Source of the DNA: Chaetoceros tenuissimus
Taxonomy: Eukaryota; Bacillariophyta; Thalassiosirophyceae; Chaetocerotales; Chaetocerotaceae
Length of the DNA: 64,000 nucleotides
Direction of reading: 5' to 3'
Assembly: GCA_021927905.1 (NCBI GenBank)
Contig: BLLK01000074.1
Coordinates: 186,001 to 250,000 of the forward strand
The position numbers and the translations under genes are program-made. The notes beneath the pieces are model-generated. The model saw only the letters and a list, made by a program, of their open reading frames with translations. It searched no databases and was not told where the DNA came from. Numbering within the stretch: the first letter of the stretch is position 1; every line of letters starts with the position of its first letter. Of the stretch, positions 1 through 64,000 are shown piece by piece.

Positions 1-2
1 CT

Positions 3-812
3 CGTCTTTTTGCTGTAATTGTACACTCAGGAAAGAATAGTCACTCAGGTCACTACATTAGTTATGTCCGCAATGTTGCAAAGAACGAGTGGTGGAAAAT
101 GGATGATGGAAAAGTAATGCTTGTCTCCAAAGACGAAGTTTTCAACGCTGAAGCATATATGCTTTTCTATAGGGTAGTTGATCACCCAGTCAGTGTAGAT
201 TTGAAAGCCAAGAGCTTGAAGAAAGCAGAAGAAGATGCCAAGAAGAAAGCAGAAGAAGATGCAAAGAAAGAACTAGAAGCTGCCAAGATCAAGGAAGAGA
301 TTACAGAAACTTCCAATGGATCTGTCAATTCAACGTCACTTTCAGGACCTACATCGCTAGATGCTTCAACAGTTGTGACAAGCATATCAAATGAAGCAAG
401 CTCTGGCAAAAAGAGAAAGAGAGATTCACCTGACTTCAAGTCTGGAGAAGAATGGGCCCGTAAAATGACAAACAAACCTAAATCGATGCTTCAGTTTATT
501 CGTGCTGCACAAGATTACTTTTGCGAACGCATTGAGCTAGAGCCTGAGTACCTCCAAATGATGACGGATGAAGTCGAGGCTGGTCAACAAAGAACTCAAA
601 ATCCATCGTTTGGCATTTCTCTGAAAGGCGATGTATCAAACTATCACGTCATAGATGAATTCCGTCATGCATTATGGACTCTGTTTGAGCAAATTCTGCC
701 AAGAGATCAAGGAGAACTGGAAGATTTGTTTAGGCCAAAAGAAAAGAAGAACGGAGGAGGACGATCAGGCAATCAAGCTGAAAATGGAGCTGTGAAAACC
801 GAGACCAAATAG
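3..812 (+). CDS. Ubiquitin carboxyl-terminal hydrolase (USP/C19 family), 3' part
   Basis: The reading frame is open from base 3, so the gene begins outside the window and only the last ~270 codons are present. The start of the visible part has the C-terminal catalytic box of USP deubiquitinases: HSGKNSHSGHYISYV contains the catalytic His of the Cys-His-Asp/Asn triad, followed by WWKMDDGKV and AYMLFYRV, which closes the USP fold. These enzymes remove ubiquitin from proteins. After the domain comes a Lys/Glu/Ala coiled-coil-like run (about residues 65-100 of the visible part), a Ser/Thr-rich linker with a basic KKRKR cluster that could be a nuclear signal, and a C-terminal helical segment. The Cys box lies outside the window, so the USP subtype cannot be decided; USP36/42-like and USP7-like boxes are both similar. 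Confidence 0.85.
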   Translation, partial: RLFAVIVHSGKNSHSGHYISYVRNVAKNEWWKMDDGKVMLVSKDEVFNAEAYMLFYRVVDHPVSVDLKAKSLKKAEEDAKKKAEEDAKKELEAAKIKEEITETSNGSVNSTSLSGPTSLDASTVVTSISNEASSGKKRKRDSPDFKSGEEWARKMTNKPKSMLQFIRAAQDYFCERIELEPEYLQMMTDEVEAGQQRTQNPSFGISLKGDVSNYHVIDEFRHALWTLFEQILPRDQGELEDLFRPKEKKNGGGRSGNQAENGAVKTETK

Positions 813-1112
813 TCCCATCAAATTAATTATAACTCTAAACTTGCTAGCAACAATTTTTTCATTTAGGTTTTTCACGCATATATGATGATACAAAACAGGC
901 TACATATAGATAACGCAAATCATAGGTTGGATGTGTAAGTAACTTCTATACATTATATTGTTCGAAGTGCATACTTGTCTTTTTCATGTTGTACATCCAA
1001 AAAAGTCTGTACAAATAACAGGTAGCTTTAAATATCCTAGAGCTCTTGCAATTGAACTATATCACAACAGCTTGCCTTTCATCATTTTCTACAAAGACTG
1101 ACCATTGAATAT
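813..1112. other. Intergenic, convergent 3' ends
   Basis: AT-rich spacer between two convergent genes. I see no ORF, RNA gene or repeat in it. Confidence 0.6.
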
Positions 1113-1607
1113 TTACTCAACATCAGCAAGTGGTGGGGAAAGGTAAAGGATAAGTGCAGCAAGGGAAAGAATTCCGAAAACTGGGAAAAGGTATCCTCCG
1201 AAGTCCTGTACGTTGGAAGCAACAAGGTTTGCGTTTTGTGCAACGTTGGAAACAGCGATGTCAGATCCCTCCATCATCATCTTTGGTGCCTCTGGAGCAG
1301 CGAAAGAAGCGCGGGATACTATGGTGATGCAAAAGTTGTTAGAAAAGTCGTATGAAAAATTGAATATAGATTCATCAACATTTACAAAAAGCTTCCCCAT
1401 TCTTGAGAATATTGCAACAATTCTTTGAAATCTTTTTTCTCAATCTTTCTTCAGCCGTTGGAGATGATGTCATGAAAACTCTTTCCTCAATCACATCTTC
1501 TCTTGAACGAGAAAAGCTATGGAAAACTCACCAGCGTAGTTAGCTGGCTGAACGAATGCAGATGCAGCAGCGATGATAAGAGCGAAAACGAAGAGAGCGC
1601 GAGCCAT
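1113..1607 (-). CDS. Small plastid-targeted single-span membrane protein (two exons)
   Basis: Exon 1 is 1607-1532 and exon 2 is 1318-1113, joined across a 213-nt GT-AG intron (1531-1319) in correct phase, giving 93 residues. The first exon encodes a signal peptide ending in ASAFVQP, the diatom plastid cleavage type, so import into the complex plastid is likely. A second Ala-rich stretch follows (SRASFAAPEAP), consistent with transit-peptide or thylakoid processing. The mature part is about 50 residues with one membrane span (YLFPVFGILSLAALILYL) near the C terminus and a short acidic tail. Size and layout are those of a low-molecular-weight photosystem subunit or assembly factor, but the sequence does not match PsbM or PsbW as I know them, so I leave it unnamed. 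The intron is longer than most in this window. Confidence 0.75.
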
Positions 1608-2584
1608 TTTGAATTAGATATATTGATTTGACGTAAATGTGTGATAACGTTGATGCCGATGATAGCAAGAGATCCTTCTCCCTCTTTCTTGATTTCAAGT
1701 GCCTGAATTTGTACGTGTTGTGGTGTAGGGGGCCACTGACGTATCTTTGAGTTCAAGCAAGAAAAGGGAAGAAATAGGAAAGAAGAGAGAAGAGGAGGAA
1801 AACCAAAACATAAATCCCAAACCATTGCGGTTGAATTCATGTCAAAAGAGATAGTATGGTAAGTACTTACGTAGAACACGTATGTAGGTACTTGCAACAT
1901 GGTAAAGAGACACATCTTAGCTACGCGCGTTGAAAAGTGATTAATCACTTTTTTCTTTTATTATGTGGAAGCTAGTACACCACAAACGGACAATGGTCAA
2001 ACTGGAGAGAATCACCATGTAATTTTTTGAAAAAAAATCTCTAGAAACATAAATCCATAACACATCTATCTCCTATATGTATATATAAACATATTTTGCA
2101 TGAGAACAATGGATCAAATTTTTTATATTACGAGCACTATAGACGCTTGAATTAATGTATTTTCTGGTATGTGTAAGTACGAGAAACTCACGTAGAAAAG
2201 TCCACAAAAAAAGGTTTATTTCCATATGGGTTAGTAGTGTAATAAACGTGCTATGATGACCGTTCCAGTGGCTAATATACTTCTTGAATGTATTTACAAG
2301 ACTTCTGCAACAGTAGTTTATTTGAAATTTTTGTATGTTGAGATACGTTGAGGTCTAATTGAGGTGTATATAAAATGGGACTTCTTTCCAGTTTGTGTGT
2401 GATTTCCCGCGTAAAGGGCTGCTAGTCACTTTTCAACGCTAGTCACTTTTCAACGCGCGTAGCTTAGATAGATTTTTTGATTTCAACAGCGAACACCAAA
2501 ACACCCTTAGATTCTGACTTATGCAATTGTAAATAAGTGAATTCATATTCATTACAGCATATAGCTTACCTTGTTTGCCTTCCA
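1608..2584. other. Intergenic region with promoter(s) and a MITE
   Basis: Divergent spacer between the small plastid gene (minus) and the DUF3237-like gene (plus). Its centre is occupied by the inverted-repeat element at 1920-2463. A possible 5'-UTR intron (GT near 2529 to AG near 2556) lies just before the downstream ATG. Longer open frames here have no coding character. Confidence 0.5.
1920..2463. mobile_element. MITE with TTA target duplication, PIF/Harbinger type
   Basis: The two ends are inverted copies of GCTACGCGCGTTGAAAAGTGA (21 bp, perfect), each flanked outside by TTA (1917-1919 and 2464-2466). A 3-bp TTA duplication is the hallmark of PIF/Harbinger insertions. The interior (about 500 bp) has no convincing ORF, so this is non-autonomous. 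Next to the left TIR is a perfect 20-bp palindrome (AAAAGTGATTAATCACTTTT), and the right TIR carries a second tandem copy of its inner 17 bp. TIR sequence differs from the putative end of the Harbinger at 52.7 kb. Confidence 0.75.
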
Positions 2585-3160
2585 ATGGGTGATTGTCAGT
2601 CTTGTCTTGAGAACACAAAGGATTCCATCACTTCATCAACATCATCGATCAAAGATATTCTTGTACCGTCTCAGAATTCTGAAAACATTTCCAGCATCAT
2701 GTCATCAGCACCAACTTTTGGACCTCCCAAGCTTAAGCCAGTGTACCATATGGAAATCAACATTGCCGCTCCTGTCATCATTCCTAATGGACCTTATGGT
2801 ACAAGAGCTCTGATTCAAGTCTTAGATGGCAAATTTCAGGGTTATGAAGGATTCGAAGATTTTCACGGTGAAATCGTCGCGCCTTCTGCCGATCTTGCAA
2901 TGGCACACGCAGATGGATCAGGATTTACCCTAAATGTTAATTTTACAATGAAGTTACACGATGGAAACACAATTCTTGGAAAAGTGACTGGAAAAAGCGA
3001 CAGAGACCAAGATAATCCAGCAAATGCACGTATTCATAGTGGCAAGTCTTATGAAGTTGGCGTCGATCGTTATAAGTGGATGAACTCTCAAGTCTTTGTT
3101 GGGTATGGTCGTAAAGAAGGATCAAATATCAAGCTTGACTACTATCAGGTTATTGATTAA
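2585..3160 (+). CDS. DUF3237-like protein
   Basis: About 191 residues from the first ATG in frame; the frame is open further upstream but only with non-ATG codons. The N terminus reads MGDCQSC, a possible N-myristoylation (Gly2) and Cys-acylation signal, followed by a Ser/Thr-rich linker of about 45 residues. The globular part resembles DUF3237 proteins: a strand region with PNGPYGTRALIQVLDGKFQG, then a GEIVAPSADL segment and repeated short beta strands with Asp/Gly turns. DUF3237 has no established reaction. The gene faces a minus-strand gene across a 150-bp convergent spacer. Membrane anchoring by acylation is inference from the first seven residues only. Confidence 0.6.
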   Translation: MGDCQSCLENTKDSITSSTSSIKDILVPSQNSENISSIMSSAPTFGPPKLKPVYHMEINIAAPVIIPNGPYGTRALIQVLDGKFQGYEGFEDFHGEIVAPSADLAMAHADGSGFTLNVNFTMKLHDGNTILGKVTGKSDRDQDNPANARIHSGKSYEVGVDRYKWMNSQVFVGYGRKEGSNIKLDYYQVID

Positions 3161-3312
3161 AGTCAGACTGCTGGATCTTCTAAAACTTTTCGAATACACC
3201 TTGAAGCAAGGAGAGACAGGATTTTTGAAGTGATGCCGTCTTGTCATGTCTCTGTTTTATGTACAACAATTCTTTATTACTATTAGCATTAATGGATGTA
3301 ATGAGTGCAAAA

Positions 3313-5706
3313 TCATTTAGTTCTTGACTTTCTCTTACGAGATGATGATCTCTTTGCTCTCAAAGCAGCCTCCTTCTTATTGCGCTGTTTTCTATAGTAG
3401 ATATACGCTAAGCCTGCGATGGTAAACCCTACGACTGTGCCAACTGCAGCAGACACTATACCAGTAACATTGCAGTCGCCACCGTCGTATCCACATTCAT
3501 AGTTATTCAAGTCATCATCGCAAATACTGTTTCCAATAGAACAAATATCGGACCTTTTGCATTCAGGGAAGCGACTGCTCATTGTCACACAAGACTCGAA
3601 ACTACCACAATTATTTTGGACCAAACAATGATTGACTTCAGACATTTGGTTACAATCGCCTCCATCGTTGTCGCATCCTACATTATTCAATTCTTCATCA
3701 CATTGTCCATCTGCGACCCATTCAGGCCATAATGTTTTACATTCAGGGTAGACATGATTGAATTTGTTACATTTTCTTCCCAATGCACCAGATGTGGTTT
3801 CACAAGGAGTCTGTCATTGAATAGACGGAAAAGGATACATGGTGAGTTGTATTTGAGAGAACTAATTCACTGGTCGAACTTATTCATGACTTACATATGC
3901 GCGCCACCTAAATCCCTCTTCACAAAATGACGACCCAATGTTGGAAGGATCGACAAGTTTTAGGGAAATATCATCAGCAATATCACAAGATGAAAGGGCT
4001 AGGTATTGCGACATATACACATTTTCTATGTAACCATCTTCATTGTCCAATTCCCATCGTTGTGATAAATTACCGTCTACACACTTGGATAAGTTGACGC
4101 TATCGAAAGCTGTACTACCTAGACAAAACTTTCCATCTTCCGACATGATCTTTCCATTATGAATTTGAAAGTGCTGATTTTGGTTTTGTTGGCATTTCTG
4201 TAATCGAACTGTCATGGCGTTCAAATCATTTGTCAGGCAATGGTCATTATGAAATCTCACCATTGGCGAGAATTTGACTTTTGATCCTGATGTTCCAACA
4301 TTGCTAAATTGAGATATCGGCTTAAATGTAAATGATTGACTCTTGTTATCCATGCTTTCCGTCTGCGTTGCAGAGACATCAAGTCTATTGTTGACTGAGT
4401 TTAAAGTGATTGCCTTTTCTGTTCCACAGGCTATGGGATTCACAATGCTTGCTTTCATCCATCCAAACGATGATGCATTATTCTCTATTGTTTTGATTTT
4501 CCATGATTGTGAAGTACTTGCTTCATTGGCAGTCTCCAGTATCAATGTGGAACAAGTACTTCTGTCAATAGCCAAAGCAAGATCTGGACAATACATACTC
4601 CGGATGGTACCTCCCTTTCCAAGGAAGAATGAACCAAAGTTACTTTCATAATCAGTACCAAGTGCGAGTGTAGTGGACTTGTCATCACACCAATTCCCAT
4701 TTTCTTGCATGGAAAGATGAAGAACATTGCCATTGGACGCTTCAATAGTAAATGGCACGGTTTCACCATGTCCATCTAGAACTAAATTCACACTAGAGGT
4801 GACACAATCCCCTCCGTCAAATCCACAATCTAAAGAGTTGTACGCTCCCTTATCACACACACCATTTCCAATCAAGGTAGGATCAGGTACTCTGCACTTT
4901 GGATAATCTGGAATGACACAATCTGCCCCATCCCAAAAGCAATCAGCAGTATTATATTCCACATCACAAATGGAGTCTCCAATTCTTTGCGGTTCATCCG
5001 TTTGACAGTTTACATAATTGGCTGGATCATATTTCGGATTAAAGGAACTACAATCTCCCCCATCAAATCCACATGCAAGAGAAAACAAAGCAGCTTCATT
5101 GGAATCACCAATGTCACAATTACCATCCATGGCTCTCCATGCATTATAGACATGATTCGGACATTCAGGCCAACTTGCTACAAGATCATCACAATCCGAT
5201 CCATCAAAAGCACATGCTGCATTATACGTTTTCTTGCCATTGCATCGTCCATCACCAATCAATGTCCAGTCAGCATTACAATCTGGATAACTCACATCAC
5301 ATTTTCCATTTTCATTCTTTTTATCCGTTATACAGTCATTACCTCTACATGCACAATTAGCCTGATTGTAGTCAAAGTTCAAATTAAAGGAATGAGGTTT
5401 CTTAACGTATAGTCCAAGTTTAGGACTACATTGTGTGATACTACATAGATTTTTCCATGAATCCCAATGGCATTGTTGGGAGACAATGTATCGTTTGAAT
5501 TTACCCTCGAAATTGAATCCTGCACAGTCGAGCCGTTTGTCACATTCTGCAGCGAGTTGTTCAATCGTTAGAGATGATGTTGGTTGTGAGGAGAGGTTAC
5601 AGTCTCCCCATGAATCATAGAGATGAAAGAAATCGTAATGGTCGAGGTTGGCCATTAATATTTGTATTTGAATTGTAAATGTGAATATCTTGATGTATCC
5701 CTTCAT
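3313..5706 (-). CDS. Lin-Notch-repeat (LNR) and lectin-like type I membrane protein (two exons)
   Basis: Exon 1 5706-3895 and exon 2 3810-3313, joined across an 84-nt intron (GTAAGT...CAG) in phase, give about 769 residues. A hydrophobic N terminus serves as signal peptide. I count about six Lin-12/Notch repeats, recognised by the recurring C-x-C-N/D...CGFDGGDC pattern: four in the first half and two in exon 2. Between the two groups lies a ricin-B-type beta-trefoil candidate with QxW/QxF-like motifs (NQHFQI, LSQRWEL). The C terminus has one membrane span (about IVSAAVGTVVGFTIAGLAYIY) and a strongly basic cytoplasmic tail. LNRs bind calcium and are expanded in diatoms as secreted or cell-surface modules. 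The fold and location are therefore a surface glycoprotein, possibly sugar-binding; the ligand is unknown. Confidence 0.85.
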
Positions 5707-6121
5707 TGCAGTTTATTAATTGGCTATTGATACGAATTATATAAAGGTCACTGGAATGAGGGCTGGAGGTGCTACGTATGATATGGAAAGCTTATGCTTT
5801 GAATGAGTTGCAATAGAAATATTATAGAAGGGGCTTTTATACATAAAAGCACACAACATGAACATGCCTCGGTATGTGCAAAATGTGGCACGAAATTTAA
5901 ACTGAGAAAAGGACAAAACTATCGTATTGACGTCTGTCAACGACTTTTTGTAAATTATCGTTTTTTGCTCACATTTTTCAAAATCAACGCCACTTGCAAC
6001 ACGAGCCAAAAGTAGACAACCACAGAAAACAGAAATGCTATCAACATTGTTACAGTTATATGTTGTATGCACATCAACGACTCCATAGAATTCACACATT
6101 ATACATAATCACGTTTATAAA
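5707..6121. other. Divergent promoter region
   Basis: 415 bp between the starts of two divergent genes, so it should hold both promoters. Short ORFs on both strands have no supporting features. No repeat seen. Confidence 0.5.
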
Positions 6122-7702
6122 ATGCCTACGAGAAAAAAGACTGTATCGTTTTCACCCCTCTCCTACATGAGTGCATCGAGGGTAGAAAATTCTGTACTGG
6201 ACAAGGGAACATTATCACCCCTCAACATTCAAATTGATGAAAGTATAAATGACACATCACCAAATGCACGTCTTACACCTAAAGATCGACGATTACATTC
6301 ATCCTACATGTCAGAAGCTACAGAAGGGGAATTGACTGGATGTGCTAAATGTTGTATGCAATGGAATAGAATATTTCATTGGAAAGTATCGTACATTTGT
6401 CCAACTCGGAATGAAGAAAAGGTACTTGATCGAAAAAAGATACCATCGCATAGATTACTGCGATGTTATATACTTTGGCGAAAGACTGCTTTGAAAGTAG
6501 CTTTACCGTTGTTGTTTCTAACTGTGGTTGCTAATTTTGCACTTCAACATGAAAAATTTAAAAAGTTTGAGTATACCATTGAAATTCCACCTACTGACGA
6601 ACAAGATGTGCCTAGGTTAGAAAGGGCCATTGCAGGTGTGACCCAACTTGGAAAAGTGGCGATTACTTCACGTACAGTCATTCCTAATCTTATTTGGTGT
6701 GGAGGTACCTTTTTAAGTGTCTATGTTTGGCTGGATTTGAAACTATCCATAAGGGTGTTGTATATTACAGCTATCCTTGCTCAATTGAGTTATTTCTGGC
6801 CAGTACTCATTCAAAGTAGTAAATTGTATTCACCAGTTATTGAAGATGATGAGTCGGAATTATCTCATCAAATAGCCATCAATGTGAAGAATGGAATGCG
6901 ATACTTTTTTGACATTGTTCCGATCCTTGTCGGGTTTCCAAAAGGTGCATTTTCAGCTGCCATGTCCATGTTTGGTTTGGTGGAAAGGTCAAAGATACCT
7001 GGAGTTCTCGTAATGTACTTTGCACCCTTTTCGACAATGATTGTATTCTTTTCATGTTCTGGTATAGCGCAGGTATTTGGAGATTGGATATTCGCCATTG
7101 CCACCATATTTTTTGTGTTGAGTGACATGATGGTATTCACTTCCTATGAACTCTTGTTCAAGGGCCGATCAGACATTTACATGGAGAAGAAAGTAATGAG
7201 AAACAGACTGTTTTTGAACTTGATTGGTTTGGCATTTCTAATCTTTTGGTTTCTACGAATGATTTGGCCATGTTTGATGCTATCAACTAATTCTTCAGAA
7301 AAAGCTATGGAAACTTTTCAATTCATGCTTGGTTTAGGAGCTCAACCAGAATGTATCGTACCAGGAACAGTTTTGATTGAAGGAATTCCACGGTCATTCT
7401 ATTACTCATTGCTCAGTTCCATCTTGGGATTATTTGCCAACATTTTTGTGGGTAAAGTTCTCTTTTCAGATCTTATCCGTAAAACTATTTTTATCTGTGA
7501 AGGTGAAGAAGAATACATGAAGGAATTAAAGGAAGGATTTGACATATTGTGCGAAGATGAATTTGACGAAAGCACTGATGGTGAATATTCTCCGAGATCT
7601 ACAGATACAGGAACTTTTAGCAACAGTAAGCGACATGATAAGAGTTGGCTTGGGTTTCCTATCCAACAGGAGGAGCAAGTCGATGAAACGATAGACCTGT
7701 AG
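6122..7702 (+). CDS. Multipass membrane protein of unknown function
   Basis: A single exon of 526 codons starting with a clear ATG. The N-terminal ~115 residues are polar with several Ser/Thr-Pro sites, then about seven to eight hydrophobic segments follow: near residues 122-140, 185-205, 210-235, 260-285, 298-320, 322-345, 360-385 and 420-445. The C-terminal ~80 residues are acidic and Ser-rich. A Cys cluster (GCAKCCMQW) lies before the first span and could be acylated or bind metal. I recognise no transporter signature; the protein looks like a lineage-specific membrane protein. It is transcribed divergently from the LNR protein, which is also membrane-bound, but nothing ties the two functionally. 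Confidence 0.75.
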   Translation: MPTRKKTVSFSPLSYMSASRVENSVLDKGTLSPLNIQIDESINDTSPNARLTPKDRRLHSSYMSEATEGELTGCAKCCMQWNRIFHWKVSYICPTRNEEKVLDRKKIPSHRLLRCYILWRKTALKVALPLLFLTVVANFALQHEKFKKFEYTIEIPPTDEQDVPRLERAIAGVTQLGKVAITSRTVIPNLIWCGGTFLSVYVWLDLKLSIRVLYITAILAQLSYFWPVLIQSSKLYSPVIEDDESELSHQIAINVKNGMRYFFDIVPILVGFPKGAFSAAMSMFGLVERSKIPGVLVMYFAPFSTMIVFFSCSGIAQVFGDWIFAIATIFFVLSDMMVFTSYELLFKGRSDIYMEKKVMRNRLFLNLIGLAFLIFWFLRMIWPCLMLSTNSSEKAMETFQFMLGLGAQPECIVPGTVLIEGIPRSFYYSLLSSILGLFANIFVGKVLFSDLIRKTIFICEGEEEYMKELKEGFDILCEDEFDESTDGEYSPRSTDTGTFSNSKRHDKSWLGFPIQQEEQVDETIDL

Positions 7703-8014
7703 AGTAAAAAACGAAATCATTTTTCAATTTTGTTCTACGCTAAAATAGTCAATGACAGCGGGAATCTGCCATAGTTCTCCTCTAATGACCACCATTCAAA
7801 GTCCTGGTCCAACGCAAGCAGCACATTCTCAACAAGGATTCTGACACACATGTTGTTCTAAGTTGAACACATCAAAATAGATTTCTTATTGCACAACACA
7901 ATCTACTTACTTAGAATCTTCTTGAACTTCATCAGTAGAGACCATCCCCACTCTATACGTATTCATCCCTGCCCAGTTCCCTACCATTGTACAAATCTCC
8001 TCTTTAACTGAACC
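7703..8014. other. Intergenic, promoter side of the ClpS-like gene
   Basis: 312 bp between two co-oriented genes. It must hold the 3' end of one and the promoter of the next. I see no repeat, RNA gene or ORF. Confidence 0.5.
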
Positions 8015-8482
8015 ATGAATTGTCTACAGATCCTATTCTTCACCTTGTCCTTCTTCTTCCATTCAACAAGAGCTTTCGTTCTTCCATCAACAAATTCAAT
8101 TGCAGCACACAACAAAGCAAGTATCTCTGTACGATCCTCAGATATGACCCTATCTGCTGGTCCTGCAGTATTGGACAAGCCAGCAACAAAAAAAGAAGAG
8201 AAAGTAGACAAAGAGGCAAAGAAGGAATCTGCCGGTGCAAAATCAAAAGGATGGGCAGTACGCTTGTATAATGATCCTATGAACAAGAGAGAATTTGTCG
8301 CTCGTTGTCTCACAGAAGTATGTGGACTTAACGATGGCTCCGCTTATCAAGTTATGATGGCAGCACATCAATTCGGTAGAAGTGTGATTGGCAATTATCA
8401 TTTGGAAATGGCAGAGCTTTACCGTGATCAACTTACCGAACATGGTCTTGTTGTAGATATGGTGCCATTGGACGATGAATAA
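8015..8482 (+). CDS. clpS: Plastid ClpS-like N-recognin/adaptor
   Basis: 155 residues. The N terminus is a signal peptide followed by TRAFVLP, the diatom plastid-import pattern, then a Lys/Glu/Ala linker (residues ~55-75). The rest aligns by eye with the ClpS core: VRLYNDPMNKREFV (Asn-Asp pair that holds the N-degron amine), VMMAAHQFGRSVIG (His of the pocket) and LEMAELYRDQLTEHGL. ClpS presents N-degron substrates to the ClpC/ClpP protease, here presumably in the plastid stroma. The core has normal length with no missing key residue. Start choice is secure, since the signal peptide begins directly at the ATG. Confidence 0.85.
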   Translation: MNCLQILFFTLSFFFHSTRAFVLPSTNSIAAHNKASISVRSSDMTLSAGPAVLDKPATKKEEKVDKEAKKESAGAKSKGWAVRLYNDPMNKREFVARCLTEVCGLNDGSAYQVMMAAHQFGRSVIGNYHLEMAELYRDQLTEHGLVVDMVPLDDE

Positions 8483-8646
8483 GCATGTTTTATAGGAATT
8501 AAAGATTCTCTACTAGGGTTGACATGACTTGGAGTAGAGATTCTTTCATTAGAGTATATTTTTAGTATTATTAAAAAACTTCATAAGAACAAATTTCACA
8601 TTACATAACTTTTTATTGTGTGTGATGTGAGTGCTTTACATCAAGT

Positions 8647-11600
8647 TTACACCTGATGTTGCGCAGCCCAGTTTAGATTGGCAAAGTGATCAGCATCGCC
8701 ATCCTCATAAGTAAGGGCTGAATAGTTGCTTTCTATCGAATTTCCACGCGGTCTTGATTCGAAGCCCTGTGGACGTGCTATTTGTTTGGCATCATCAGGA
8801 AAAGGTCGACTTGGTCTTCCTATTCCTTGCTCTTTCTTCCTTCGTTCCATGGTACTCATTATGACCTCTTTACTTGTCAAAAGACCATCATTATCTCGAT
8901 CTAATTTCTTGAATGCTGCAAATGTCGATCGGACATCGTTCTCGCTTACTCTTCCTAATCGTACAAGCATGGCAAGGGCAAACATTTCACGAGTACAGTG
9001 ATTTAAACCTTCTGGACTATTTTCTGACATTTGCAGTCTTTTCACGAGTGGACCTGTAGCAAGTTCTTCCAGTGCAGCATCATCGAGTTCGTCACCAAAC
9101 TTTTTAGAAAAAACAGATAAAGGCTCGTTAGTTCAAAGTATTAAAGTCATCTCGATTTGAATTCAATTCTAGTCTTACCTGCATCAATACTTCTCGTTCA
9201 ATGCGACGCTTTCGGAGCTCTAGAGGAATCATACTAATCATGGACATCTGATGCAAGTAGTAATACATTGCTGCAAACGAGTAGACAACACAAAATGCTT
9301 TACCAGGAGGTGTTTGTGGTACAACGTCTCCGTATCCAACCGTAGTGAACATGACTATTTACAAAAAGAAAGGAAGTTAGAACCGGATTCTAAAGTATAA
9401 AGAAATAATAATACATGTAAAACAAAGCACATACCTAGAGTAAAGTAAAATGCATCCACAATGGACATTTTCTCAATGTAATAAAAACCAATACTCCCAA
9501 AGAGAATTACCACAATAGAGTTGATGCAAGCCTGTTTCAAAGTAAGAAAGACATACTTTGCAGCTTTGATTCTGCTTACAGGAGCGTATAACTCATTCGT
9601 TTCTATTTCATTGGAAGCTCCTGACCAAGTAGAGAAGTTGCCTCGTGACTCCTGATCATCAATGTCAGATACACCGTCATCGATAGGAAGTACGTCATCT
9701 GGATGAGGAAATCGTGCCTTATCACCCTTTTTTCGACTAGCTGCCATATATCCAGGATCAAAAATGTTGTTCATACCTGGAGAGTCTAAAGATGAATGCC
9801 TAGTATGTTTTTGTCTAGTCATTGTGGCAACTGGGGCAGTAGCTCCAGGAGACGAAAACTGAGGTTGAGGAGGTATAATAGGATACTCAGTGCCGAGTTT
9901 GTCTTCATGTCCCGGACTTGGGCTCTCAGTGATTGTGTTCAACCCTGTAGAGCCAAAGTATAAAGGATCGGTTTTCCTATCCAATTGCAATAATGATGTT
10001 GTTTCGTTTGCTGGATCGTACGAAGGTCTTGAAAAGTTATACTTGCGTTCAGAGATATAGCCAGAAGTCAATGTCGAATTGTCGCCATGAAAATCGGACC
10101 TCAAACTTGAATCTAGACGTGCACAACTTGTGCAATTTGCACTCAAATTTTCCTTCGCTTGCTTTCTTGCAGCTTCATCAAGGGCATTCACATGCATATC
10201 ACCAAGAATGAGACCAAAGCAAGAAATACCAATATAGATGAAAATGGAACAAATAATCTTTGCGGATGGAGATTGAGGGACGTAATCACCAAAACCTGTT
10301 CCCGTCAAAGTGGTCACTGAAAAGTATAAACAATCCAATGGAGGCCATCCCTCTTCTGATCCACATATGAAAAGGGCCAAAATTGTATAAATGAAAAAAT
10401 AGAAGGCGAAAAATTTGGACTGTTCTTCTGTCTTTTTGGTTGCCGAGGCAACAGTCACAAATTGCCTTTGTTCTGTTTTGCATCTTGGACAAATGAAGGT
10501 AGGATATTTGCCCTCGGATTGTAGCTTGGGTGGTCTCGTAGGCGACCGAGGCAAATTACTAATCTCTTTCATATGCTCGTCAAATGCCTTTTCTTTTCGA
10601 ATTTGTTCTTCACTGTGATGATGCATACTATGTAATCCATCGGAATGTCCAATTTCTTTCCGTATTCTCTGTTTATTCGCAGTAGGAGGAGTAAGCATCG
10701 TACCACCAATGCTACCCTTGCCTAGAGGAGAACGTTTGATAAAACTATCATTAATACTAGTATTGAGCCCTCCTGTTCCTCGTGATATCCATGAAAAGTC
10801 GGATTCAGCTGTATTTGCAGAAGCAAAACTATCTTGTCTTTCAATAGATTGCACAATGTACTCCCCATCCCGTTTCACATCACCACTTCTAACAATCCCA
10901 GTAGATACTTTTGGAGAAAATCGTGTTGAAATTGGTATCCCTTCCTCCATGGGACTTGAAACATTGTCTTGCATTGGACTTTGCAAGTTTGGACTTTTCA
11001 AAGTCTGCTCTAAAACTGGTGAATTCCGACGCGATCTCCTTCTAGTTTTTCTCGCATCAACATTATTGCTAGATGATGATTTAGAAGACAAATGATTCTC
11101 TTCCAATGGATTCTTGGAAGAATCAAACGTATCATCATCGTCATCTTCCCGCTCATGTGGCAGTGGCAATTTATGCAATTCCATTCCAGCCCAAGCGGAT
11201 TTCCCCACGAGTGTAGCAGCTTTATCATCACCCGACCGTGTTCTTCGATGTCGTTTATCATTATTTTTTGTATTTTTCCGTGATTGATCTTCTTGCAATG
11301 AAACTGGAAGTGAAATACTCTTTACTAATTTCTGTCTCATATCCTGTTCCTGTTGTGGAGACATGATGAATGCATTCAAATCATTGGAACTTGTTTTTCG
11401 TTTGGGGGTAATTAGTTCCTCTTGATTTTTGATAGTATCCATGGGTGAAGTGGATATGGTAGCAGTGACCCGTTTATTTTCTGGACTGTGTACTTTTTCC
11501 ATATTTTGTTCCTTATCCATAATATCATTTTCATTTTCCACTTCTTCCGAATCGGAAACATCAAAAGAAATATTTGTAGCTGAAATATTCACTGGATCTT

Positions 11601-12312
11601 CTGCATCACTTATATGTGAAATTTCATCTCCAAGTATTGCATCATCATCTTCATCATTTCCATCATTTTCATTATCGGCATCTTCTTCTTCATCATAGGA
11701 AATACCACTACTTCCATCGGATAAATCATCATCAACATCATCATCACTTGATTCTTGCGCCGTTAAATATCGTTGCGAATCAGGTGTACAAGTCACATTG
11801 GATTCGGTACGATGATGAGTGGGTATAATACATTCCTCGGAAATTTGCACCTTTTTTTCTACAACTTGTACCTTTTCTTCTTCTTCATTCTTTACAACAG
11901 GACTTGTCATGGCATTCATGGGAGCCAATTTCCGATCAGCATATGTAAATTGATATTGAATCTTTTTTCTCCCTTTTGAATTATTGATACTGGGAGAACC
12001 TATACTGCTCAAACTTGTATTGGAGGGTGAATGTGTGACTATAGCTTGATGAAGCGGTGATGTGGGTGTAGGGTAAGATGTGTTGGTGTTGGTACCGTCT
12101 TCACTGAGTGATGGTTCTGATAGGTAATGTGCATTACTGTTATCGGGTGATTCATGTAAGTTGTCAGTGTTGGTATTGGATTGTCGAATAGGTGGTGAGG
12201 GATGATGTTGCATTGGTTCTTGCGATGATTCTTGTGATGGAGGGAGAGGTTGGATGTTTCTGATTTCATCCGTTTCATCCAATGTCGGCATTTGGAATTC
12301 ATGAGATGACAT
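8647..12312 (-). CDS. Two-pore-domain K+ channel with C-terminal EF-hand (three exons)
   Basis: Exons 12312-9435, 9354-9179 and 9099-8647 are joined by two short introns (80 and 79 nt) in phase, giving about 1168 residues. The frame is open beyond 12312 only with non-ATG codons. The first ~620 residues are acidic, Ser-rich and probably disordered, with one CPRC Cys pair (FICPRCK) just before the first span. Pore domain 1 (filter GTGFGD, near 672) is flanked by two spans; after a ~220-residue linker, pore domain 2 follows (filter TVGYGD, near 965). The second filter is created exactly at the exon 1/2 junction. The tail holds one canonical EF-hand (DRDNDGLLTSKE, near 1088). The layout is that of TPK/KCO channels, Ca2+-regulated K+ channels of vacuole or plasma membrane. 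The long N terminus is unusual; plant TPKs are about 400 residues. Confidence 0.85.
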
Positions 12313-12973
12313 TTTGGAAATATTTGTTGTATAAGTATAATGTATTATAGAGATGTAATAAGTATATGATAGAGATGTAACTGCTGTTCTCAAAGAAGAA
12401 GAAGAATCTTTAAAAGATCTGAGTTCGCTTCCTATGGACGACTGATGAATGGTACAAAGGTGTCAAAAGAAATGAATTGATGAGCTGCACTTCCACTTGC
12501 AATCACAAATGAGATGCAAATGAATGAATACAGTACTAGGACTGATGATTGACTACTTTTGATTCTATTGTAGTTGTATGAGCAGTGTATGCACAATACT
12601 TTTCCATGACACAAACACAACATACAGCCGAGTTCAATTATTTCAACACGAGTACTGGTGCGACAGCAAACATCTCTTTTGTTTATTGGTGAGTCCGCCC
12701 AATGCCCGTTTCTGAAAATGCAAGAAATAGAGGGGAATGAGGTAGGACTCTTGATTTCTTTTCTGGGACTAATTTGAATTCAGTCACTTGGAGTGTTTTA
12801 GTGGATAACCGTTCTATACCTTCTTTTGATGAATCATTTTTTATTTTTTTCGTTTTTATTTTTTCAACTCGTGAAAGTTGAGATGAAGCAAGAATGAAAC
12901 AAACTAGTGTAATGTATTCAATCATGTAATTTATTCAATATAAAAAGTAGGAATGCAAATGAATTCATTTATA
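12313..12973. other. Intergenic, promoter side of the K+ channel gene
   Basis: 661 bp. It holds the channel promoter and the 3' end of the next minus-strand gene. A frame from 12925 to 12683 (minus, 80 codons, ATG start, hydrophobic first 14 residues) could encode a small secreted protein but has no other support. A sequence near 12803 (GATAACCGTTCTATACC) resembles the motif shared at 14.7 and 16.55 kb. Confidence 0.4.
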
Positions 12974-14554
12974 CTATAAATCTAGCTTTGAGGAGGTGAG
13001 CTTTTCAACTTTATCTTTTGCCTCTATGTTTTTTTTATGGTCAGGTCCAAAAATTTGGGTTCTAATTACTAGGCATTTCTTAAACGCATCTACTGCTTTT
13101 GCTTTTTCTTCCAGCTTTTGATAACTTTTACCCTTTGCATATAGTACTCGGGCCTTTAGTCGTTGATCTTCCTCTGACTTCTGTAGCCAATCTAAAGCTA
13201 CTTCAAAGTGTTCAATAGCTTTGCTATTATCATCACCTGCAGCATAAACACGTCCTAGAGTGATCTCAGACCTACACATATCTGCAGGATCCTCGTATTC
13301 CTTGCGAATTTCAAGCGCAAGCTCTGCCATTTCCTTGGCTTCATCTACATCATTGCGAGATATCAATCGCATTGCTACATTGCATAAAGACGCAGCTACA
13401 TCCTTTTCAGCTTCTTCATCCATAGTATCTTTAAATATTTTCTTTCTTATTTGTAAAGCTTTGTTGCAAGACTCATATGCATTCTCCTTGAGCTCGTCAG
13501 AAGTCATCCCGGTGTCATTCTTTTGCTTGAGTTTTGAAAGTTCATGATAAGTCAGTCCTATGTCATTGTAGGTATGCGCAATTTGCCTATCGTCCTCTCC
13601 CAAAAGTCTTTTTTGAATGTTAAGAGCATTTATTTGTTGCATCCATGCGTCGATATAATACCCTTGTTTGTAAAATAAGAGACCAACTTTTCGCAGAAAT
13701 CTAGCAAATGATAAATTATCGTCCGTGGAATCAGAACATGCCTCTTCTCGCTCTTTGATTGCTTCATCCAAATTGGACTTGATCCAATCTATACGCTTTT
13801 TGTTAATCTTGGAGTTCAGTGCTTCAAGTTCAATACATTTATTGACTTCTTCCATGATACGTTCTTTGTCACATGGAGGAAAGGTTTTAGCTTTCTCAAC
13901 ATTTGTTTGAAATAGGACTTGAAATACAATATTGCCACCCTGTCCATTTTCAATGTCTTTAGCCAATTGATTTCCTTCTTTAGGAGGCATGATAATTGCC
14001 ACATTGCATTCCGGTGATGTTGTGGCAACAAACATTTCATATACGCACCATGCTCGCTCAAGATAACCAGGATCTTTCCACGGAGCCATCATGGCTAATA
14101 TGTGCTTTATACCCTTGACCCTTTGATAAAACTCATTTGAAAAATCCTCAAAAGGAACTGCTTTGCCTTCTTTACGGAATTTGACCACATCATGCTGATT
14201 CACATTCAAACAACATATCCATTCATATGTTCGTTTTTTGTCTTTCTCATTATTTTCACAGTAGTGGTCTAGTGAATCTATTATATCACCGATGGTATAT
14301 CCCCACGAATAGCTCAACATATGGGTTGCCTCTCCAACATTATCTTTACCGTTTAGGCAATCAACATAGGAACTTTTCTTTTCTACCCCTTTCTTCCGGA
14401 TTACTCCGTACTCATCTTTAGATAGGTCTTCAATCTCATATATCTTTGATTCTCGGCCAAGGCGCCGGCTTCCACGACTGTCTTTCACTTCCTCTAAAAA
14501 TTTTGTGGAGAGATAACGCACTGATACAGCATTAGGTTTAGTACTGTCTGGCAT
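12974..14554 (-). CDS. TIR/HET-like domain plus TPR protein
   Basis: 526 residues in one exon with a clear ATG. Residues ~70-200 contain a motif series seen in TIR-like and HET-like effector domains and in many algal proteins: HMLSYSWGYT, then WICCLNVNQHD, then VKGIKHILAMMAPWKDP and ERAWCVYEMFVA. The C-terminal half (about 275-515) is a run of tetratricopeptide repeats of the kinesin-light-chain type, e.g. AHTYNDIGLTYHELSKL and ARVLYAKGKSYQKLEEKAKAVDAF. TIR-TPR architecture suggests protein-protein signalling, possibly stress or immune related, but enzyme activity cannot be read from the sequence. It shares a 20-bp upstream motif with the next gene, so the two may be co-regulated. Cytosolic, with no signal peptide. 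Confidence 0.7.
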   Translation of the reverse strand: MPDSTKPNAVSVRYLSTKFLEEVKDSRGSRRLGRESKIYEIEDLSKDEYGVIRKKGVEKKSSYVDCLNGKDNVGEATHMLSYSWGYTIGDIIDSLDHYCENNEKDKKRTYEWICCLNVNQHDVVKFRKEGKAVPFEDFSNEFYQRVKGIKHILAMMAPWKDPGYLERAWCVYEMFVATTSPECNVAIIMPPKEGNQLAKDIENGQGGNIVFQVLFQTNVEKAKTFPPCDKERIMEEVNKCIELEALNSKINKKRIDWIKSNLDEAIKEREEACSDSTDDNLSFARFLRKVGLLFYKQGYYIDAWMQQINALNIQKRLLGEDDRQIAHTYNDIGLTYHELSKLKQKNDTGMTSDELKENAYESCNKALQIRKKIFKDTMDEEAEKDVAASLCNVAMRLISRNDVDEAKEMAELALEIRKEYEDPADMCRSEITLGRVYAAGDDNSKAIEHFEVALDWLQKSEEDQRLKARVLYAKGKSYQKLEEKAKAVDAFKKCLVIRTQIFGPDHKKNIEAKDKVEKLTSSKLDL

Positions 14555-14730
14555 AATATACTTGTAACCTTTGAAGAAATAAATGTAAGTAACATCAAGA
14601 ATTCAAAAGAAGCATTCAAGGTGGGGCTTCTTTTTTGTTCGTGATGTTGTGATGTTTCATTTTGGATTTGTCATTGGTCTAAAGTAGTTGAGATTTTGAA
14701 AGAGAAGTTTATCTTTGACATTTGACGTCT

Positions 14731-14750
14731 GTCGATAACCGTCATATACC
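14731..14750 (-). promoter_or_regulatory. Shared 20-bp upstream motif, copy 1
   Basis: GATAACCGTCATATACCCTT (plus-strand reading) about 175 bp upstream of the minus-strand start at 14554. The identical 20 bases recur at about 16555. TGACG inside the reverse complement is a bZIP/CREB-type core. Function is inferred from position and conservation only. Confidence 0.5.
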
Positions 14751-14838
14751 CTTTTCCAGAAAGCTCATCATTTGTCGTGCTGGAAAAGAAAAGGTTTTAT
14801 TTTTAACAAATTTAGAAACTTTCATATGTAAAAGCCTA

Positions 14839-16428
14839 TCATGCTTTCTTTTTGCGCCCACTACAATCCTTTTTATGGACTTTCCAATGCTCTCTTTGGT
14901 GCATTTCATGGCAGTAAGCAACCATTTTACAACCGGAACAAATCCGAGGACGTACCAATGCTTCATCACAATAAGCACACGTTTCAACATTTCGTTTGAT
15001 TTTCATTTCTTTACCTTTTCGTAAACTACCAATCTCAATGGCAGCAGCCACATACTTCATACAATCACAATGTCGTTTTTCATATTGATGCATGAATAAG
15101 AATAACTTGTCTTGATTATTCAATTTGTCCATGATGCCTTTTGCTTGTAATGACATCAAGACCCCAAAACAATCTCTTGATGTGAAATCATTGGATGATG
15201 ATGATGCAATCATATCTAAAACACCATCTATAAACAAAGAAGCAAAGATATTCATGGCTGCATATGTCAATGCTCCCTCTTCATGGATGACAGTACCCAC
15301 AGCCATACTCCATAATGCACCTGGCATAAATCTTTCTTCAACATCATCCAATACTACTTCTTTATTCTTTACTAAACATTCAGCAAATAGATTAAAGTTG
15401 TCACCAGCCCTCATATAAGTGTTGATGAATTCATTGATTAGTTTTCGTTTCCGTCTTTGTGCAGGGGTATCATCATAAGCCCATTGTTTAGCTCCATGTT
15501 TGCATCGTCTATCTCTCAACACAGCACCTGGAGCTTCTCTAGACTTTACCTCATAATGATGTTCCTTTCCTGATGCATCGGTATGGGTGACTACATTGCT
15601 GACTTTATCGCCCTTTTTCTTATCAGTCACTATAATTTTACAAATCATGGAATCTTTTGATTCATTTGATTTACACGCCACTTGTCGTTCTTGTAGAATG
15701 TTTTGAATTTCGTCAAGATTCATATTTTGGAGTTCCGTCAACCGCTTGGATGCTTCTTTGTAAGGACCTAGTTCGTTGGAACACCATCCAGTAGAACCAG
15801 GAGGACCGTTACATGTGATTTCCAAAGGGAAAGTATCTGCGGTGTTGTTCATACCAAATTGCATACCATGTTCTGCTTTCTCCATCGAGCATCCACAAAG
15901 CATGCAATCAAGACATTTTTGATGAGCATAGAACGCATTATTTGTTGTATCTTTGATTTGTCTACCATCTGGTAATATTCCATTTGGATACACTGCATCG
16001 AATGGCTCTCTAGGTGCCACTGTAAGCTCTCGTTTTCCTACAAACGTATGACATTGCACACATAATCCTTTGTACCCTTCTTCCGTGAACGTGTTCACAT
16101 AATCCTCTTCGCATCGATATTCCCCAGATTCGTATAAATAATCTTTCCCATCCAAATCGCAGTGACAGTCTACACATGTCTTTCCTTTCCCATTCTCAGT
16201 TCTGATCCTTGCCACAGTACCATTTCTTGTAATATAGGAATAAGGCGAGAATTCTCGGAGATTTGATTCTTTGATAAGTTTCGGTTTGTCAATTCCACGA
16301 AACAGAACTGCCACTCTTCCTGCTTCATTTTTCTGTTTGATCACTGTTCCCACTTTTCCGTTGAGATCTTTTGCATTTACGAGACCTGTAGCCTCGACAA
16401 GGGCACCCACTTTGTTGATGTTTGGCAT
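14839..16428 (-). CDS. MYND zinc-finger protein with Cys-rich N-terminal region
   Basis: 529 residues, single exon, ATG start. Residues 1-50 have a KOW/SH3-like beta segment (LNGKVGTVIKQK). Residues ~80-185 contain paired Cys/His clusters (CVDCHCDL, LCVQCHTF, CLDCMLCGCS) in LIM-like spacing. A central helical part follows, and the last ~45 residues are a MYND finger: CAYCDEALVRPRICSGCK, then VAYCHEMHQREHWKVHKKDC, with all eight ligands. MYND fingers mediate protein contacts, often in chromatin or signalling complexes. Not part of the four-gene array at 20-28 kb, which has two MYND fingers at the N terminus. Likely soluble. Confidence 0.75.
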   Translation of the reverse strand: MPNINKVGALVEATGLVNAKDLNGKVGTVIKQKNEAGRVAVLFRGIDKPKLIKESNLREFSPYSYITRNGTVARIRTENGKGKTCVDCHCDLDGKDYLYESGEYRCEEDYVNTFTEEGYKGLCVQCHTFVGKRELTVAPREPFDAVYPNGILPDGRQIKDTTNNAFYAHQKCLDCMLCGCSMEKAEHGMQFGMNNTADTFPLEITCNGPPGSTGWCSNELGPYKEASKRLTELQNMNLDEIQNILQERQVACKSNESKDSMICKIIVTDKKKGDKVSNVVTHTDASGKEHHYEVKSREAPGAVLRDRRCKHGAKQWAYDDTPAQRRKRKLINEFINTYMRAGDNFNLFAECLVKNKEVVLDDVEERFMPGALWSMAVGTVIHEEGALTYAAMNIFASLFIDGVLDMIASSSSNDFTSRDCFGVLMSLQAKGIMDKLNNQDKLFLFMHQYEKRHCDCMKYVAAAIEIGSLRKGKEMKIKRNVETCAYCDEALVRPRICSGCKMVAYCHEMHQREHWKVHKKDCSGRKKKA

Positions 16429-16554
16429 GTTTAGAAGTATGAGTTCTGCATACGAGTATGTGTGTGTGGAAAAAGATATGAATGTTGAATGTTGATTGAT
16501 GTGTGATGTGTGAAAGATCTGGTCGAATTGGTGGTTTTGACACCAGAGTGACGT

Positions 16555-16574
16555 TGATAACCGTCATATACCCT
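16555..16574 (-). promoter_or_regulatory. Shared 20-bp upstream motif, copy 2
   Basis: Identical 20 bases to the site near 14731, in the same orientation, about 127 bp upstream of the minus-strand start at 16428. Both copies are preceded by TGACGT. Two adjacent genes with the same motif at similar distance suggests a common regulator. Confidence 0.5.
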
Positions 16575-16693
16575 TCTTTGAACGGCTCTTTGATTTTTTG
16601 TTGCGAAAGGAAACTTTTCAAAAGGATCATACCTAGGTAGAGAAAATAGAGTCGAAAGCTTCAAATTCTCATACTTTATATATAATTAGTTAC

Positions 16694-17950
16694 TCATGCC
16701 AACTTATTCAAATTGGTCACCTTTTCTTGCAAAGGCTTTGGCCAGTGCAAAGTAGCATCTAAAAACTTTTCATTCTTGAAACGTGAACAACTGCATTCTG
16801 TTCCAACTGTATCATCAATGGTAAACTTCAATTTATTCACCTTGACTGGTGGCATAGCTCCACTCTTGATTCTAGCCTTTTCTCTAGCATCGGCATCTCT
16901 CTGCAATTCATCAAGTCTACCACAAGCTTCTCCTAATTGAGCTTCTGCAGCGGACTTTTCACCATTACTCCATAAAATACTCGCTAATGCAATTCTAGCT
17001 TCTCCCTCCTTTGCAATTACTCTTTGAAGTAATTCAATATCTCTTCCTTCAACCGAAGTTGTAGATTGAATCGCTTCCGTCAATACTTTTTTCGCATCTT
17101 CCAAAACACTTTTATCAGAAGTGGCAGCATAAGCACTTGCCAAATCAATACCAGCATCCAATTTCGAAATAACAGATCTAGCACGATCTCCAATCTCTTT
17201 GAACGCACTTGATGCTAAAATATGAGTTTCAGCAGCTTCATTGTACATTTTATTTCCACGTTGTGCCATACCCCATTCCCAAGCAGCATAAGGATTACGC
17301 TGTGCACCATCTGCTTCTAATTCTTCATTGGTATCCCATTCTTCACGACTGGTTAATCTCATTGCAAGTTGATAATCTTTATTTGCTAATTGATATTGTT
17401 CATCTGTCAATACTCCTAGGGAAAGTAATGATCTACCACGTCCAAGATATGCCGCTGGTAATTCAGCTGGATCAGCAAGTTCACCACCTGGACCAGTCAA
17501 GAGTGTGATTGTAGTGGTGTAATCTTCAATTGCAGCTTCTGCATTGACAAGTCCCATGTAACAATCTCCACGGACACGATAGAGAGCGGCTCTTTCATCT
17601 GGTGCTTGTCTTTCCCAAGCCGAAATGGCTTTGGTGATGAGTTCGACAGCTTTTTCAGGGTTACGTTCGCCATAGAGTGCTCCGAGTGCTTCACGGAGTA
17701 GTTTGATTTCATCATTGGTAGGTGGCTTTGGTTTGCCATCTGCTGCATATGCTGGTGGGATGAGAAAGTCCCGAATTCCATTCATTAATGGTGAATTGAA
17801 ATTGGATACTGATGACGACGAAGAAGAAGATACATCATATGTTTGTGATGTCTGTACTTGTGCTACTGGAGCATTTGGAGGAAGAGAAAAGGCAGAACTC
17901 CCTGCAAAAAGAGAAGAGAGACAGAGAAGAGATGTTGTTTGGAATCGCAT
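16694..17950 (-). CDS. Plastid (probably thylakoid lumen) TPR protein
   Basis: 418 residues from the ATG at 17950; an in-frame ATG at 17980 would add ten residues before the signal peptide and is less likely. The N terminus has a signal peptide ending at GSSAFSLPP, a diatom plastid-import site. A second cleavage-like site, IPPAYAADG, lies about 60 residues in and looks like a lumenal AxA site. The mature part is helical with tetratricopeptide repeats (ALYRVRGDCYMGLVNAEAAIEDYTTTI; PAAYLGRGRSLLSLG). The tail has a CSCSRF Cys pair. TPR proteins of this type act in assembly of thylakoid complexes in plants; the partner here is unknown. Transcribed divergently from the gene at 18.3 kb. Confidence 0.75.
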   Translation of the reverse strand: MRFQTTSLLCLSSLFAGSSAFSLPPNAPVAQVQTSQTYDVSSSSSSSVSNFNSPLMNGIRDFLIPPAYAADGKPKPPTNDEIKLLREALGALYGERNPEKAVELITKAISAWERQAPDERAALYRVRGDCYMGLVNAEAAIEDYTTTITLLTGPGGELADPAELPAAYLGRGRSLLSLGVLTDEQYQLANKDYQLAMRLTSREEWDTNEELEADGAQRNPYAAWEWGMAQRGNKMYNEAAETHILASSAFKEIGDRARSVISKLDAGIDLASAYAATSDKSVLEDAKKVLTEAIQSTTSVEGRDIELLQRVIAKEGEARIALASILWSNGEKSAAEAQLGEACGRLDELQRDADAREKARIKSGAMPPVKVNKLKFTIDDTVGTECSCSRFKNEKFLDATLHWPKPLQEKVTNLNKLA

Positions 17951-18292
17951 CTTGATTAAAATGAAAAGTAATATGTACATAAGGTAGTGCTGCTATTACA
18001 CATCAAATGGAAAGATCTTGCTGAATTGTTTGATGAGGTGTTGGTAGCAAGCTTTCGAGGAGTCAGCATAGAACTCAGAACCTGTTATTGAAAGTACTGT
18101 ACAATATGTGTTGGTCGTTCAAAGACATAAATGGCTAGCTTTTGCTCGTTTATTTGGATCTGCTATGGTACGGTATGTGCTATGTGTGGTGGTGCAATTT
18201 GCAATTTTCACTTCATCATTCATCACTAAAAATGTTTCTTGTTTTGCAATCTTGATTGCATTCATTCTGAAACAACAGCAGCAGTGCCCCAC
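17951..18292. promoter_or_regulatory. Divergent promoter with a cassette also found at 27.9 kb
   Basis: Contains ATATGTGTTGGTCGTTCAAAG followed by ATGGCTAGCT (18104-18140) and later CTTGATTGCATTCA plus a CAACAGCA run (18251-18282). Both blocks recur in the same order and orientation before the gene at 28124. See findings. Confidence 0.5.
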
Positions 18293-19309
18293 ATGGATCC
18301 CGATCCTTCTTCACCTGAGGAAATATTGAAGCGCTTGAAAAAAGCACGCAGCATTCCTAATGGCGGTGAATACGAAGCTGAAGTTGATGTACTTCGTGAA
18401 GTGGTGAAATATGTAACAGACCGTAATATTCCCAAATTCGATCCCGGTGTACCCTTGTCCAAAGACGAATTAGTTGGAAAAGGTACAGAAAAATTATTTG
18501 AAATAATATTTAATGAAACAGCACCGGCTGGTTTTGGTGGAATGATGTGGGCTCATATTGATGCTCCAATGAAAGCATTGGAAGGCAATGGAAAAGATGC
18601 TGTCGATTCTGCAGTTGGAGGTGTTGGTGCTCTTGCGGGTGGAGTAATTGGTGGACCAATTGGTGCCCTTGTTGGGTATGCAATTACAAAAGGGCCTGGA
18701 AAAGTAATTGATGTGTTTGATACCTCAACCGCTAAGTTCAAAGTCACTATCACAAACTTGACAAAGTATAACGTGTACCTTGATGGATATGAAAAAAAAG
18801 GCGGTTGGCGTTATTCTAGTCCTGGAGTCTATCAAAATGCATGGTTTCCAGATGGTGGTGGCGGCATGTATAACAGAACAGGATTTCTAATACCAAAGGT
18901 TGTGACAGGTACAAAAGATGTCAACCACAAAACGGTTGAGGCACTGTCGTTCTCATACCCTATGCCAGTAAATGATACATCCTTCTCATTTTCAATGCGT
19001 TTTATTGCAAGAGAGGGAAAGATGTATCATACCTGTAAGAGCCATGAGGAGAAAAAAGATTGGTTTGATGATCGCTCCGCCATCAAGCATTCCTGGAGTT
19101 TTGGTATTCAAGCACCTGGTACATTTGCGTGGACATACTATGCTTCGATTGATTCCAAGCCTAAAGATACAGCAAAAGGTCATGAGGAGGCATACAATGA
19201 GATGGAAGTACAGTCGAACTTTGGAAAACCTGGTCACTTGAAAGATGGACAATCATGTTGTTATTGGGAAGATAAAAATACTGTTGTCATCCAGCTGGCT
19301 GACGACTAG
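18293..19309 (+). CDS. Glycine-zipper protein of unknown function
   Basis: 338 residues from the first ATG; upstream codons in frame are non-ATG. Residues ~95-145 form a Gly/Ala-rich hydrophobic stretch with GxxxG spacing (GVGALAGGVIGGPIGALVGYA), the look of a glycine zipper that can insert in or associate with membranes. The C-terminal ~190 residues alternate short hydrophobic strands with aromatic and Gly turns (FKVTITNLTKYNVYLDGY; FSFSMRFIA), suggesting a beta-sandwich. I do not recognise the family. A membrane-active or lipid-binding role would fit the zipper plus beta domain but is speculation. Its 5' region resembles that of the gene at 28124, although the proteins do not resemble each other. 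Confidence 0.65.
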   Translation: MDPDPSSPEEILKRLKKARSIPNGGEYEAEVDVLREVVKYVTDRNIPKFDPGVPLSKDELVGKGTEKLFEIIFNETAPAGFGGMMWAHIDAPMKALEGNGKDAVDSAVGGVGALAGGVIGGPIGALVGYAITKGPGKVIDVFDTSTAKFKVTITNLTKYNVYLDGYEKKGGWRYSSPGVYQNAWFPDGGGGMYNRTGFLIPKVVTGTKDVNHKTVEALSFSYPMPVNDTSFSFSMRFIAREGKMYHTCKSHEEKKDWFDDRSAIKHSWSFGIQAPGTFAWTYYASIDSKPKDTAKGHEEAYNEMEVQSNFGKPGHLKDGQSCCYWEDKNTVVIQLADD

Positions 19310-19816
19310 TTCTATCCGAAATTTTCTGTTTTTTTCATCTCACTTTTTCCTCTCTCACACTCTCCATAGATTGTGCTATAATTACTGCTAATGTTCATTA
19401 TTTATCTACAAGTATATTATTAGAATGTATCTTTGTTGCAATTTTATACTCTAGTTTGCTTTGGTTGCCATTTTTGCTCAACCTTCTCTGTTCGTCTGCC
19501 ATCCAAAAATGAGAAACTATCTTCTTTTTGTTTTTTATTATCCTGTTGGCTTTGGCATATAAAATATCTCCTCATTTTGTATATTTCGTACTATAGGTGT
19601 TTGGATTGTCTTCAGATTCAAATACTCTATTCTAGTGTTTCGAACATAATGTCACTCATTACTTGTTATATGAATATGTACATCAACATAAAAATGTTGA
19701 CTTTTACTTCATGCAAGCGATAGCGCTTCATGAGAGAAATTTTCAACCCCCTTTGTCGAAAGAATTCCTTCACACCTCATTTTCATACCTACTATTGAAA
19801 CTACTATCCCCCTATA
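19310..19816. other. Intergenic; 3' part duplicated at 21.7 kb
   Basis: AT-rich. The last ~180 bp (from about 19643) is nearly the same as 21716-21875, which precedes the 3' end of the next paralogue. This is part of the tandem duplication unit of the MYND array. Confidence 0.7.
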
Positions 19817-21196
19817 TCACAAGTTCACTTTCTCGAGTAGATCCGAAGGCATCTCCTTGATCAACTGTTGAAACTTTCGGAAGTGCTTGTCTGCAGCCTT
19901 TTTGCATTGCTTTGCAGTTTTATTTCGGATGACATTCACCCCACAGAATACAGTGTATTCAAAAGCAAAATATGTATCAAAATCTACAAACAAAGTCTCG
20001 ATTGCCATGTCGGTGCATTGAAGTGATTTAGACTCATTGTCCTCCACATGAATTACAAATTTTCCAACACTTTCTTTCGATTTTTTGAATTGGGCAATAG
20101 ACAGGACGTTATAATCTAGTAATTGTGAGATCTGGCCAATGTCTTTTCCCATTTTCACATTGGCAATGATTCGATGGGTGTTTTGTAGAGATTTGTTACA
20201 AAAGAATTGCAATGCATTTTGTACAAATGCAGTAAATGATTGACCAAGATTCATTTGCTTCTGCAAATTGCTTCTTCGGATGGATTTCCATCCACGAAAC
20301 AAATCTGATTTCAGACGGACTTGCGCACATTTATGTCGAATTGTATACACGTCGATATCGGAAGCGTTCATGCTGTCCAATATATTATCATCGAGTACTA
20401 TATGAAAAATAGTATCAAATCTTTTCCCCAACTCTTTAGTAGAAACAACTGCAACTTGAGCATATACCTGATCACTTCTATTTTTATGATTCCATCCCTC
20501 CATGATCTTTTCTTTTTGTGCTTGACTCAAATCAGCGATTGCCATAGCTCTTGGTACTTCTGCCATAACAAAAGTTTGAGCATTGTAATCGAATTCAACT
20601 TCCACAAAGACAACTTTTACAGGCGGTTGCTGCTCTAATCCTTTTCTCTTAAGGACATAAAAGGCTGCGGCAGAAATTGGTGTCGTTGCTTTCGTTGTCC
20701 ATTTTTGAAAGAGATTTTTAATATTCACTCCCCTTGAATCAAGAGAGCTTTCTAAACTTTTCGCTTTTTCACAATTATGTTTGCACTGATGTTTATGTCT
20801 TGGCCAATCCTCGACTTGGCACTCTCGACTGCAATAGTATGCTGAATTACATTTTGAGCACATGCTCAATTTGGATCCGATATCAACATCTGATTTCAAG
20901 CATCTGTCACATAACTGAGAGTTTTTACGGTATTGAAATTCCTTCTTCCCTTCTGCTTTCGCCTCTTTATTGCCCCCCACCTGTCCTTTTTTCGGGTCAG
21001 TACTAGATGCTTTCTTACATACAGCTTTATGAATCTTCCATTGTCTGACTTGACAGTCTCTATTGCAGAAGAACACATCAACACCGGCGTCACGACAAGG
21101 GGCACATCGGAATAATGCTCCTTCCTTGTTGCAGGCTGCACATGGACCGTCGTTAGGCTTCTTAATAGTAGTTCTTGTTGTTGAAGTAGAGGGCAT
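19817..21196 (-). CDS. Double-MYND protein, array copy 1
   Basis: 459 residues from ATG at 21196; the frame continues upstream without ATG. Two MYND fingers sit in the first ~145 residues: CAACNKEGALFRCAPCR followed by FFCNRDCQVRQWKIHKAVC, and CDRCLKSDVDIGSKLSMC followed by YYCSRECQVEDWPRHKHQC, each with the C-x2-C...C-x2-C...C-x3-C...H-x3-C ligand set. The rest (~300 residues) is a domain I do not know, shared by all four copies, with marker segments LFRGWKSIRRSNLQKQM, AFVQNALQFFCNKSLQ and a closing MPSDLLEKVNL. MYND fingers are protein-binding modules, so an adaptor role is likely. Closest to copy 2 in both coding and flanking sequence. Confidence 0.85.
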   Translation of the reverse strand: MPSTSTTRTTIKKPNDGPCAACNKEGALFRCAPCRDAGVDVFFCNRDCQVRQWKIHKAVCKKASSTDPKKGQVGGNKEAKAEGKKEFQYRKNSQLCDRCLKSDVDIGSKLSMCSKCNSAYYCSRECQVEDWPRHKHQCKHNCEKAKSLESSLDSRGVNIKNLFQKWTTKATTPISAAAFYVLKRKGLEQQPPVKVVFVEVEFDYNAQTFVMAEVPRAMAIADLSQAQKEKIMEGWNHKNRSDQVYAQVAVVSTKELGKRFDTIFHIVLDDNILDSMNASDIDVYTIRHKCAQVRLKSDLFRGWKSIRRSNLQKQMNLGQSFTAFVQNALQFFCNKSLQNTHRIIANVKMGKDIGQISQLLDYNVLSIAQFKKSKESVGKFVIHVEDNESKSLQCTDMAIETLFVDFDTYFAFEYTVFCGVNVIRNKTAKQCKKAADKHFRKFQQLIKEMPSDLLEKVNL

Positions 21197-21869
21197 GGCT
21201 TTGATGGCGGGCTGTAGTGCTGTATTGAATATGACAGTGCACTGATTTAGATTAGGTATGGTATGCAATGATGAGAGTTGCTTGTTGCTTGCTGCTCTCC
21301 TCTTTGCTTCTCTCTTTTTCTTGGCGTGTCATTGTGCATTGGTGTCAATGTCGTCATGTCAGTCTGTTGCTGCCTGTCAATGTGTCAATTTAGTACAACA
21401 TCTGTATTGGTCCCACCTAGAAAGATTTCATTTTCATTTTTTAATCTTCGAATAGAATTGTCAGTCGCTTTCTTGATTGCCTGAGGCGGAAAGAAACATA
21501 GATGATATAATTACAACTTTGATAATGGATTCAAATGGAAGAACAAGAGAAAGTATTGAATCGGATATAAATTTATCAGAATAAGTTACTTCCATTGAGT
21601 AAGGATTCGTTTTTTTTATATTTTCTGAGTACATGTTCATCATCACTCAAAGCGATTTAGAATTTATTTTTTCACTAGCATCTCAATACACAAGTAGGGG
21701 GAGTTACAATCTTTTGAACATAATGTCACTCATTACTTGTTATATGAATATGTACATCAACATAAAAGTATCGACTATTACTTCATGAGAAATTCTCAAC
21801 CCCCTTTGTCGAAAGAATTCCTTCACACCTCATTTTCATACCTACCATTGGAACTACTATCCCCCTATA
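21197..21869. other. Array spacer 1-2 (homologous to the other array spacers)
   Basis: Holds the promoter of copy 1 (block with CTGCCTGTCAATGTGTCAAT and TGTATTGGTCCCACCTAG near 21371-21422) and the duplicated 3' flank of copy 2. Spacers 2-3, 3-4 and the one after copy 4 carry recognisable versions of the same promoter block. Confidence 0.7.
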
Positions 21870-23252
21870 TCACAAGCTAACCTTCTCCAATAGATCGGAA
21901 GGCATCTCTTTGACTGACTGCTGAAGCTTTCGGAAGTGCTTGTCTGCAGCCTTTTTGCATTGCTTTGCAGTTTTATTTCGGATGACATTCACCCCGCAGA
22001 ATACAGTGTATTCAAAAGAACAGCTTATCTCGATATCTAGAAACAAAACCTTTATTGCAGTTTCGGTGCATGAACTTGGTTGAGACGAAATACCCTCCAC
22101 ATGGTTGAAAACATTTTCAACTTTCTCGAATTTGTCCATGGGCCAGAGTTTATAGTCTAGCAATTGTGAAATCTGACCAATCTCTTTCCCCATTTTCATA
22201 TCGACCACGAGTTGGTGAGTACTTTGTAGACTTTTGCTGCAAAAGAATTGCAATGCATTTTGAACGAACGCAGTATAGGATTGTCCAAGTTCCATTTGCT
22301 TCATTCGCTTCTTTAAATTGCTTCTTCGGATGGATTTCCATCCACGAAACAAATTTGATTTCAGATGGACTAGCGCACATTGAAAGCGAACTTTGAACAT
22401 GCTACTATCAACATTCTGTTCATATTGATCTAATTCACTCTTATCAAATAGTATAGGTACATTAGTTTGAGATTTTTCTCCCAACTCTTTAGTAGAAACG
22501 ATAGCATATTGAGCATATACTTGATGAAGTCCCCTGATTGTCTTGTTATTTTGATGTTTCCATCCCTCCATGATCATTTCTCTACTGTCTTGACTCAAAT
22601 CATCAATTGCCACAGCTCTTGGTTCCTCTGTCACAATAAAAGTTTGAGCATTGTAATTGAAATCGACTTCCACAAAGACAACTTTCACAGGTGGTTGCTG
22701 CGCCATGCCCTTTTTCTTGAGGGCAAGATATGCTGCGGCAAATATGGGTCCCGGAACCCATTTTTCAAAGAGATTATAAATATTCATCTCCCTTGAATCA
22801 AAAGATCTTTCGATATTCTTTTCAAATTCACAATTCTGCTTGCATATACGTTTATGTTTTGGCCAGTCCTCGACTTGGCATTCGCGGCTACAATAGTATG
22901 CAACATTACATTTTGAGCACATTCTTACTTTGAATCCGATGTCAACTTCTGTTTTCAAGCAGTTTGCACATAACTCCGTAGGTTTAGGGATTTTAAATCC
23001 CTTCTTTGTTTCTTGTTTATCCTTCTTGCTAGCACCAGACTGTTCTTTTTTCGAGTCGCTAGTGGATGTTTTCTTACATACAGCTTTGTGTATTTTCCAT
23101 AGCTTGACCTGACACTCGCGGTTGCAGAAGAATACATCAACACCGGCGACACGACAAGGAGCGCATCGGAGTACTGCTCCCTCCTTGTTGCAGGCTGCAC
23201 ATGGGCCGTCGTTAGGCTTCTTAGTAGTAGTAGTAGTAGTTGTAGATGACAT
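21870..23252 (-). CDS. Double-MYND protein, array copy 2
   Basis: 460 residues. Begins MSSTTTTTTTKKPNDG, a Thr run encoded by a trinucleotide repeat, then the two MYND fingers with all Cys/His ligands (CAACNKEGAVLRCAPCR; CANCLKTEVDIGFKVRMC). The C-terminal domain is as in copy 1, with LFRGWKSIRRSNLKKRM and AFVQNALQFFCSKSLQ; the very C-terminal 50 residues (FEYTVFCGVNVIRNKTAKQ onward) are almost the same in all copies. Copy-specific differences cluster in the middle of the domain. Intact frame with conserved ligands implies a functional protein. Confidence 0.85.
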   Translation of the reverse strand: MSSTTTTTTTKKPNDGPCAACNKEGAVLRCAPCRVAGVDVFFCNRECQVKLWKIHKAVCKKTSTSDSKKEQSGASKKDKQETKKGFKIPKPTELCANCLKTEVDIGFKVRMCSKCNVAYYCSRECQVEDWPKHKRICKQNCEFEKNIERSFDSREMNIYNLFEKWVPGPIFAAAYLALKKKGMAQQPPVKVVFVEVDFNYNAQTFIVTEEPRAVAIDDLSQDSREMIMEGWKHQNNKTIRGLHQVYAQYAIVSTKELGEKSQTNVPILFDKSELDQYEQNVDSSMFKVRFQCALVHLKSNLFRGWKSIRRSNLKKRMKQMELGQSYTAFVQNALQFFCSKSLQSTHQLVVDMKMGKEIGQISQLLDYKLWPMDKFEKVENVFNHVEGISSQPSSCTETAIKVLFLDIEISCSFEYTVFCGVNVIRNKTAKQCKKAADKHFRKLQQSVKEMPSDLLEKVSL

Positions 23253-24036
23253 GGCTTAGAGAATGGAGTGTAGTATTGAATCTGACGATGCAATGATTTA
23301 GATAAATATACGGTATGCAATGATGAGAGTTCATGCTGCTTGCTCTTTTATTTGCTTCTTTCTCTCTCAGGATCTCTTAGTTGGCTTGTCAGTGCATTGG
23401 TGTCAATGTTGTCATTTCAGTCTGTTGCTGCCTGTCAATGTATCAATTTAGTATAACATCTGTATTGGTCCCACCTAGAAAGATTTCATTTTAGAATTGT
23501 CAGTCGCTTTCTTCATTGCTGAGGCGGCGGAAAGAAACTATATAGAGGGTATTTACAACTTTCATAATGAAGTCAAATGGATGAACAAGAGAAAGTATTG
23601 AATCGGATATAAATTTATCAGAATAAAATTACTTCCATTGAGTATTCGTAGTTTCTGATATTTTCTGATGTCTCCTTCCTGTTCAATCAGAATGGCTTAA
23701 TCATCACTCAAAGCGATTTTAGTTCCAAAATTAATGGAAGATTTCTTGAGTGGCACATTCTCAGGAGTTTCATTTCATCTATCATAAATCATTATCTTCT
23801 TTGACTTCTCCACGCGTTTCCGTAACTAGCGTAGGAGTGAACGCAAAGTATTTCATTATTTTTATTACGGTATAGTATTCATCATTTGCTTTTCTTACAA
23901 GAATACGTGTATCTACGAAAGAATCTCCTATTCTAAAAAAAGATCATGTACTCAAATCATCGCAACTATCACTTTACGAGAAATTCTCAAGCCCCCATGC
24001 CAAAAGAATTCTTCTTACTTCGTTTTCATACCTACT
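23253..24036. other. Array spacer 2-3
   Basis: 784 bp. The promoter block of copy 2 (23390-23490) and about 120 bp near 23550-23650 match spacer 1-2 closely (GAACAAGAGAAAGTATTGAA...). The rest is unrelated. No ORF. Confidence 0.6.
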
Positions 24037-25512
24037 TCACAAGCTAACCTTCTCTAATAGATCGGAAGGCATCTCCTTGACCTCCTTCTGAAGCTGTCGG
24101 AAGTGTTTCTCTGCAGCTTTTTTACATTGCTTTGCAGTTTTATTTTTGATGACATTAACCCTGCAGTATACAGTGTATTCAAACACAAAACATTTCCCGT
24201 CATCTACAAACAAAGTCTCTATTGCCATTTCATTACATGAATGTGGTCTAGACTCTATGTCCTCCACATAAGTGATGATTTTTTTCTTATTCTCTTCTTT
24301 GAATTTCTTTAATTCAGCAATAGATATGATTTCGTATTCATCTAATTGTGAGATCTGACCAATCTCTTGTCCCATGTTCATGTAGACTATGACTTGATGA
24401 GTATTTTGCAGAGATTTCTTACAAAAGAATTGCAATGCATTTTGTACAAATGCAGTACAGGATTGACCAAGTTTCATTTGCTCCATTTGCTTCTGCAAAT
24501 TGTTTCTTCGGATGGATTTCCATCCACGAAATAAATTTGATTTCAGACGGACGTGAGCACAGTCATTGTGAAGTTTTTCCATGTCGAAACTCTTACGATC
24601 AGCATTCATCTGATCTAACGCACTCTTCATGATTCCTATCCCTACAGTTCCTTCAAATCTTTCTTCAAATTCTTTTGTAGAAACAATGGCAAAGTGATTG
24701 TATACCTGGTCTTTTCCTCCAGTTACTGTCCTTTCTTTCAATATTTTCCTTATCTCTTTTTTACGCTTTTGACTCAAATCATCAATTGCCACGGCTCTTG
24801 GTACTTCTGCTACAATAAAAGTTTGAGCGTTGTAATTGAATTCAACTTCCACAAGGACAGCTTTCACAGGCGGTTGTTGCTCAATGTCTTCTTTCTTGAG
24901 GGCGAGATACAATGCGTCATAATAACATGACAATGAACTTGGTTCCGCTATCCATTTTAGGAAGAGATTTTTAATATTATTTCCCCTTGAATCAAGTGAT
25001 GTTTCTAGTCTCTTTGAGGCCTGACAATTATTCTTGCACATACGTTTATGTTTTGGCCAGTCCTCGACTTGGCACTCACGGCTGCAGTAGTATGCAGAAT
25101 TACACTTTGAGCACGCGCTTAGCTTAGATCCGATATCATCACCTGATTTGAAGCAGTTAGGACATACAGTGGCTTCTTTACAGAGTTGAAGCCCCTCCTT
25201 TCCTTCTGCTTTGGCCTCCTTGTTAGCGGTCGAAGCTTTTGATCTAGACTCGGCGTTGCGTGCTTTCTTCTTACAAACAGCTTTGGCCTCCTTGTTGGCA
25301 CTGGACTGTTCTTTCTTCGACTTAGCATTGCATGTTCTCTTACATACTGCTTTGTGCGTCTTCCATAGTTTGATCTGACAGGTGCGGTTGCAGAAGAACA
25401 CATCCACACCGGCTTCACGACAAGGGGCGCATCGGAGTACTGCTCCTTCCTTGTTGCAGGCTGCACATGGGCCAATAGGCTTCTTAGAAGTAGTAGATGT
25501 TGTAGAGGGCAT
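24037..25512 (-). CDS. Double-MYND protein, array copy 3 (expanded linker)
   Basis: 491 residues, the longest copy. The first MYND finger is CAACNKEGAVLRCAPCR to FFCNRTCQIKLWKTHKAVC and the second CPNCFKSGDDIGSKLSAC to YYCSRECQVEDWPKHKRMC. The Lys/Ala-rich linker between them is about 30 residues longer than in the other copies because of an internal duplication: the segment ANKEAKA appears twice, each with a Lys/Ser run. The C-terminal domain has the family markers, with YCRVNVIKNKTAKQ in place of FCGVNVI. By flank similarity it is nearer to copy 4 than to copies 1-2. Confidence 0.85.
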   Translation of the reverse strand: MPSTTSTTSKKPIGPCAACNKEGAVLRCAPCREAGVDVFFCNRTCQIKLWKTHKAVCKRTCNAKSKKEQSSANKEAKAVCKKKARNAESRSKASTANKEAKAEGKEGLQLCKEATVCPNCFKSGDDIGSKLSACSKCNSAYYCSRECQVEDWPKHKRMCKNNCQASKRLETSLDSRGNNIKNLFLKWIAEPSSLSCYYDALYLALKKEDIEQQPPVKAVLVEVEFNYNAQTFIVAEVPRAVAIDDLSQKRKKEIRKILKERTVTGGKDQVYNHFAIVSTKEFEERFEGTVGIGIMKSALDQMNADRKSFDMEKLHNDCAHVRLKSNLFRGWKSIRRNNLQKQMEQMKLGQSCTAFVQNALQFFCKKSLQNTHQVIVYMNMGQEIGQISQLDEYEIISIAELKKFKEENKKKIITYVEDIESRPHSCNEMAIETLFVDDGKCFVFEYTVYCRVNVIKNKTAKQCKKAAEKHFRQLQKEVKEMPSDLLEKVSL

Positions 25513-26340
25513 GGCTTAGAGAACGGAGTGTGATGCACTGGTTTAGCTCGGTACGGTATGCAATAATGAGTTCATGTTACTGAGAAGCTGTGCTCTTCTC
25601 TTGCTCTTGCTTCTCTCTCCCTCTGGATCTTTCGTTTTCTTTCAGCGTGTCATTGTGCAGCAAGTCAATGTTGTCATTTAAGTCTGTAGCTACCAGTCAA
25701 TAAGCCATTTTAGTATAATATATGTGTTGGTCCCATCTAGAGAGATTGCCATTTCATTTCGTCTTTCATGAAATTGTCCAGTCGCTTGCTTTATTGTTGT
25801 AGTTGATAGAAACTCCTGAGAAGATAAAAATGATTTGATTCATACTGAAACGCAAAGTGGATCTCAACTTATTCCCAAATACAGAGAAGATGAAATAAGA
25901 AAAAAGTGAGAAAAGGTTTATATAAATGGCTAGCTAAACATTAAAAGGCTGTGTCAAAAAGATATTCTTGTTTTGTTTCCGTTTTCTCTACCAACTCTGG
26001 ATATTGCAGGTCCATATCATCAATCAAACATGATCGCATCGGTAGATAAAGGTCTATCCCAACTCAAAATCTTTCACTCACATTGATGTTCCAAACCTGC
26101 GCAAGATTTCTCGATTGGTGAATTATCAAGGGTTTTACTCCGTCTTTCTTAAATCTTTCTTTTCTCTTTGGTTTCTTCTCGCGTTTATATACATATAAGC
26201 ATATTATTTGACTTTCGTTGTAGTACATTTTTTATTCATTATGATTATTATTTTGGTACTCATTACTTGCCGCCCCTTCACGAGAAATTTTCAAGCCCCT
26301 GTGCCAAAAGAATTCTTCTCACTTCGTTTTCATACCTACT
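25513..26340. other. Array spacer 3-4
   Basis: 828 bp. Promoter block of copy 3 near 25655-25745; the ~90 bp before the 3' end of copy 4 (26250-26340) resembles the same place in spacer 2-3. Between these I see only AT-rich unique sequence. Confidence 0.6.
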
Positions 26341-27732
26341 TTACAAACTAACCTTCTCTAATAGATCGGAAGGTATATCCTTGACCTCCCCATGTAGCTT
26401 TCGAAAATGTTTATCTGCAGCTTTCTTGCATTGCTTTGCAGTTTTATTTTGGATGACATTCACCCCGCAGAATACTGTGTATTCAAGAGCAAAACATTTG
26501 TCGTTATCTACAAACAAAGTCTCGATTGCCATGTCAGTGGATTGAAGTGGTCGAGATTCAGTGTCCTCTACATGAGTTACAAATAAATCAGCATTCTCTT
26601 TCAATTTTTTGAATTCAGCAAAAGGGGCGACTTTATATTCTAGTATTTGTGAAATCTGACCAATCTCTTGTCCCATTTGCATATTGACTATGATTCGATG
26701 GGTATTTTGTAGAGATCTTTTACAAAAGAATTGCAATGCATTTTGGACGAATACAGTAAAGGATTGTACAAGATTCATTTGCTCCATTTGCTTCTGCAAA
26801 TTGTTTCTTCGGATGGATTTCCATCCACGAAACAGATCTGCTTTCAGACGGACTTTCGCAAAGTCATTACGAATTCTGTACATGTCGATTTGAGCAGCAT
26901 CCATGTCATCTAACACACTCTTTTCGAATGCTACGTGAAAAGTAGTTTTATATATTTTCCCCAACTCTTTCGTAGAAATAGTGGCACATTGAGTAAGTGA
27001 AAGTCTTGTTTTTTGAGACTTCCATCCCTCCAAGATCTTTTCTTTATCCTCTTGATGCAAATTATCAATTGTCACAGCTCTTGGTACTTCCGCCAAAACA
27101 AAAGTTTGAGCGTTGTAATCGAATTCAACTTCTACAAGGACAGCTTTCACAGGCGGTTGCTGCTCAATACCTTTTCTCTTAAGAGCATAATAGACTGCAA
27201 GAGAAATCGGTGCCACTGCTTTCGGTACCCATTTTTGAGAGAGATTATGAATATTTATCTTCCTTGAATCAAGAGATCTTTCGATTCTCTTTGCAAATTC
27301 ACAATTCTGCTTGCACTTGCTTTTATGTGTTGGCCAGTCCTCGACTTGGCATTTGCGGCTACAATAGTATGCAGCATTACATTTTGAGCACACGCTTAAT
27401 TTGGATCCGATATCAGCATCTGATTTCAAGCACTTGGTACATACATTGCCTTCTGTATGGTATTGAGGTCCCTTATTCCCTTCTTGTTTATCCTTCTTGC
27501 TAGCACCAGACTGTTCTTTTTTCGAGTCGCCATTGCATGTTTTCTTCTTACACACTACTTTATGCGTCTTCCATAGCTTGACCTGACACTCGCGGTTACA
27601 GAAGAATACATTAACACCGGCGTCACGACAAGGGACGCATTGGAGTACAGCTCCCTCCTTGTTGCAGGCTGCACATGGGCCGTCGTTAGGCTTCTTAGTA
27701 GTAGTTGTTGTTGTTGTTGTTGTAGAGGGCAT
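26341..27732 (-). CDS. Double-MYND protein, array copy 4
   Basis: 463 residues. Starts with a Thr run (MPSTTTTTTTTTKKPNDG) of length different from copy 2, a trinucleotide-repeat effect. Both MYND fingers are intact: CAACNKEGAVLQCVPCR to FFCNRECQVKLWKTHKVVC, and CTKCLKSDADIGSKLSVC to YYCSRKCQVEDWPTHKSKC. C-terminal family domain with LFRGWKSIRRNNLQKQM and VFVQNALQFFCKRSLQ. It is the upstream end of the array; its promoter region is shared with the divergent gene at 28124. Confidence 0.85.
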   Translation of the reverse strand: MPSTTTTTTTTTKKPNDGPCAACNKEGAVLQCVPCRDAGVNVFFCNRECQVKLWKTHKVVCKKKTCNGDSKKEQSGASKKDKQEGNKGPQYHTEGNVCTKCLKSDADIGSKLSVCSKCNAAYYCSRKCQVEDWPTHKSKCKQNCEFAKRIERSLDSRKINIHNLSQKWVPKAVAPISLAVYYALKRKGIEQQPPVKAVLVEVEFDYNAQTFVLAEVPRAVTIDNLHQEDKEKILEGWKSQKTRLSLTQCATISTKELGKIYKTTFHVAFEKSVLDDMDAAQIDMYRIRNDFAKVRLKADLFRGWKSIRRNNLQKQMEQMNLVQSFTVFVQNALQFFCKRSLQNTHRIIVNMQMGQEIGQISQILEYKVAPFAEFKKLKENADLFVTHVEDTESRPLQSTDMAIETLFVDNDKCFALEYTVFCGVNVIQNKTAKQCKKAADKHFRKLHGEVKDIPSDLLEKVSL

Positions 27733-28123
27733 GGCTTAGATAACGAGCTCTAGTATTTGATCTAGATAGAAGTATATGAAATGATAAGTTCATGTTCTGT
27801 ACAGAGAAGCTGTGCTCTCTTCTCTTTGCTGCCTGCTTCTCTCTCATCACTTCGTTTCGTTCTTTGCGTGTCATTGTGCAGCGTGTCAATGTCGTCATTT
27901 CAGTCTGTTGCTGCCTGTCAATACACCAATTTAGCATAACATATGTGTTGGTCGTTCAAAGTTAATGGCTAGCTAAAGGGCTAGTTTAGATTCAAATTTT
28001 CAAATTTGACACGATATGTTTCACAGATATGTTTCCATGTTTCGTGTTTCCTTGATTGCATTCAATATATTCTTGAAGCAACAGCAATAGTAAAAACTTA
28101 CACAGCCAGTAAAGTCTTCCAAA
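27733..28123. promoter_or_regulatory. Divergent promoter, second copy of the 18.1-kb cassette
   Basis: Carries the array promoter block (27860-27935), then ATATGTGTTGGTCGTTCAAAG and ATGGCTAGCT (27941-27974), then CTTGATTGCATTCA with a CAACAGCA run (28051-28088). The last two blocks are those of 17951-18292. Confidence 0.55.
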
Positions 28124-30901
28124 ATGCCTCATGGGAAAAAGAACAAAGGAGGAAGAACAAACAATAAGAAGCAAAGAAGAGGCGTAGCTGGCCATGGCAA
28201 GAACGCCAATCGCAATTCATCTGCTCGAACGGCCTCTAGTTCAACTGGCAATCTGCCACTGACACCTGAGAACGCATTGAAAGGAGTTGCTCCAAGCTAC
28301 CAACAATTTCTAAAAAATGAAGAGGCCCTTCATGAAAGCTATCCAACAATGTATTCCCGCTACAAAGCTGCAACCGATCGAGTCTTTACATATATGAAGG
28401 AAAATTCTCCAGAAAGCATCCATAATAATAAAATGACTGTGAATTCTTTGATGACAATTGCAGATTGGATGGAAGAAACTAATCAACCAGTTGACCCAGC
28501 TTTCTTGAAGGATTTAAAACTTGCTATGAGGGTGCGGTCTAGAGTTGCTAGATCTATATTTGGTGGTGGTGATGCAGGGCATAAGCATCTATTGACTGTT
28601 TTGGTGTATGTATGGGGAGTCACGATCTCACTTCAGCGAGCACCCAAGTCCAAGGGACTGGATAAGGAGGTACAAGAAAAGTTATCCTTGGAAAAAGCAG
28701 GAATTGCTGCTTCTAGAAATCGCTTTGAAGCTCTTAATGACGAAGATATCGACGAGGAAGAGGATGATGAGGAACTCTTCCCTTCAAAACGAGTTCCTCG
28801 TCCTGAACCACTGCCAGAACCAATGTCTCTGGATGATCTAATGAGATCAGATGATCGCAATGATATTACTTTGTTCTTGTTATCCATGGACGAACTCATG
28901 AAGGCAGTTTCGGAGCAATTTATCGGGGTAGCAAAACAAGTGGTTGCCAACAAAAAACAACAAGTTCCAGGCACTGCCATTGTGGAAGGCTTGATGGAAG
29001 CTGCTGTTGGAGCCAACATGGCAATTCAACAGATGCAACGACTCGAGATGGACTTTGAAATTGAACATCCACACATTTCAACACCATATCGAATGTTATC
29101 TGCATTTGTTCTTCCAGAAATCATCGAACACATTACCAAGATTGCACGCGAGCATGGAGAGGAGACATGTTTGGAAAAGGATATCTCGCTTTTCTTGGGT
29201 GATTGTTTGGAATGCCACTTTCGCACAAAATCTGATCCAGAAAATAAAAGTGACGAGGTTGTCCAAGACTTTTGCAAGCGTTTCAAAATTAATAGTGCCG
29301 GATTGACTCAAATTCAGGATATATTCAAAGGGCTTCAGCAAATATCTATCCTAGAGGTTCCAATATCAAATGAAGTAGAAATGAACAAGCGTTTAGTTGC
29401 AGAATGTAGGAAAGTAGATCCAAACTATGGATCGCACCGATGGATACCACAAGATATGGAATTCATTGGTGGAGACCGTGCCATTCATCATACTTTAAGA
29501 CTGCTCCAGAGCTTTGGCTCCGTTGTAAAGGACACAAATGCCAATAATAAAATCATAGCTCGCAAAGGATTCTTTGGGCCGTCTCCATGGAGATCGGGGA
29601 GATCTCGTAAAATCCATAACGACTTGGATGAATTGCTCATGGCAGATATTTTGCCCCAGTGGTTTTTGCTTTGCCGAAATGGAATTCTGGGCAAGGCCAT
29701 TCTTCCGAGACAGAATGAAATCAGTGCACTATGGGTTTGTATGAAAAACTTTTTCGATAACCCAACGAAACCAGTGAGCTGGTCATGTGTCTTTGCAGTT
29801 CATGCAATGTTGACGGCCATTTTGGAGACTGATAAGGTGGAACGCGACATCACTGACCTGAGCAAACATGCCTTCGATATGTTTTTTGCACAGCTTGATA
29901 AAGTTCGAGATATCAAGAAGAAAGAACCCGATTCACTTGAAAGCAAGAATTTTGGAAGGAATATGGCAACAGTGGAATTCTTAAAGAATTTGAGTCTTCC
30001 GGTCTTTGGTGATCGAGCGGTATGGAATCCACTTTCTGGAGGCACAATCTTTTCCTATCTCGCCATATTTGGCAACGTCGAAGCTGGCTGCTGCTTGATT
30101 GACGATCGTGCTCAGTTGAGAATTATCCTCCATCTATACCATGCTTTAAGGGTGAACAATATCATTCGGAAGGGAAAAATTCCATTCCTGGACATTTTGT
30201 ATGATGCCTTCAAGAACAGTCGTGCTATCTGGGAAGGACCGCTCCCCAAGAAGGGACAGTTCGTGGAGCGGTTCTGGGTATCATTTGGATCTAGCAGAGG
30301 TTATGCTGCAGAGATGGCGAATAAATCACGCGAGATGATGCAAGCTGCATCATTGAACAGGCAAAATCCCTTTGGAAATTACAGGTCCGATCGGCGTCAG
30401 ATGAGACAAATTGAACCAGCAGAACTCGCTACAAGTTTCCGACGTATCTGCAATCGCGACTTTCACGATGTAGTGGACAAGTATCATACTCCAGAGCAAC
30501 GTCAACGAAATCGTGGTTCAGACTTTTATACTTTTGCAGTCCAAATGAACGATACTCTTGATGCTATTGAACGGGAGCAACAACTGTATGCTTTGAATCT
30601 GCCTGCTTGTGGGGTGTATCTCGAACAATTTGTCTGCAGCTTGTCCCGCGTTTTCCAATGGGACCCGATCTTGGTCTCAGCACAAGCCCAGCATTCCGCA
30701 ATGAAAGATAAACGGCAAGGAGTGGCGTACATGTTTGCTCAATATCTACTTGGAGCTCTCGATTTTGCAAGGGATCCCTTGAATTGTCGGTTCCTAGAAA
30801 TTCCTCAGGGGCTTGCTTCCTCTGAATTTATGGCTGCGTACTTCAATCGAATTGACACTTCTCAAATCCTTTGGTTTCAAGCAGTGCAAGAGGAAGACTA
30901 A
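28124..30901 (+). CDS. Large soluble protein, DUF6604-like
   Basis: 925 residues, one exon, ATG start. The first 40 residues are strongly basic (KKNKGGRTNNKKQRRG), possibly a nuclear or nucleolar signal. The N-terminal domain from about residue 58 (NEEALHESYPTMYSRYKAATDRVFTYM...) has the character of DUF6604, a domain found in fungi and some algae with no assigned activity; this is from memory. An acidic loop (NDEDIDEEEDDEE, about 205-217) splits it. The rest is mostly alpha-helical with no motif I can name. No membrane span or signal peptide. Shares promoter sequence with copy 4 of the MYND array and with the gene at 18293. Confidence 0.65.
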   Translation: MPHGKKNKGGRTNNKKQRRGVAGHGKNANRNSSARTASSSTGNLPLTPENALKGVAPSYQQFLKNEEALHESYPTMYSRYKAATDRVFTYMKENSPESIHNNKMTVNSLMTIADWMEETNQPVDPAFLKDLKLAMRVRSRVARSIFGGGDAGHKHLLTVLVYVWGVTISLQRAPKSKGLDKEVQEKLSLEKAGIAASRNRFEALNDEDIDEEEDDEELFPSKRVPRPEPLPEPMSLDDLMRSDDRNDITLFLLSMDELMKAVSEQFIGVAKQVVANKKQQVPGTAIVEGLMEAAVGANMAIQQMQRLEMDFEIEHPHISTPYRMLSAFVLPEIIEHITKIAREHGEETCLEKDISLFLGDCLECHFRTKSDPENKSDEVVQDFCKRFKINSAGLTQIQDIFKGLQQISILEVPISNEVEMNKRLVAECRKVDPNYGSHRWIPQDMEFIGGDRAIHHTLRLLQSFGSVVKDTNANNKIIARKGFFGPSPWRSGRSRKIHNDLDELLMADILPQWFLLCRNGILGKAILPRQNEISALWVCMKNFFDNPTKPVSWSCVFAVHAMLTAILETDKVERDITDLSKHAFDMFFAQLDKVRDIKKKEPDSLESKNFGRNMATVEFLKNLSLPVFGDRAVWNPLSGGTIFSYLAIFGNVEAGCCLIDDRAQLRIILHLYHALRVNNIIRKGKIPFLDILYDAFKNSRAIWEGPLPKKGQFVERFWVSFGSSRGYAAEMANKSREMMQAASLNRQNPFGNYRSDRRQMRQIEPAELATSFRRICNRDFHDVVDKYHTPEQRQRNRGSDFYTFAVQMNDTLDAIEREQQLYALNLPACGVYLEQFVCSLSRVFQWDPILVSAQAQHSAMKDKRQGVAYMFAQYLLGALDFARDPLNCRFLEIPQGLASSEFMAAYFNRIDTSQILWFQAVQEED

Positions 30902-31430
30902 CCAGGCATGACATTGGAGGTATGAATAATGTTCAGTAAAAATCGCTACATTACAACTTAACCCGAGACACCATCCACATAGAATCGGTTGATCCGGATC
31001 ATCGGCAACTTCTTCAACTATCCTAATCTAACTATCTATCTGAGATATCTATTTTTATCTCATTTTTTCTTTCATATCCTAAGGATAATACTGTCGCTTG
31101 ACTTTGCTTATCTGATCTTTCTCTATGGATTGAGATTTCATTAAATTGAGCGTATTTTCTTTTATTGGTACTTATAATACTTCTGGTCGTAGTTGGAATT
31201 AAAGGTATCAACCTCCTGCATTAGAACTGAAACGTAGTTTAGCTGAAATCGCTAGGTAATCAGTTTATGGTGTTTAATGCAATCTATTTGAATTATTACT
31301 ATTGGCTTTCTATCTGATTGCGTTCATTAGTATGATATGCAAATCGTATATATAGTTTTCGTATGTATTATTTAATTCCTTCACTTTGTCAAATTTCTTT
31401 GGCTCAAAGATATCGCGGCTAGTATCAAGT
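30902..31430. other. Intergenic, convergent 3' ends
   Basis: 529 bp AT-rich. I see no gene or repeat. Its right limit is the stop codon of the newly recognised last exon of the next gene. Confidence 0.5.
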
Positions 31431-34400
31431 TTAGAAACCAAATGCGTCCATTTCATTCTGAGCTATCGCTTTGTACACCTCAGGTTGAATCAGAATAGCA
31501 TTGAAGAGAGATCTAGTCATTTCAAGGGCATTTCTATGATAATCGTAAATTTCATTGAGGCTGTAGTACAATTCAGCAGCGATGATGCGTTCATCCTTCA
31601 GCGCATTATATACAGGATTGGATAAGAACCTCTCAAATTTGTTACTGCTGTTAATCTTGAAACCTGCAATAGTTTCACCAGAAACAACAAGATATCTGTT
31701 TAGGCCTGGTGAGCAAAAGGACGAAGATGGATTTTCTGTGAAGAAGGCTTCTTGTGCAGAAATAATTCTATTTCCGTACCCTGATTTGAGTCAGTGCAAG
31801 TACTAAGTTAGAACCTTTAGCGTGAAAAATTCTTATTTCTTCGAAAAGTAAACTTACCATTTGATTGTCCCTCCCACAATTCATATTGCTCTACTCGGGC
31901 AGACCATAGGTAGTTAGTGCCACCATTAACACCACCGGTTGCTCTATCACAATAGTCGTCGAATGCTGCTTTCTCCTCAAAATTATGATTATTGTCAAGA
32001 GCCATCATGATATGGTTGTAAGCCTCCTCGAGCATACTCAAAGCGTAATCAAATTCCTCCATATCTGGCAGGGCAAAAAGCATATTGACGTGTTCGCATT
32101 CGATTTCTGCTCTTGCAAGAAGCGAGTCGAAGCCATTTTCCAAGCAGTTGACAGGATTAAGACCGTTTGCAACATCTGCATTGTATTGGATGATATAGTT
32201 ATGATATCCAGCCGAAAGAGAGTACGCAGCTAGGAGCAAATATTCCTGGTTGAAATAGGAAAAATTACAAAGTCAGAACTTGATACCAGACAAACTAAAG
32301 AATTCTTTCTCTCCAGGATGAGTGCGACATCAACGTACCTGTAAAAGTTCCATGTACTGAAAGTAAGAAAGAATAAAGATTGAGTGCCATCCGAATCTTA
32401 TGGTGTACAAATATTGATCTTCAATAACAGTATCATCGTCCGCCTCTACATCGGTACACGAAGCAGTAGTAGAGAAACAACTAAGCTTACACTGAGCCAA
32501 AACATCACCGTCACAACGAAGAACGTCAATGGCCGTCTTGCCTTTCTCGACCAGAGCCTCGTAAAGCTCCTGCAAAGCATGATTGGATTCCTCTTTCTGA
32601 TTGATAGCAGTGCCAAAAAGTTCTCCGTATTTGTACGTAACGATGGCATCATTGGCTGTCTCTCGCGCTGTCTCCATCAATGCCCAAGCAGTGTTGATTC
32701 TATCCCTCGCAGAAATTTGTTCAGCAATAACCTGTATCTCTGACCTGATTTCATTAAATCCATTGTTCATATCTTCATAAATTTCCTCGAGCGAATCACC
32801 ATTCTCTTGCTTTTTGAATATAAGTTCGATCACTCCGATACCTACAGTACCAAGGAAGGGAAGAAGATCATCAGCGAGGTCTTCCACAACATCAAAGGCA
32901 AGATCTTTGACTTCATCAACTTTATCTTCTAGAACAGAGTTTCCTCCTCGCACCCATTCTGTGCTTGTTCCATATCCTCCTATGGATGTCGGTTCGTATC
33001 CGGAATCAGATACGAGATCGGGAGGTGCCCATAGTGATGGATCGGGTGCATCTTCGGTATTGAAGGTGTGCAAAACAAACTCGTTTGGCGAGAGAGAACT
33101 GCTATTGATTCTATATGCATAGCATCTTGCTTTCTTCTGACCCGCCCAAAAGCACCCTCCTGCTGAGTTCTCAGCATTAAAGTAGGGACAATTGGTACTT
33201 CATTCAATAAAAATGTGGATAAATATTGACTGGAAATGCAAGAGAAGAAGGGAAACCAAATAAAAGTACTTACGATTTGCCTGAACAAAACTTATCAATG
33301 CAACGTTGATCATCGTTATGATTATACATGCAGTCATTGATATTATGTGTCGACCTCACATAGCTTGCAAGTTTGCCATTTACTTCATAAATGTTTCCTT
33401 GAATGTTTGAGCTATCCCATACTCTCATTTCCAAGTTACCATCTGATGATTGAGTGAAATAAAATCGTTGCCATTCAGAGGACCGCGAATCCATAGAGAG
33501 GTATCCGTACGAACCACTTTCAAGTTTGAATTTTCCATCTTTCACCGTATTGGGAATCTTTTTAATTCCTCTACCACTTAGTCTATTAACCAAGTGGTAA
33601 GTTGAAGCACCTCGATAATCAGTATTCGTTTTTACCCATCTCCAATGATATTCTGGTAAAGTAGTATCAGCATGTGCCTCGTCTACTGTGAGCACTGATA
33701 GTCCAGCTGTAGGTCCTGAAAAGAAAGTTTTCAGGTCCTTTGCAGCTTTCTTATCACCCCAACTGTCGATCCCAAATTTCCAACTTTGGAGGGCAGGTGT
33801 GTCTGCTTTAAGATATCTCTTCCTAGAGCCAATGACACGGTAGATTAAAGTATAGTAATTTCCAGATGTAACCTCATACACAGATTCCTCTGCTAGTGAG
33901 TTTGTTTCGTAATCAAAATCAAGAGTAAGCAGAATATTTTTGAAGGCATCAGATGATTCCTGTAATTTTCTACGCAAAGGAGACGCATATTCATTTGCTT
34001 GAACCCCACGGAATGTATCCAGAGAATGAGAAAAGGCAAGTCGGCGCAAAGAATTCTTCTCGGATGAGCTTAGCAATGCTGCAGCTCCATTCGTAGACTC
34101 GTCTAGCTGGTCACATTCATCATTCTCAAACTCAACACAGGCAAATACCTTGTTGTGGCCATTTTGGAAACAGATTGTTTGTTCATTTCTCTGAACAGCA
34201 GGAATTTCAAAGCTAAATTCTTCGTTATCAAAGCCATATCCATCCTTAAAAGCCACCCTTAAATTCATTGGGATCATTGCAAGCGCAGCTAGTGTTAATA
34301 CAATAACAATAATATATTAGACATCAATATATCTTCGGTAGATGACGCATTTAATAAAAAAGAATGAGTGGTACTTACAATCGTACATTGAAGTGGCCAT

Positions 34401-35137
34401 ATCCATCGAGATACAGGCCTTTGGCTTATCCACACCATTAATTTCAAGATCAGGTACGTCGAAGCTCAAGCCTCCCATCACAATTCTCTCTCCATTCTTT
34501 CCAATCATCAAGCCTGATGATTTCAAGTCGAATTGTTTGTTAAGATAGACCGTGAGATACACAATTCCGAACATGAGAATCGACTGAAAAATGATAGCTA
34601 CAACTAGAGCAGATATCAACCTTTTATTTCCAAGGAGCTCCTTCTGAGATCTATCAAGCTCTTTAAATACAGCGTATACGGCTTCATTGCTAAGGTGCCC
34701 TTTACCAGAGGAATCGAGATCTCTCATTTTCTGTTCGATTTCATTTAACTTGCCGTCCCCATCTACATCAAAAAGTTTTGAGGTCTTGGAGAGTTTGTTC
34801 TCATCTTTCTTCACCGCATCCGTCTTCTTTTCTGCACTTAAAGAGAATGGCGCATCGTCAGAGAAATCTTCATCTAGACGAGTCAAGGGATAGGAACATG
34901 TGTGTGAGATCGACAGGCCCTTGGTAGTGCCGGATTTAGAACTTTCATATGTGCACTACTTACCCTCACGTCGAATGGTCTCTAAGTCTTTATTAGCTGC
35001 ACTGGAGGTTTATTTCTTTGATGAGGAAAAGAAACCCATAGTTCATATATCAATTCTTGAATATACAAATCCGAATATATATGTTGCTTTTCGTGCAGAC
35101 CTTTATTATGAGATATGAGATCCTTGACAACTTGCAT
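31431..35137 (-). CDS. EF-hand, single-span membrane protein with large C-terminal region (six to seven exons)
   Basis: Core exons, in phase: 34873-34379, 34288-33274, 33197-32339, 32245-31858, 31780-31431, with introns of 90, 76, 93 and 77 nt. They join as about 1035 residues ending ...NEMDAFGF. A preceding exon ends at 34964 (donor GTAAGT, 90-nt intron). The start is uncertain; an exon 35137-35067 joined to 35001-34964 begins with ATG and is phase-consistent, total 1071 residues. Residues near 75-115 hold two EF-hand loops (DVDGDGKLNEIE; DSSGKGHLSNEA), followed by one membrane span (SALVVAIIFQSILMFGIVYL). The large remainder has a beta-rich part with Trp-rich segments, then a helical part with repeated Cys. 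Likely a type II membrane protein with cytosolic Ca2+-binding N terminus and large extracytosolic region. Family not recognised. Confidence 0.7.
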
Positions 35138-35623
35138 TCAAAGTTCAAGTGCGTTGGGCATACATCAATCTTACAGGGGTTACGGTAACTCATGTTTATC
35201 ATCATACATGGATCTTATCTTGATTGTGAACATGAATTACCGTGACCCCATTCAAAGACAGCTGGCGATGTCATCTTTCAAAATTTGTGTTTGCGGGGAC
35301 GTTACTGACATCTTCTTTAAAAAAATAGTAAAGACCCGGAGGGAAAGAACACTAGAAATGGAAATGTGTCAGCTATCTTCATCTTCTTGAAGTAAAAGAT
35401 TCTTTGATTTTCATGCTAAGGCTCTTCACAATTTTTCATTGCATTCGCTGTGTATCCTTTGATTTTCCAGAAGAGAGGGATAACTTGAAATAATGCATCT
35501 CTCTAAACAAAAGGAAGTTATATGAGTTGTAGTCTTCAGTAGAACTATTCTGACAAGAACGTGGCTCCGCTCTGACTGCTTTTTATCGATCCGACTATCA
35601 GCCAGCACCATCAACAAATTCGT
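35138..35623. other. Intergenic with imperfect hairpin
   Basis: An inverted repeat pairs 35176-35194 with 35231-35249 (GGGGTTACGGTAACTCATG against a copy differing at three positions). Loop about 36 nt. It may be a small structured RNA, a terminator-like fold or a mini-MITE; nothing decides between these. Confidence 0.4.
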
Positions 35624-37068
35624 TTAAACCCAGAAGTGTGAGGCGACCCCCTTTTGACGAAGTCCATGAAAAAGCTCCATAGATTCCTTTACTGTTCCAT
35701 TCATAGTATATGACCACCAAGGAGCTATTTCCTTCATATTCACATGCTGCTCAAAGTAAAATTGATCAATCTTTGCAATCAATTCATTGCTGTTGTAAAT
35801 TTGTTTTGCAAGTGGAACTTCAGTTGGTGCGTGGTCAATATCAAGTTTGACTACAATCAAATCATCCTCGTCAAATTGACTAATAATAGATTTCAGAGGG
35901 TTCATTTTGGACTCAGGGCCTTTATCTACAGCAACATTGATCCAATGAAAGGGTGCATATATTTCTCAGGAAGTTGATTTTCGTACACATTAACTGGATC
36001 TGTAAATTTCATTTCATAACCATATATATGATCAAATTCAAAGCCAAACTTTGAATAGAGATCAAGAAGCTTAATCACAGGCCCTTTTTCTCGTGCCAAA
36101 TCTAAGTGTATTGAGTAAAACGTTCAATTATTGGAAACTGACTAAAAGTTGGCTACGTACCTGCCCCCATATCAATCATTACCAATTTTGAGTGAGGTTT
36201 TAGAGAATTACACATTGCTTCAAAGTCATGTACCAAGTAATCCAAAGAAAGAAGATACTTTGTGTCGCTACAAAATTCTGGGTGTCTCATTGGTGGCATT
36301 AGAGGTTCCATGTATCCCATTTTGGAACTGTACGATAATTCACTATTACTGAAAAAGTTATCAATCGAGCCATCATCGTGAAGCCTCAGTGACTTGCATA
36401 TATTTGGTATGTCTTCTTGAGAAGATATCTTGATTGTCTTCATTAGATCATGTTCAGCAGATTCAAATTTTTGTTCGTGATGAGTAAAATTTGTGGTGAG
36501 ATCTCGAACGTAGTTTGTAAACTTTGAGACTACATCATTTGATAACAGTGAATTTTTTTCATCATCATGTTGGAAAAAAGGAGCACAACCTTTTGATTTG
36601 GATGCATCTGTCTCATTAAGTCCGAGCTCATCAAGATAGCAGTGAAGCTCCGTCATCTGGACCTTCATCTCTTCCGAGTTCTAGTCCTTTAATGAGCAGC
36701 GACAAGCCTTCTTTGAGTCCGTCTTCTGTACCAAGTTCTAGTCCGACCGATAGCAGTGAAGCTCCGTCATCTGGACCTTCATCTCTTCCGAGTTCTAGTC
36801 CTTCAAGATGTTCCATTAAGAATTTCTCTGTCTCTGCCGGTCTGTAGCTATACTCTTTTTTCACTAGCTTTTTGAATCTTCCTCCTCGTGTTCCATTGGA
36901 GACAGGAAATTCTACAGAAACATATTTTATTTCAACTTTGCCGGATTTTGAAGAATTTTTTTCTTTCCACTGATTTATGAACAATCCAACATCAAAATAT
37001 CCCACGACAAGGACGAATAGCAGAATAGTATTAGTGCTGGAACTAACTTTGAGACATTTCCTTCCATA
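35624..37068 (-). pseudogene. Decayed Rossmann/methyltransferase-like gene
   Basis: Parts of one protein lie in different frames. The 5' part has a signal-anchor (ILLFVLVVGYFDVGLF); the middle (36668-36161) ends in MIDMGAG, a Gly-rich SAM-binding-type loop, split by a 59-nt intron (36160-36102). The 3' part has VVVKLDID..., FYFEQHV and ends SHFWV. I see about three disruptions: near 37020-37050 after the ATG at 37068, in the tandem repeats at 36643-36812, and one missing base near 35948 where HPFHWIN would otherwise continue. Some could be sequencing errors. The family is a diatom methyltransferase-like membrane protein, inferred from the glycine loop only. On the opposite strand the repeat zone reads as PSS-type Pro/Ser repeats. 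Confidence 0.6.
36643..36812 (+). repeat. Three 57-bp tandem repeats, PSS-like on the plus strand
   Basis: Unit of 57 bp, three copies, copies 1 and 3 almost the same over ~50 bp, copy 2 diverged. Plus-strand translation is SSEAPSSGPSSLPSSSP, typical of diatom cell-wall or secreted proteins; the minus strand lies inside the decayed gene and reads GLELGRDEGPDDGAS. Confidence 0.75.
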
Positions 37069-37407
37069 GCTTTTCCTGTTGTAACTCTGGATGGCGGCTA
37101 ACTAATAGCACAGCTCAACTCTAAATGGCAATTTATGCGAAGTGAAGTCTACGGAGAGTTTTCAATTTTTACACTTTACACAATGACGGACTGGTCGGCC
37201 AGGCAGCAGAACGACGTCTCTTGTCGGGTGGTCCGTCCGTCGTCGGTGTACTTCCAAGAAGCATAGCCATACTTAAACTTCAAATTACCAAGTGACTAGC
37301 TAGATGATAACTATGTTTGGTATATTTTTTATTATATTATTGGATTTTTACGGTATATTCTATCTTCAATTTCATACGAACATCGTCCTCAAGTAGCTAC
37401 TGATTCA
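37069..37407. other. Intergenic
   Basis: About 340 bp between two minus-strand genes, with a GC-richer patch near 37190-37260. No gene or repeat seen. Confidence 0.4.
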
Positions 37408-38649
37408 TTAAACTGTAGTCGGCTTTGGTGCTGCTGCTTCAGCATTTTCTTCACCCTTTTCTCCGAGTCTACCGGTCTCACCTTTGTCAAGCTGTTCATA
37501 AGTTTGTCCCATTGCCAATTGACTTGGGTCCTGCTTCTCCCCAGGTAGTAGCTGTTGCATAGCAGAATATGATGCAGCCAATGCATCTTCAGACATTGGT
37601 CCTTCACTATCAAGTCGAAGTCTTCCAAGTGCCATCGAAATTTCTTCTGCGGGTGGATATCCTTCAATTGAAAATGCTTCAAATGTCTTTCCTACTGATT
37701 CCTTTGTGAATACACAATCTACAAGAATTTTTGCAACGTCTTTACGGTTGATACGTCCAACTGCTACATCTCCCTGACTGAAAATTGGTCTGCTTCCAAC
37801 TGGCCAATCTTCATTCAAACCAGTCGGTCTAAAAATACAGTATGGTGTTCCTGTGATGGAATTATGATGTTGATGAGATACTATGTAAACGTAAATGCTA
37901 TATTCTAGCCAAATATATATGTACTATTCATACGTACCACTCTCGCGAAGTCTCTCTTCACTATCAGCCTTGATATTCAAGATGTTAAATGGATTCAATC
38001 TAACAATAGGAATATCAGCACAACCCTTGTACTGTTCCTTCTTTTCATCTGACCAAGATGGACGAGTGACACCTGCAGAAGAAAGCATAACAACCTTTGG
38101 TCCATCAGTATCCTCCGACCCTTCAAAAGCTTTTGCTAAAGCAGGTACACCCACAGCATCAATACTCTTTTTAGGCTGCACAGCCACTCCAAAAATCGCT
38201 CCAAGTTTATCTAAAAACGACTGAGATTCATTATCTGAAAATCCAGTAGCGCACCAAATACTCGCATCACAATCACTAGCTTGAATGGTAGAAATAACAT
38301 TATCCTCCAATGCCAAATCGCATTTTTTAATGATTAAATTCTTTTTCTCAGCTGTAGGTGGAAATTTGACTGGTAAAACATCAGCCGCCTTTTGTTCATC
38401 TCGAACGATTGCAATGACATTATTGCCCCTATTCAATAGTTCCTTGACAACGAGTGATCCTGTACGACCGGTTGCACCGGTTACTGCAATGGTTTTAGCG
38501 GATGGATCAAAGTTTTTAATGAGTTCCGAGTCTCTTCCTTCCTTTACACCGTTTGCTACTACGGTTGAGAAAGATGGGATGGTGAATGCATCAGTGTTGG
38601 TTGCAAGTACGATGCTTGCAAGAATGAGTTTTGCACAAAATACTTTCAT
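37408..38649 (-). CDS. Plastid atypical SDR (NAD(P)-binding) protein, two exons
   Basis: Exons 38649-37938 and 37850-37408 with an 87-nt intron in phase give 384 residues. N-terminal signal peptide ends NTDAFTIPS, the diatom plastid-import pattern. A Rossmann dinucleotide site follows at about residue 53: VTGATGRTGSLVVKELL (GxxGxxG, atypical/extended SDR or NmrA type). A later VVMLSSAGVTRP segment is the expected beta5 strand, and PYCIFRPTGL follows across the splice junction. No YxxxK catalytic pair is evident, so it may be a chaperone-like or RNA-binding SDR such as plant HCF173/Tic62-type proteins rather than a dehydrogenase. The C-terminal 60 residues are polar. Divergent from the small Cys protein at 39066. 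Confidence 0.8.
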
Positions 38650-39065
38650 GTTGCTTTAGTTGCTGTTGTGAGTATAGGATATGATGGAAGGTCAAAGATT
38701 CCTTTACTTATTGTCATTCATAAAGACTGATGAAAATGATGGATGTGAGAGTGAGATGAGAAAGATGCGTTTTGAATGGCGATGAAAAAGCGTTCCAGCA
38801 TCCGTGACGTGTAAATTCTAGCCATTTAGTAAGAGTGCGTTTCACGGCTATAAGAAGTCTGAGCCTTTCATCATCATCTGCTGTGAGGTACGGTAGTAAT
38901 GAAATACGTGATGATGAACTGTAATAATGATATTATGTTTGTACCATTTATTGAAAGAGAAATTGATACATACTATAACAATAGATTAACCAAATCTCCA
39001 TAAAGATCACTAAAGCGCAAAGAAAGAAAAATCATAATATCAACACTGCCCTAGCAATCTACAAA
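38650..39065. other. Divergent promoter region
   Basis: 416 bp between divergent starts; should carry both promoters. No repeats seen. Confidence 0.45.
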
Positions 39066-39368
39066 ATGCCACAATCCAATGAAATAGTCAATCTCGTCAC
39101 TTATTTCGACGAATGGACACGATGCTGTTCTTCCTCTTACCAAAAAGACTCATTGTATAGATTTGGTAAATTCGACAGCTGTGGTCCTCAATACAATGAT
39201 TTGAAAATAGCTCTTAAAGCCAAAGTAGCAAAGAGTGAAGAAGAAGCCAAGGAATTAATTGCAGGAACGTATTACAAGCAAAATCTTGGTAGCGATCCCA
39301 AGAATTCACCTACTGCTGGTGCTATATGGGAATTGAAGGAGAAACCTGGTTGGGATGTTCAAGAATAG
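39066..39368 (+). CDS. Small Cys protein, DUF3128-like
   Basis: 100 residues, ATG start, one exon. The stretch WTRCCSSSYQKDSLYRFGKFDSCGPQYNDL has the spacing of DUF3128 (yeast Emi1-type) proteins, with paired Cys and an aromatic-Gly motif before the third Cys. Those proteins are small and reach mitochondria or cytosol; the one here lacks the fourth Cys of the usual set. The rest is helical (Lys/Glu/Ala). Short length is normal for the family. Moderate confidence on family only. Confidence 0.6.
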   Translation: MPQSNEIVNLVTYFDEWTRCCSSSYQKDSLYRFGKFDSCGPQYNDLKIALKAKVAKSEEEAKELIAGTYYKQNLGSDPKNSPTAGAIWELKEKPGWDVQE

Positions 39369-39957
39369 ATTTGGAATTATTTGATTAGAGTACAGTGTAT
39401 GTATTTTATTTGCAAGAGTGTAGAAAGTAGGTTCGGGATCCGAGTGGAAGAAATAGGTCTAGAAGCGTGCATGTAGAGAGTAGTAGAGATTCTAAGATAC
39501 CACTGCCGTATGTAGATCATGCAGATTGGATTTCCATATATTGAATAAAGCTTTCGCGAAAGGAAGAATACAACTATATTGAAAGAAGGTAAATATTCCA
39601 TCCTATACATATTTAGATATATGAAGATCAGTTCACCTTTTACGCTTGGTACGAGCAATAAAGATATATTTTCAGCTAGAAAATATAGTAGAAATATTAT
39701 ATATTATAAATGTAAATATCTTGAATTATTCTGGAATCAAAGTTTACGAAAGAAGAATCCAGGAAATGAAATTTCTCAAAGAATAATGAGGCTACTCTTC
39801 AATCATGACTCGTTGGAAATTGAATGGAAGTATGAAATCACAAAGTATATATATTTATAATATGCAAAACTAGTAAATTGTAACTGTATTCTTAATGATT
39901 CATGATCTCTCACACTACAACTTCAAACTACCATACTTTTAAACTCACCTCAACAAT
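39369..39957. other. Intergenic
   Basis: 589 bp AT-rich spacer ending at the TA target of the mariner element. Open frames seen here start with non-ATG codons and have no protein character. Confidence 0.5.
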
Positions 39958-39959
39958 TA

Positions 39960-40170
39960 TTATTGTTTTCGAAAAAGATGGAAAAGAGAAAAAAAGAAAA
40001 AAAGGCAAAAAAGAAAACATTTCTCGACCACCACTATAACACCTAGTAAAAACTACGTTTGCTCTTTTCTCTATGAATATAGTACCTATTCACCTAAAAA
40101 GTGGTTCAATCTCTACCTACTAATCAAGCTTGAGAAGACTGGAGTATTAGTTTACGGTGAAAGGATGCCT
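39960..40170 (+). repeat. Left TIR of the Tc1/mariner element
   Basis: 211 bp, inverted match to 42577-42787. It begins TTATTGTTTTCGAAAAAG, contains a purine run, a TTTTCTCTATGAATATAG segment that may act as a promoter, and ends GGATGCCT, which includes the ATG and second codon of the accessory ORF. Confidence 0.9.
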
Positions 40171-40927
40171 AATCCTAGAAAGAATCGAAGAAGCACTTCT
40201 GAGAGCAACAAAACTACAAGCTCAAAGAAGGCTCGGACACAACGTCCCTATAGGTTGGCTATGCATGTACAGACCTATGCTAAGCAAAACCCAAATGCAA
40301 AGGTCAACCCAATGGAGAAACCTTTTGAAATTGAGTATGATTTCAATAAGCATACTTTCAGTAGAATCAAAGCAAAGATTCAAGAAAGTATTGGAACTGA
40401 AAACTTCCGTTCAAGATTCCCTGAGTATGAGGTACTAGACACATCCTACGGCATCAAGATTTGGAATGGAAAGCGATCAAAAGACAAAAGATCTTCTTCT
40501 TTGAAGAGTATTACCTCTTTTACAATTGATGAAGGTACTGCAGATCCAGAAAGTATTTGGACAAAGTATCCAAGTGAAGCCAGAAAGATTTTACGACATA
40601 GAGTGTGGGAGGGAGAAATTAGAAATGAAACTTTTCGACTTCATAATGAGTTTGAAGAGTAATGTTCATCCAAGACGAGGTGCTTTTGAAGAGCGTATTT
40701 TTTTAATTAAAATGAGCTCTGGGGAAGAGTGTGTATATACCAAGGAAGAAAGTAAATATACAACACTCTCTTCCTTGGTAAATATTGCAAATATTCAAAA
40801 GGGGGAAATTTTGCATATCACCAGTGCAGTTCGAACTGAAGCTTCCGAGGATTCAGAGGGTTATGGGATTTCAGATGATGATGGAGAGGGTAGTCAAAAT
40901 GAGGTATCTCAAGATAGCTCTTCTTAG
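40165..40927 (+). CDS. Accessory protein of the mariner element (one frameshift)
   Basis: ATG at 40165 lies in the TIR. The first frame runs 165 codons to 40662; a protein-like second frame, offset by one base, continues to 40927 (NVHPRRGAFEERIFLIKM... ending in an acidic Ser/Asp tail). One extra T near 40663 separates them, so the full product would be about 253 residues. No splice pair fits, so this reads as a plain frame break, or a sequence error. The N terminus is strongly basic (RKNRRS, KKARTQRPYR), the C terminus acidic. I know no such accessory gene in typical Tc1/mariner elements, which carry only transposase; DNA binding is a guess from charge. Confidence 0.6.
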
Positions 40928-41400
40928 ATAGAAGATAAAGAATAACAACCCTATATATTTGCAACTTGAAGCCATCTTTTTCTCCTTCTCTTTTCCAAAA
41001 AGCTAGCATTGGGGCCGACGACCTTGTATTATTTCAACAAACTGATCAGCCCATCTGACACTAGCCATAACAATCAACAGATACTCTCTTAGCAACCCAC
41101 ACAGAACCCTGTCTGGATGTAGTTGACGCCACTCGCCACTGTGATCGCGCAATGGTCACGGGTCTGTAGCAGTACTTTCTACAACAGGGGATTGAACTTC
41201 GACAGACTATTATTTGTGTTTGATTCCAAGCCAGACTTACGGCAAGCTGGGTGACTGACAGGACTTGAACCAATGCACAACCAAAATTCTTCTTGCATAG
41301 TCTCGAATAAAGAAATACATAAAGGAAAGATTTTTGTCCTCACTTTTCTAAATGCAATATTTCATTAATCGAGAAAATAATATATATACAATTTAATTAT

Positions 41401-42582
41401 TTATAGTGAATGATTTACAGTTAATGCTACTATAAGATTTGATGCAAGCTCTTCTTCTTCTACTGTCGTCAAGATTTGATTGCTTAGTGGAACCTCACAT
41501 CGTCGGAATTCTTTTATGCATATGTCACGATTTCTACTTTGAAATGCAGCCATGTGAGTGCGATACCAATCATACTCAAAGGCTATTTCATTTCTCTTCA
41601 AATGATTTTTATAGATATTGAATGCCAATTCTATCGGGTTCAAATCTGGAGAATATGGTGCTGTATACAGCAAGTAAGCACCAGTAGCACGTATCATATC
41701 AGCTACACGAGAATCCATGTGTGTCGAGGCATTGTCCATTACAACTATGGATCTTGCTTCAGCTTTTAGAAAATTTCCAAGAGTCGGACACAAGAAATTT
41801 TCTACCCAGCTTTCAAAATATTCTGCGTTGACAGTTCCAGCGGCTCCTTCTGATGATATTTCATCTCGTATTACGCAGTCAACAGTTTCTGAAATAAAAC
41901 CGTTGATATCCAGAGCTGCAATCATTGTATATCTGACAGTATTTTTGAACCAGCGTTTCAAGGCCACTCCACCAGAGTTCCTCTTTCCCCACGCTCTTCT
42001 CCTACGTGAGGCCCTTCTATCTTTATGTGTTTCATCAACAAAAACTATTTGAGCTGGATCAGACACTAAGGTCTCCAGAGCTCGTTTGTATCTTAGTCTT
42101 TCAACTTCATTTCTTTGTTTTGCGCTTTCATAGCACACCTGTAGAGAAAGACCTAGCTTCTCTGTCAAAATACGATGGATGGTTGAAAGAGACAGCAGTG
42201 TCTTGTTATTTTTTGCTAGCGCCTGTTGAATCTCGTCAAGAAAAAATTCTGGATGCTCTTCTATGATTGCTCCAACTGCCTCCACAATAGCATGAGTCAC
42301 AATGTTTGTGTACTTGCACTTTTTATATAGTTTCCTCAACTTTTTCCTCTCTGCTTTTGTTTCATATGGATACTCTCCATACTTTTTATAATGTGAGTAC
42401 CAATTATGGAGTGTACTTTTTGGAATAGAATATTTTGCAGCTGTTTCTTTTAGCACATGGTCTATTGGACGACCTGGATTTAATTCTATAAGTTCTTCAA
42501 TGTGAACTAGACAAACGTGTTCTTTCCTCTTGCCCCACGGCAATTTTTGACTTGAAGATTGCACATTACTTGACTCAGGCAT
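41401..42582 (-). CDS. Tc1/mariner (IS630) transposase, DD34E
   Basis: 393 residues, ATG in the right TIR. N-terminal part has a helix-turn-helix (VLKETAAKYSIPKSTLHNWY) and a second one (FFLDEIQQALAKNNK...SLSTIHRIL), the paired-like DNA-binding region. The catalytic core follows with D1 in FVDETHKD (about 180), D2 in VVMDNASTH (about 280) and E in YSPDLNPIELAF (about 315), with 34 residues between D2 and E, i.e. DD34E as in Tc1. All three carboxylates are present and the frame is intact, so the protein is likely active or recently so. It cuts at TA and inserts the element there. Confidence 0.9.
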   Translation of the reverse strand: MPESSNVQSSSQKLPWGKRKEHVCLVHIEELIELNPGRPIDHVLKETAAKYSIPKSTLHNWYSHYKKYGEYPYETKAERKKLRKLYKKCKYTNIVTHAIVEAVGAIIEEHPEFFLDEIQQALAKNNKTLLSLSTIHRILTEKLGLSLQVCYESAKQRNEVERLRYKRALETLVSDPAQIVFVDETHKDRRASRRRRAWGKRNSGGVALKRWFKNTVRYTMIAALDINGFISETVDCVIRDEISSEGAAGTVNAEYFESWVENFLCPTLGNFLKAEARSIVVMDNASTHMDSRVADMIRATGAYLLYTAPYSPDLNPIELAFNIYKNHLKRNEIAFEYDWYRTHMAAFQSRNRDICIKEFRRCEVPLSNQILTTVEEEELASNLIVALTVNHSL

Positions 42583-42787
42583 CCTTTCACCGTAAACTAA
42601 TACTCCAGTCTTCTCAAGCTTGATTAGTAGGTAGAGATTGAACCACTTTTTAGGTGAATAGGTACTATATTCATAGAGAAAAGAGCAAACGTAGTTTTTA
42701 CTAGGTGTTATAGTGGTGGTCGAGAAATGTTTTCTTTTTTGCCTTTTTTTCTTTTTTTCTCTTTTCCATCTTTTTCGAAAACAATAA
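42577..42787 (-). repeat. Right TIR of the Tc1/mariner element
   Basis: Inverted counterpart of the left TIR, 211 bp; its inner end holds the transposase ATG. Confidence 0.9.
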
Positions 42788-43056
42788 TATTCGTGCTTGC
42801 CAAAAATTCACAACGGCTCAAATATTTGCACCAAGAAATGGCCTATTAGATTCTCCACACGACTAACCAATATTTCTTACAACGGGGAAAGGCGGGCTTT
42901 CCGCAAAGCTTTGTGCACCAATTTTTCGGAAGTCGGAAGTGTTCTTCCGATCTCCACATGTGTTGTGCAGCCTCCCTCAACACTGGATTACTCACTACCA
43001 TTGCAACATCATAGAGTTACAAGTGTGCAGCCTACTTGTATTTAGATAGATAAAAG

Positions 43057-46000
43057 ATGGCGCAAAATGTACCAATCATCTTTAATGAGGCTCTCAACGT
43101 ACGTAGCTTTTTGTGGACTGAATATGTGTTGGAAAAGCTTTATTAGGGAACGAGGAGACAAGATACGACCTGCTGCTCGATAGGGAAGATCCGATTGTGT
43201 TATGGGTCATTTGAGTTAAAGCATTGGCCACTGGTATAGTTGAATATTTCATGAGAGGCTATTGACTTGATCTATTATGACTTGCATGTATCATGTGTCA
43301 AAGATATCTATTCTATACATGGTCTGATGCGAACCTCTCTCATTGGAGCGAACAATGCCAATGAACTTTCATCCAAAAGAGCAGCAGATCTTGTCTCTTC
43401 CTCTCGTGTACTGTATATCTAACTAATATTTCAAATCTCACACACTGCCTTTACTTCTCTATAACAACAGCTCACAGCGTTGGGAGTCCCAGAAACATCG
43501 ATCAAACATGGATTCACCACCATGTCCTCGGAGAACTGGATCGTTTGTGTAGAACCAAATCAGGTCACAATGGTAGACCTCAAGAACGGAGGACAAGTCA
43601 CCAGACGTGCAATCACTGCAGAAGCGGCTGTCATGAACCCTGCGCAGAACATCATCGCACTCAGATCAGGAACCCGTGTCCAAATCTTTAACCTTGATGC
43701 AAAGCAAAAGCTCAAGTCCTACGAGATGCCGGAAGCCGTCGTTTTCTGGAAATGGGCCAATGAATCTACCCTCGCCATGGTTACTGCTACCTCTGTATTC
43801 CACTGGAGTCTCTCTGGAACAGATGATCCAACAAAGGTCTTTGACAGACATCAATCACTAGGACCGAATTGTCAAATCATCAACTACTCCGTCTCTCCTG
43901 ATTCAAAATGGTGTCTTCTTGGAGGAATCTCTTCCGGACAAGGAGGAATCAATGGAAACATGCAACTCTACTCTACTGAAAAGAAAGTGTCACAGCCATT
44001 GCAAGGTCATGCGGGAGCATTTGCTACCATCAAGATTATGGGACGTGATGACCCAGCACAAGTACTCGTCTTTCATCAGAAGAAAAATGATGTGCCACAA
44101 GAACCACCACAGCTCTTTGTCATGGAAGTGGGAAGAGACCCTGCAAAGGGAGCAGCGTTCCGATTGGCACCGACTCAAATTCCTGTTCCGGCAGATGCAG
44201 CGGCTGACTTTCCTGTATCACTCGTGATTGATAAAAAGGATGAGATTGCGTTCTTAATGACGAAAATGGGATACCTTTACATGTTTGACATTGTATCCGG
44301 AAAAACTATGTACAGAGCCAAGATTACCCAAGATGTTGTCTTTTGTACCGCCACCCAAGAATCTACTGGAGCAATGTACGGTATCACCGTTCGTAAAGGA
44401 CAAGTGTTTAGAATTCAGCTCAATGGACAAGCACTCGTTCCATACATTGTATCCACTTTGAGAGATAATGACTTGGCAATCAAGGTGGCTGGAAGATTGA
44501 ATCTTCCAGGAGCGGAAAATCTTTATGCGGCGGAGTTTGAAAGACTTATTGGTGCTAGAGATGTTGTCAATGCTGCAAAACTTGTTGCTTCCAGTGGAAC
44601 TGCTTTGAGAACCCCTGCCACCATTGCGAGATTTCAGCAAATACCGGCTGAACCTGGTTCTCCTCAGCCTGTCTTCCAGTATTTCTCTACCCTCCTTGAA
44701 AGTGGAAAGTTGAACGAACAAGAGAGTATCGAATTGGCAAAACCTGTTTTGCAACAGGGACGTCCACAGCTTTTGGAAAAGTGGTTGAAGGATGATAAGC
44801 TTCAATGTTCCGAAGCACTTGGAGATTTGATCATGCCATCTGATGTTGGAATGGCGCTTTCTGTATACCTACGTGCAGAATGTCATGCAAAGGCTATCAA
44901 CTGTTTTGTTCAGCGTGGAGAATATGACAAAATTGTTCCATATGCAACTAGTGTTGGATTCAAGATGGATTACTCCACCATGCTTAGTCAATTGCTTTTC
45001 AACAACCCACAGGGTGCACTTGACCTTGCAAAGGGACTTGTTAACGCGGAAGGTGGTCCACTCATTGACATTCAGTCTACTGCTGAAGCATTCCTTTCTT
45101 CCAACCGTGTTCAGGAGACTACTGCATTCCTCCTTGAAGCATTGAAGGATAACAAGGAAGAGCATGCTTACCTTCAGACTAAGCTTCTTGAAATTAACCT
45201 TATTGGAGGAGCACCACAGGTTGCTGATGCAATCATGCAAAATGGAATTCTTACTCATTATGATCGTGCTCACGTTGGAAAGCTTTGTGAAAAGGCAGGA
45301 ATGTGGCAGAGAGCAGCAGAACATTACACTGACATTAATGACATCAAGCGTGTTTTCAAGAATAGCCACCAAATGGCACCAGAGTTTGTTATTGAATATT
45401 TCGGAAAGCTTAACCGTGAGCAGAGCATTGCTCTTCTTAAGGATATGTTGTCTCGTGGACCAGCTAATGTGCAAGTATGCGTTGAAGTTGCAAAGAAGTA
45501 CAACGAAGAACTTGGAGCAACTGAGCTTGTAAAGGTTTTTGAAGATAACAAGGCTATGGAGGGTCTTTACTATTACCTCGGAGCTATTGTTAACTTTTCT
45601 GAAGATCCTGTTGTTCACTTCAAATACATTCAGGCTTCTTGTATGCTCAGTCAATTCAAGGAGGCAGAGCGTGTATGTCGTGACTCCAACATTTACAATC
45701 CAGAAGAAGTTAAAGATTACTTGAAGAATGCTAAGCTTCCAGATCCACGTCCACTTATCCATGTGTGCGATAGATTCGATTTTGTTGATGAGTTGACTGA
45801 ATACCTTTACTTGAACAGTCTTTTGCAATACATTGAGGTTTATGTTACTAAGGTATCCCCAGCAAAGACTCCACAAGTTATTGGAAAGCTCTTTGATCTT
45901 GGAGCAAATGAAGATTTCATTAAGCGTATCCTTATGGCAGTTGGAACTGCATGCCCAGTTGATGAATTGGTAGAAATTGCTGAAACTCGCAACCGTCTTC

Positions 46001-48573
46001 GTTTGTTGCAGCCATGGCTTGAGGCTCGTGTAGCTACTGGAAGTACCGAACCTGGAACCCACAATGCTCTTGGAAAGATTTACATTACCCTCAACAAGGA
46101 TCCTAAGGCGTTCCTTCTTAACAACATGTTCTACGAACCAAAGGTTATTGGAAAGTTCTGTGAAAGTCTTGACCCATCTCTTGCTTTCCTTGCATACAAG
46201 AAGAGTTCTGGTGACTGTGATGACGATCTTATCAAGATTTCCTTTGAGCATGGACTTTACCGTGATCTTGCACGTTACCTTGTTGAGAGACAAGATTTGG
46301 AGCTCTGGGCTCGTGTTTTGAAGAAGGAAGATGGTGAGGATGCTAAGGAAGATCCACAAAAGAGACAGTTGATTGATCAAGTTGTTGAGTGGGCTCTTCC
46401 AGAGAGTACCAATGCTGATGAAGTTTCCTGTACAGTAAAGGCTTTCATGGCTGCAGACCTTCCTGGAGAGCTTATTGTACTTCTTGAACGTATCATTCTT
46501 CAAGGATCTGACTTTTCTGATAACAAGAATTTGCAGAATCTTTTGATTCTCACTGCAATCAGAGCAGATGCAAGTCGTGTTGCAGGATACATCGACCAGC
46601 TTGATAACTTTGATGCTAAGGACATTGCTTTGATTTGTGTTTCAGAATCTCACATGTTGTACGAAGAGGCTTACACTATCTACGTCAAGTTCGCAAAACC
46701 AGAATTCATGGAGAGCAAGGAAGACCAAACTGAGATGCAAGTTAGTGCTATCGGAGTTCTTGTTGACTACATGAAGGATCTTGAGCGTGCAAAGACTTTT
46801 GCATCTCAAGTAGACCAGAAGCCAGTTTGGTCCAAGCTTGGTAAGGCACAGCTTGAAGAGAAGTGTCCTGCAGATGCAATTGAAAGTTACATCAATGCTG
46901 AGGATGCATCCGAATACATCGCTGTTTGTGCGGAAGCACGTGAGGCAGAGATCTGGACTGAGCTCATTCCTTACCTTGTTATGGCTCGTAAATCTCTTCA
47001 AGAGAATGTTTTGGATACTGAGTTGATTTACGCGTACGCGAAGACTAACAATCTTTCTGAACTTGAGAAGTTTGTTACTGGACCAAATGTTGCAAATATT
47101 CAAGCTATTGGAGACAGATGTTTCGACGAGGGGCTATACAATGCAGCTAAAATCATTTTCACAAGTATCAATAACAACTCAAAGCTTGCTCTTTGTCATA
47201 TCCATTTGGAGGAATACAGAGAAGCTGTTGCAGCTGCAGGAAAGGCAAACAATGTATCCACTTGGAAGGCAGTATGTTTCGCATGTCTCAGAGCAGGAGA
47301 ATTCCGTCTTGCTTCTACTTGTGGTCTTGAAGTTATCAAGTACCCTGATCACCTTGATGAGGTTGTTAACTACTACTCTGATCTTGGACACTTCACACAC
47401 ATTGTATCTCTCTTTGAACAGGGCCTTGGACTTGAGGATGCACACATTGGAATTTTCACCGAGTTGGGAATCTTGTACACTAAGCACGTACCTGAGAAGG
47501 TAATGGAGCACTGTAAGGTATTCTTCTCCAAGCTCAATGTATCAAAATTGGTTCGCGCGTGTGAACGTGCTCGTCTATTCTCTCCTGCTGTATATCTTTA
47601 CATGCAAAATAAGGAGTTTGACAGTGCAGTGAAGATCATGATGGAACGTGCTCCTTCATTCGAACATGAAATTTTCCTTGATGCTATTGTTAAGGTTCGC
47701 AATGCAGAGATCATGTACAAAGCTGTTCAATTTTATCTCTCGATGCACCCAACACTTTTCACTAGGTTGATGGAGGTCATGGAGCCACATGTAGACCATT
47801 CTCGCGTTGTAAACCAACTTCGCCGCATTGGAGACTGGGCTCTTCAACTCGCACAGCCATACATGCAAAATGTTCAAGCAGCTGATCTTAGTGCAGTGAA
47901 CGAAGCATTGAATGAATTGTATATTGAGGATGAAGATTATGAATCACTAAGAAAGTCCATCGATCGCTTCAAGAATTTCAACATGATTGCCTTGGCACAA
48001 AAGTTGTCCACACACGAACTTCTTGAATTCCGTCGTATTTCTGCTTACGTATACAGATGTAACAAGAAGTGGTCGCAATCAATTGAATTGTCCAAGGGAG
48101 ATAGAATGTGGAAGGACTGTATCGATACCGCTAATGAGTCTGCTGACTCTGAAATCATCGAGAAGTTGTTGCGTTTCTTCTGCGAAACATCGGAGAAGGA
48201 GTGCTTCTGCGCAGCACTTTACACATGTTATGCTCACGTTAGTCCAGATATTGCTCTTGAGCTTGGATGGATCAACGGATACCATAACTTCATCATGCCA
48301 TTCTTCATCCAAACATTCAAGCATACTCATGATCGCCTGAAGGCTCTTGAGACCAAAACTGCTCCAAAGGAGGAAGAAACCGCACAAAACGAGGTTGCTG
48401 GAACATACGGAGGTCTTAATGGGTTCAACAATGGTATGTTGATGATTGGAAATGGAGGAATGGAGACAATGGCTCCACAAGGAATGGGAATGCCAGGAGG
48501 AATTGATATGTCTGGATTTCCAAACGCACAAGGTGGTATGGGCGGTATGAACATGGGAATGCCACAAATGTAA
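43057..48573 (+). CDS. CHC: Clathrin heavy chain (two exons)
   Basis: Exon 1 43057-43098 encodes MAQNVPIIFNEALN; exon 2 43471-48573 continues LTALGVPETSIKHGFTTM..., joined across a 372-nt intron (GTACGT...CAG), total 1714 residues. This is normal clathrin heavy-chain length. The first ~330 residues form the seven-bladed beta-propeller (WIVCVEPNQVTMVDL; NIIALRSGTRVQIF), followed by the linker and the series of helical clathrin repeats to about residue 1620, including the trimerisation region. The tail is Gly/Met-rich (GMGMPGGIDM). It builds the coat of endocytic and trans-Golgi vesicles. Codon choice in exon 2 is more uniform than elsewhere, as in a well-expressed gene. A mariner element lies just upstream, within promoter distance. 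Confidence 0.97.
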
Positions 48574-49028
48574 AAACTACGAAATAACCTACCTCACTAA
48601 ATATAGTTAGAATTTTTACCAATAACTTCAAAAAAATTTCACACTAACAGTGTTCAATGAAAGTGAAGTAGGAAAGTGAATGTAATTTGAAATTGACATC
48701 AAATATAAACTTTCTACTTTGACTGTGTCGTGCTATGAATGTTTGACAGCTTCTTCATTCTTCATATCAATATCTTCTAATATTTCATTTTCATCTATGT
48801 CTTTCACAAACACATGGACATATGAATCTCGCACTATTACACAATGTTGTTCATGAGGATTGATTACTTTATAATATGTATGTTTTTTTATGTTTTGCTT
48901 TACTCGTCGTGCGAGGCCGTCCGCAGCTTACTTTCAGTCTAGTTAGGACTACATGCAATCATGAAAAAGATATAAAAAATATGAAGATGTGATTGTGAAA
49001 GGAGGGGAGAAGAAATGATAATGTTTCA
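48574..49028. other. Intergenic, convergent 3' ends
   Basis: 455 bp; no gene or repeat seen. Confidence 0.5.
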
Positions 49029-52000
49029 CTATCCGTGCATTAGTCTGGTGGTTTCACTGGGGATTGATCCTTCGATATCCTCGTCATGAATGTAAGACTT
49101 TTGTTTGGTCTTCTCCTCTTCATCTTCCTCCTCCTCATTTTGTTTCATCATTGAACTGAAGAACTCCTCGTTGTCCTCCTTGACATCTTTCCACATCTGC
49201 ACACGACTAGGATCAACAGTTCCATCGTCGATAGACTCTTGCCATTTCTCAGGGCCATAAATTGGCTTGAAAGCTGACTGGCCTCTTTCTACAAATGGTT
49301 TCGCAATGTCAGGATAGTGTCTATTCAGAAGCTCAATGAGTCCATCATTATCAAAAATATACTTTAGACCATACTCAGTGTAATGCTCTTTATCATAGTA
49401 TTCATGAAGAAATGGATCTGCTTCGAGGCGTCTGGTTGCCATTAGTACGAAAACAATAAAGGATGTTTCGGAGATTGCGAAGCCCTAGCAATGATAGTAG
49501 TAGTTAGATCAAATTCAAAATTGTGACACATTACTCGTGCAGAATATACCTACCGGCAATTTCTTCTCGTAAAGATCTCCAACGAGTAAATCGCACTTTT
49601 CAATACCTCCAGGGGCCGGGCCGTAAATGACTTCGAGTTTTTTTGCTGAGTTCAAATCCCCCGTCATTTCTAACCAAGATTTAAATGGAGGTAAATGAAG
49701 TTGTCTTCTAAACTCATTATACCTGAGAAATACATTTCTGTATTAGATAGAATTCAATATTTTCATCATACATTCCAAGTCATGTAATAGACACTTACTT
49801 TTGAATCCCTCTCTCTCTATCACGGAATAGATCGATAGCAGCAAGATCAACTTTAAATCCTTGGTCACATCCATCTTCATCTGATGGACCAACTTTGCGT
49901 AGCGCGTCTGGATAATCTAGAAAGAGAATGAGTCAAAGTTGATAATTGAGATTTGAGATGACGAAGCACGAGCTATACTTACTCGATCCTACCAGGTGGC
50001 CACATGGATACTCAAACATTGACCTTGATATCATACGAGGTGTATCTTTAGAGCGCTGAAGAGTCTTCCTTCCATCTTCATTGAGTAAATCTTCGAAAGG
50101 AACGAATTCTTTAGAGGCATCTTCATTGTGCACAACTACACCTGGTGGACAGAGTGGATGAAGGCGATAAACAGCAGCAAACTCCTTGTTTTTCAAATCA
50201 ACTCAGTCTCTTCGCATTGGAATAGCAAATACAATTAATGAGAAAGAAATTGGCTTACCTCCGTTAGACAGAATGGGATACCTTTATTATTGGCTTTCTT
50301 CTTTCCAACTTTGGTAAATGGGTTCGGACCATTTGCATGTTTACCCTTGGTTTCGATAGCATTAAATATTAGAAATGAAATAGTTGTATTAGCATTATGA
50401 ATTCAACTTTAACTCACCTTGAAGGCCTTGATTAAACCATACCAATTGGTATTCATTCCAATGTCAAGTAGATCTGTTTTCAAAAGTTCCACAGTCCAAT
50501 CCACAGTATGTATCTTGGCATTCAAAGCAGAAATGATATTGCGGGCATAACCGAACAGTTCATCGTCGTTCATAGATGGATAACGTTCCGCTAATTGATC
50601 ACAAATATAGTTGTGCTCCTTTAGAAACAAATCCTGTAGGATAGAAATTCCAATCCAGCTATTCTTTTGATCTCCGATAAAATATGTGCCGTCGTCCCTC
50701 ATAGCCAGCATATCGGGGTTAACGTTATTCACCTTGAGCTTACCTCCAACGAAGGAGCGAGTTTCACTCAATTGCTGACTATTTTGACCATATAAGAAGG
50801 AAGCATCCCACCACTGTGAGCGCTCGCTATCAAAGTGCCCATCAAATCTCTCGAGAGTTTCTAAAAATAAAAATTAATGTGAATCTTTACTATTCCAAAG
50901 TTGTAAAGTGGCATTAGTTCGCTCTACACCCCACAGAATAACTCACCTGGAAATCTGAATTGCTTTAGAGGACACAGTCCTTCACCATTTTTCATCTCTA
51001 TGAAATCTCCGTCAATATGTCCTATCCAACCATGTACCTGAGCTTGAATCCATGTACTGAGCTTGAATCCATGCAGCTGCGATGATATTGCCCTGATCTA
51101 GCCTGCAGTAGTAAAGAGCAACTATTTGCACATCTGAGCAACCATTCTTTGGTGGACTTACCTCTTTTTCTCTTAAATGTTTTGGAATGGCAGGCATGTT
51201 CCTTCCGATAGCATATCCTGTAATACCCGTAAAAGGGTGATCGACGTCTGTGCCGTATCCATCATCAGGTCGAAATTTTGGTGCAGCTACAGGACACTTA
51301 TTCCCTTGACGCATGCTTTTTCTCATATCACCAGGAGTCTGAGGAGATTTCTTTAGGTTGCATTTCTCTAGAATTGCTCGGTGAAGAATAATCTGTAAAA
51401 GACCACAGATTCTTAAAGGTGTGTTTATATCAAGAGTAGAATAGTCTGTGAATACGAATGAAAGGGGTGAGTAGAATGCCCAGTAATTGAATCAAAATTA
51501 GAGATGTGTACAAACTTACGTGGTAAAAATCTGCGTCCAAAGTGGTGCATCAGTTTCATTAGCTTCAACATAAGCGGGTCAACATTTTTCAAGATTCTAG
51601 GATGCTCATGAGGATGCTCTAGATAATAATCGACTCTTGATTTGACAAGAATCTCCATTTCCTCACTTCCATAGAATCCAAATAATTTATGCATGTAACC
51701 CCAGACAGTATAATATGGTTGGTAAACAAGTAACATAGCCCAATTGTGCAAGTAATGGCCTTCGATAAAATAGTGACTGACTATTTGAATCCCATCACAA
51801 AAGATGTATATCCCAGCATAAACGAAGAGTGCATTCTTTTCACCAAAATGGGTTACAATGAAGGTTTCGAAAGGCTTGCGAAGGGCAAAATTAACAGTCC
51901 AATAAATACTGGTGATGATTTTCCGAATGATATATGGATCATATAGAATATACCAGATGAACAATCCTATAAACCACAAACCTGCGCCATTAATCTCCAC

Positions 52001-52375
52001 AAGTTGGAATGGAAAAGGCGCAACAAAGATTGGACTAGTAATGTCTAAGATCGCAAACTACAAGGAAATATGTATCATGTTAGTAATTCTTGTGGTATGT
52101 AAAAATGGGTGTGGTATATGAATATATATGATGGAAATGTATGCATGTAGTATACTTACAAGAGACAGAGCAATGAAAGGATTAGTAACTGCATGAATTC
52201 CTGAATGGATATTGTTGGGAACTTTAGCATGATGCGCATCAGAATATGCAGCGTCTTCAAATACTATACTGGTTCCAAATTGGCGGAATGTATTCACGGG
52301 CAAGAATCCAAACACAAAAGGTGTAAAGTTGCGAACACATGCCAAACTAACAATTAGCGTTTCAATACCATACAT
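49029..52375 (-). CDS. Alpha-dioxygenase-type haem peroxidase homologue (nine exons, one internal duplication)
   Basis: Exons (5' to 3'): 52375-52160, 52057-51520, 51445-50947, 50860-50418, 50345-50259, 50184-49983, 49916-49799, 49722-49554, 49484-49029; all introns GT-AG, 66-102 nt. The third exon is out of phase by a 19-bp tandem duplication at 51038-51074; without it the product is about 902 residues. The protein has N-terminal hydrophobic segments (WFIGLFIWYILY), then the haem-dependent dioxygenase/peroxidase core: WIQAQ followed by VHGWIGH (distal His region), WWDASFLYG, KEHNYICDQL, KIHTVDWTVELL (proximal His), LTEEFAAVYRLHP, and RDRERGIQKYNEFRRQL. Plant alpha-DOX adds O2 to fatty acids to form oxylipins. 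The membrane extension and ~900-residue length are unusual (plant about 640). Confidence 0.85.
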
Positions 52376-52892
52376 TGCGAGGACGATTGTCGACTAGTTA
52401 TCAAAGACTTGAGGAGAATCCAACTGGTAGCTACACAGTATTGTTTTGCTTTTTGCTTTGCGGTGCAGATCTTCTACAAGACCAGCTCGACCTAATAAAA
52501 ATAGAAAAGATACTATTGACGGCTTGAGAGTACCGCTATCGCTTGAGAGTACACGTGAAACGTTTGCTCAATATTTTTTGTGGCACAGATTTCTTGGGAA
52601 CAAAATGGAATCTGGCTACGTTAGACATACCTGTACACAGCCCTCATTCTGCTCTGTGTACAGATATGTGAATAGACCTAAACACTCTTTTTTGTACCCT
52701 TAGGCCTTGTCCAAACACAGCAAAAAAAAAAAATAGATCATGACATGTTTTTACTTTTTTTCGGCCATCCCCACCGAGGCTGGCATCGATTAGATCTCGT
52801 TTCTGCGGACGGAGGGTAGTAAGAAGAGAGAAGACTGCACCATAGAACTGCATGTTTATGTTACAACTATCACTCTTTCCATATCATCTACT
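52376..52892. other. Intergenic, left end of the Harbinger element
   Basis: 517 bp with the promoter of the dioxygenase gene. At 52702 a TTA is followed by GGCCTTGTCCAAACACAGC, which looks like a PIF/Harbinger end plus target site, then a poly-A run. Confidence 0.45.
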
Positions 52893-54212
52893 CTATGTTA
52901 CTGATGGTCTAACAAACCCACTATCACTAACTTGGATCATCAATTGTTCACGTGGAAGCATATTTTCCAAGCCGCGTGGCACAGTAGATCTTCTCGTTCT
53001 CTGAGTATCATCATCAAAATGCTCACCTCCTCCACTTAGATCATTTGGTACCAATGGATATCCATCACGTCTCTCTGACACATCTACTTGACCTTCGCAA
53101 CTTAAATGATATGCATCTCGTGGTGTTGGAGCAAGCATGCTAGAGCCATACATCGGATTCTGATCAATGAGAAAGTTATGCAAGCGACAGAGACAGGATA
53201 CGAACGCCATGATCTTCTTGATGCTGTATTTCTTTGGAGCAGGTTTTCGTAAGAATCCCCATCGCTGACAGAGAATACCGAATGCACATTCAATATTAAT
53301 ACGCAACTGTGAATGGTAAAAGTTGTAGTTATCATGAAGATCAGACCAACCTCTATGAGATTTCACGTATGGTGTAGCCATGAATTTTGTGTTGACGTAT
53401 GCATTGTCTCCAAATAGACAGAGACCATCTGCTAAGAAACCTGGCTGCTCAAGCTTTTGGCGGATTGGAGAAGATTCAAATGCAATGAGATCACTGGAAG
53501 ATCCACCAAAAAGAATGGATAAATCTAAGAATCGCTTTCGGGAATCACAGATTGCTTGTAGATTTAGGCCGTATTTATTCTTCCTGGAACAAAACCATTT
53601 TCGTTCGTCTACCTTTGCTTCTTCACATTCCTTCTTAGATGGTTTGTGTATCCAGACCAACATACCGTCAATTGCACCACAACAATTGGAAAAGCCAACC
53701 CTTGACTTTGTTTTGAACTCAGCAGCAATTCGACGCTGTTCATCATGATCGGTAGGAAACATGATTTTGAACCTATCGTGACTGTTAATAGCATCGACGA
53801 CAGCATCGACAGTATCAAAAACAGAAGAATGAGAGACTCCATATGATATAGATATATCATACGGATCTCCTCCAGCAAAGTATCTCACACCGATTCCAAG
53901 TCGGCTATCAAGAGGTATTCTACCATTTGGCGCTTCCCTACCTTCGGTCTTGTATAGTTTCTCATACAAGACTTGTTTTATCTCTCGAAATAGAAGTCGG
54001 AAGGAAGTGTAAGACATACGATATGCTCGTCGAAAATATAACTCACCCATTTCTCGGTAAATAGAAGGCATTGTTCTTCTTGTGCGAGGAATGGTGACAG
54101 AACCGAGTCTTGTACCAACTACACTGGCTTTTCGTTCGATGCATAATTTTCTATGCACAGAATATGAAGAAACTGTTTTCAAATATGTAGCAGCTATAGA
54201 ATAAATTGTCAT
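52893..54212 (-). CDS. PIF/Harbinger transposase (DDE_4-like)
   Basis: 439 residues, intact from ATG at 54212. N-terminal part is helical, HTH-like (YRMSYTSFRLLFREI). The DDE core has D1 in NCCGAIDGMLVWI (about 180), D2 in LFGDNAYVN (about 268) and E in RINIECAFGILCQRW (about 305), matching the spacing and motif style (GAIDG, GDNAY, ERAFG) of PIF/Harbinger proteins. These cut and insert at TWA targets, usually together with a second, Myb-like protein. Here a divergent ORF lies 303 bp away and probably plays that role. No stops; the element may be active. The left TIR candidate is at 52702-52720; I found no matching right end. Confidence 0.85.
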   Translation of the reverse strand: MTIYSIAATYLKTVSSYSVHRKLCIERKASVVGTRLGSVTIPRTRRTMPSIYREMGELYFRRAYRMSYTSFRLLFREIKQVLYEKLYKTEGREAPNGRIPLDSRLGIGVRYFAGGDPYDISISYGVSHSSVFDTVDAVVDAINSHDRFKIMFPTDHDEQRRIAAEFKTKSRVGFSNCCGAIDGMLVWIHKPSKKECEEAKVDERKWFCSRKNKYGLNLQAICDSRKRFLDLSILFGGSSSDLIAFESSPIRQKLEQPGFLADGLCLFGDNAYVNTKFMATPYVKSHRGWSDLHDNYNFYHSQLRINIECAFGILCQRWGFLRKPAPKKYSIKKIMAFVSCLCRLHNFLIDQNPMYGSSMLAPTPRDAYHLSCEGQVDVSERRDGYPLVPNDLSGGGEHFDDDTQRTRRSTVPRGLENMLPREQLMIQVSDSGFVRPSVT

Positions 54213-54515
54213 TTTTCTCTCTTCTTATTATTTTATGGAATTGTAGGCGCACATCTTGTGTTTGGCTTTGACCACTGGAGTTGCTTCGTCAGCAATTCGA
54301 GGAATTGCATTCTTCATATTCTTAGTCAGGAAGGAACGCTTTCTTCATTCTTCGTCAAGAAAGAACGCTTTCTTCGGCTTTGAACCAATCAGAAGATGCC
54401 AACCGAGATTTCCCTCCAAAATGAAATGTATTCTACGTCAGTCTATCTCTAGGTGATCTCTGAAATTCAAAAATCTACTCCGAATGGAAGCTCATTTTTC
54501 AAGAAATTACGCAAA
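54213..54515. promoter_or_regulatory. Divergent promoter between the two Harbinger ORFs
   Basis: 303 bp separate the two divergent ATGs, so one region must serve both. At 54362-54368 and in the repeats of GAACGCTTTCTTC (54332-54371) there is a short direct duplication, possibly a protein-binding site. Confidence 0.4.
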
Positions 54516-55187
54516 ATGAACTCTTCTCCAACATCATCTGTTTCTCCATCTGATTCTGAACTTACTGTTTTTGTTCAGTGCAAAAGTTGTAAACAGTATC
54601 ATGATTGCACTGAACACTACAAGGTCAATGATCATAGCAACAAGACTCTGCTGGCTATGGCAGTGGGAATCAGATCTCCGACTGGTAATGTTGTTGTAGA
54701 TCTTAACGACGAAACGCTTTGGAACAAGACTGTTGGTAGCAGTAAAAAAACCGACTACATGCCGACCAAGACACACCTCGTGCGTGAGATGAAACGTCGC
54801 AAATGTATTTTGAACATTAAAACCAGAACAGGTGTTAAAGACAAATCTAGTTTACTTGCGTGGTTGACTGATAATCCCATCGACGCTCCGGCTGACATCA
54901 CTTTTCTTACTGATAATGTCCTTTCATTTGAAAGAACACTTCGTGCTGTCCGTGCTGCAGAGGAAACTGCCCCCAATGATAGGAACCATGCAAACTTTTG
55001 GAGAGGACAAGAGCCCTACCTTCGTCTGATTCACTGCATTCTGGACACTCCAGAGATGCGTAGAAAATTCCAGCAGTCATACGCTGCACTTACTCGAGAG
55101 AGCATTGACGCAAGAAACTCCACCGAGGTTGCTCCAGTCTCTTTCTGGATTGATGCTGCTGAAATGTTCCGTGCCACAAATAATTAG
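54516..55187 (+). CDS. Probable Harbinger accessory protein
   Basis: 223 residues from the first ATG (the frame is open upstream from non-ATG codons). Low complexity Ser-rich start, then a CKSCKQYHDC cluster that may hold zinc, a LVREMKRRKCILN/LLAWLTDNP helical stretch, and a hydrophobic C-terminal helix (FWRGQEPYLRLIHCILD). It does not look like the usual Myb/trihelix partner of Harbinger elements. Placement, divergent orientation and shared promoter make a role in transposition likely, by inference. The stop is immediately before the repeat zone. Confidence 0.5.
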   Translation: MNSSPTSSVSPSDSELTVFVQCKSCKQYHDCTEHYKVNDHSNKTLLAMAVGIRSPTGNVVVDLNDETLWNKTVGSSKKTDYMPTKTHLVREMKRRKCILNIKTRTGVKDKSSLLAWLTDNPIDAPADITFLTDNVLSFERTLRAVRAAEETAPNDRNHANFWRGQEPYLRLIHCILDTPEMRRKFQQSYAALTRESIDARNSTEVAPVSFWIDAAEMFRATNN

Positions 55188-55193
55188 GAAAAA

Positions 55194-55622
55194 AGGGCTT
55201 AAGTAAAGAAAATGTCCTCAAGAAGCAATCAACGCTTCCTGATTGGACAATATATGGGACTGAGCATATATTTCCTTGAAAATCTCAGATAGGCTTAAGT
55301 AAATTACAAAATCTTGCTTTCAGAACATCTTGTTTTAGATAGAATTAGATAGAATATTTGCATGCGCCACGCTATGACGATTTCATCGATGTGTTCAACG
55401 GAAAAAATGGATGGTGGGAAGTGTGACCGGTGGAGTCAACGTTTCCAACATTGCGTGACGAGCATTTCTTGATGACGCGCCTCTGTCGTGATGTAAAAGT
55501 CTGTCTTGTCTTGTTCCAAAATCTCCCAACCTAACAAAAATGTAAAATGTGGAACACGGATGGGTTTCGAGATCAATGTACAATCCCTATCGGACTGGTA
55601 ATTAATTTACTTAAGCCCTTTT
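55194..55622. repeat. Short inverted-repeat element candidate
   Basis: AAAGGGCTTAAGTAAA at the left (starting 55193/4) is inverted at the right (TTTACTTAAGCCCTTT). A further direct copy (TAGGCTTAAGTAAAT) lies near 55290. About 430 bp, no ORF. No clear target duplication, so class is open. Confidence 0.5.
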
Positions 55623-55756
55623 GCAAGAAAACCTACTAGCCTGATTGAGTCTTGTTTGGCAAAAAGTGGAAAAACACAACCGACGCTCCATACAAACTAC
55701 ATACAAATAAATCAACAATTGCATCTAATTCAGCAGCTTCAAATAACACCATATAC

Positions 55757-55833
55757 CTTTCAAAACCTGCGAAACCCTCAACATTCTTCTACTTTGATAC
55801 TTTCTCTAATAGAATGTTGAGGGTTTCGCAGGT
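55757..55833. repeat. Perfect 27-bp hairpin with related copies downstream
   Basis: Arms of 27 bp are exact inverted copies (beginning CAAAACCTGCGAAACCC) around a ~23-nt loop with TCTACTTTGATACTTT. A diverged copy of the same unit with the same loop lies at 56105-56190, and a third partial copy near 55985-56030. Confidence 0.7.
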
Positions 55834-56756
55834 TTTGACGGTTTCATACATTAGAACAAGTCGGTCGAAATTTCATCGACACGACATGAAGAATAGACAA
55901 CATCTTCAACAAAAATCTAATTATTTCCTATATAAACGCATTTTGATACACAAATTCGTTTAAATTCCTATACTTTAACTTCATCCAATAAAAACTTGCA
56001 GATTCTGCAGGTTTTGAAGCAATCATTCAATAGAACAAGTCGATCAGAAATCCACCAACATGACACAAAAACTTGAAAGAAAATGCTTTAATCAACACCA
56101 TAAACATTTCAAAAATGCGAAATCCTCAACAATCTTCTACTTTGATACTTAATCTAATGGAATATTGATGATTTTGCCGGTTTTTAAGGTTCCATTTTAT
56201 ACATCTATTAAGGAAACTTGAAGTGAGGTGTGGGTAGCAATATGCAGTCTACACCGGGAGAAAACAACAATCTACCTGTCGTTCTTGTAATGAAATAGTT
56301 TAATATAGTAGAAATATGTACCGTCTTTTTAATTTTCATGTTACATCAATTATTTAGTAGAACATGAAAACTGCATTGAAAAATCATTTTTATCCATCCG
56401 TTTGTGTGTACGTATAAAAGATATGGCAAACGAATACCTTCTTATATATCAGGGATAAAAAGTGTACTTTCTTTTTTTTTGGATTACTTAAAAGCCCCTC
56501 TTCTGAACGGATGTCAAAAGTCTTAGACTTTTTTGCGAAGTTTGTACATTGATCTCGAAACCCATCCACGGTCATTTTACCTGCCTGACAGTAGATCACA
56601 ATATTGAAGTATTCAAAGAACCCGAACACCTGAACTCCATTCAACAAGCACGGAAGAGAACACTAAAATACAACCAAAGTTCGTATCTATTTTATGAACT
56701 CATGAAGGTAGTTGAAACAATTCCAATGAATAAAGTCAAGGGGAGCTAGCTATGCA

Positions 56757-57962
56757 ATGAGAGAAGAAGACAGTCAAGAAAAACAAGGATGTGGATGCCG
56801 CTATTGTTGGCTTGAGGCTGGGGTATATGCCCGAATTAGTATTAGTGTCGGTATGATAGTTATATCATTGATTTGCGGCGGAGCATCAGGGAATTTTGTA
56901 CGTCTGCGAAAGTTTTTGACAATGGAAAGTACGACAGGTATAGTTTTGGGTAGTGAATGGTGTGATAGGAAAAGATATATTGCAGAGGGTCGCACCAAGT
57001 ACAGAGATTATTATGATACTACAGTACGATATGAAGTTGATGGAGTCGACTACATATACAAATCTGATTGCAAATACACTACAGAGTATGACTTCGGGGA
57101 CAATTTTCCAATTCTTTATGATCTAAACAATCCAAGTAAAGCAACGCCTGGTTCAGAGAAACTAGTTCTTTCCATCGCTCATTCGGTCCTTTTCTTCCCT
57201 CCCTTACTCATCGGCAGTTACTCACTTTTAGAAATGATACTTTGTAGATCTCGCTATATATGCTGTAAATCGAGAAAGCGTATTCTTTTCCCAGAAGGTT
57301 TCTCTCATCATTCAAATGCAAAACATAGATGTGATTCAGCTGACTCGATTCGAAAGCTACCTACAGACATTGAAGAGTTAGAGATCAACATGTCCATACC
57401 ACCGAGTGGACCAATCATAATTGACTCGTTGATTGAATTCATGAATAAAGAAGAGGTACATTTGAAGAAGCTGCACATTTTCAGCATATGTGTAGCTAAT
57501 GAAGAAAATCCTGATGAAGGGCGAGATTGTGGGCGGAGACTCTCTACAGCGATTGCTTCACATGGTTCATTAGAATATTTGGATGTATCTTCGACAGATC
57601 TAATTGGGGGTAGGAATGTTGATGATTGGATATCAGCGCTTTGCAGTAGCATTAATCTGAAATGTGTGTATTTAGGTGGCATGAGTCATTACTGTGATAG
57701 GATAAAAAGAAGTGTGGAAATAGGGGAAGGATTAGGATTTTTAGGGTCTGATATACAATTAGGGTCTTTAGCGTGGATCGATATATGGGATGCACCGAAT
57801 TGTACAATTACACGGAAACTTTTATACAACACAGCAACAAAAATATTTATTGATGCAATGCTGACAAAATCGCAGTATCTGGAATTGAAAGAATGTTCAC
57901 CAGCTCTTCTCGGCATATGTGGATTTCTACGAAATGAAGATCTTAATGAAGAAGAAGTATAA
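56757..57962 (+). CDS. DUF3592-like two-span membrane protein with C-terminal leucine-rich region
   Basis: 401 residues, one exon, ATG start. Span 1 near residues 22-45, then an extracytoplasmic segment with the DUF3592-like pattern YEVDGVDYIYKSDCKYTT and FPILYDLNNPSKATPG, then span 2 near 140-160 (SVLFFPPLLIGSYSLLEMI). A short Arg/Lys-rich loop follows. The C-terminal ~210 residues contain leucine-rich-type segments (LKKLHIFSI; SLEYLDVSSTDL; LKCVYLGG), i.e. an LRR-like fold. Function unknown; a membrane sensor or scaffold would fit the LRR side facing the cytosol, by inference. Confidence 0.65.
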   Translation: MREEDSQEKQGCGCRYCWLEAGVYARISISVGMIVISLICGGASGNFVRLRKFLTMESTTGIVLGSEWCDRKRYIAEGRTKYRDYYDTTVRYEVDGVDYIYKSDCKYTTEYDFGDNFPILYDLNNPSKATPGSEKLVLSIAHSVLFFPPLLIGSYSLLEMILCRSRYICCKSRKRILFPEGFSHHSNAKHRCDSADSIRKLPTDIEELEINMSIPPSGPIIIDSLIEFMNKEEVHLKKLHIFSICVANEENPDEGRDCGRRLSTAIASHGSLEYLDVSSTDLIGGRNVDDWISALCSSINLKCVYLGGMSHYCDRIKRSVEIGEGLGFLGSDIQLGSLAWIDIWDAPNCTITRKLLYNTATKIFIDAMLTKSQYLELKECSPALLGICGFLRNEDLNEEEV

Positions 57963-58528
57963 CAAGCAGTAGTTGGTATGAATAGATAGAATGAAGAAAA
58001 ACACAAAATGGATTTGTCAAAATTTCATAAGTTTGAAATGAAAAGCTTTGAAGGAAGCCAGCGATGGAAAAAGAGATTTAAATAAAGAGACGTGTCCATG
58101 TTTCAACAATCTTGTAGGGATTGCTTCAATGTGACTGAGGTCATCATACTGGAAATTTTCTCAGACATGTTGATCACACGGTATTGATTTGAAATGGTCG
58201 ATGCTGATTGTACCTTCAGTGCTCTACAAGACCGGTTGCAATGTTTTGTTTTGACTGATAAAATTTCCACGTTCAGTTTTTAGGTTCCTCTAGCTACTCG
58301 AAACGCGTTACTTCTTTGAATTGGAGATACAAGGAAAAGTTAACACCGATTACTACTACCTCCAACCATAAAGGTGAAGGACGAGCTAGAAGCGATTGAA
58401 CTTCGACAAGTAAATCCGACACAGCTTCAATTTTCAAGTGAGAGTTTGGCCTCTAATAACACCACCAAGCAAGAGCCTGTCGTATTCTTTCATCTGTCTT
58501 TTTTATAGTACCTTACCAAATCTACACC
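57963..58528. other. Intergenic
   Basis: 566 bp with 3' end of one gene and promoter of the next; I see no repeat or RNA gene. Confidence 0.4.
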
Positions 58529-59020
58529 ATGTCATGTACTCTACAAAAGTACTTAGTAGGGACTCGATGTAGAAGCGAAGTCTGGGATTTATACGAGGGG
58601 GGAATTATCCAAACACCAGATACAGAAGATGATTTCTACAAGGTCCGATATACGGATGGCGACGAAGAGGAATTAGACCTTGAAGAAGTATACGAGTGCC
58701 GAAGATACTTCCTTAACTCTAAAAAGAAACCTTCAGAATGCAAAACGAACAAGTATAGAAAGGGTACCAAGGTTGCAAACTATTTTCCCACTGGTGAATG
58801 TGTAGATGGTGAGATTATTGCTGTCAATGAAAATAATTATCAAGTACAGTATGATGACGATACGACAGAGACAATGATACATGAGGAAATGAAGGAAGAA
58901 GTAGATGCTTACAAAGCAGCGCATCCTGAGTATGAGATTCCAAGTGCACCTTCGACTTCACGAAAGAGAAAAAGAAATAGAAGCTTTCTTTCAAGATTGT
59001 TGGGTCGTAATTCGAGTTAG
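58529..59020 (+). CDS. Small protein with two Tudor/SH3-like repeats
   Basis: 163 residues, ATG start. Two similar beta segments: VWDLYEGGIIQTPDTEDDFYKVRYTDGDEEEL and KVANYFPTGECVDGEIIAVNENNYQVQYDDDTTE; the latter resembles Tudor/SGF29-type chromatin-reader strands (V-x-A-x-F-x-G-x-W style with an acidic YDDDTTE turn). The tail is basic and Ser-rich (KRKRNR), a possible nuclear signal. Likely nuclear histone-tail or methyl-binding adaptor, by inference; ligand-cage residues cannot be checked without structure. Confidence 0.65.
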   Translation: MSCTLQKYLVGTRCRSEVWDLYEGGIIQTPDTEDDFYKVRYTDGDEEELDLEEVYECRRYFLNSKKKPSECKTNKYRKGTKVANYFPTGECVDGEIIAVNENNYQVQYDDDTTETMIHEEMKEEVDAYKAAHPEYEIPSAPSTSRKRKRNRSFLSRLLGRNSS

Positions 59021-59338
59021 ATTGCGTCACAGAGAATTCAATGTCGTCGATTCACCTCTTACACTTCAAAGTTTTGTCATTTCCAGATATGTATGAATAC
59101 AGTTTCTCCCTTCTTCCATGTAATTTTAATGACTTATTATAATGCAAAATGAAATACGAATTTTAAAACCACATATAATTTAGCTGATTTCGCATTTGTT
59201 TAGCTACTATTTGTCTTTACACGACCCCTCTCCCGCCACATTTTTTATCTTTGCATCTATCTTCTCTACGGTATGATTTGATGCAATAACAATCATTCTA
59301 ACTCATACCAAGAGCATACCATCTCGTCATTCCAAACA
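59021..59338. other. Intergenic
   Basis: 318 bp between two co-oriented genes; promoter of the second. No features seen. Confidence 0.4.
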
Positions 59339-60147
59339 ATGTCCTCTCCTGTAGCAACCAAGAAGCGAGCATCTGATGCCTCAAGCGCGTCCAGCGAAGG
59401 GCCTGAAGACAAGAAGTCAAAAATCACTCCAGAAAAGAAAAGTCCACACGACATCTATTTTGAGACTCGCAATGCTTGGCTCAATGAACACAAAGATATC
59501 AACGGTGCCATCTTGATCAGAGGAATCCCAAGTAATCACGACGAAGAGGAAGAAGATAGCGATGATGAAAGTGAAGAAGCTGCAAAGACAAGACAGAACA
59601 ACTACACTACAGAACAGATGAATGCTCTTCGTTTCATCATGGTCAATAAAAGTCGCGAGAAGTGGTTGGATGAAATGAATGAGCTTGTGCTTGGAGAGCA
59701 AGCCAATGAACCTTTCAAAATGTTTAATACTTCCTTTAGTTATGAGGTTTTGGACTCTTGGTTTTTCTTGAAGGATCGTATCTTGCCTCGAAAGTCTCAA
59801 GCTCAAAAGCTTGATATTTTGATGGCATATACTTACACCATCAAGGTAAGTGAAAAATCTTTTTAAAAAAAGTAACTTTTGTACTTTATTGCTCATGCTT
59901 GAAACATTATTGACGAATATATCTTTAGCGAAATGACTGCTGGATGCATGACAACGAAGGAGGGATGGGGGAACTAGTCAAAGGCTTAGCTGGTGCATGG
60001 AAGAAACTTCTCAAAAACTCGGATGAAAAATTGGGATGGGATCTTGAATACACAAAGCCTGCTGTCATTGAGCTTTTGGAACAGTTCAAAAAGGAGATTG
60101 AAGACATGGATAGCTGTTATGAAATGGGGAAATTTAAGTACAACTAG
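59339..60147 (+). CDS. Acidic helical protein of unknown function (two exons)
   Basis: Exon 1 59339-59845 and exon 2 59929-60147, joined across an 83-nt intron (GTAAGT...TAG) in phase, give 241 residues. The N terminus is Ser/Lys-rich (KKRASDASSASSEGPEDKKSK), a likely disordered nuclear-type segment; an acidic run (EEEEDSDDESEE) follows. The rest is helical with Trp/Phe positions (WLDEMNELVL; SYEVLDSWFFLKDRI). Family not recognised. Its 3' part was duplicated together with the glycosyltransferase (see 61860-61990). Confidence 0.7.
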
Positions 60148-60303
60148 ATGTAGACCATGGTCAGATAGAAAAGAATGCATTGATACACATTTGGGCTTTT
60201 GTTTATATGCAACTTCGATGACAATGTGACTGTATGCAGAATTATACAGTTTAATAGGTTTACATTTGTAATTATTAGTACATGATATGTGTAGCTACAA
60301 AGT

Positions 60304-61602
60304 TTATCTCTTCCATTTGACATGGAGCTGATCTTTTGATTCGTCTTTTGCTCCTTTTGGTGCCCATTTACCCAACTCTGCGTGCTTCATTGGGAAATCA
60401 CTTGTAAAGTTGAGGTCAATTTTAAGTCGTCTTGATGCATATGATAAGAGCTCAAACCACACTCTTCGTGTTATGTGTTTACCAAGGTAAGGAGCGCAGC
60501 CATATTTCAATATTTCTTCTACACGAGATGCATTCAAATGATTCATATCGGCTAGCGATGATAATTCTAGAAAAGGTGCTTGAAGCAGCCATGGCTTGTC
60601 TAGGCCAGTCCAGTGAGTTATTTGATGATCTATCCAGCCCCCTCGTAATTCTTTATTCTCATAGAAACGATCGTAGCTTTCCTCTTCATGATATGTCGAG
60701 TTATAGTCAAACGCTTTCCCTAATCGTACTTCTTCAGAACAGCGCCAATGTTCCATCTTACTTGGATGCAATATACTAACCGATCTCTTGACATATTTTG
60801 TCCAGTAATACAAAAACCCCTGATCAGCATCTCCACCATAGAATTGCCATTTCGTTGTATTTTGTTTGTTATAGTCCAAAATGTAATCCCAGTGATCAGG
60901 AGGTCGGATCTCATACCATCCTCTATCTGTATCCCAATCACTGCCATATTTGTATCTTTCATGAACATCATCAAAGACTCGCTCAGCATCCAACTGATTC
61001 GGCTCAAGCATAAACAATCCACCATTGGTGGCTTCGATCTTCCCTATCCTTATTACATTTGGCTCCAACGTCGCATTCTCACCTATACTATTTGTAAAGA
61101 TATAATCAAGATTACATGTCGGCTGCACATCACTATCCAAATACATTACTCGATCATACTCTGTCAAGGCCAGTAATCTAAACTTATCAAACATTGCTGT
61201 AAAGAAATTATCCACATTCGCTTTTGGTAGATATTCTAGCTTGATCCCTGCTCTATGAAACAAATCTTCTTGTTCGGGTGTAAAGGTCGTAGCATTCGAG
61301 TCTTTATGGATGCGAGCCATAACTACAATATCAGCTGTGGAGTTTACGACATGTTTAAAGAACTCATTTGCAACGAGTATTCCATAGAATGCACCATTGG
61401 AATATAGAGTCTCTGGGAAAACGCCTGCAAGTAGAAATGCATATGCGAATTTTGGACTATGGATCTTGTGCTCTTTTTGTGACGAAGAAGTAATTTTATT
61501 CAATCCTTGAAAATTGTTGAGAGTGTCCTTTAGTATTCTCAAGTTGAACAAGAGAGATAGAGAAAGTATTGATATCAGCGCTGCATTCTTCGCTGAGACC
61601 AT
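60304..61602 (-). CDS. GT8-like glycosyltransferase, type II membrane, copy 1
   Basis: 432 residues. The N terminus has a signal-anchor (AALISILSLSLLFNL). The catalytic part shows glycogenin-like GT8 hallmarks: KFAYAFLLAGVF at the start of the fold, RVMYLDSDVQP with the metal-binding DxD (about residue 155), GGLFMLEPN, GGDADQGFLYYW and HPSKMEHWRC. Such enzymes use a UDP-sugar and build glycans on glycogenin-like or cell-wall substrates, usually in the Golgi. No sign of breakage. It is the left member of a tandem pair; orientation and flanks match the copy at 62145. Confidence 0.8.
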   Translation of the reverse strand: MVSAKNAALISILSLSLLFNLRILKDTLNNFQGLNKITSSSQKEHKIHSPKFAYAFLLAGVFPETLYSNGAFYGILVANEFFKHVVNSTADIVVMARIHKDSNATTFTPEQEDLFHRAGIKLEYLPKANVDNFFTAMFDKFRLLALTEYDRVMYLDSDVQPTCNLDYIFTNSIGENATLEPNVIRIGKIEATNGGLFMLEPNQLDAERVFDDVHERYKYGSDWDTDRGWYEIRPPDHWDYILDYNKQNTTKWQFYGGDADQGFLYYWTKYVKRSVSILHPSKMEHWRCSEEVRLGKAFDYNSTYHEEESYDRFYENKELRGGWIDHQITHWTGLDKPWLLQAPFLELSSLADMNHLNASRVEEILKYGCAPYLGKHITRRVWFELLSYASRRLKIDLNFTSDFPMKHAELGKWAPKGAKDESKDQLHVKWKR

Positions 61603-61607
61603 TGTAT

Positions 61608-62144
61608 GCTAATGCTTAGAAGGTAATAATGTGAATGTGGACGCTAATACATTTCATTTTTACTTCTTGCTTGGGTAGACGTACGGTATAATTTTCTTGT
61701 CATTTTCGGCGATTAAGGGAAACAACAATCATGCTTGTCATGCACTAAGTTAGCTTTTGACAGAGAAGAATGAGATAAAAACCGTCTTTTACCTGTTCAA
61801 GATCTTAAAACATAATGAAAAAGATGCACTGAAGAAGTAGCTGAACTGGTATAACTTTCCTGTGGGATGGGATCTTGAATACAGAAAGTCTCCTACTGGC
61901 ATGTATCTTTTGGAGCAGTTTAAAAGGGAGATTAAAGATATAGATAGATGTTATGAAATGGGGAAATTCAAGTACAACTTGGTGTACGTAGACTATGATC
62001 CAATTGAATAAAACGATGTATTGATGATACTCGCCTGACTGGGTATCTTCAATAACAATGTGACTACATGTAGAATTATGCAACGGGAAATTGGTTCTAA
62101 TCCAAAAAAGAGCTCGATAAATCTACATTTGTAATTATTACATA
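61608..62144. other. Intergenic, duplication junction
   Basis: Holds the promoter of GT8 copy 1 (with a 45-bp block, GACAGAGAAGAATGAG..., repeated upstream of copy 2 at 63670) and then the fragment above. The tandem junction must lie near 61806-61860. Confidence 0.6.
61860..61990 (+). pseudogene. Fragment of the 59339 gene's last exon
   Basis: Sequence from GGGATGGGATCTTGAATAC to AAGTACAACTT is a diverged copy of 60034-60140, part of the last exon of the upstream gene. The flanks of the GT8 copy 2 repeat those of copy 1, so the fragment marks the left end of a tandem duplication. It is too short to be a gene. Confidence 0.8.
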
Positions 62145-63497
62145 TTATATGTGCAAAGTTTGCCTATTCCATTTGACATGGATCTGATCTTTTGAATCGT
62201 CTTTTACACCATTTGGTGCCCATTTACCCAACTCTGAATCCTTCATTGGGAAATCACTTGTAAAGTTGAGGTCAATTTTAAGTCGTCTTGATGCATATGA
62301 TAAAAGTTCGAACCACACTCTTCTTGTTGTAAAATTATCAAGGTTCGGAGCGCAACCATTTTTCAACATTTCTTCTACACGAGGTGCATTTACATGATTC
62401 ATGTCGCTGAGAGATAATAATTTCAGAAAAGTTTGATTAACTGATTCCTGATGTTTTTGAGAAAGTAACCATGGTTTGCTCTGACCCGTCCAGTGAGTTA
62501 TTTGATGATCTATCCACCCTCCCTGTAATTCTTTATTCTTATTGAAACGATCGTAGCTTTCCTCTTCATGACATGTCGAGTTATAGTCAAATGCTTTTCC
62601 CTGTCGCACTTCTTCACCACATCGCCAATGTTCCATCTTACTTGGATGTAAAATACTAACTGATCTCTTGACATATTTTGTCCAGTAATACAGAAACCCC
62701 TGATCAGCATCTCCACCATAAAACTCCCATTTTGTTGTATTTTGTGGTCGTCTCCATTCATGATCCCAGTGATCAGGAGGTCGGATCTCATACCATCCTC
62801 TATCTGTATCCCAATCTCTACCTTGTTTGTATCTTTTATGAACATCATCAAAGACTCGTTCAGCGTCCAACGCATTCGGTTCAAGCATGAACAATCCACC
62901 ATTGGTTGCTTCGATCTTCCCTATCCGTATGACATTTGGCTCCAAAGTTGCATTTATACCCATACTATTTGTAAAGACATAATCAAGATTACATGTCGGC
63001 TGTACATCACTATCCAAATACATTACTCGATCATACTCTGTCAAGGCCAATAACCTAAACTTGTCAAACATTGCCGTAAAGAAATTGTCCACATTCGCTT
63101 TTGGTATATACTCCAGTTTTATCCCTGCTCTATGAAATAAATCTTCTTGTTCGGGTGTGAAGGTCGTAGCAGTTGAGTCTTTGTGAATTCGAACCATAAC
63201 TACAATATCAGCTGTCGAGTTCACGACATGTTTGAAGAACTCATTTGCAACGAGTATTCCATAGAATGCACCATTGGAATATAGAGTCTCTGGGAAAACG
63301 CCAGCAAGTAGAAATGTATATGCGAATTTTGGACTATGGATCTTGTGCTTCTCTTTTTGTGATGGCTCTATGGGTGATGAAGAAAGAATATCAGGCATTC
63401 CTCGAAAATTGTTGAGAGTTTCCTCTAGTATTCTCAAGTTGAACAAGAGAGATAGGAAAACTACTGATATAAGCGCTGCATTCTTCGCTGAGACCAT
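62145..63497 (-). CDS. GT8-like glycosyltransferase, type II membrane, copy 2
   Basis: 450 residues, same architecture as the copy at 60304: signal-anchor AALISVVFLSLLFNL, YLDSDV metal site, GGLFMLEPN, GGDADQGFLYYW, HPSKMEHWRC. Differences are clustered: the stem region and two insertions (near residue 45 and near 350, KHQESVNQTF) are longer. By eye the two proteins agree at most positions, so the duplication is fairly recent. Both frames intact, which suggests both copies are in use. Confidence 0.8.
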   Translation of the reverse strand: MVSAKNAALISVVFLSLLFNLRILEETLNNFRGMPDILSSSPIEPSQKEKHKIHSPKFAYTFLLAGVFPETLYSNGAFYGILVANEFFKHVVNSTADIVVMVRIHKDSTATTFTPEQEDLFHRAGIKLEYIPKANVDNFFTAMFDKFRLLALTEYDRVMYLDSDVQPTCNLDYVFTNSMGINATLEPNVIRIGKIEATNGGLFMLEPNALDAERVFDDVHKRYKQGRDWDTDRGWYEIRPPDHWDHEWRRPQNTTKWEFYGGDADQGFLYYWTKYVKRSVSILHPSKMEHWRCGEEVRQGKAFDYNSTCHEEESYDRFNKNKELQGGWIDHQITHWTGQSKPWLLSQKHQESVNQTFLKLLSLSDMNHVNAPRVEEMLKNGCAPNLDNFTTRRVWFELLSYASRRLKIDLNFTSDFPMKDSELGKWAPNGVKDDSKDQIHVKWNRQTLHI

Positions 63498-63883
63498 TGT
63501 ATGCTAATTCTGAGCATCTATTAATAAATCTTTTGTGGATTGTGGAGTACTTCTGACTCCAGACTCAATCGCTTGTGGTTTAGTCTCAATAAGGATTGTA
63601 CCTTACGGTGTCTTACTTTTCTTCTTCTTTTGGCGAGAAACAACTCTGTCATTTACTATTTTAGTTTTTGACAGAAAAGAATGAGGTAAAAACCGTCCTT
63701 TACCTGCTCAAGATTTGGACATTGTTCGAAGAGAAGAGCCAGACCGTTCGTTCGTCGTTGTTTTAGTAGTTCACTTTCACTCTACACTTTTCCCAGCCGA
63801 AGCCGAACAATTATTTCAATACTCTGTTTAGGCACTAGGCTCACATCTCTATTTCCCTTGTGCAGCATTATTGAAAGAAAGGA
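63498..63883. other. Intergenic, promoters of two divergent genes
   Basis: 386 bp; includes the block shared with the promoter of GT8 copy 1 (63670-63714). Confidence 0.5.
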
Positions 63884-64000
63884 ATGGCTAGTAAACAAGA
63901 GAAGGATGTGTCTTCTTGGATACCATTCAGTCTATTCATCTGCACAAGTCTCATTAAATTATACAACACCAAAAACTCCAGTGTGAAATTCAAACAAGAA
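63884..64000 (+). CDS. Start of a membrane or secreted protein, cut by the window
   Basis: 39 codons from an ATG, open to the window end. It begins MASKQEKDVSS and continues WIPFSLFICTSLIKLYN, a hydrophobic segment of about 17 residues that may be a signal-anchor or membrane span. Nothing more can be said, and an intron or a non-coding frame cannot be excluded. Confidence 0.4.
   Translation, partial: MASKQEKDVSSWIPFSLFICTSLIKLYNTKNSSVKFKQE

Follow-up and report, generated by a model that had tools for sequence, protein, structure and literature searches.

A TA-flanked DD34E transposon of Chaetoceros tenuissimus with the start codons of both its genes inside the terminal inverted repeats

Two different genes of one transposable element in Chaetoceros tenuissimus begin with the same two codons, and these codons lie in the terminal inverted repeats (TIRs) of the element. 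The question raised by this locus is what kind of element it is and why its two arms are alike up to and beyond both start codons. The window analysed here is a stretch of 64,000 nucleotides, and the copy within it is referred to by its contig, C58. When the two inverted arms (39958-40170 and 42577-42789, 213 bp each including the outer TA) were compared, 0 mismatches were found; without the outer TA, the TIR is 211 bp long. The identity between the arms ends directly after GGATGCCT, read as ATG-CCT, on the left and on the right alike. The two open reading frames (ORFs) are convergent, and both start with Met-Pro inside the TIR, exactly as had been claimed in the initial annotation of this DNA (Table 1). 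Each TIR is presumed to serve as transposase-binding end, promoter and 5' leader. The neighbour gene, at 43480, encodes the clathrin heavy chain. Since unrelated coding sequences stand behind one shared leader, the identity has to stop somewhere near the start codons. The non-trivial part is that the shared stretch extends through the first two codons of each gene and is seemingly kept identical over time. We consider it quite probable that the window holds a deleted copy of a two-gene, TA-flanked DD34E transposon in which promoters and starts are supplied by the TIRs and the arms are kept identical by copying.

Table 1 Features of the window copy, in positions of the 64,000-nucleotide window.
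Feature	Position	Strand	Remark
TA, presumed target-site duplication, left outer end	39958..39959		TA at both ends in 4/4 copies
Left TIR, 211 bp	39960..40170	+	perfect match to right TIR; includes the start codon and second codon of the accessory gene
Truncated accessory ORF, 165 aa	40165..40662	+	N-terminal 135 residues of the long protein (675 aa) plus 30 residues from the shifted frame
Breakpoint of the internal 1265-bp deletion, also present in C14	40570..40571		four-copy alignment
Left-over 3' end of the accessory gene, out of frame, 357 nt including stop	40571..40927	+	aligns with residues 556-675 of the intact protein
Transposase, 393 aa, DDE_3, D183/D283/E318 (DD34E)	41401..42582	-	Pfam PF13358, E 7.6e-19
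Right TIR, 211 bp	42577..42787	-	holds ATG and codon 2 of the transposase gene
TA, presumed target-site duplication, right outer end	42788..42789		TA at both ends in 4/4 copies

The transposase matched Pfam PF13358 (DDE_3) with 68.4 bits against a cut-off of 28.6. DDE_3 was the sole Pfam match above its cut-off; four others, including HTH types, fell below theirs, and no MULE domain was matched. The residues D183, D283 and E318 are invariant in an alignment of 27 sequences, made up of the window transposase and 26 homologues taken from the 120 listed (of 445 at E up to 0.001), and 34 residues lie between D283 and E318. Judged from these sequence motifs, the transposase is a member of the IS630-Tc1-mariner superfamily of the DD34E (Tc1) type. 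The best-ranked named transposase relative, among the 120 listed of 445, is from Chaetoceros debilis. A comparison of the transposase with solved structures gave nothing at E 0.01. In the strict sense, mariner elements are those with a DD34D triad, and the third triad residue here is Glu. The name mariner in the initial annotation is therefore right in the broad superfamily sense only and wrong in the strict sense. The usual Tc1/mariner element is described with a single ORF, a length of about 1.3 kb and TIRs of about 30 bp (PMC7325037). The present element departs from it in having two ORFs, a length of 2.8-4.1 kb and 211-bp TIRs.

Relatives were also sought in collections of contigs and plasmids. 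In the viral contigs, no pattern match was obtained with the transposase sequence alone and no exact match with the TIR end; the 62 pattern matches to the accessory alignment included no relative. The alignment of the 27 transposases returned 54 loci in the same viral contigs, in which no best segment exceeded 48% identity. In the genome contigs, the best 80 of 342 loci returned by this alignment had best segments of at most 47% and were bacterial by title. The plasmid collection returned 797 records, and the best place in each was under 60%.

A search of the genome for further copies with the same TIR had been proposed in the initial annotation, and it was performed on the 68 contigs (41,027,912 bases). 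It gave four complete copies, namely the window copy on C58 (2832 bp with TA) and the copies on C14 (2836), C13 (4099) and C54 (4047). The Met-Pro design is present at both TIRs in all four, with the ATG inside the TIR each time. The arms of a copy differ from each other by 1 mismatch in C13, 1 in C54, 0 in C58 and 0 in C14. All four copies have TA at both ends, and the flanks beyond the TA are unrelated. No empty insertion site was found in the genome, where the window flanks have no second place; the TA is presumed to be the target sequence rather than part of the element. When a 24-base pattern of the TIR end was searched with up to 3 mismatches, 9 matches were obtained, eight of them being these arms and the ninth a solo TIR on C38, and the reversed control gave 0. 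Substitutions number 5 of 2832 between C58 and C14 and 6 of 4047 between C13 and C54. So low a divergence among the copies suggests that they moved recently. Three copies (C58, C13 and C54) have an uninterrupted transposase frame, and that of C14 is broken by a 4-bp tandem insertion.

Several further features of the copies and their remnants were observed. The insertion in C14 is a tandem duplication of CTAG near the transposase start and could be the footprint of another element. The C54 copy has a 52-bp deletion between the two genes, outside both frames. The solo TIR is a relic at C38:1504056-1504227, 93% alike, and it stops at TIR position 165, short of the ATG. At C38:401243-401427, a piece of the transposase (86%) lies beside a piece of the accessory gene end (78%); this scrap is perhaps the relic of an older deletion derivative.

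The four copies fall into two lengths, and the difference lies in the accessory gene. In C13 and C54, a frame of 675 aa is open from the ATG of the TIR. In C58 and C14, 1265 bp of the accessory gene are missing at the same place, which results in a frameshift. After the deletion, 135 original residues are followed by a foreign tail of 30 residues and a stop, and the 357 nt of the gene end are out of frame. The 165-aa ORF of the window aligns with the long accessory protein over residues 1-137. Single-sequence and profile searches alike found only two homologues of the accessory protein among 5.8 billion proteins, and both retain the long frame (P0001, 95% identity, 675 aa; P0002, 82%, 641 aa, a record without the N-terminus). 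An insertion in C13 and C54 was considered and rejected, because the 675-aa frame is open across the additional 1265 bp and is conserved in these two relatives; the difference is therefore a deletion in C58 and C14. Since C58 and C14 have the same deletion at different sites, the deleted copy has moved since the deletion took place. This indicates that the long accessory protein is dispensable in cis, with C13 or C54 as possible sources of it.

The 165-aa ORF had been taken as the accessory gene in the initial annotation. Its Met-Pro start in the TIR stands, but as a whole gene it is a deletion remnant of a frame that has 675 aa in two of the four copies. KP is a truncated repressor of P elements. 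The window ORF is intact and identical in two of the four copies, as would be seen if it were the genuine accessory gene or a shortened regulator retained for its function, as in KP. We regard this as highly improbable, as transposition after the deletion accounts for two identical truncated ORFs, the other two copies encode 675 aa, the long frame is kept in the relatives, and the tail past residue 135 is the product of a frameshift. The preferred reading of the 165-aa ORF thus remains that of a remnant.

The long accessory protein matched no Pfam family at E up to 10 and nothing significant among solved structures (best E 0.71), and the profile search gave no homologues beyond P0001 and P0002. 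The AlphaFold model, built with 4 sequences, had a mean pLDDT of 35.7 and was not usable. One sub-threshold Pfam match of the 165-aa form (E 0.099) was disregarded. A ubiquitin-like stretch at about residues 54-120, noticed by eye, was dropped as unsupported by any search. That the accessory protein may be a helper like that of MuDR in maize is a guess by analogy.

The same genome contains a second DDE_3 transposon at C61:54548-58457, with TA at both ends, TIRs of 157 bp (98%) and a convergent pair of transposase and accessory ORF. A partial copy of this second family lies at C34:1350198-1353587 and matches 3375 of 3910 bp. The second family is unlike the window family in having a different, Cys-rich accessory protein and start codons about 210 and about 290 bp inside the TIRs. 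Because the C61 copy is convergent with its starts outside the TIR, start codons in the TIR are not needed for this layout. The convergent two-gene layout recurs in this genome, and the special trait of the window family is the presence of start codons in both TIRs. Paired matches to the TIR end of the second family were also seen on C14 and C48 and have a MITE-like look.

The short copies (C58 and C14) were compared with the long copies (C13 and C54) over the columns with a base in all four. Short and long copies differ by 11 substitutions, and 4 of the 11 lie in the TIRs, where they form two mirrored pairs at positions 56 and 126. Unmirrored differences, each in one arm, are found at position 190 in C13 and at position 81 in C54. 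In the solo TIR on C38, position 56 is G and position 126 is C; therefore, the change at 56 took place in the long lineage and the change at 126 in the short lineage, each in both arms. When four random substitutions were simulated, two mirrored identical pairs were obtained in 5 of 2,000,000 trials, a test that was framed after the pattern had been seen. The protein starts of relatives were also compared. P0001 (accessory) and P0003 (transposase, 95%) both start with Met-Ser, against Met-Pro in both proteins of the window family; these are two separate protein records that may not share a contig, and the TIRs of the 95% relatives are known from the protein starts only. The arms seem to be homogenised up to and including the start codons, and copying between them would be the simplest account of these sequences. 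This conversion reading rests on the two mirrored sites and the two protein starts. Conversion between TIRs is described for bacterial insertion sequences (PMC3004938), and growth of the TIR by uptake of internal sequence is described for Galileo (PMC4168063).

Two other accounts of the likeness of the arms were weighed against copying. The TIRs might be identical merely through youth, with no arm-to-arm copying and with the inclusion of the ATG as a one-off; the near-identity of the copies within each length class, given above, agrees with this. However, both fixed differences between long and short TIRs are mirrored in the opposite arm, one per lineage, and the 95% relatives have an identical new residue at codon 2 in both genes, so that we judge youth as the sole cause to be quite improbable. 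The claim in the initial annotation that perfect TIRs mark a young element is weakened in the same way, because homogenisation from arm to arm would keep the arms identical; the 5 substitutions between the window copy and C14 still fit recent movement. Selection might instead impose the same change on both arms through the needs of transposase binding and of the promoter. For the TBE elements of ciliates, whose arms are 93-96% alike, recent insertion or selective constraint has been proposed by the authors (PMC4724952). Codon 2 and the sites 56 and 126 are unlikely, in our inference, all to be binding contacts, and one-arm differences do exist at 81 and 190. Selection in place of conversion is accordingly considered improbable, with a small chance left to it. 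Copying between the arms remains the preferred reading.

In the phase of both genes, the TIR can be read for 71 codons without a stop and is rich in Lys and Arg at its start; in the window copy, the open frames extend to 468 and 239 aa. The chance of such a stop-free frame was calculated as 0.0015 with a first-order model and as 0.0035-0.017 with block shuffles. Four TIR sites vary among the copies, and the changes at three of them are silent when read in this phase. These observations would suit proteins that begin further out than the ATG at the TIR end, or that are made as fusions with host transcripts. No in-frame ATG is present within the TIR upstream of the gene starts, though, and shuffling in local blocks of 15 bases brings the chance to 1.7%. 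Open frames were also found in 13.9% of 18,226 sampled 213-bp stretches of the window, coding stretches included, and the C38 relic has indels within this stretch. A true start outside the TIR-end ATG is thus considered very improbable, and the ATG at the end of the TIR is the probable start of both genes. Short inner direct repeats in the TIR were also considered and found to be just A-rich runs.

The element was then compared with known systems. The target duplication of MuDR is 9 bp; in all four copies here, the flanks past the TA differ between the two sides. In MuDR of maize, TIRs of about 200-215 bp are described as the promoters of two convergent genes, a transposase and an accessory gene (PMC8224964, PMC3440606). 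The accessory protein of MuDR is called "required for Mu element integration" in one of these two papers and "of unknown function" in the other (PMC8224964, PMC3440606). The present element is like MuDR in its two convergent genes and its TIR of about 200 bp; it is unlike MuDR in that MuDR belongs to another transposase superfamily and is described with transcription starting in or just inside the TIR. The passages compared do not place the start codons within the MuDR TIR (PMC8224964, PMC3440606).

The TBE elements of stichotrich ciliates are likewise Tc1/mariner elements with accessory ORFs, and their TIR abuts or overlaps one start codon (PMC4724952). Unlike the present element, they are described with three ORFs, of which the transposase alone starts at a TIR and the 57kD ORF ends beside the other one, with a target duplication of ANT and with telomeric repeats in the TIRs (PMC4724952). 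The present TIR has no C4A4-type repeats by eye, and the present element has two ORFs and TA. Tec of Euplotes is similar in its long TIRs (about 700 bp), its extra ORFs, one of them in the complement, and its DD34E triad, and differs in its three ORFs, one of which is a site-specific recombinase (PMC7325037). Minos and other long-TIR Tc1 elements share TIRs of several hundred bp and DD34E, and differ by the single transposase ORF of the usual Tc1 structure (PMC7325037). Galileo of Drosophila also has very long TIRs, and one copy took in a 69-bp piece of an ORF end; it belongs to the P superfamily, and what it recruited was the end of an ORF rather than start codons (PMC4168063). No described element with start codons in both TIRs was found in the passages compared from the open-licence PubMed Central literature. 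The initial annotation had stated that no standard Tc1/mariner element of such symmetry was known. Related designs, symmetrical or abutting the TIR, are in print for MuDR and TBE, but the part on start codons in both TIRs stands for these passages of the open-licence literature.

In the proposed working, a full element of about 4.05-4.1 kb would carry the 675-aa accessory gene facing the 393-aa transposase gene. For each gene, promoter, leader, start codon and second codon would all come from one 211-bp TIR. Arm-to-arm copying, through gene conversion or gap repair, would keep the TIRs identical, and a change of the leader or start region in one arm would then reach both genes. By analogy, each TIR should hold a promoter. 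Candidate A/T boxes are found at 40035 (TATAA) and 40078 (TATAG), and their use is only predicted. Out-of-frame upstream ATGs are present at TIR positions 21 and 116 and would hamper the main ATG if transcription begins before them.

The initial annotation had concluded from the shared TIR that both genes must be expressed equally. In maize, mudrA and mudrB, each under its own TIR, are described as being silenced in different ways (PMC8224964). The shared TIR does not imply equal expression, because the silencing of mudrA and mudrB differs and because two of the four copies here have a truncated accessory gene. By this analogy, MuDR argues against a compulsory equal expression of both genes. 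We put forward, as a tentative and rather doubtful extension, that the TIR may act as one module of binding end, promoter, leader and start codon, and that conversion may lock the expression of the transposase to that of its partner, with no independent drift of dose.

The new part of this finding is the position of both starts within apparently homogenised TIRs; promoters in the TIRs and the convergent two-gene layout were already known. If the proposed reading is true, the element would be a natural example of two promoters held identical by the recombination of the element that carries them, and a Tc1-type element would join the MuDR-like two-gene, TIR-driven layouts. The analysis also yields a transposon protein of 675 aa without a Pfam domain. 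Long and short copies together form a clean pair with which the need of a Tc1-type transposase for a partner can be addressed. Perfect TIRs, finally, need not date an element.
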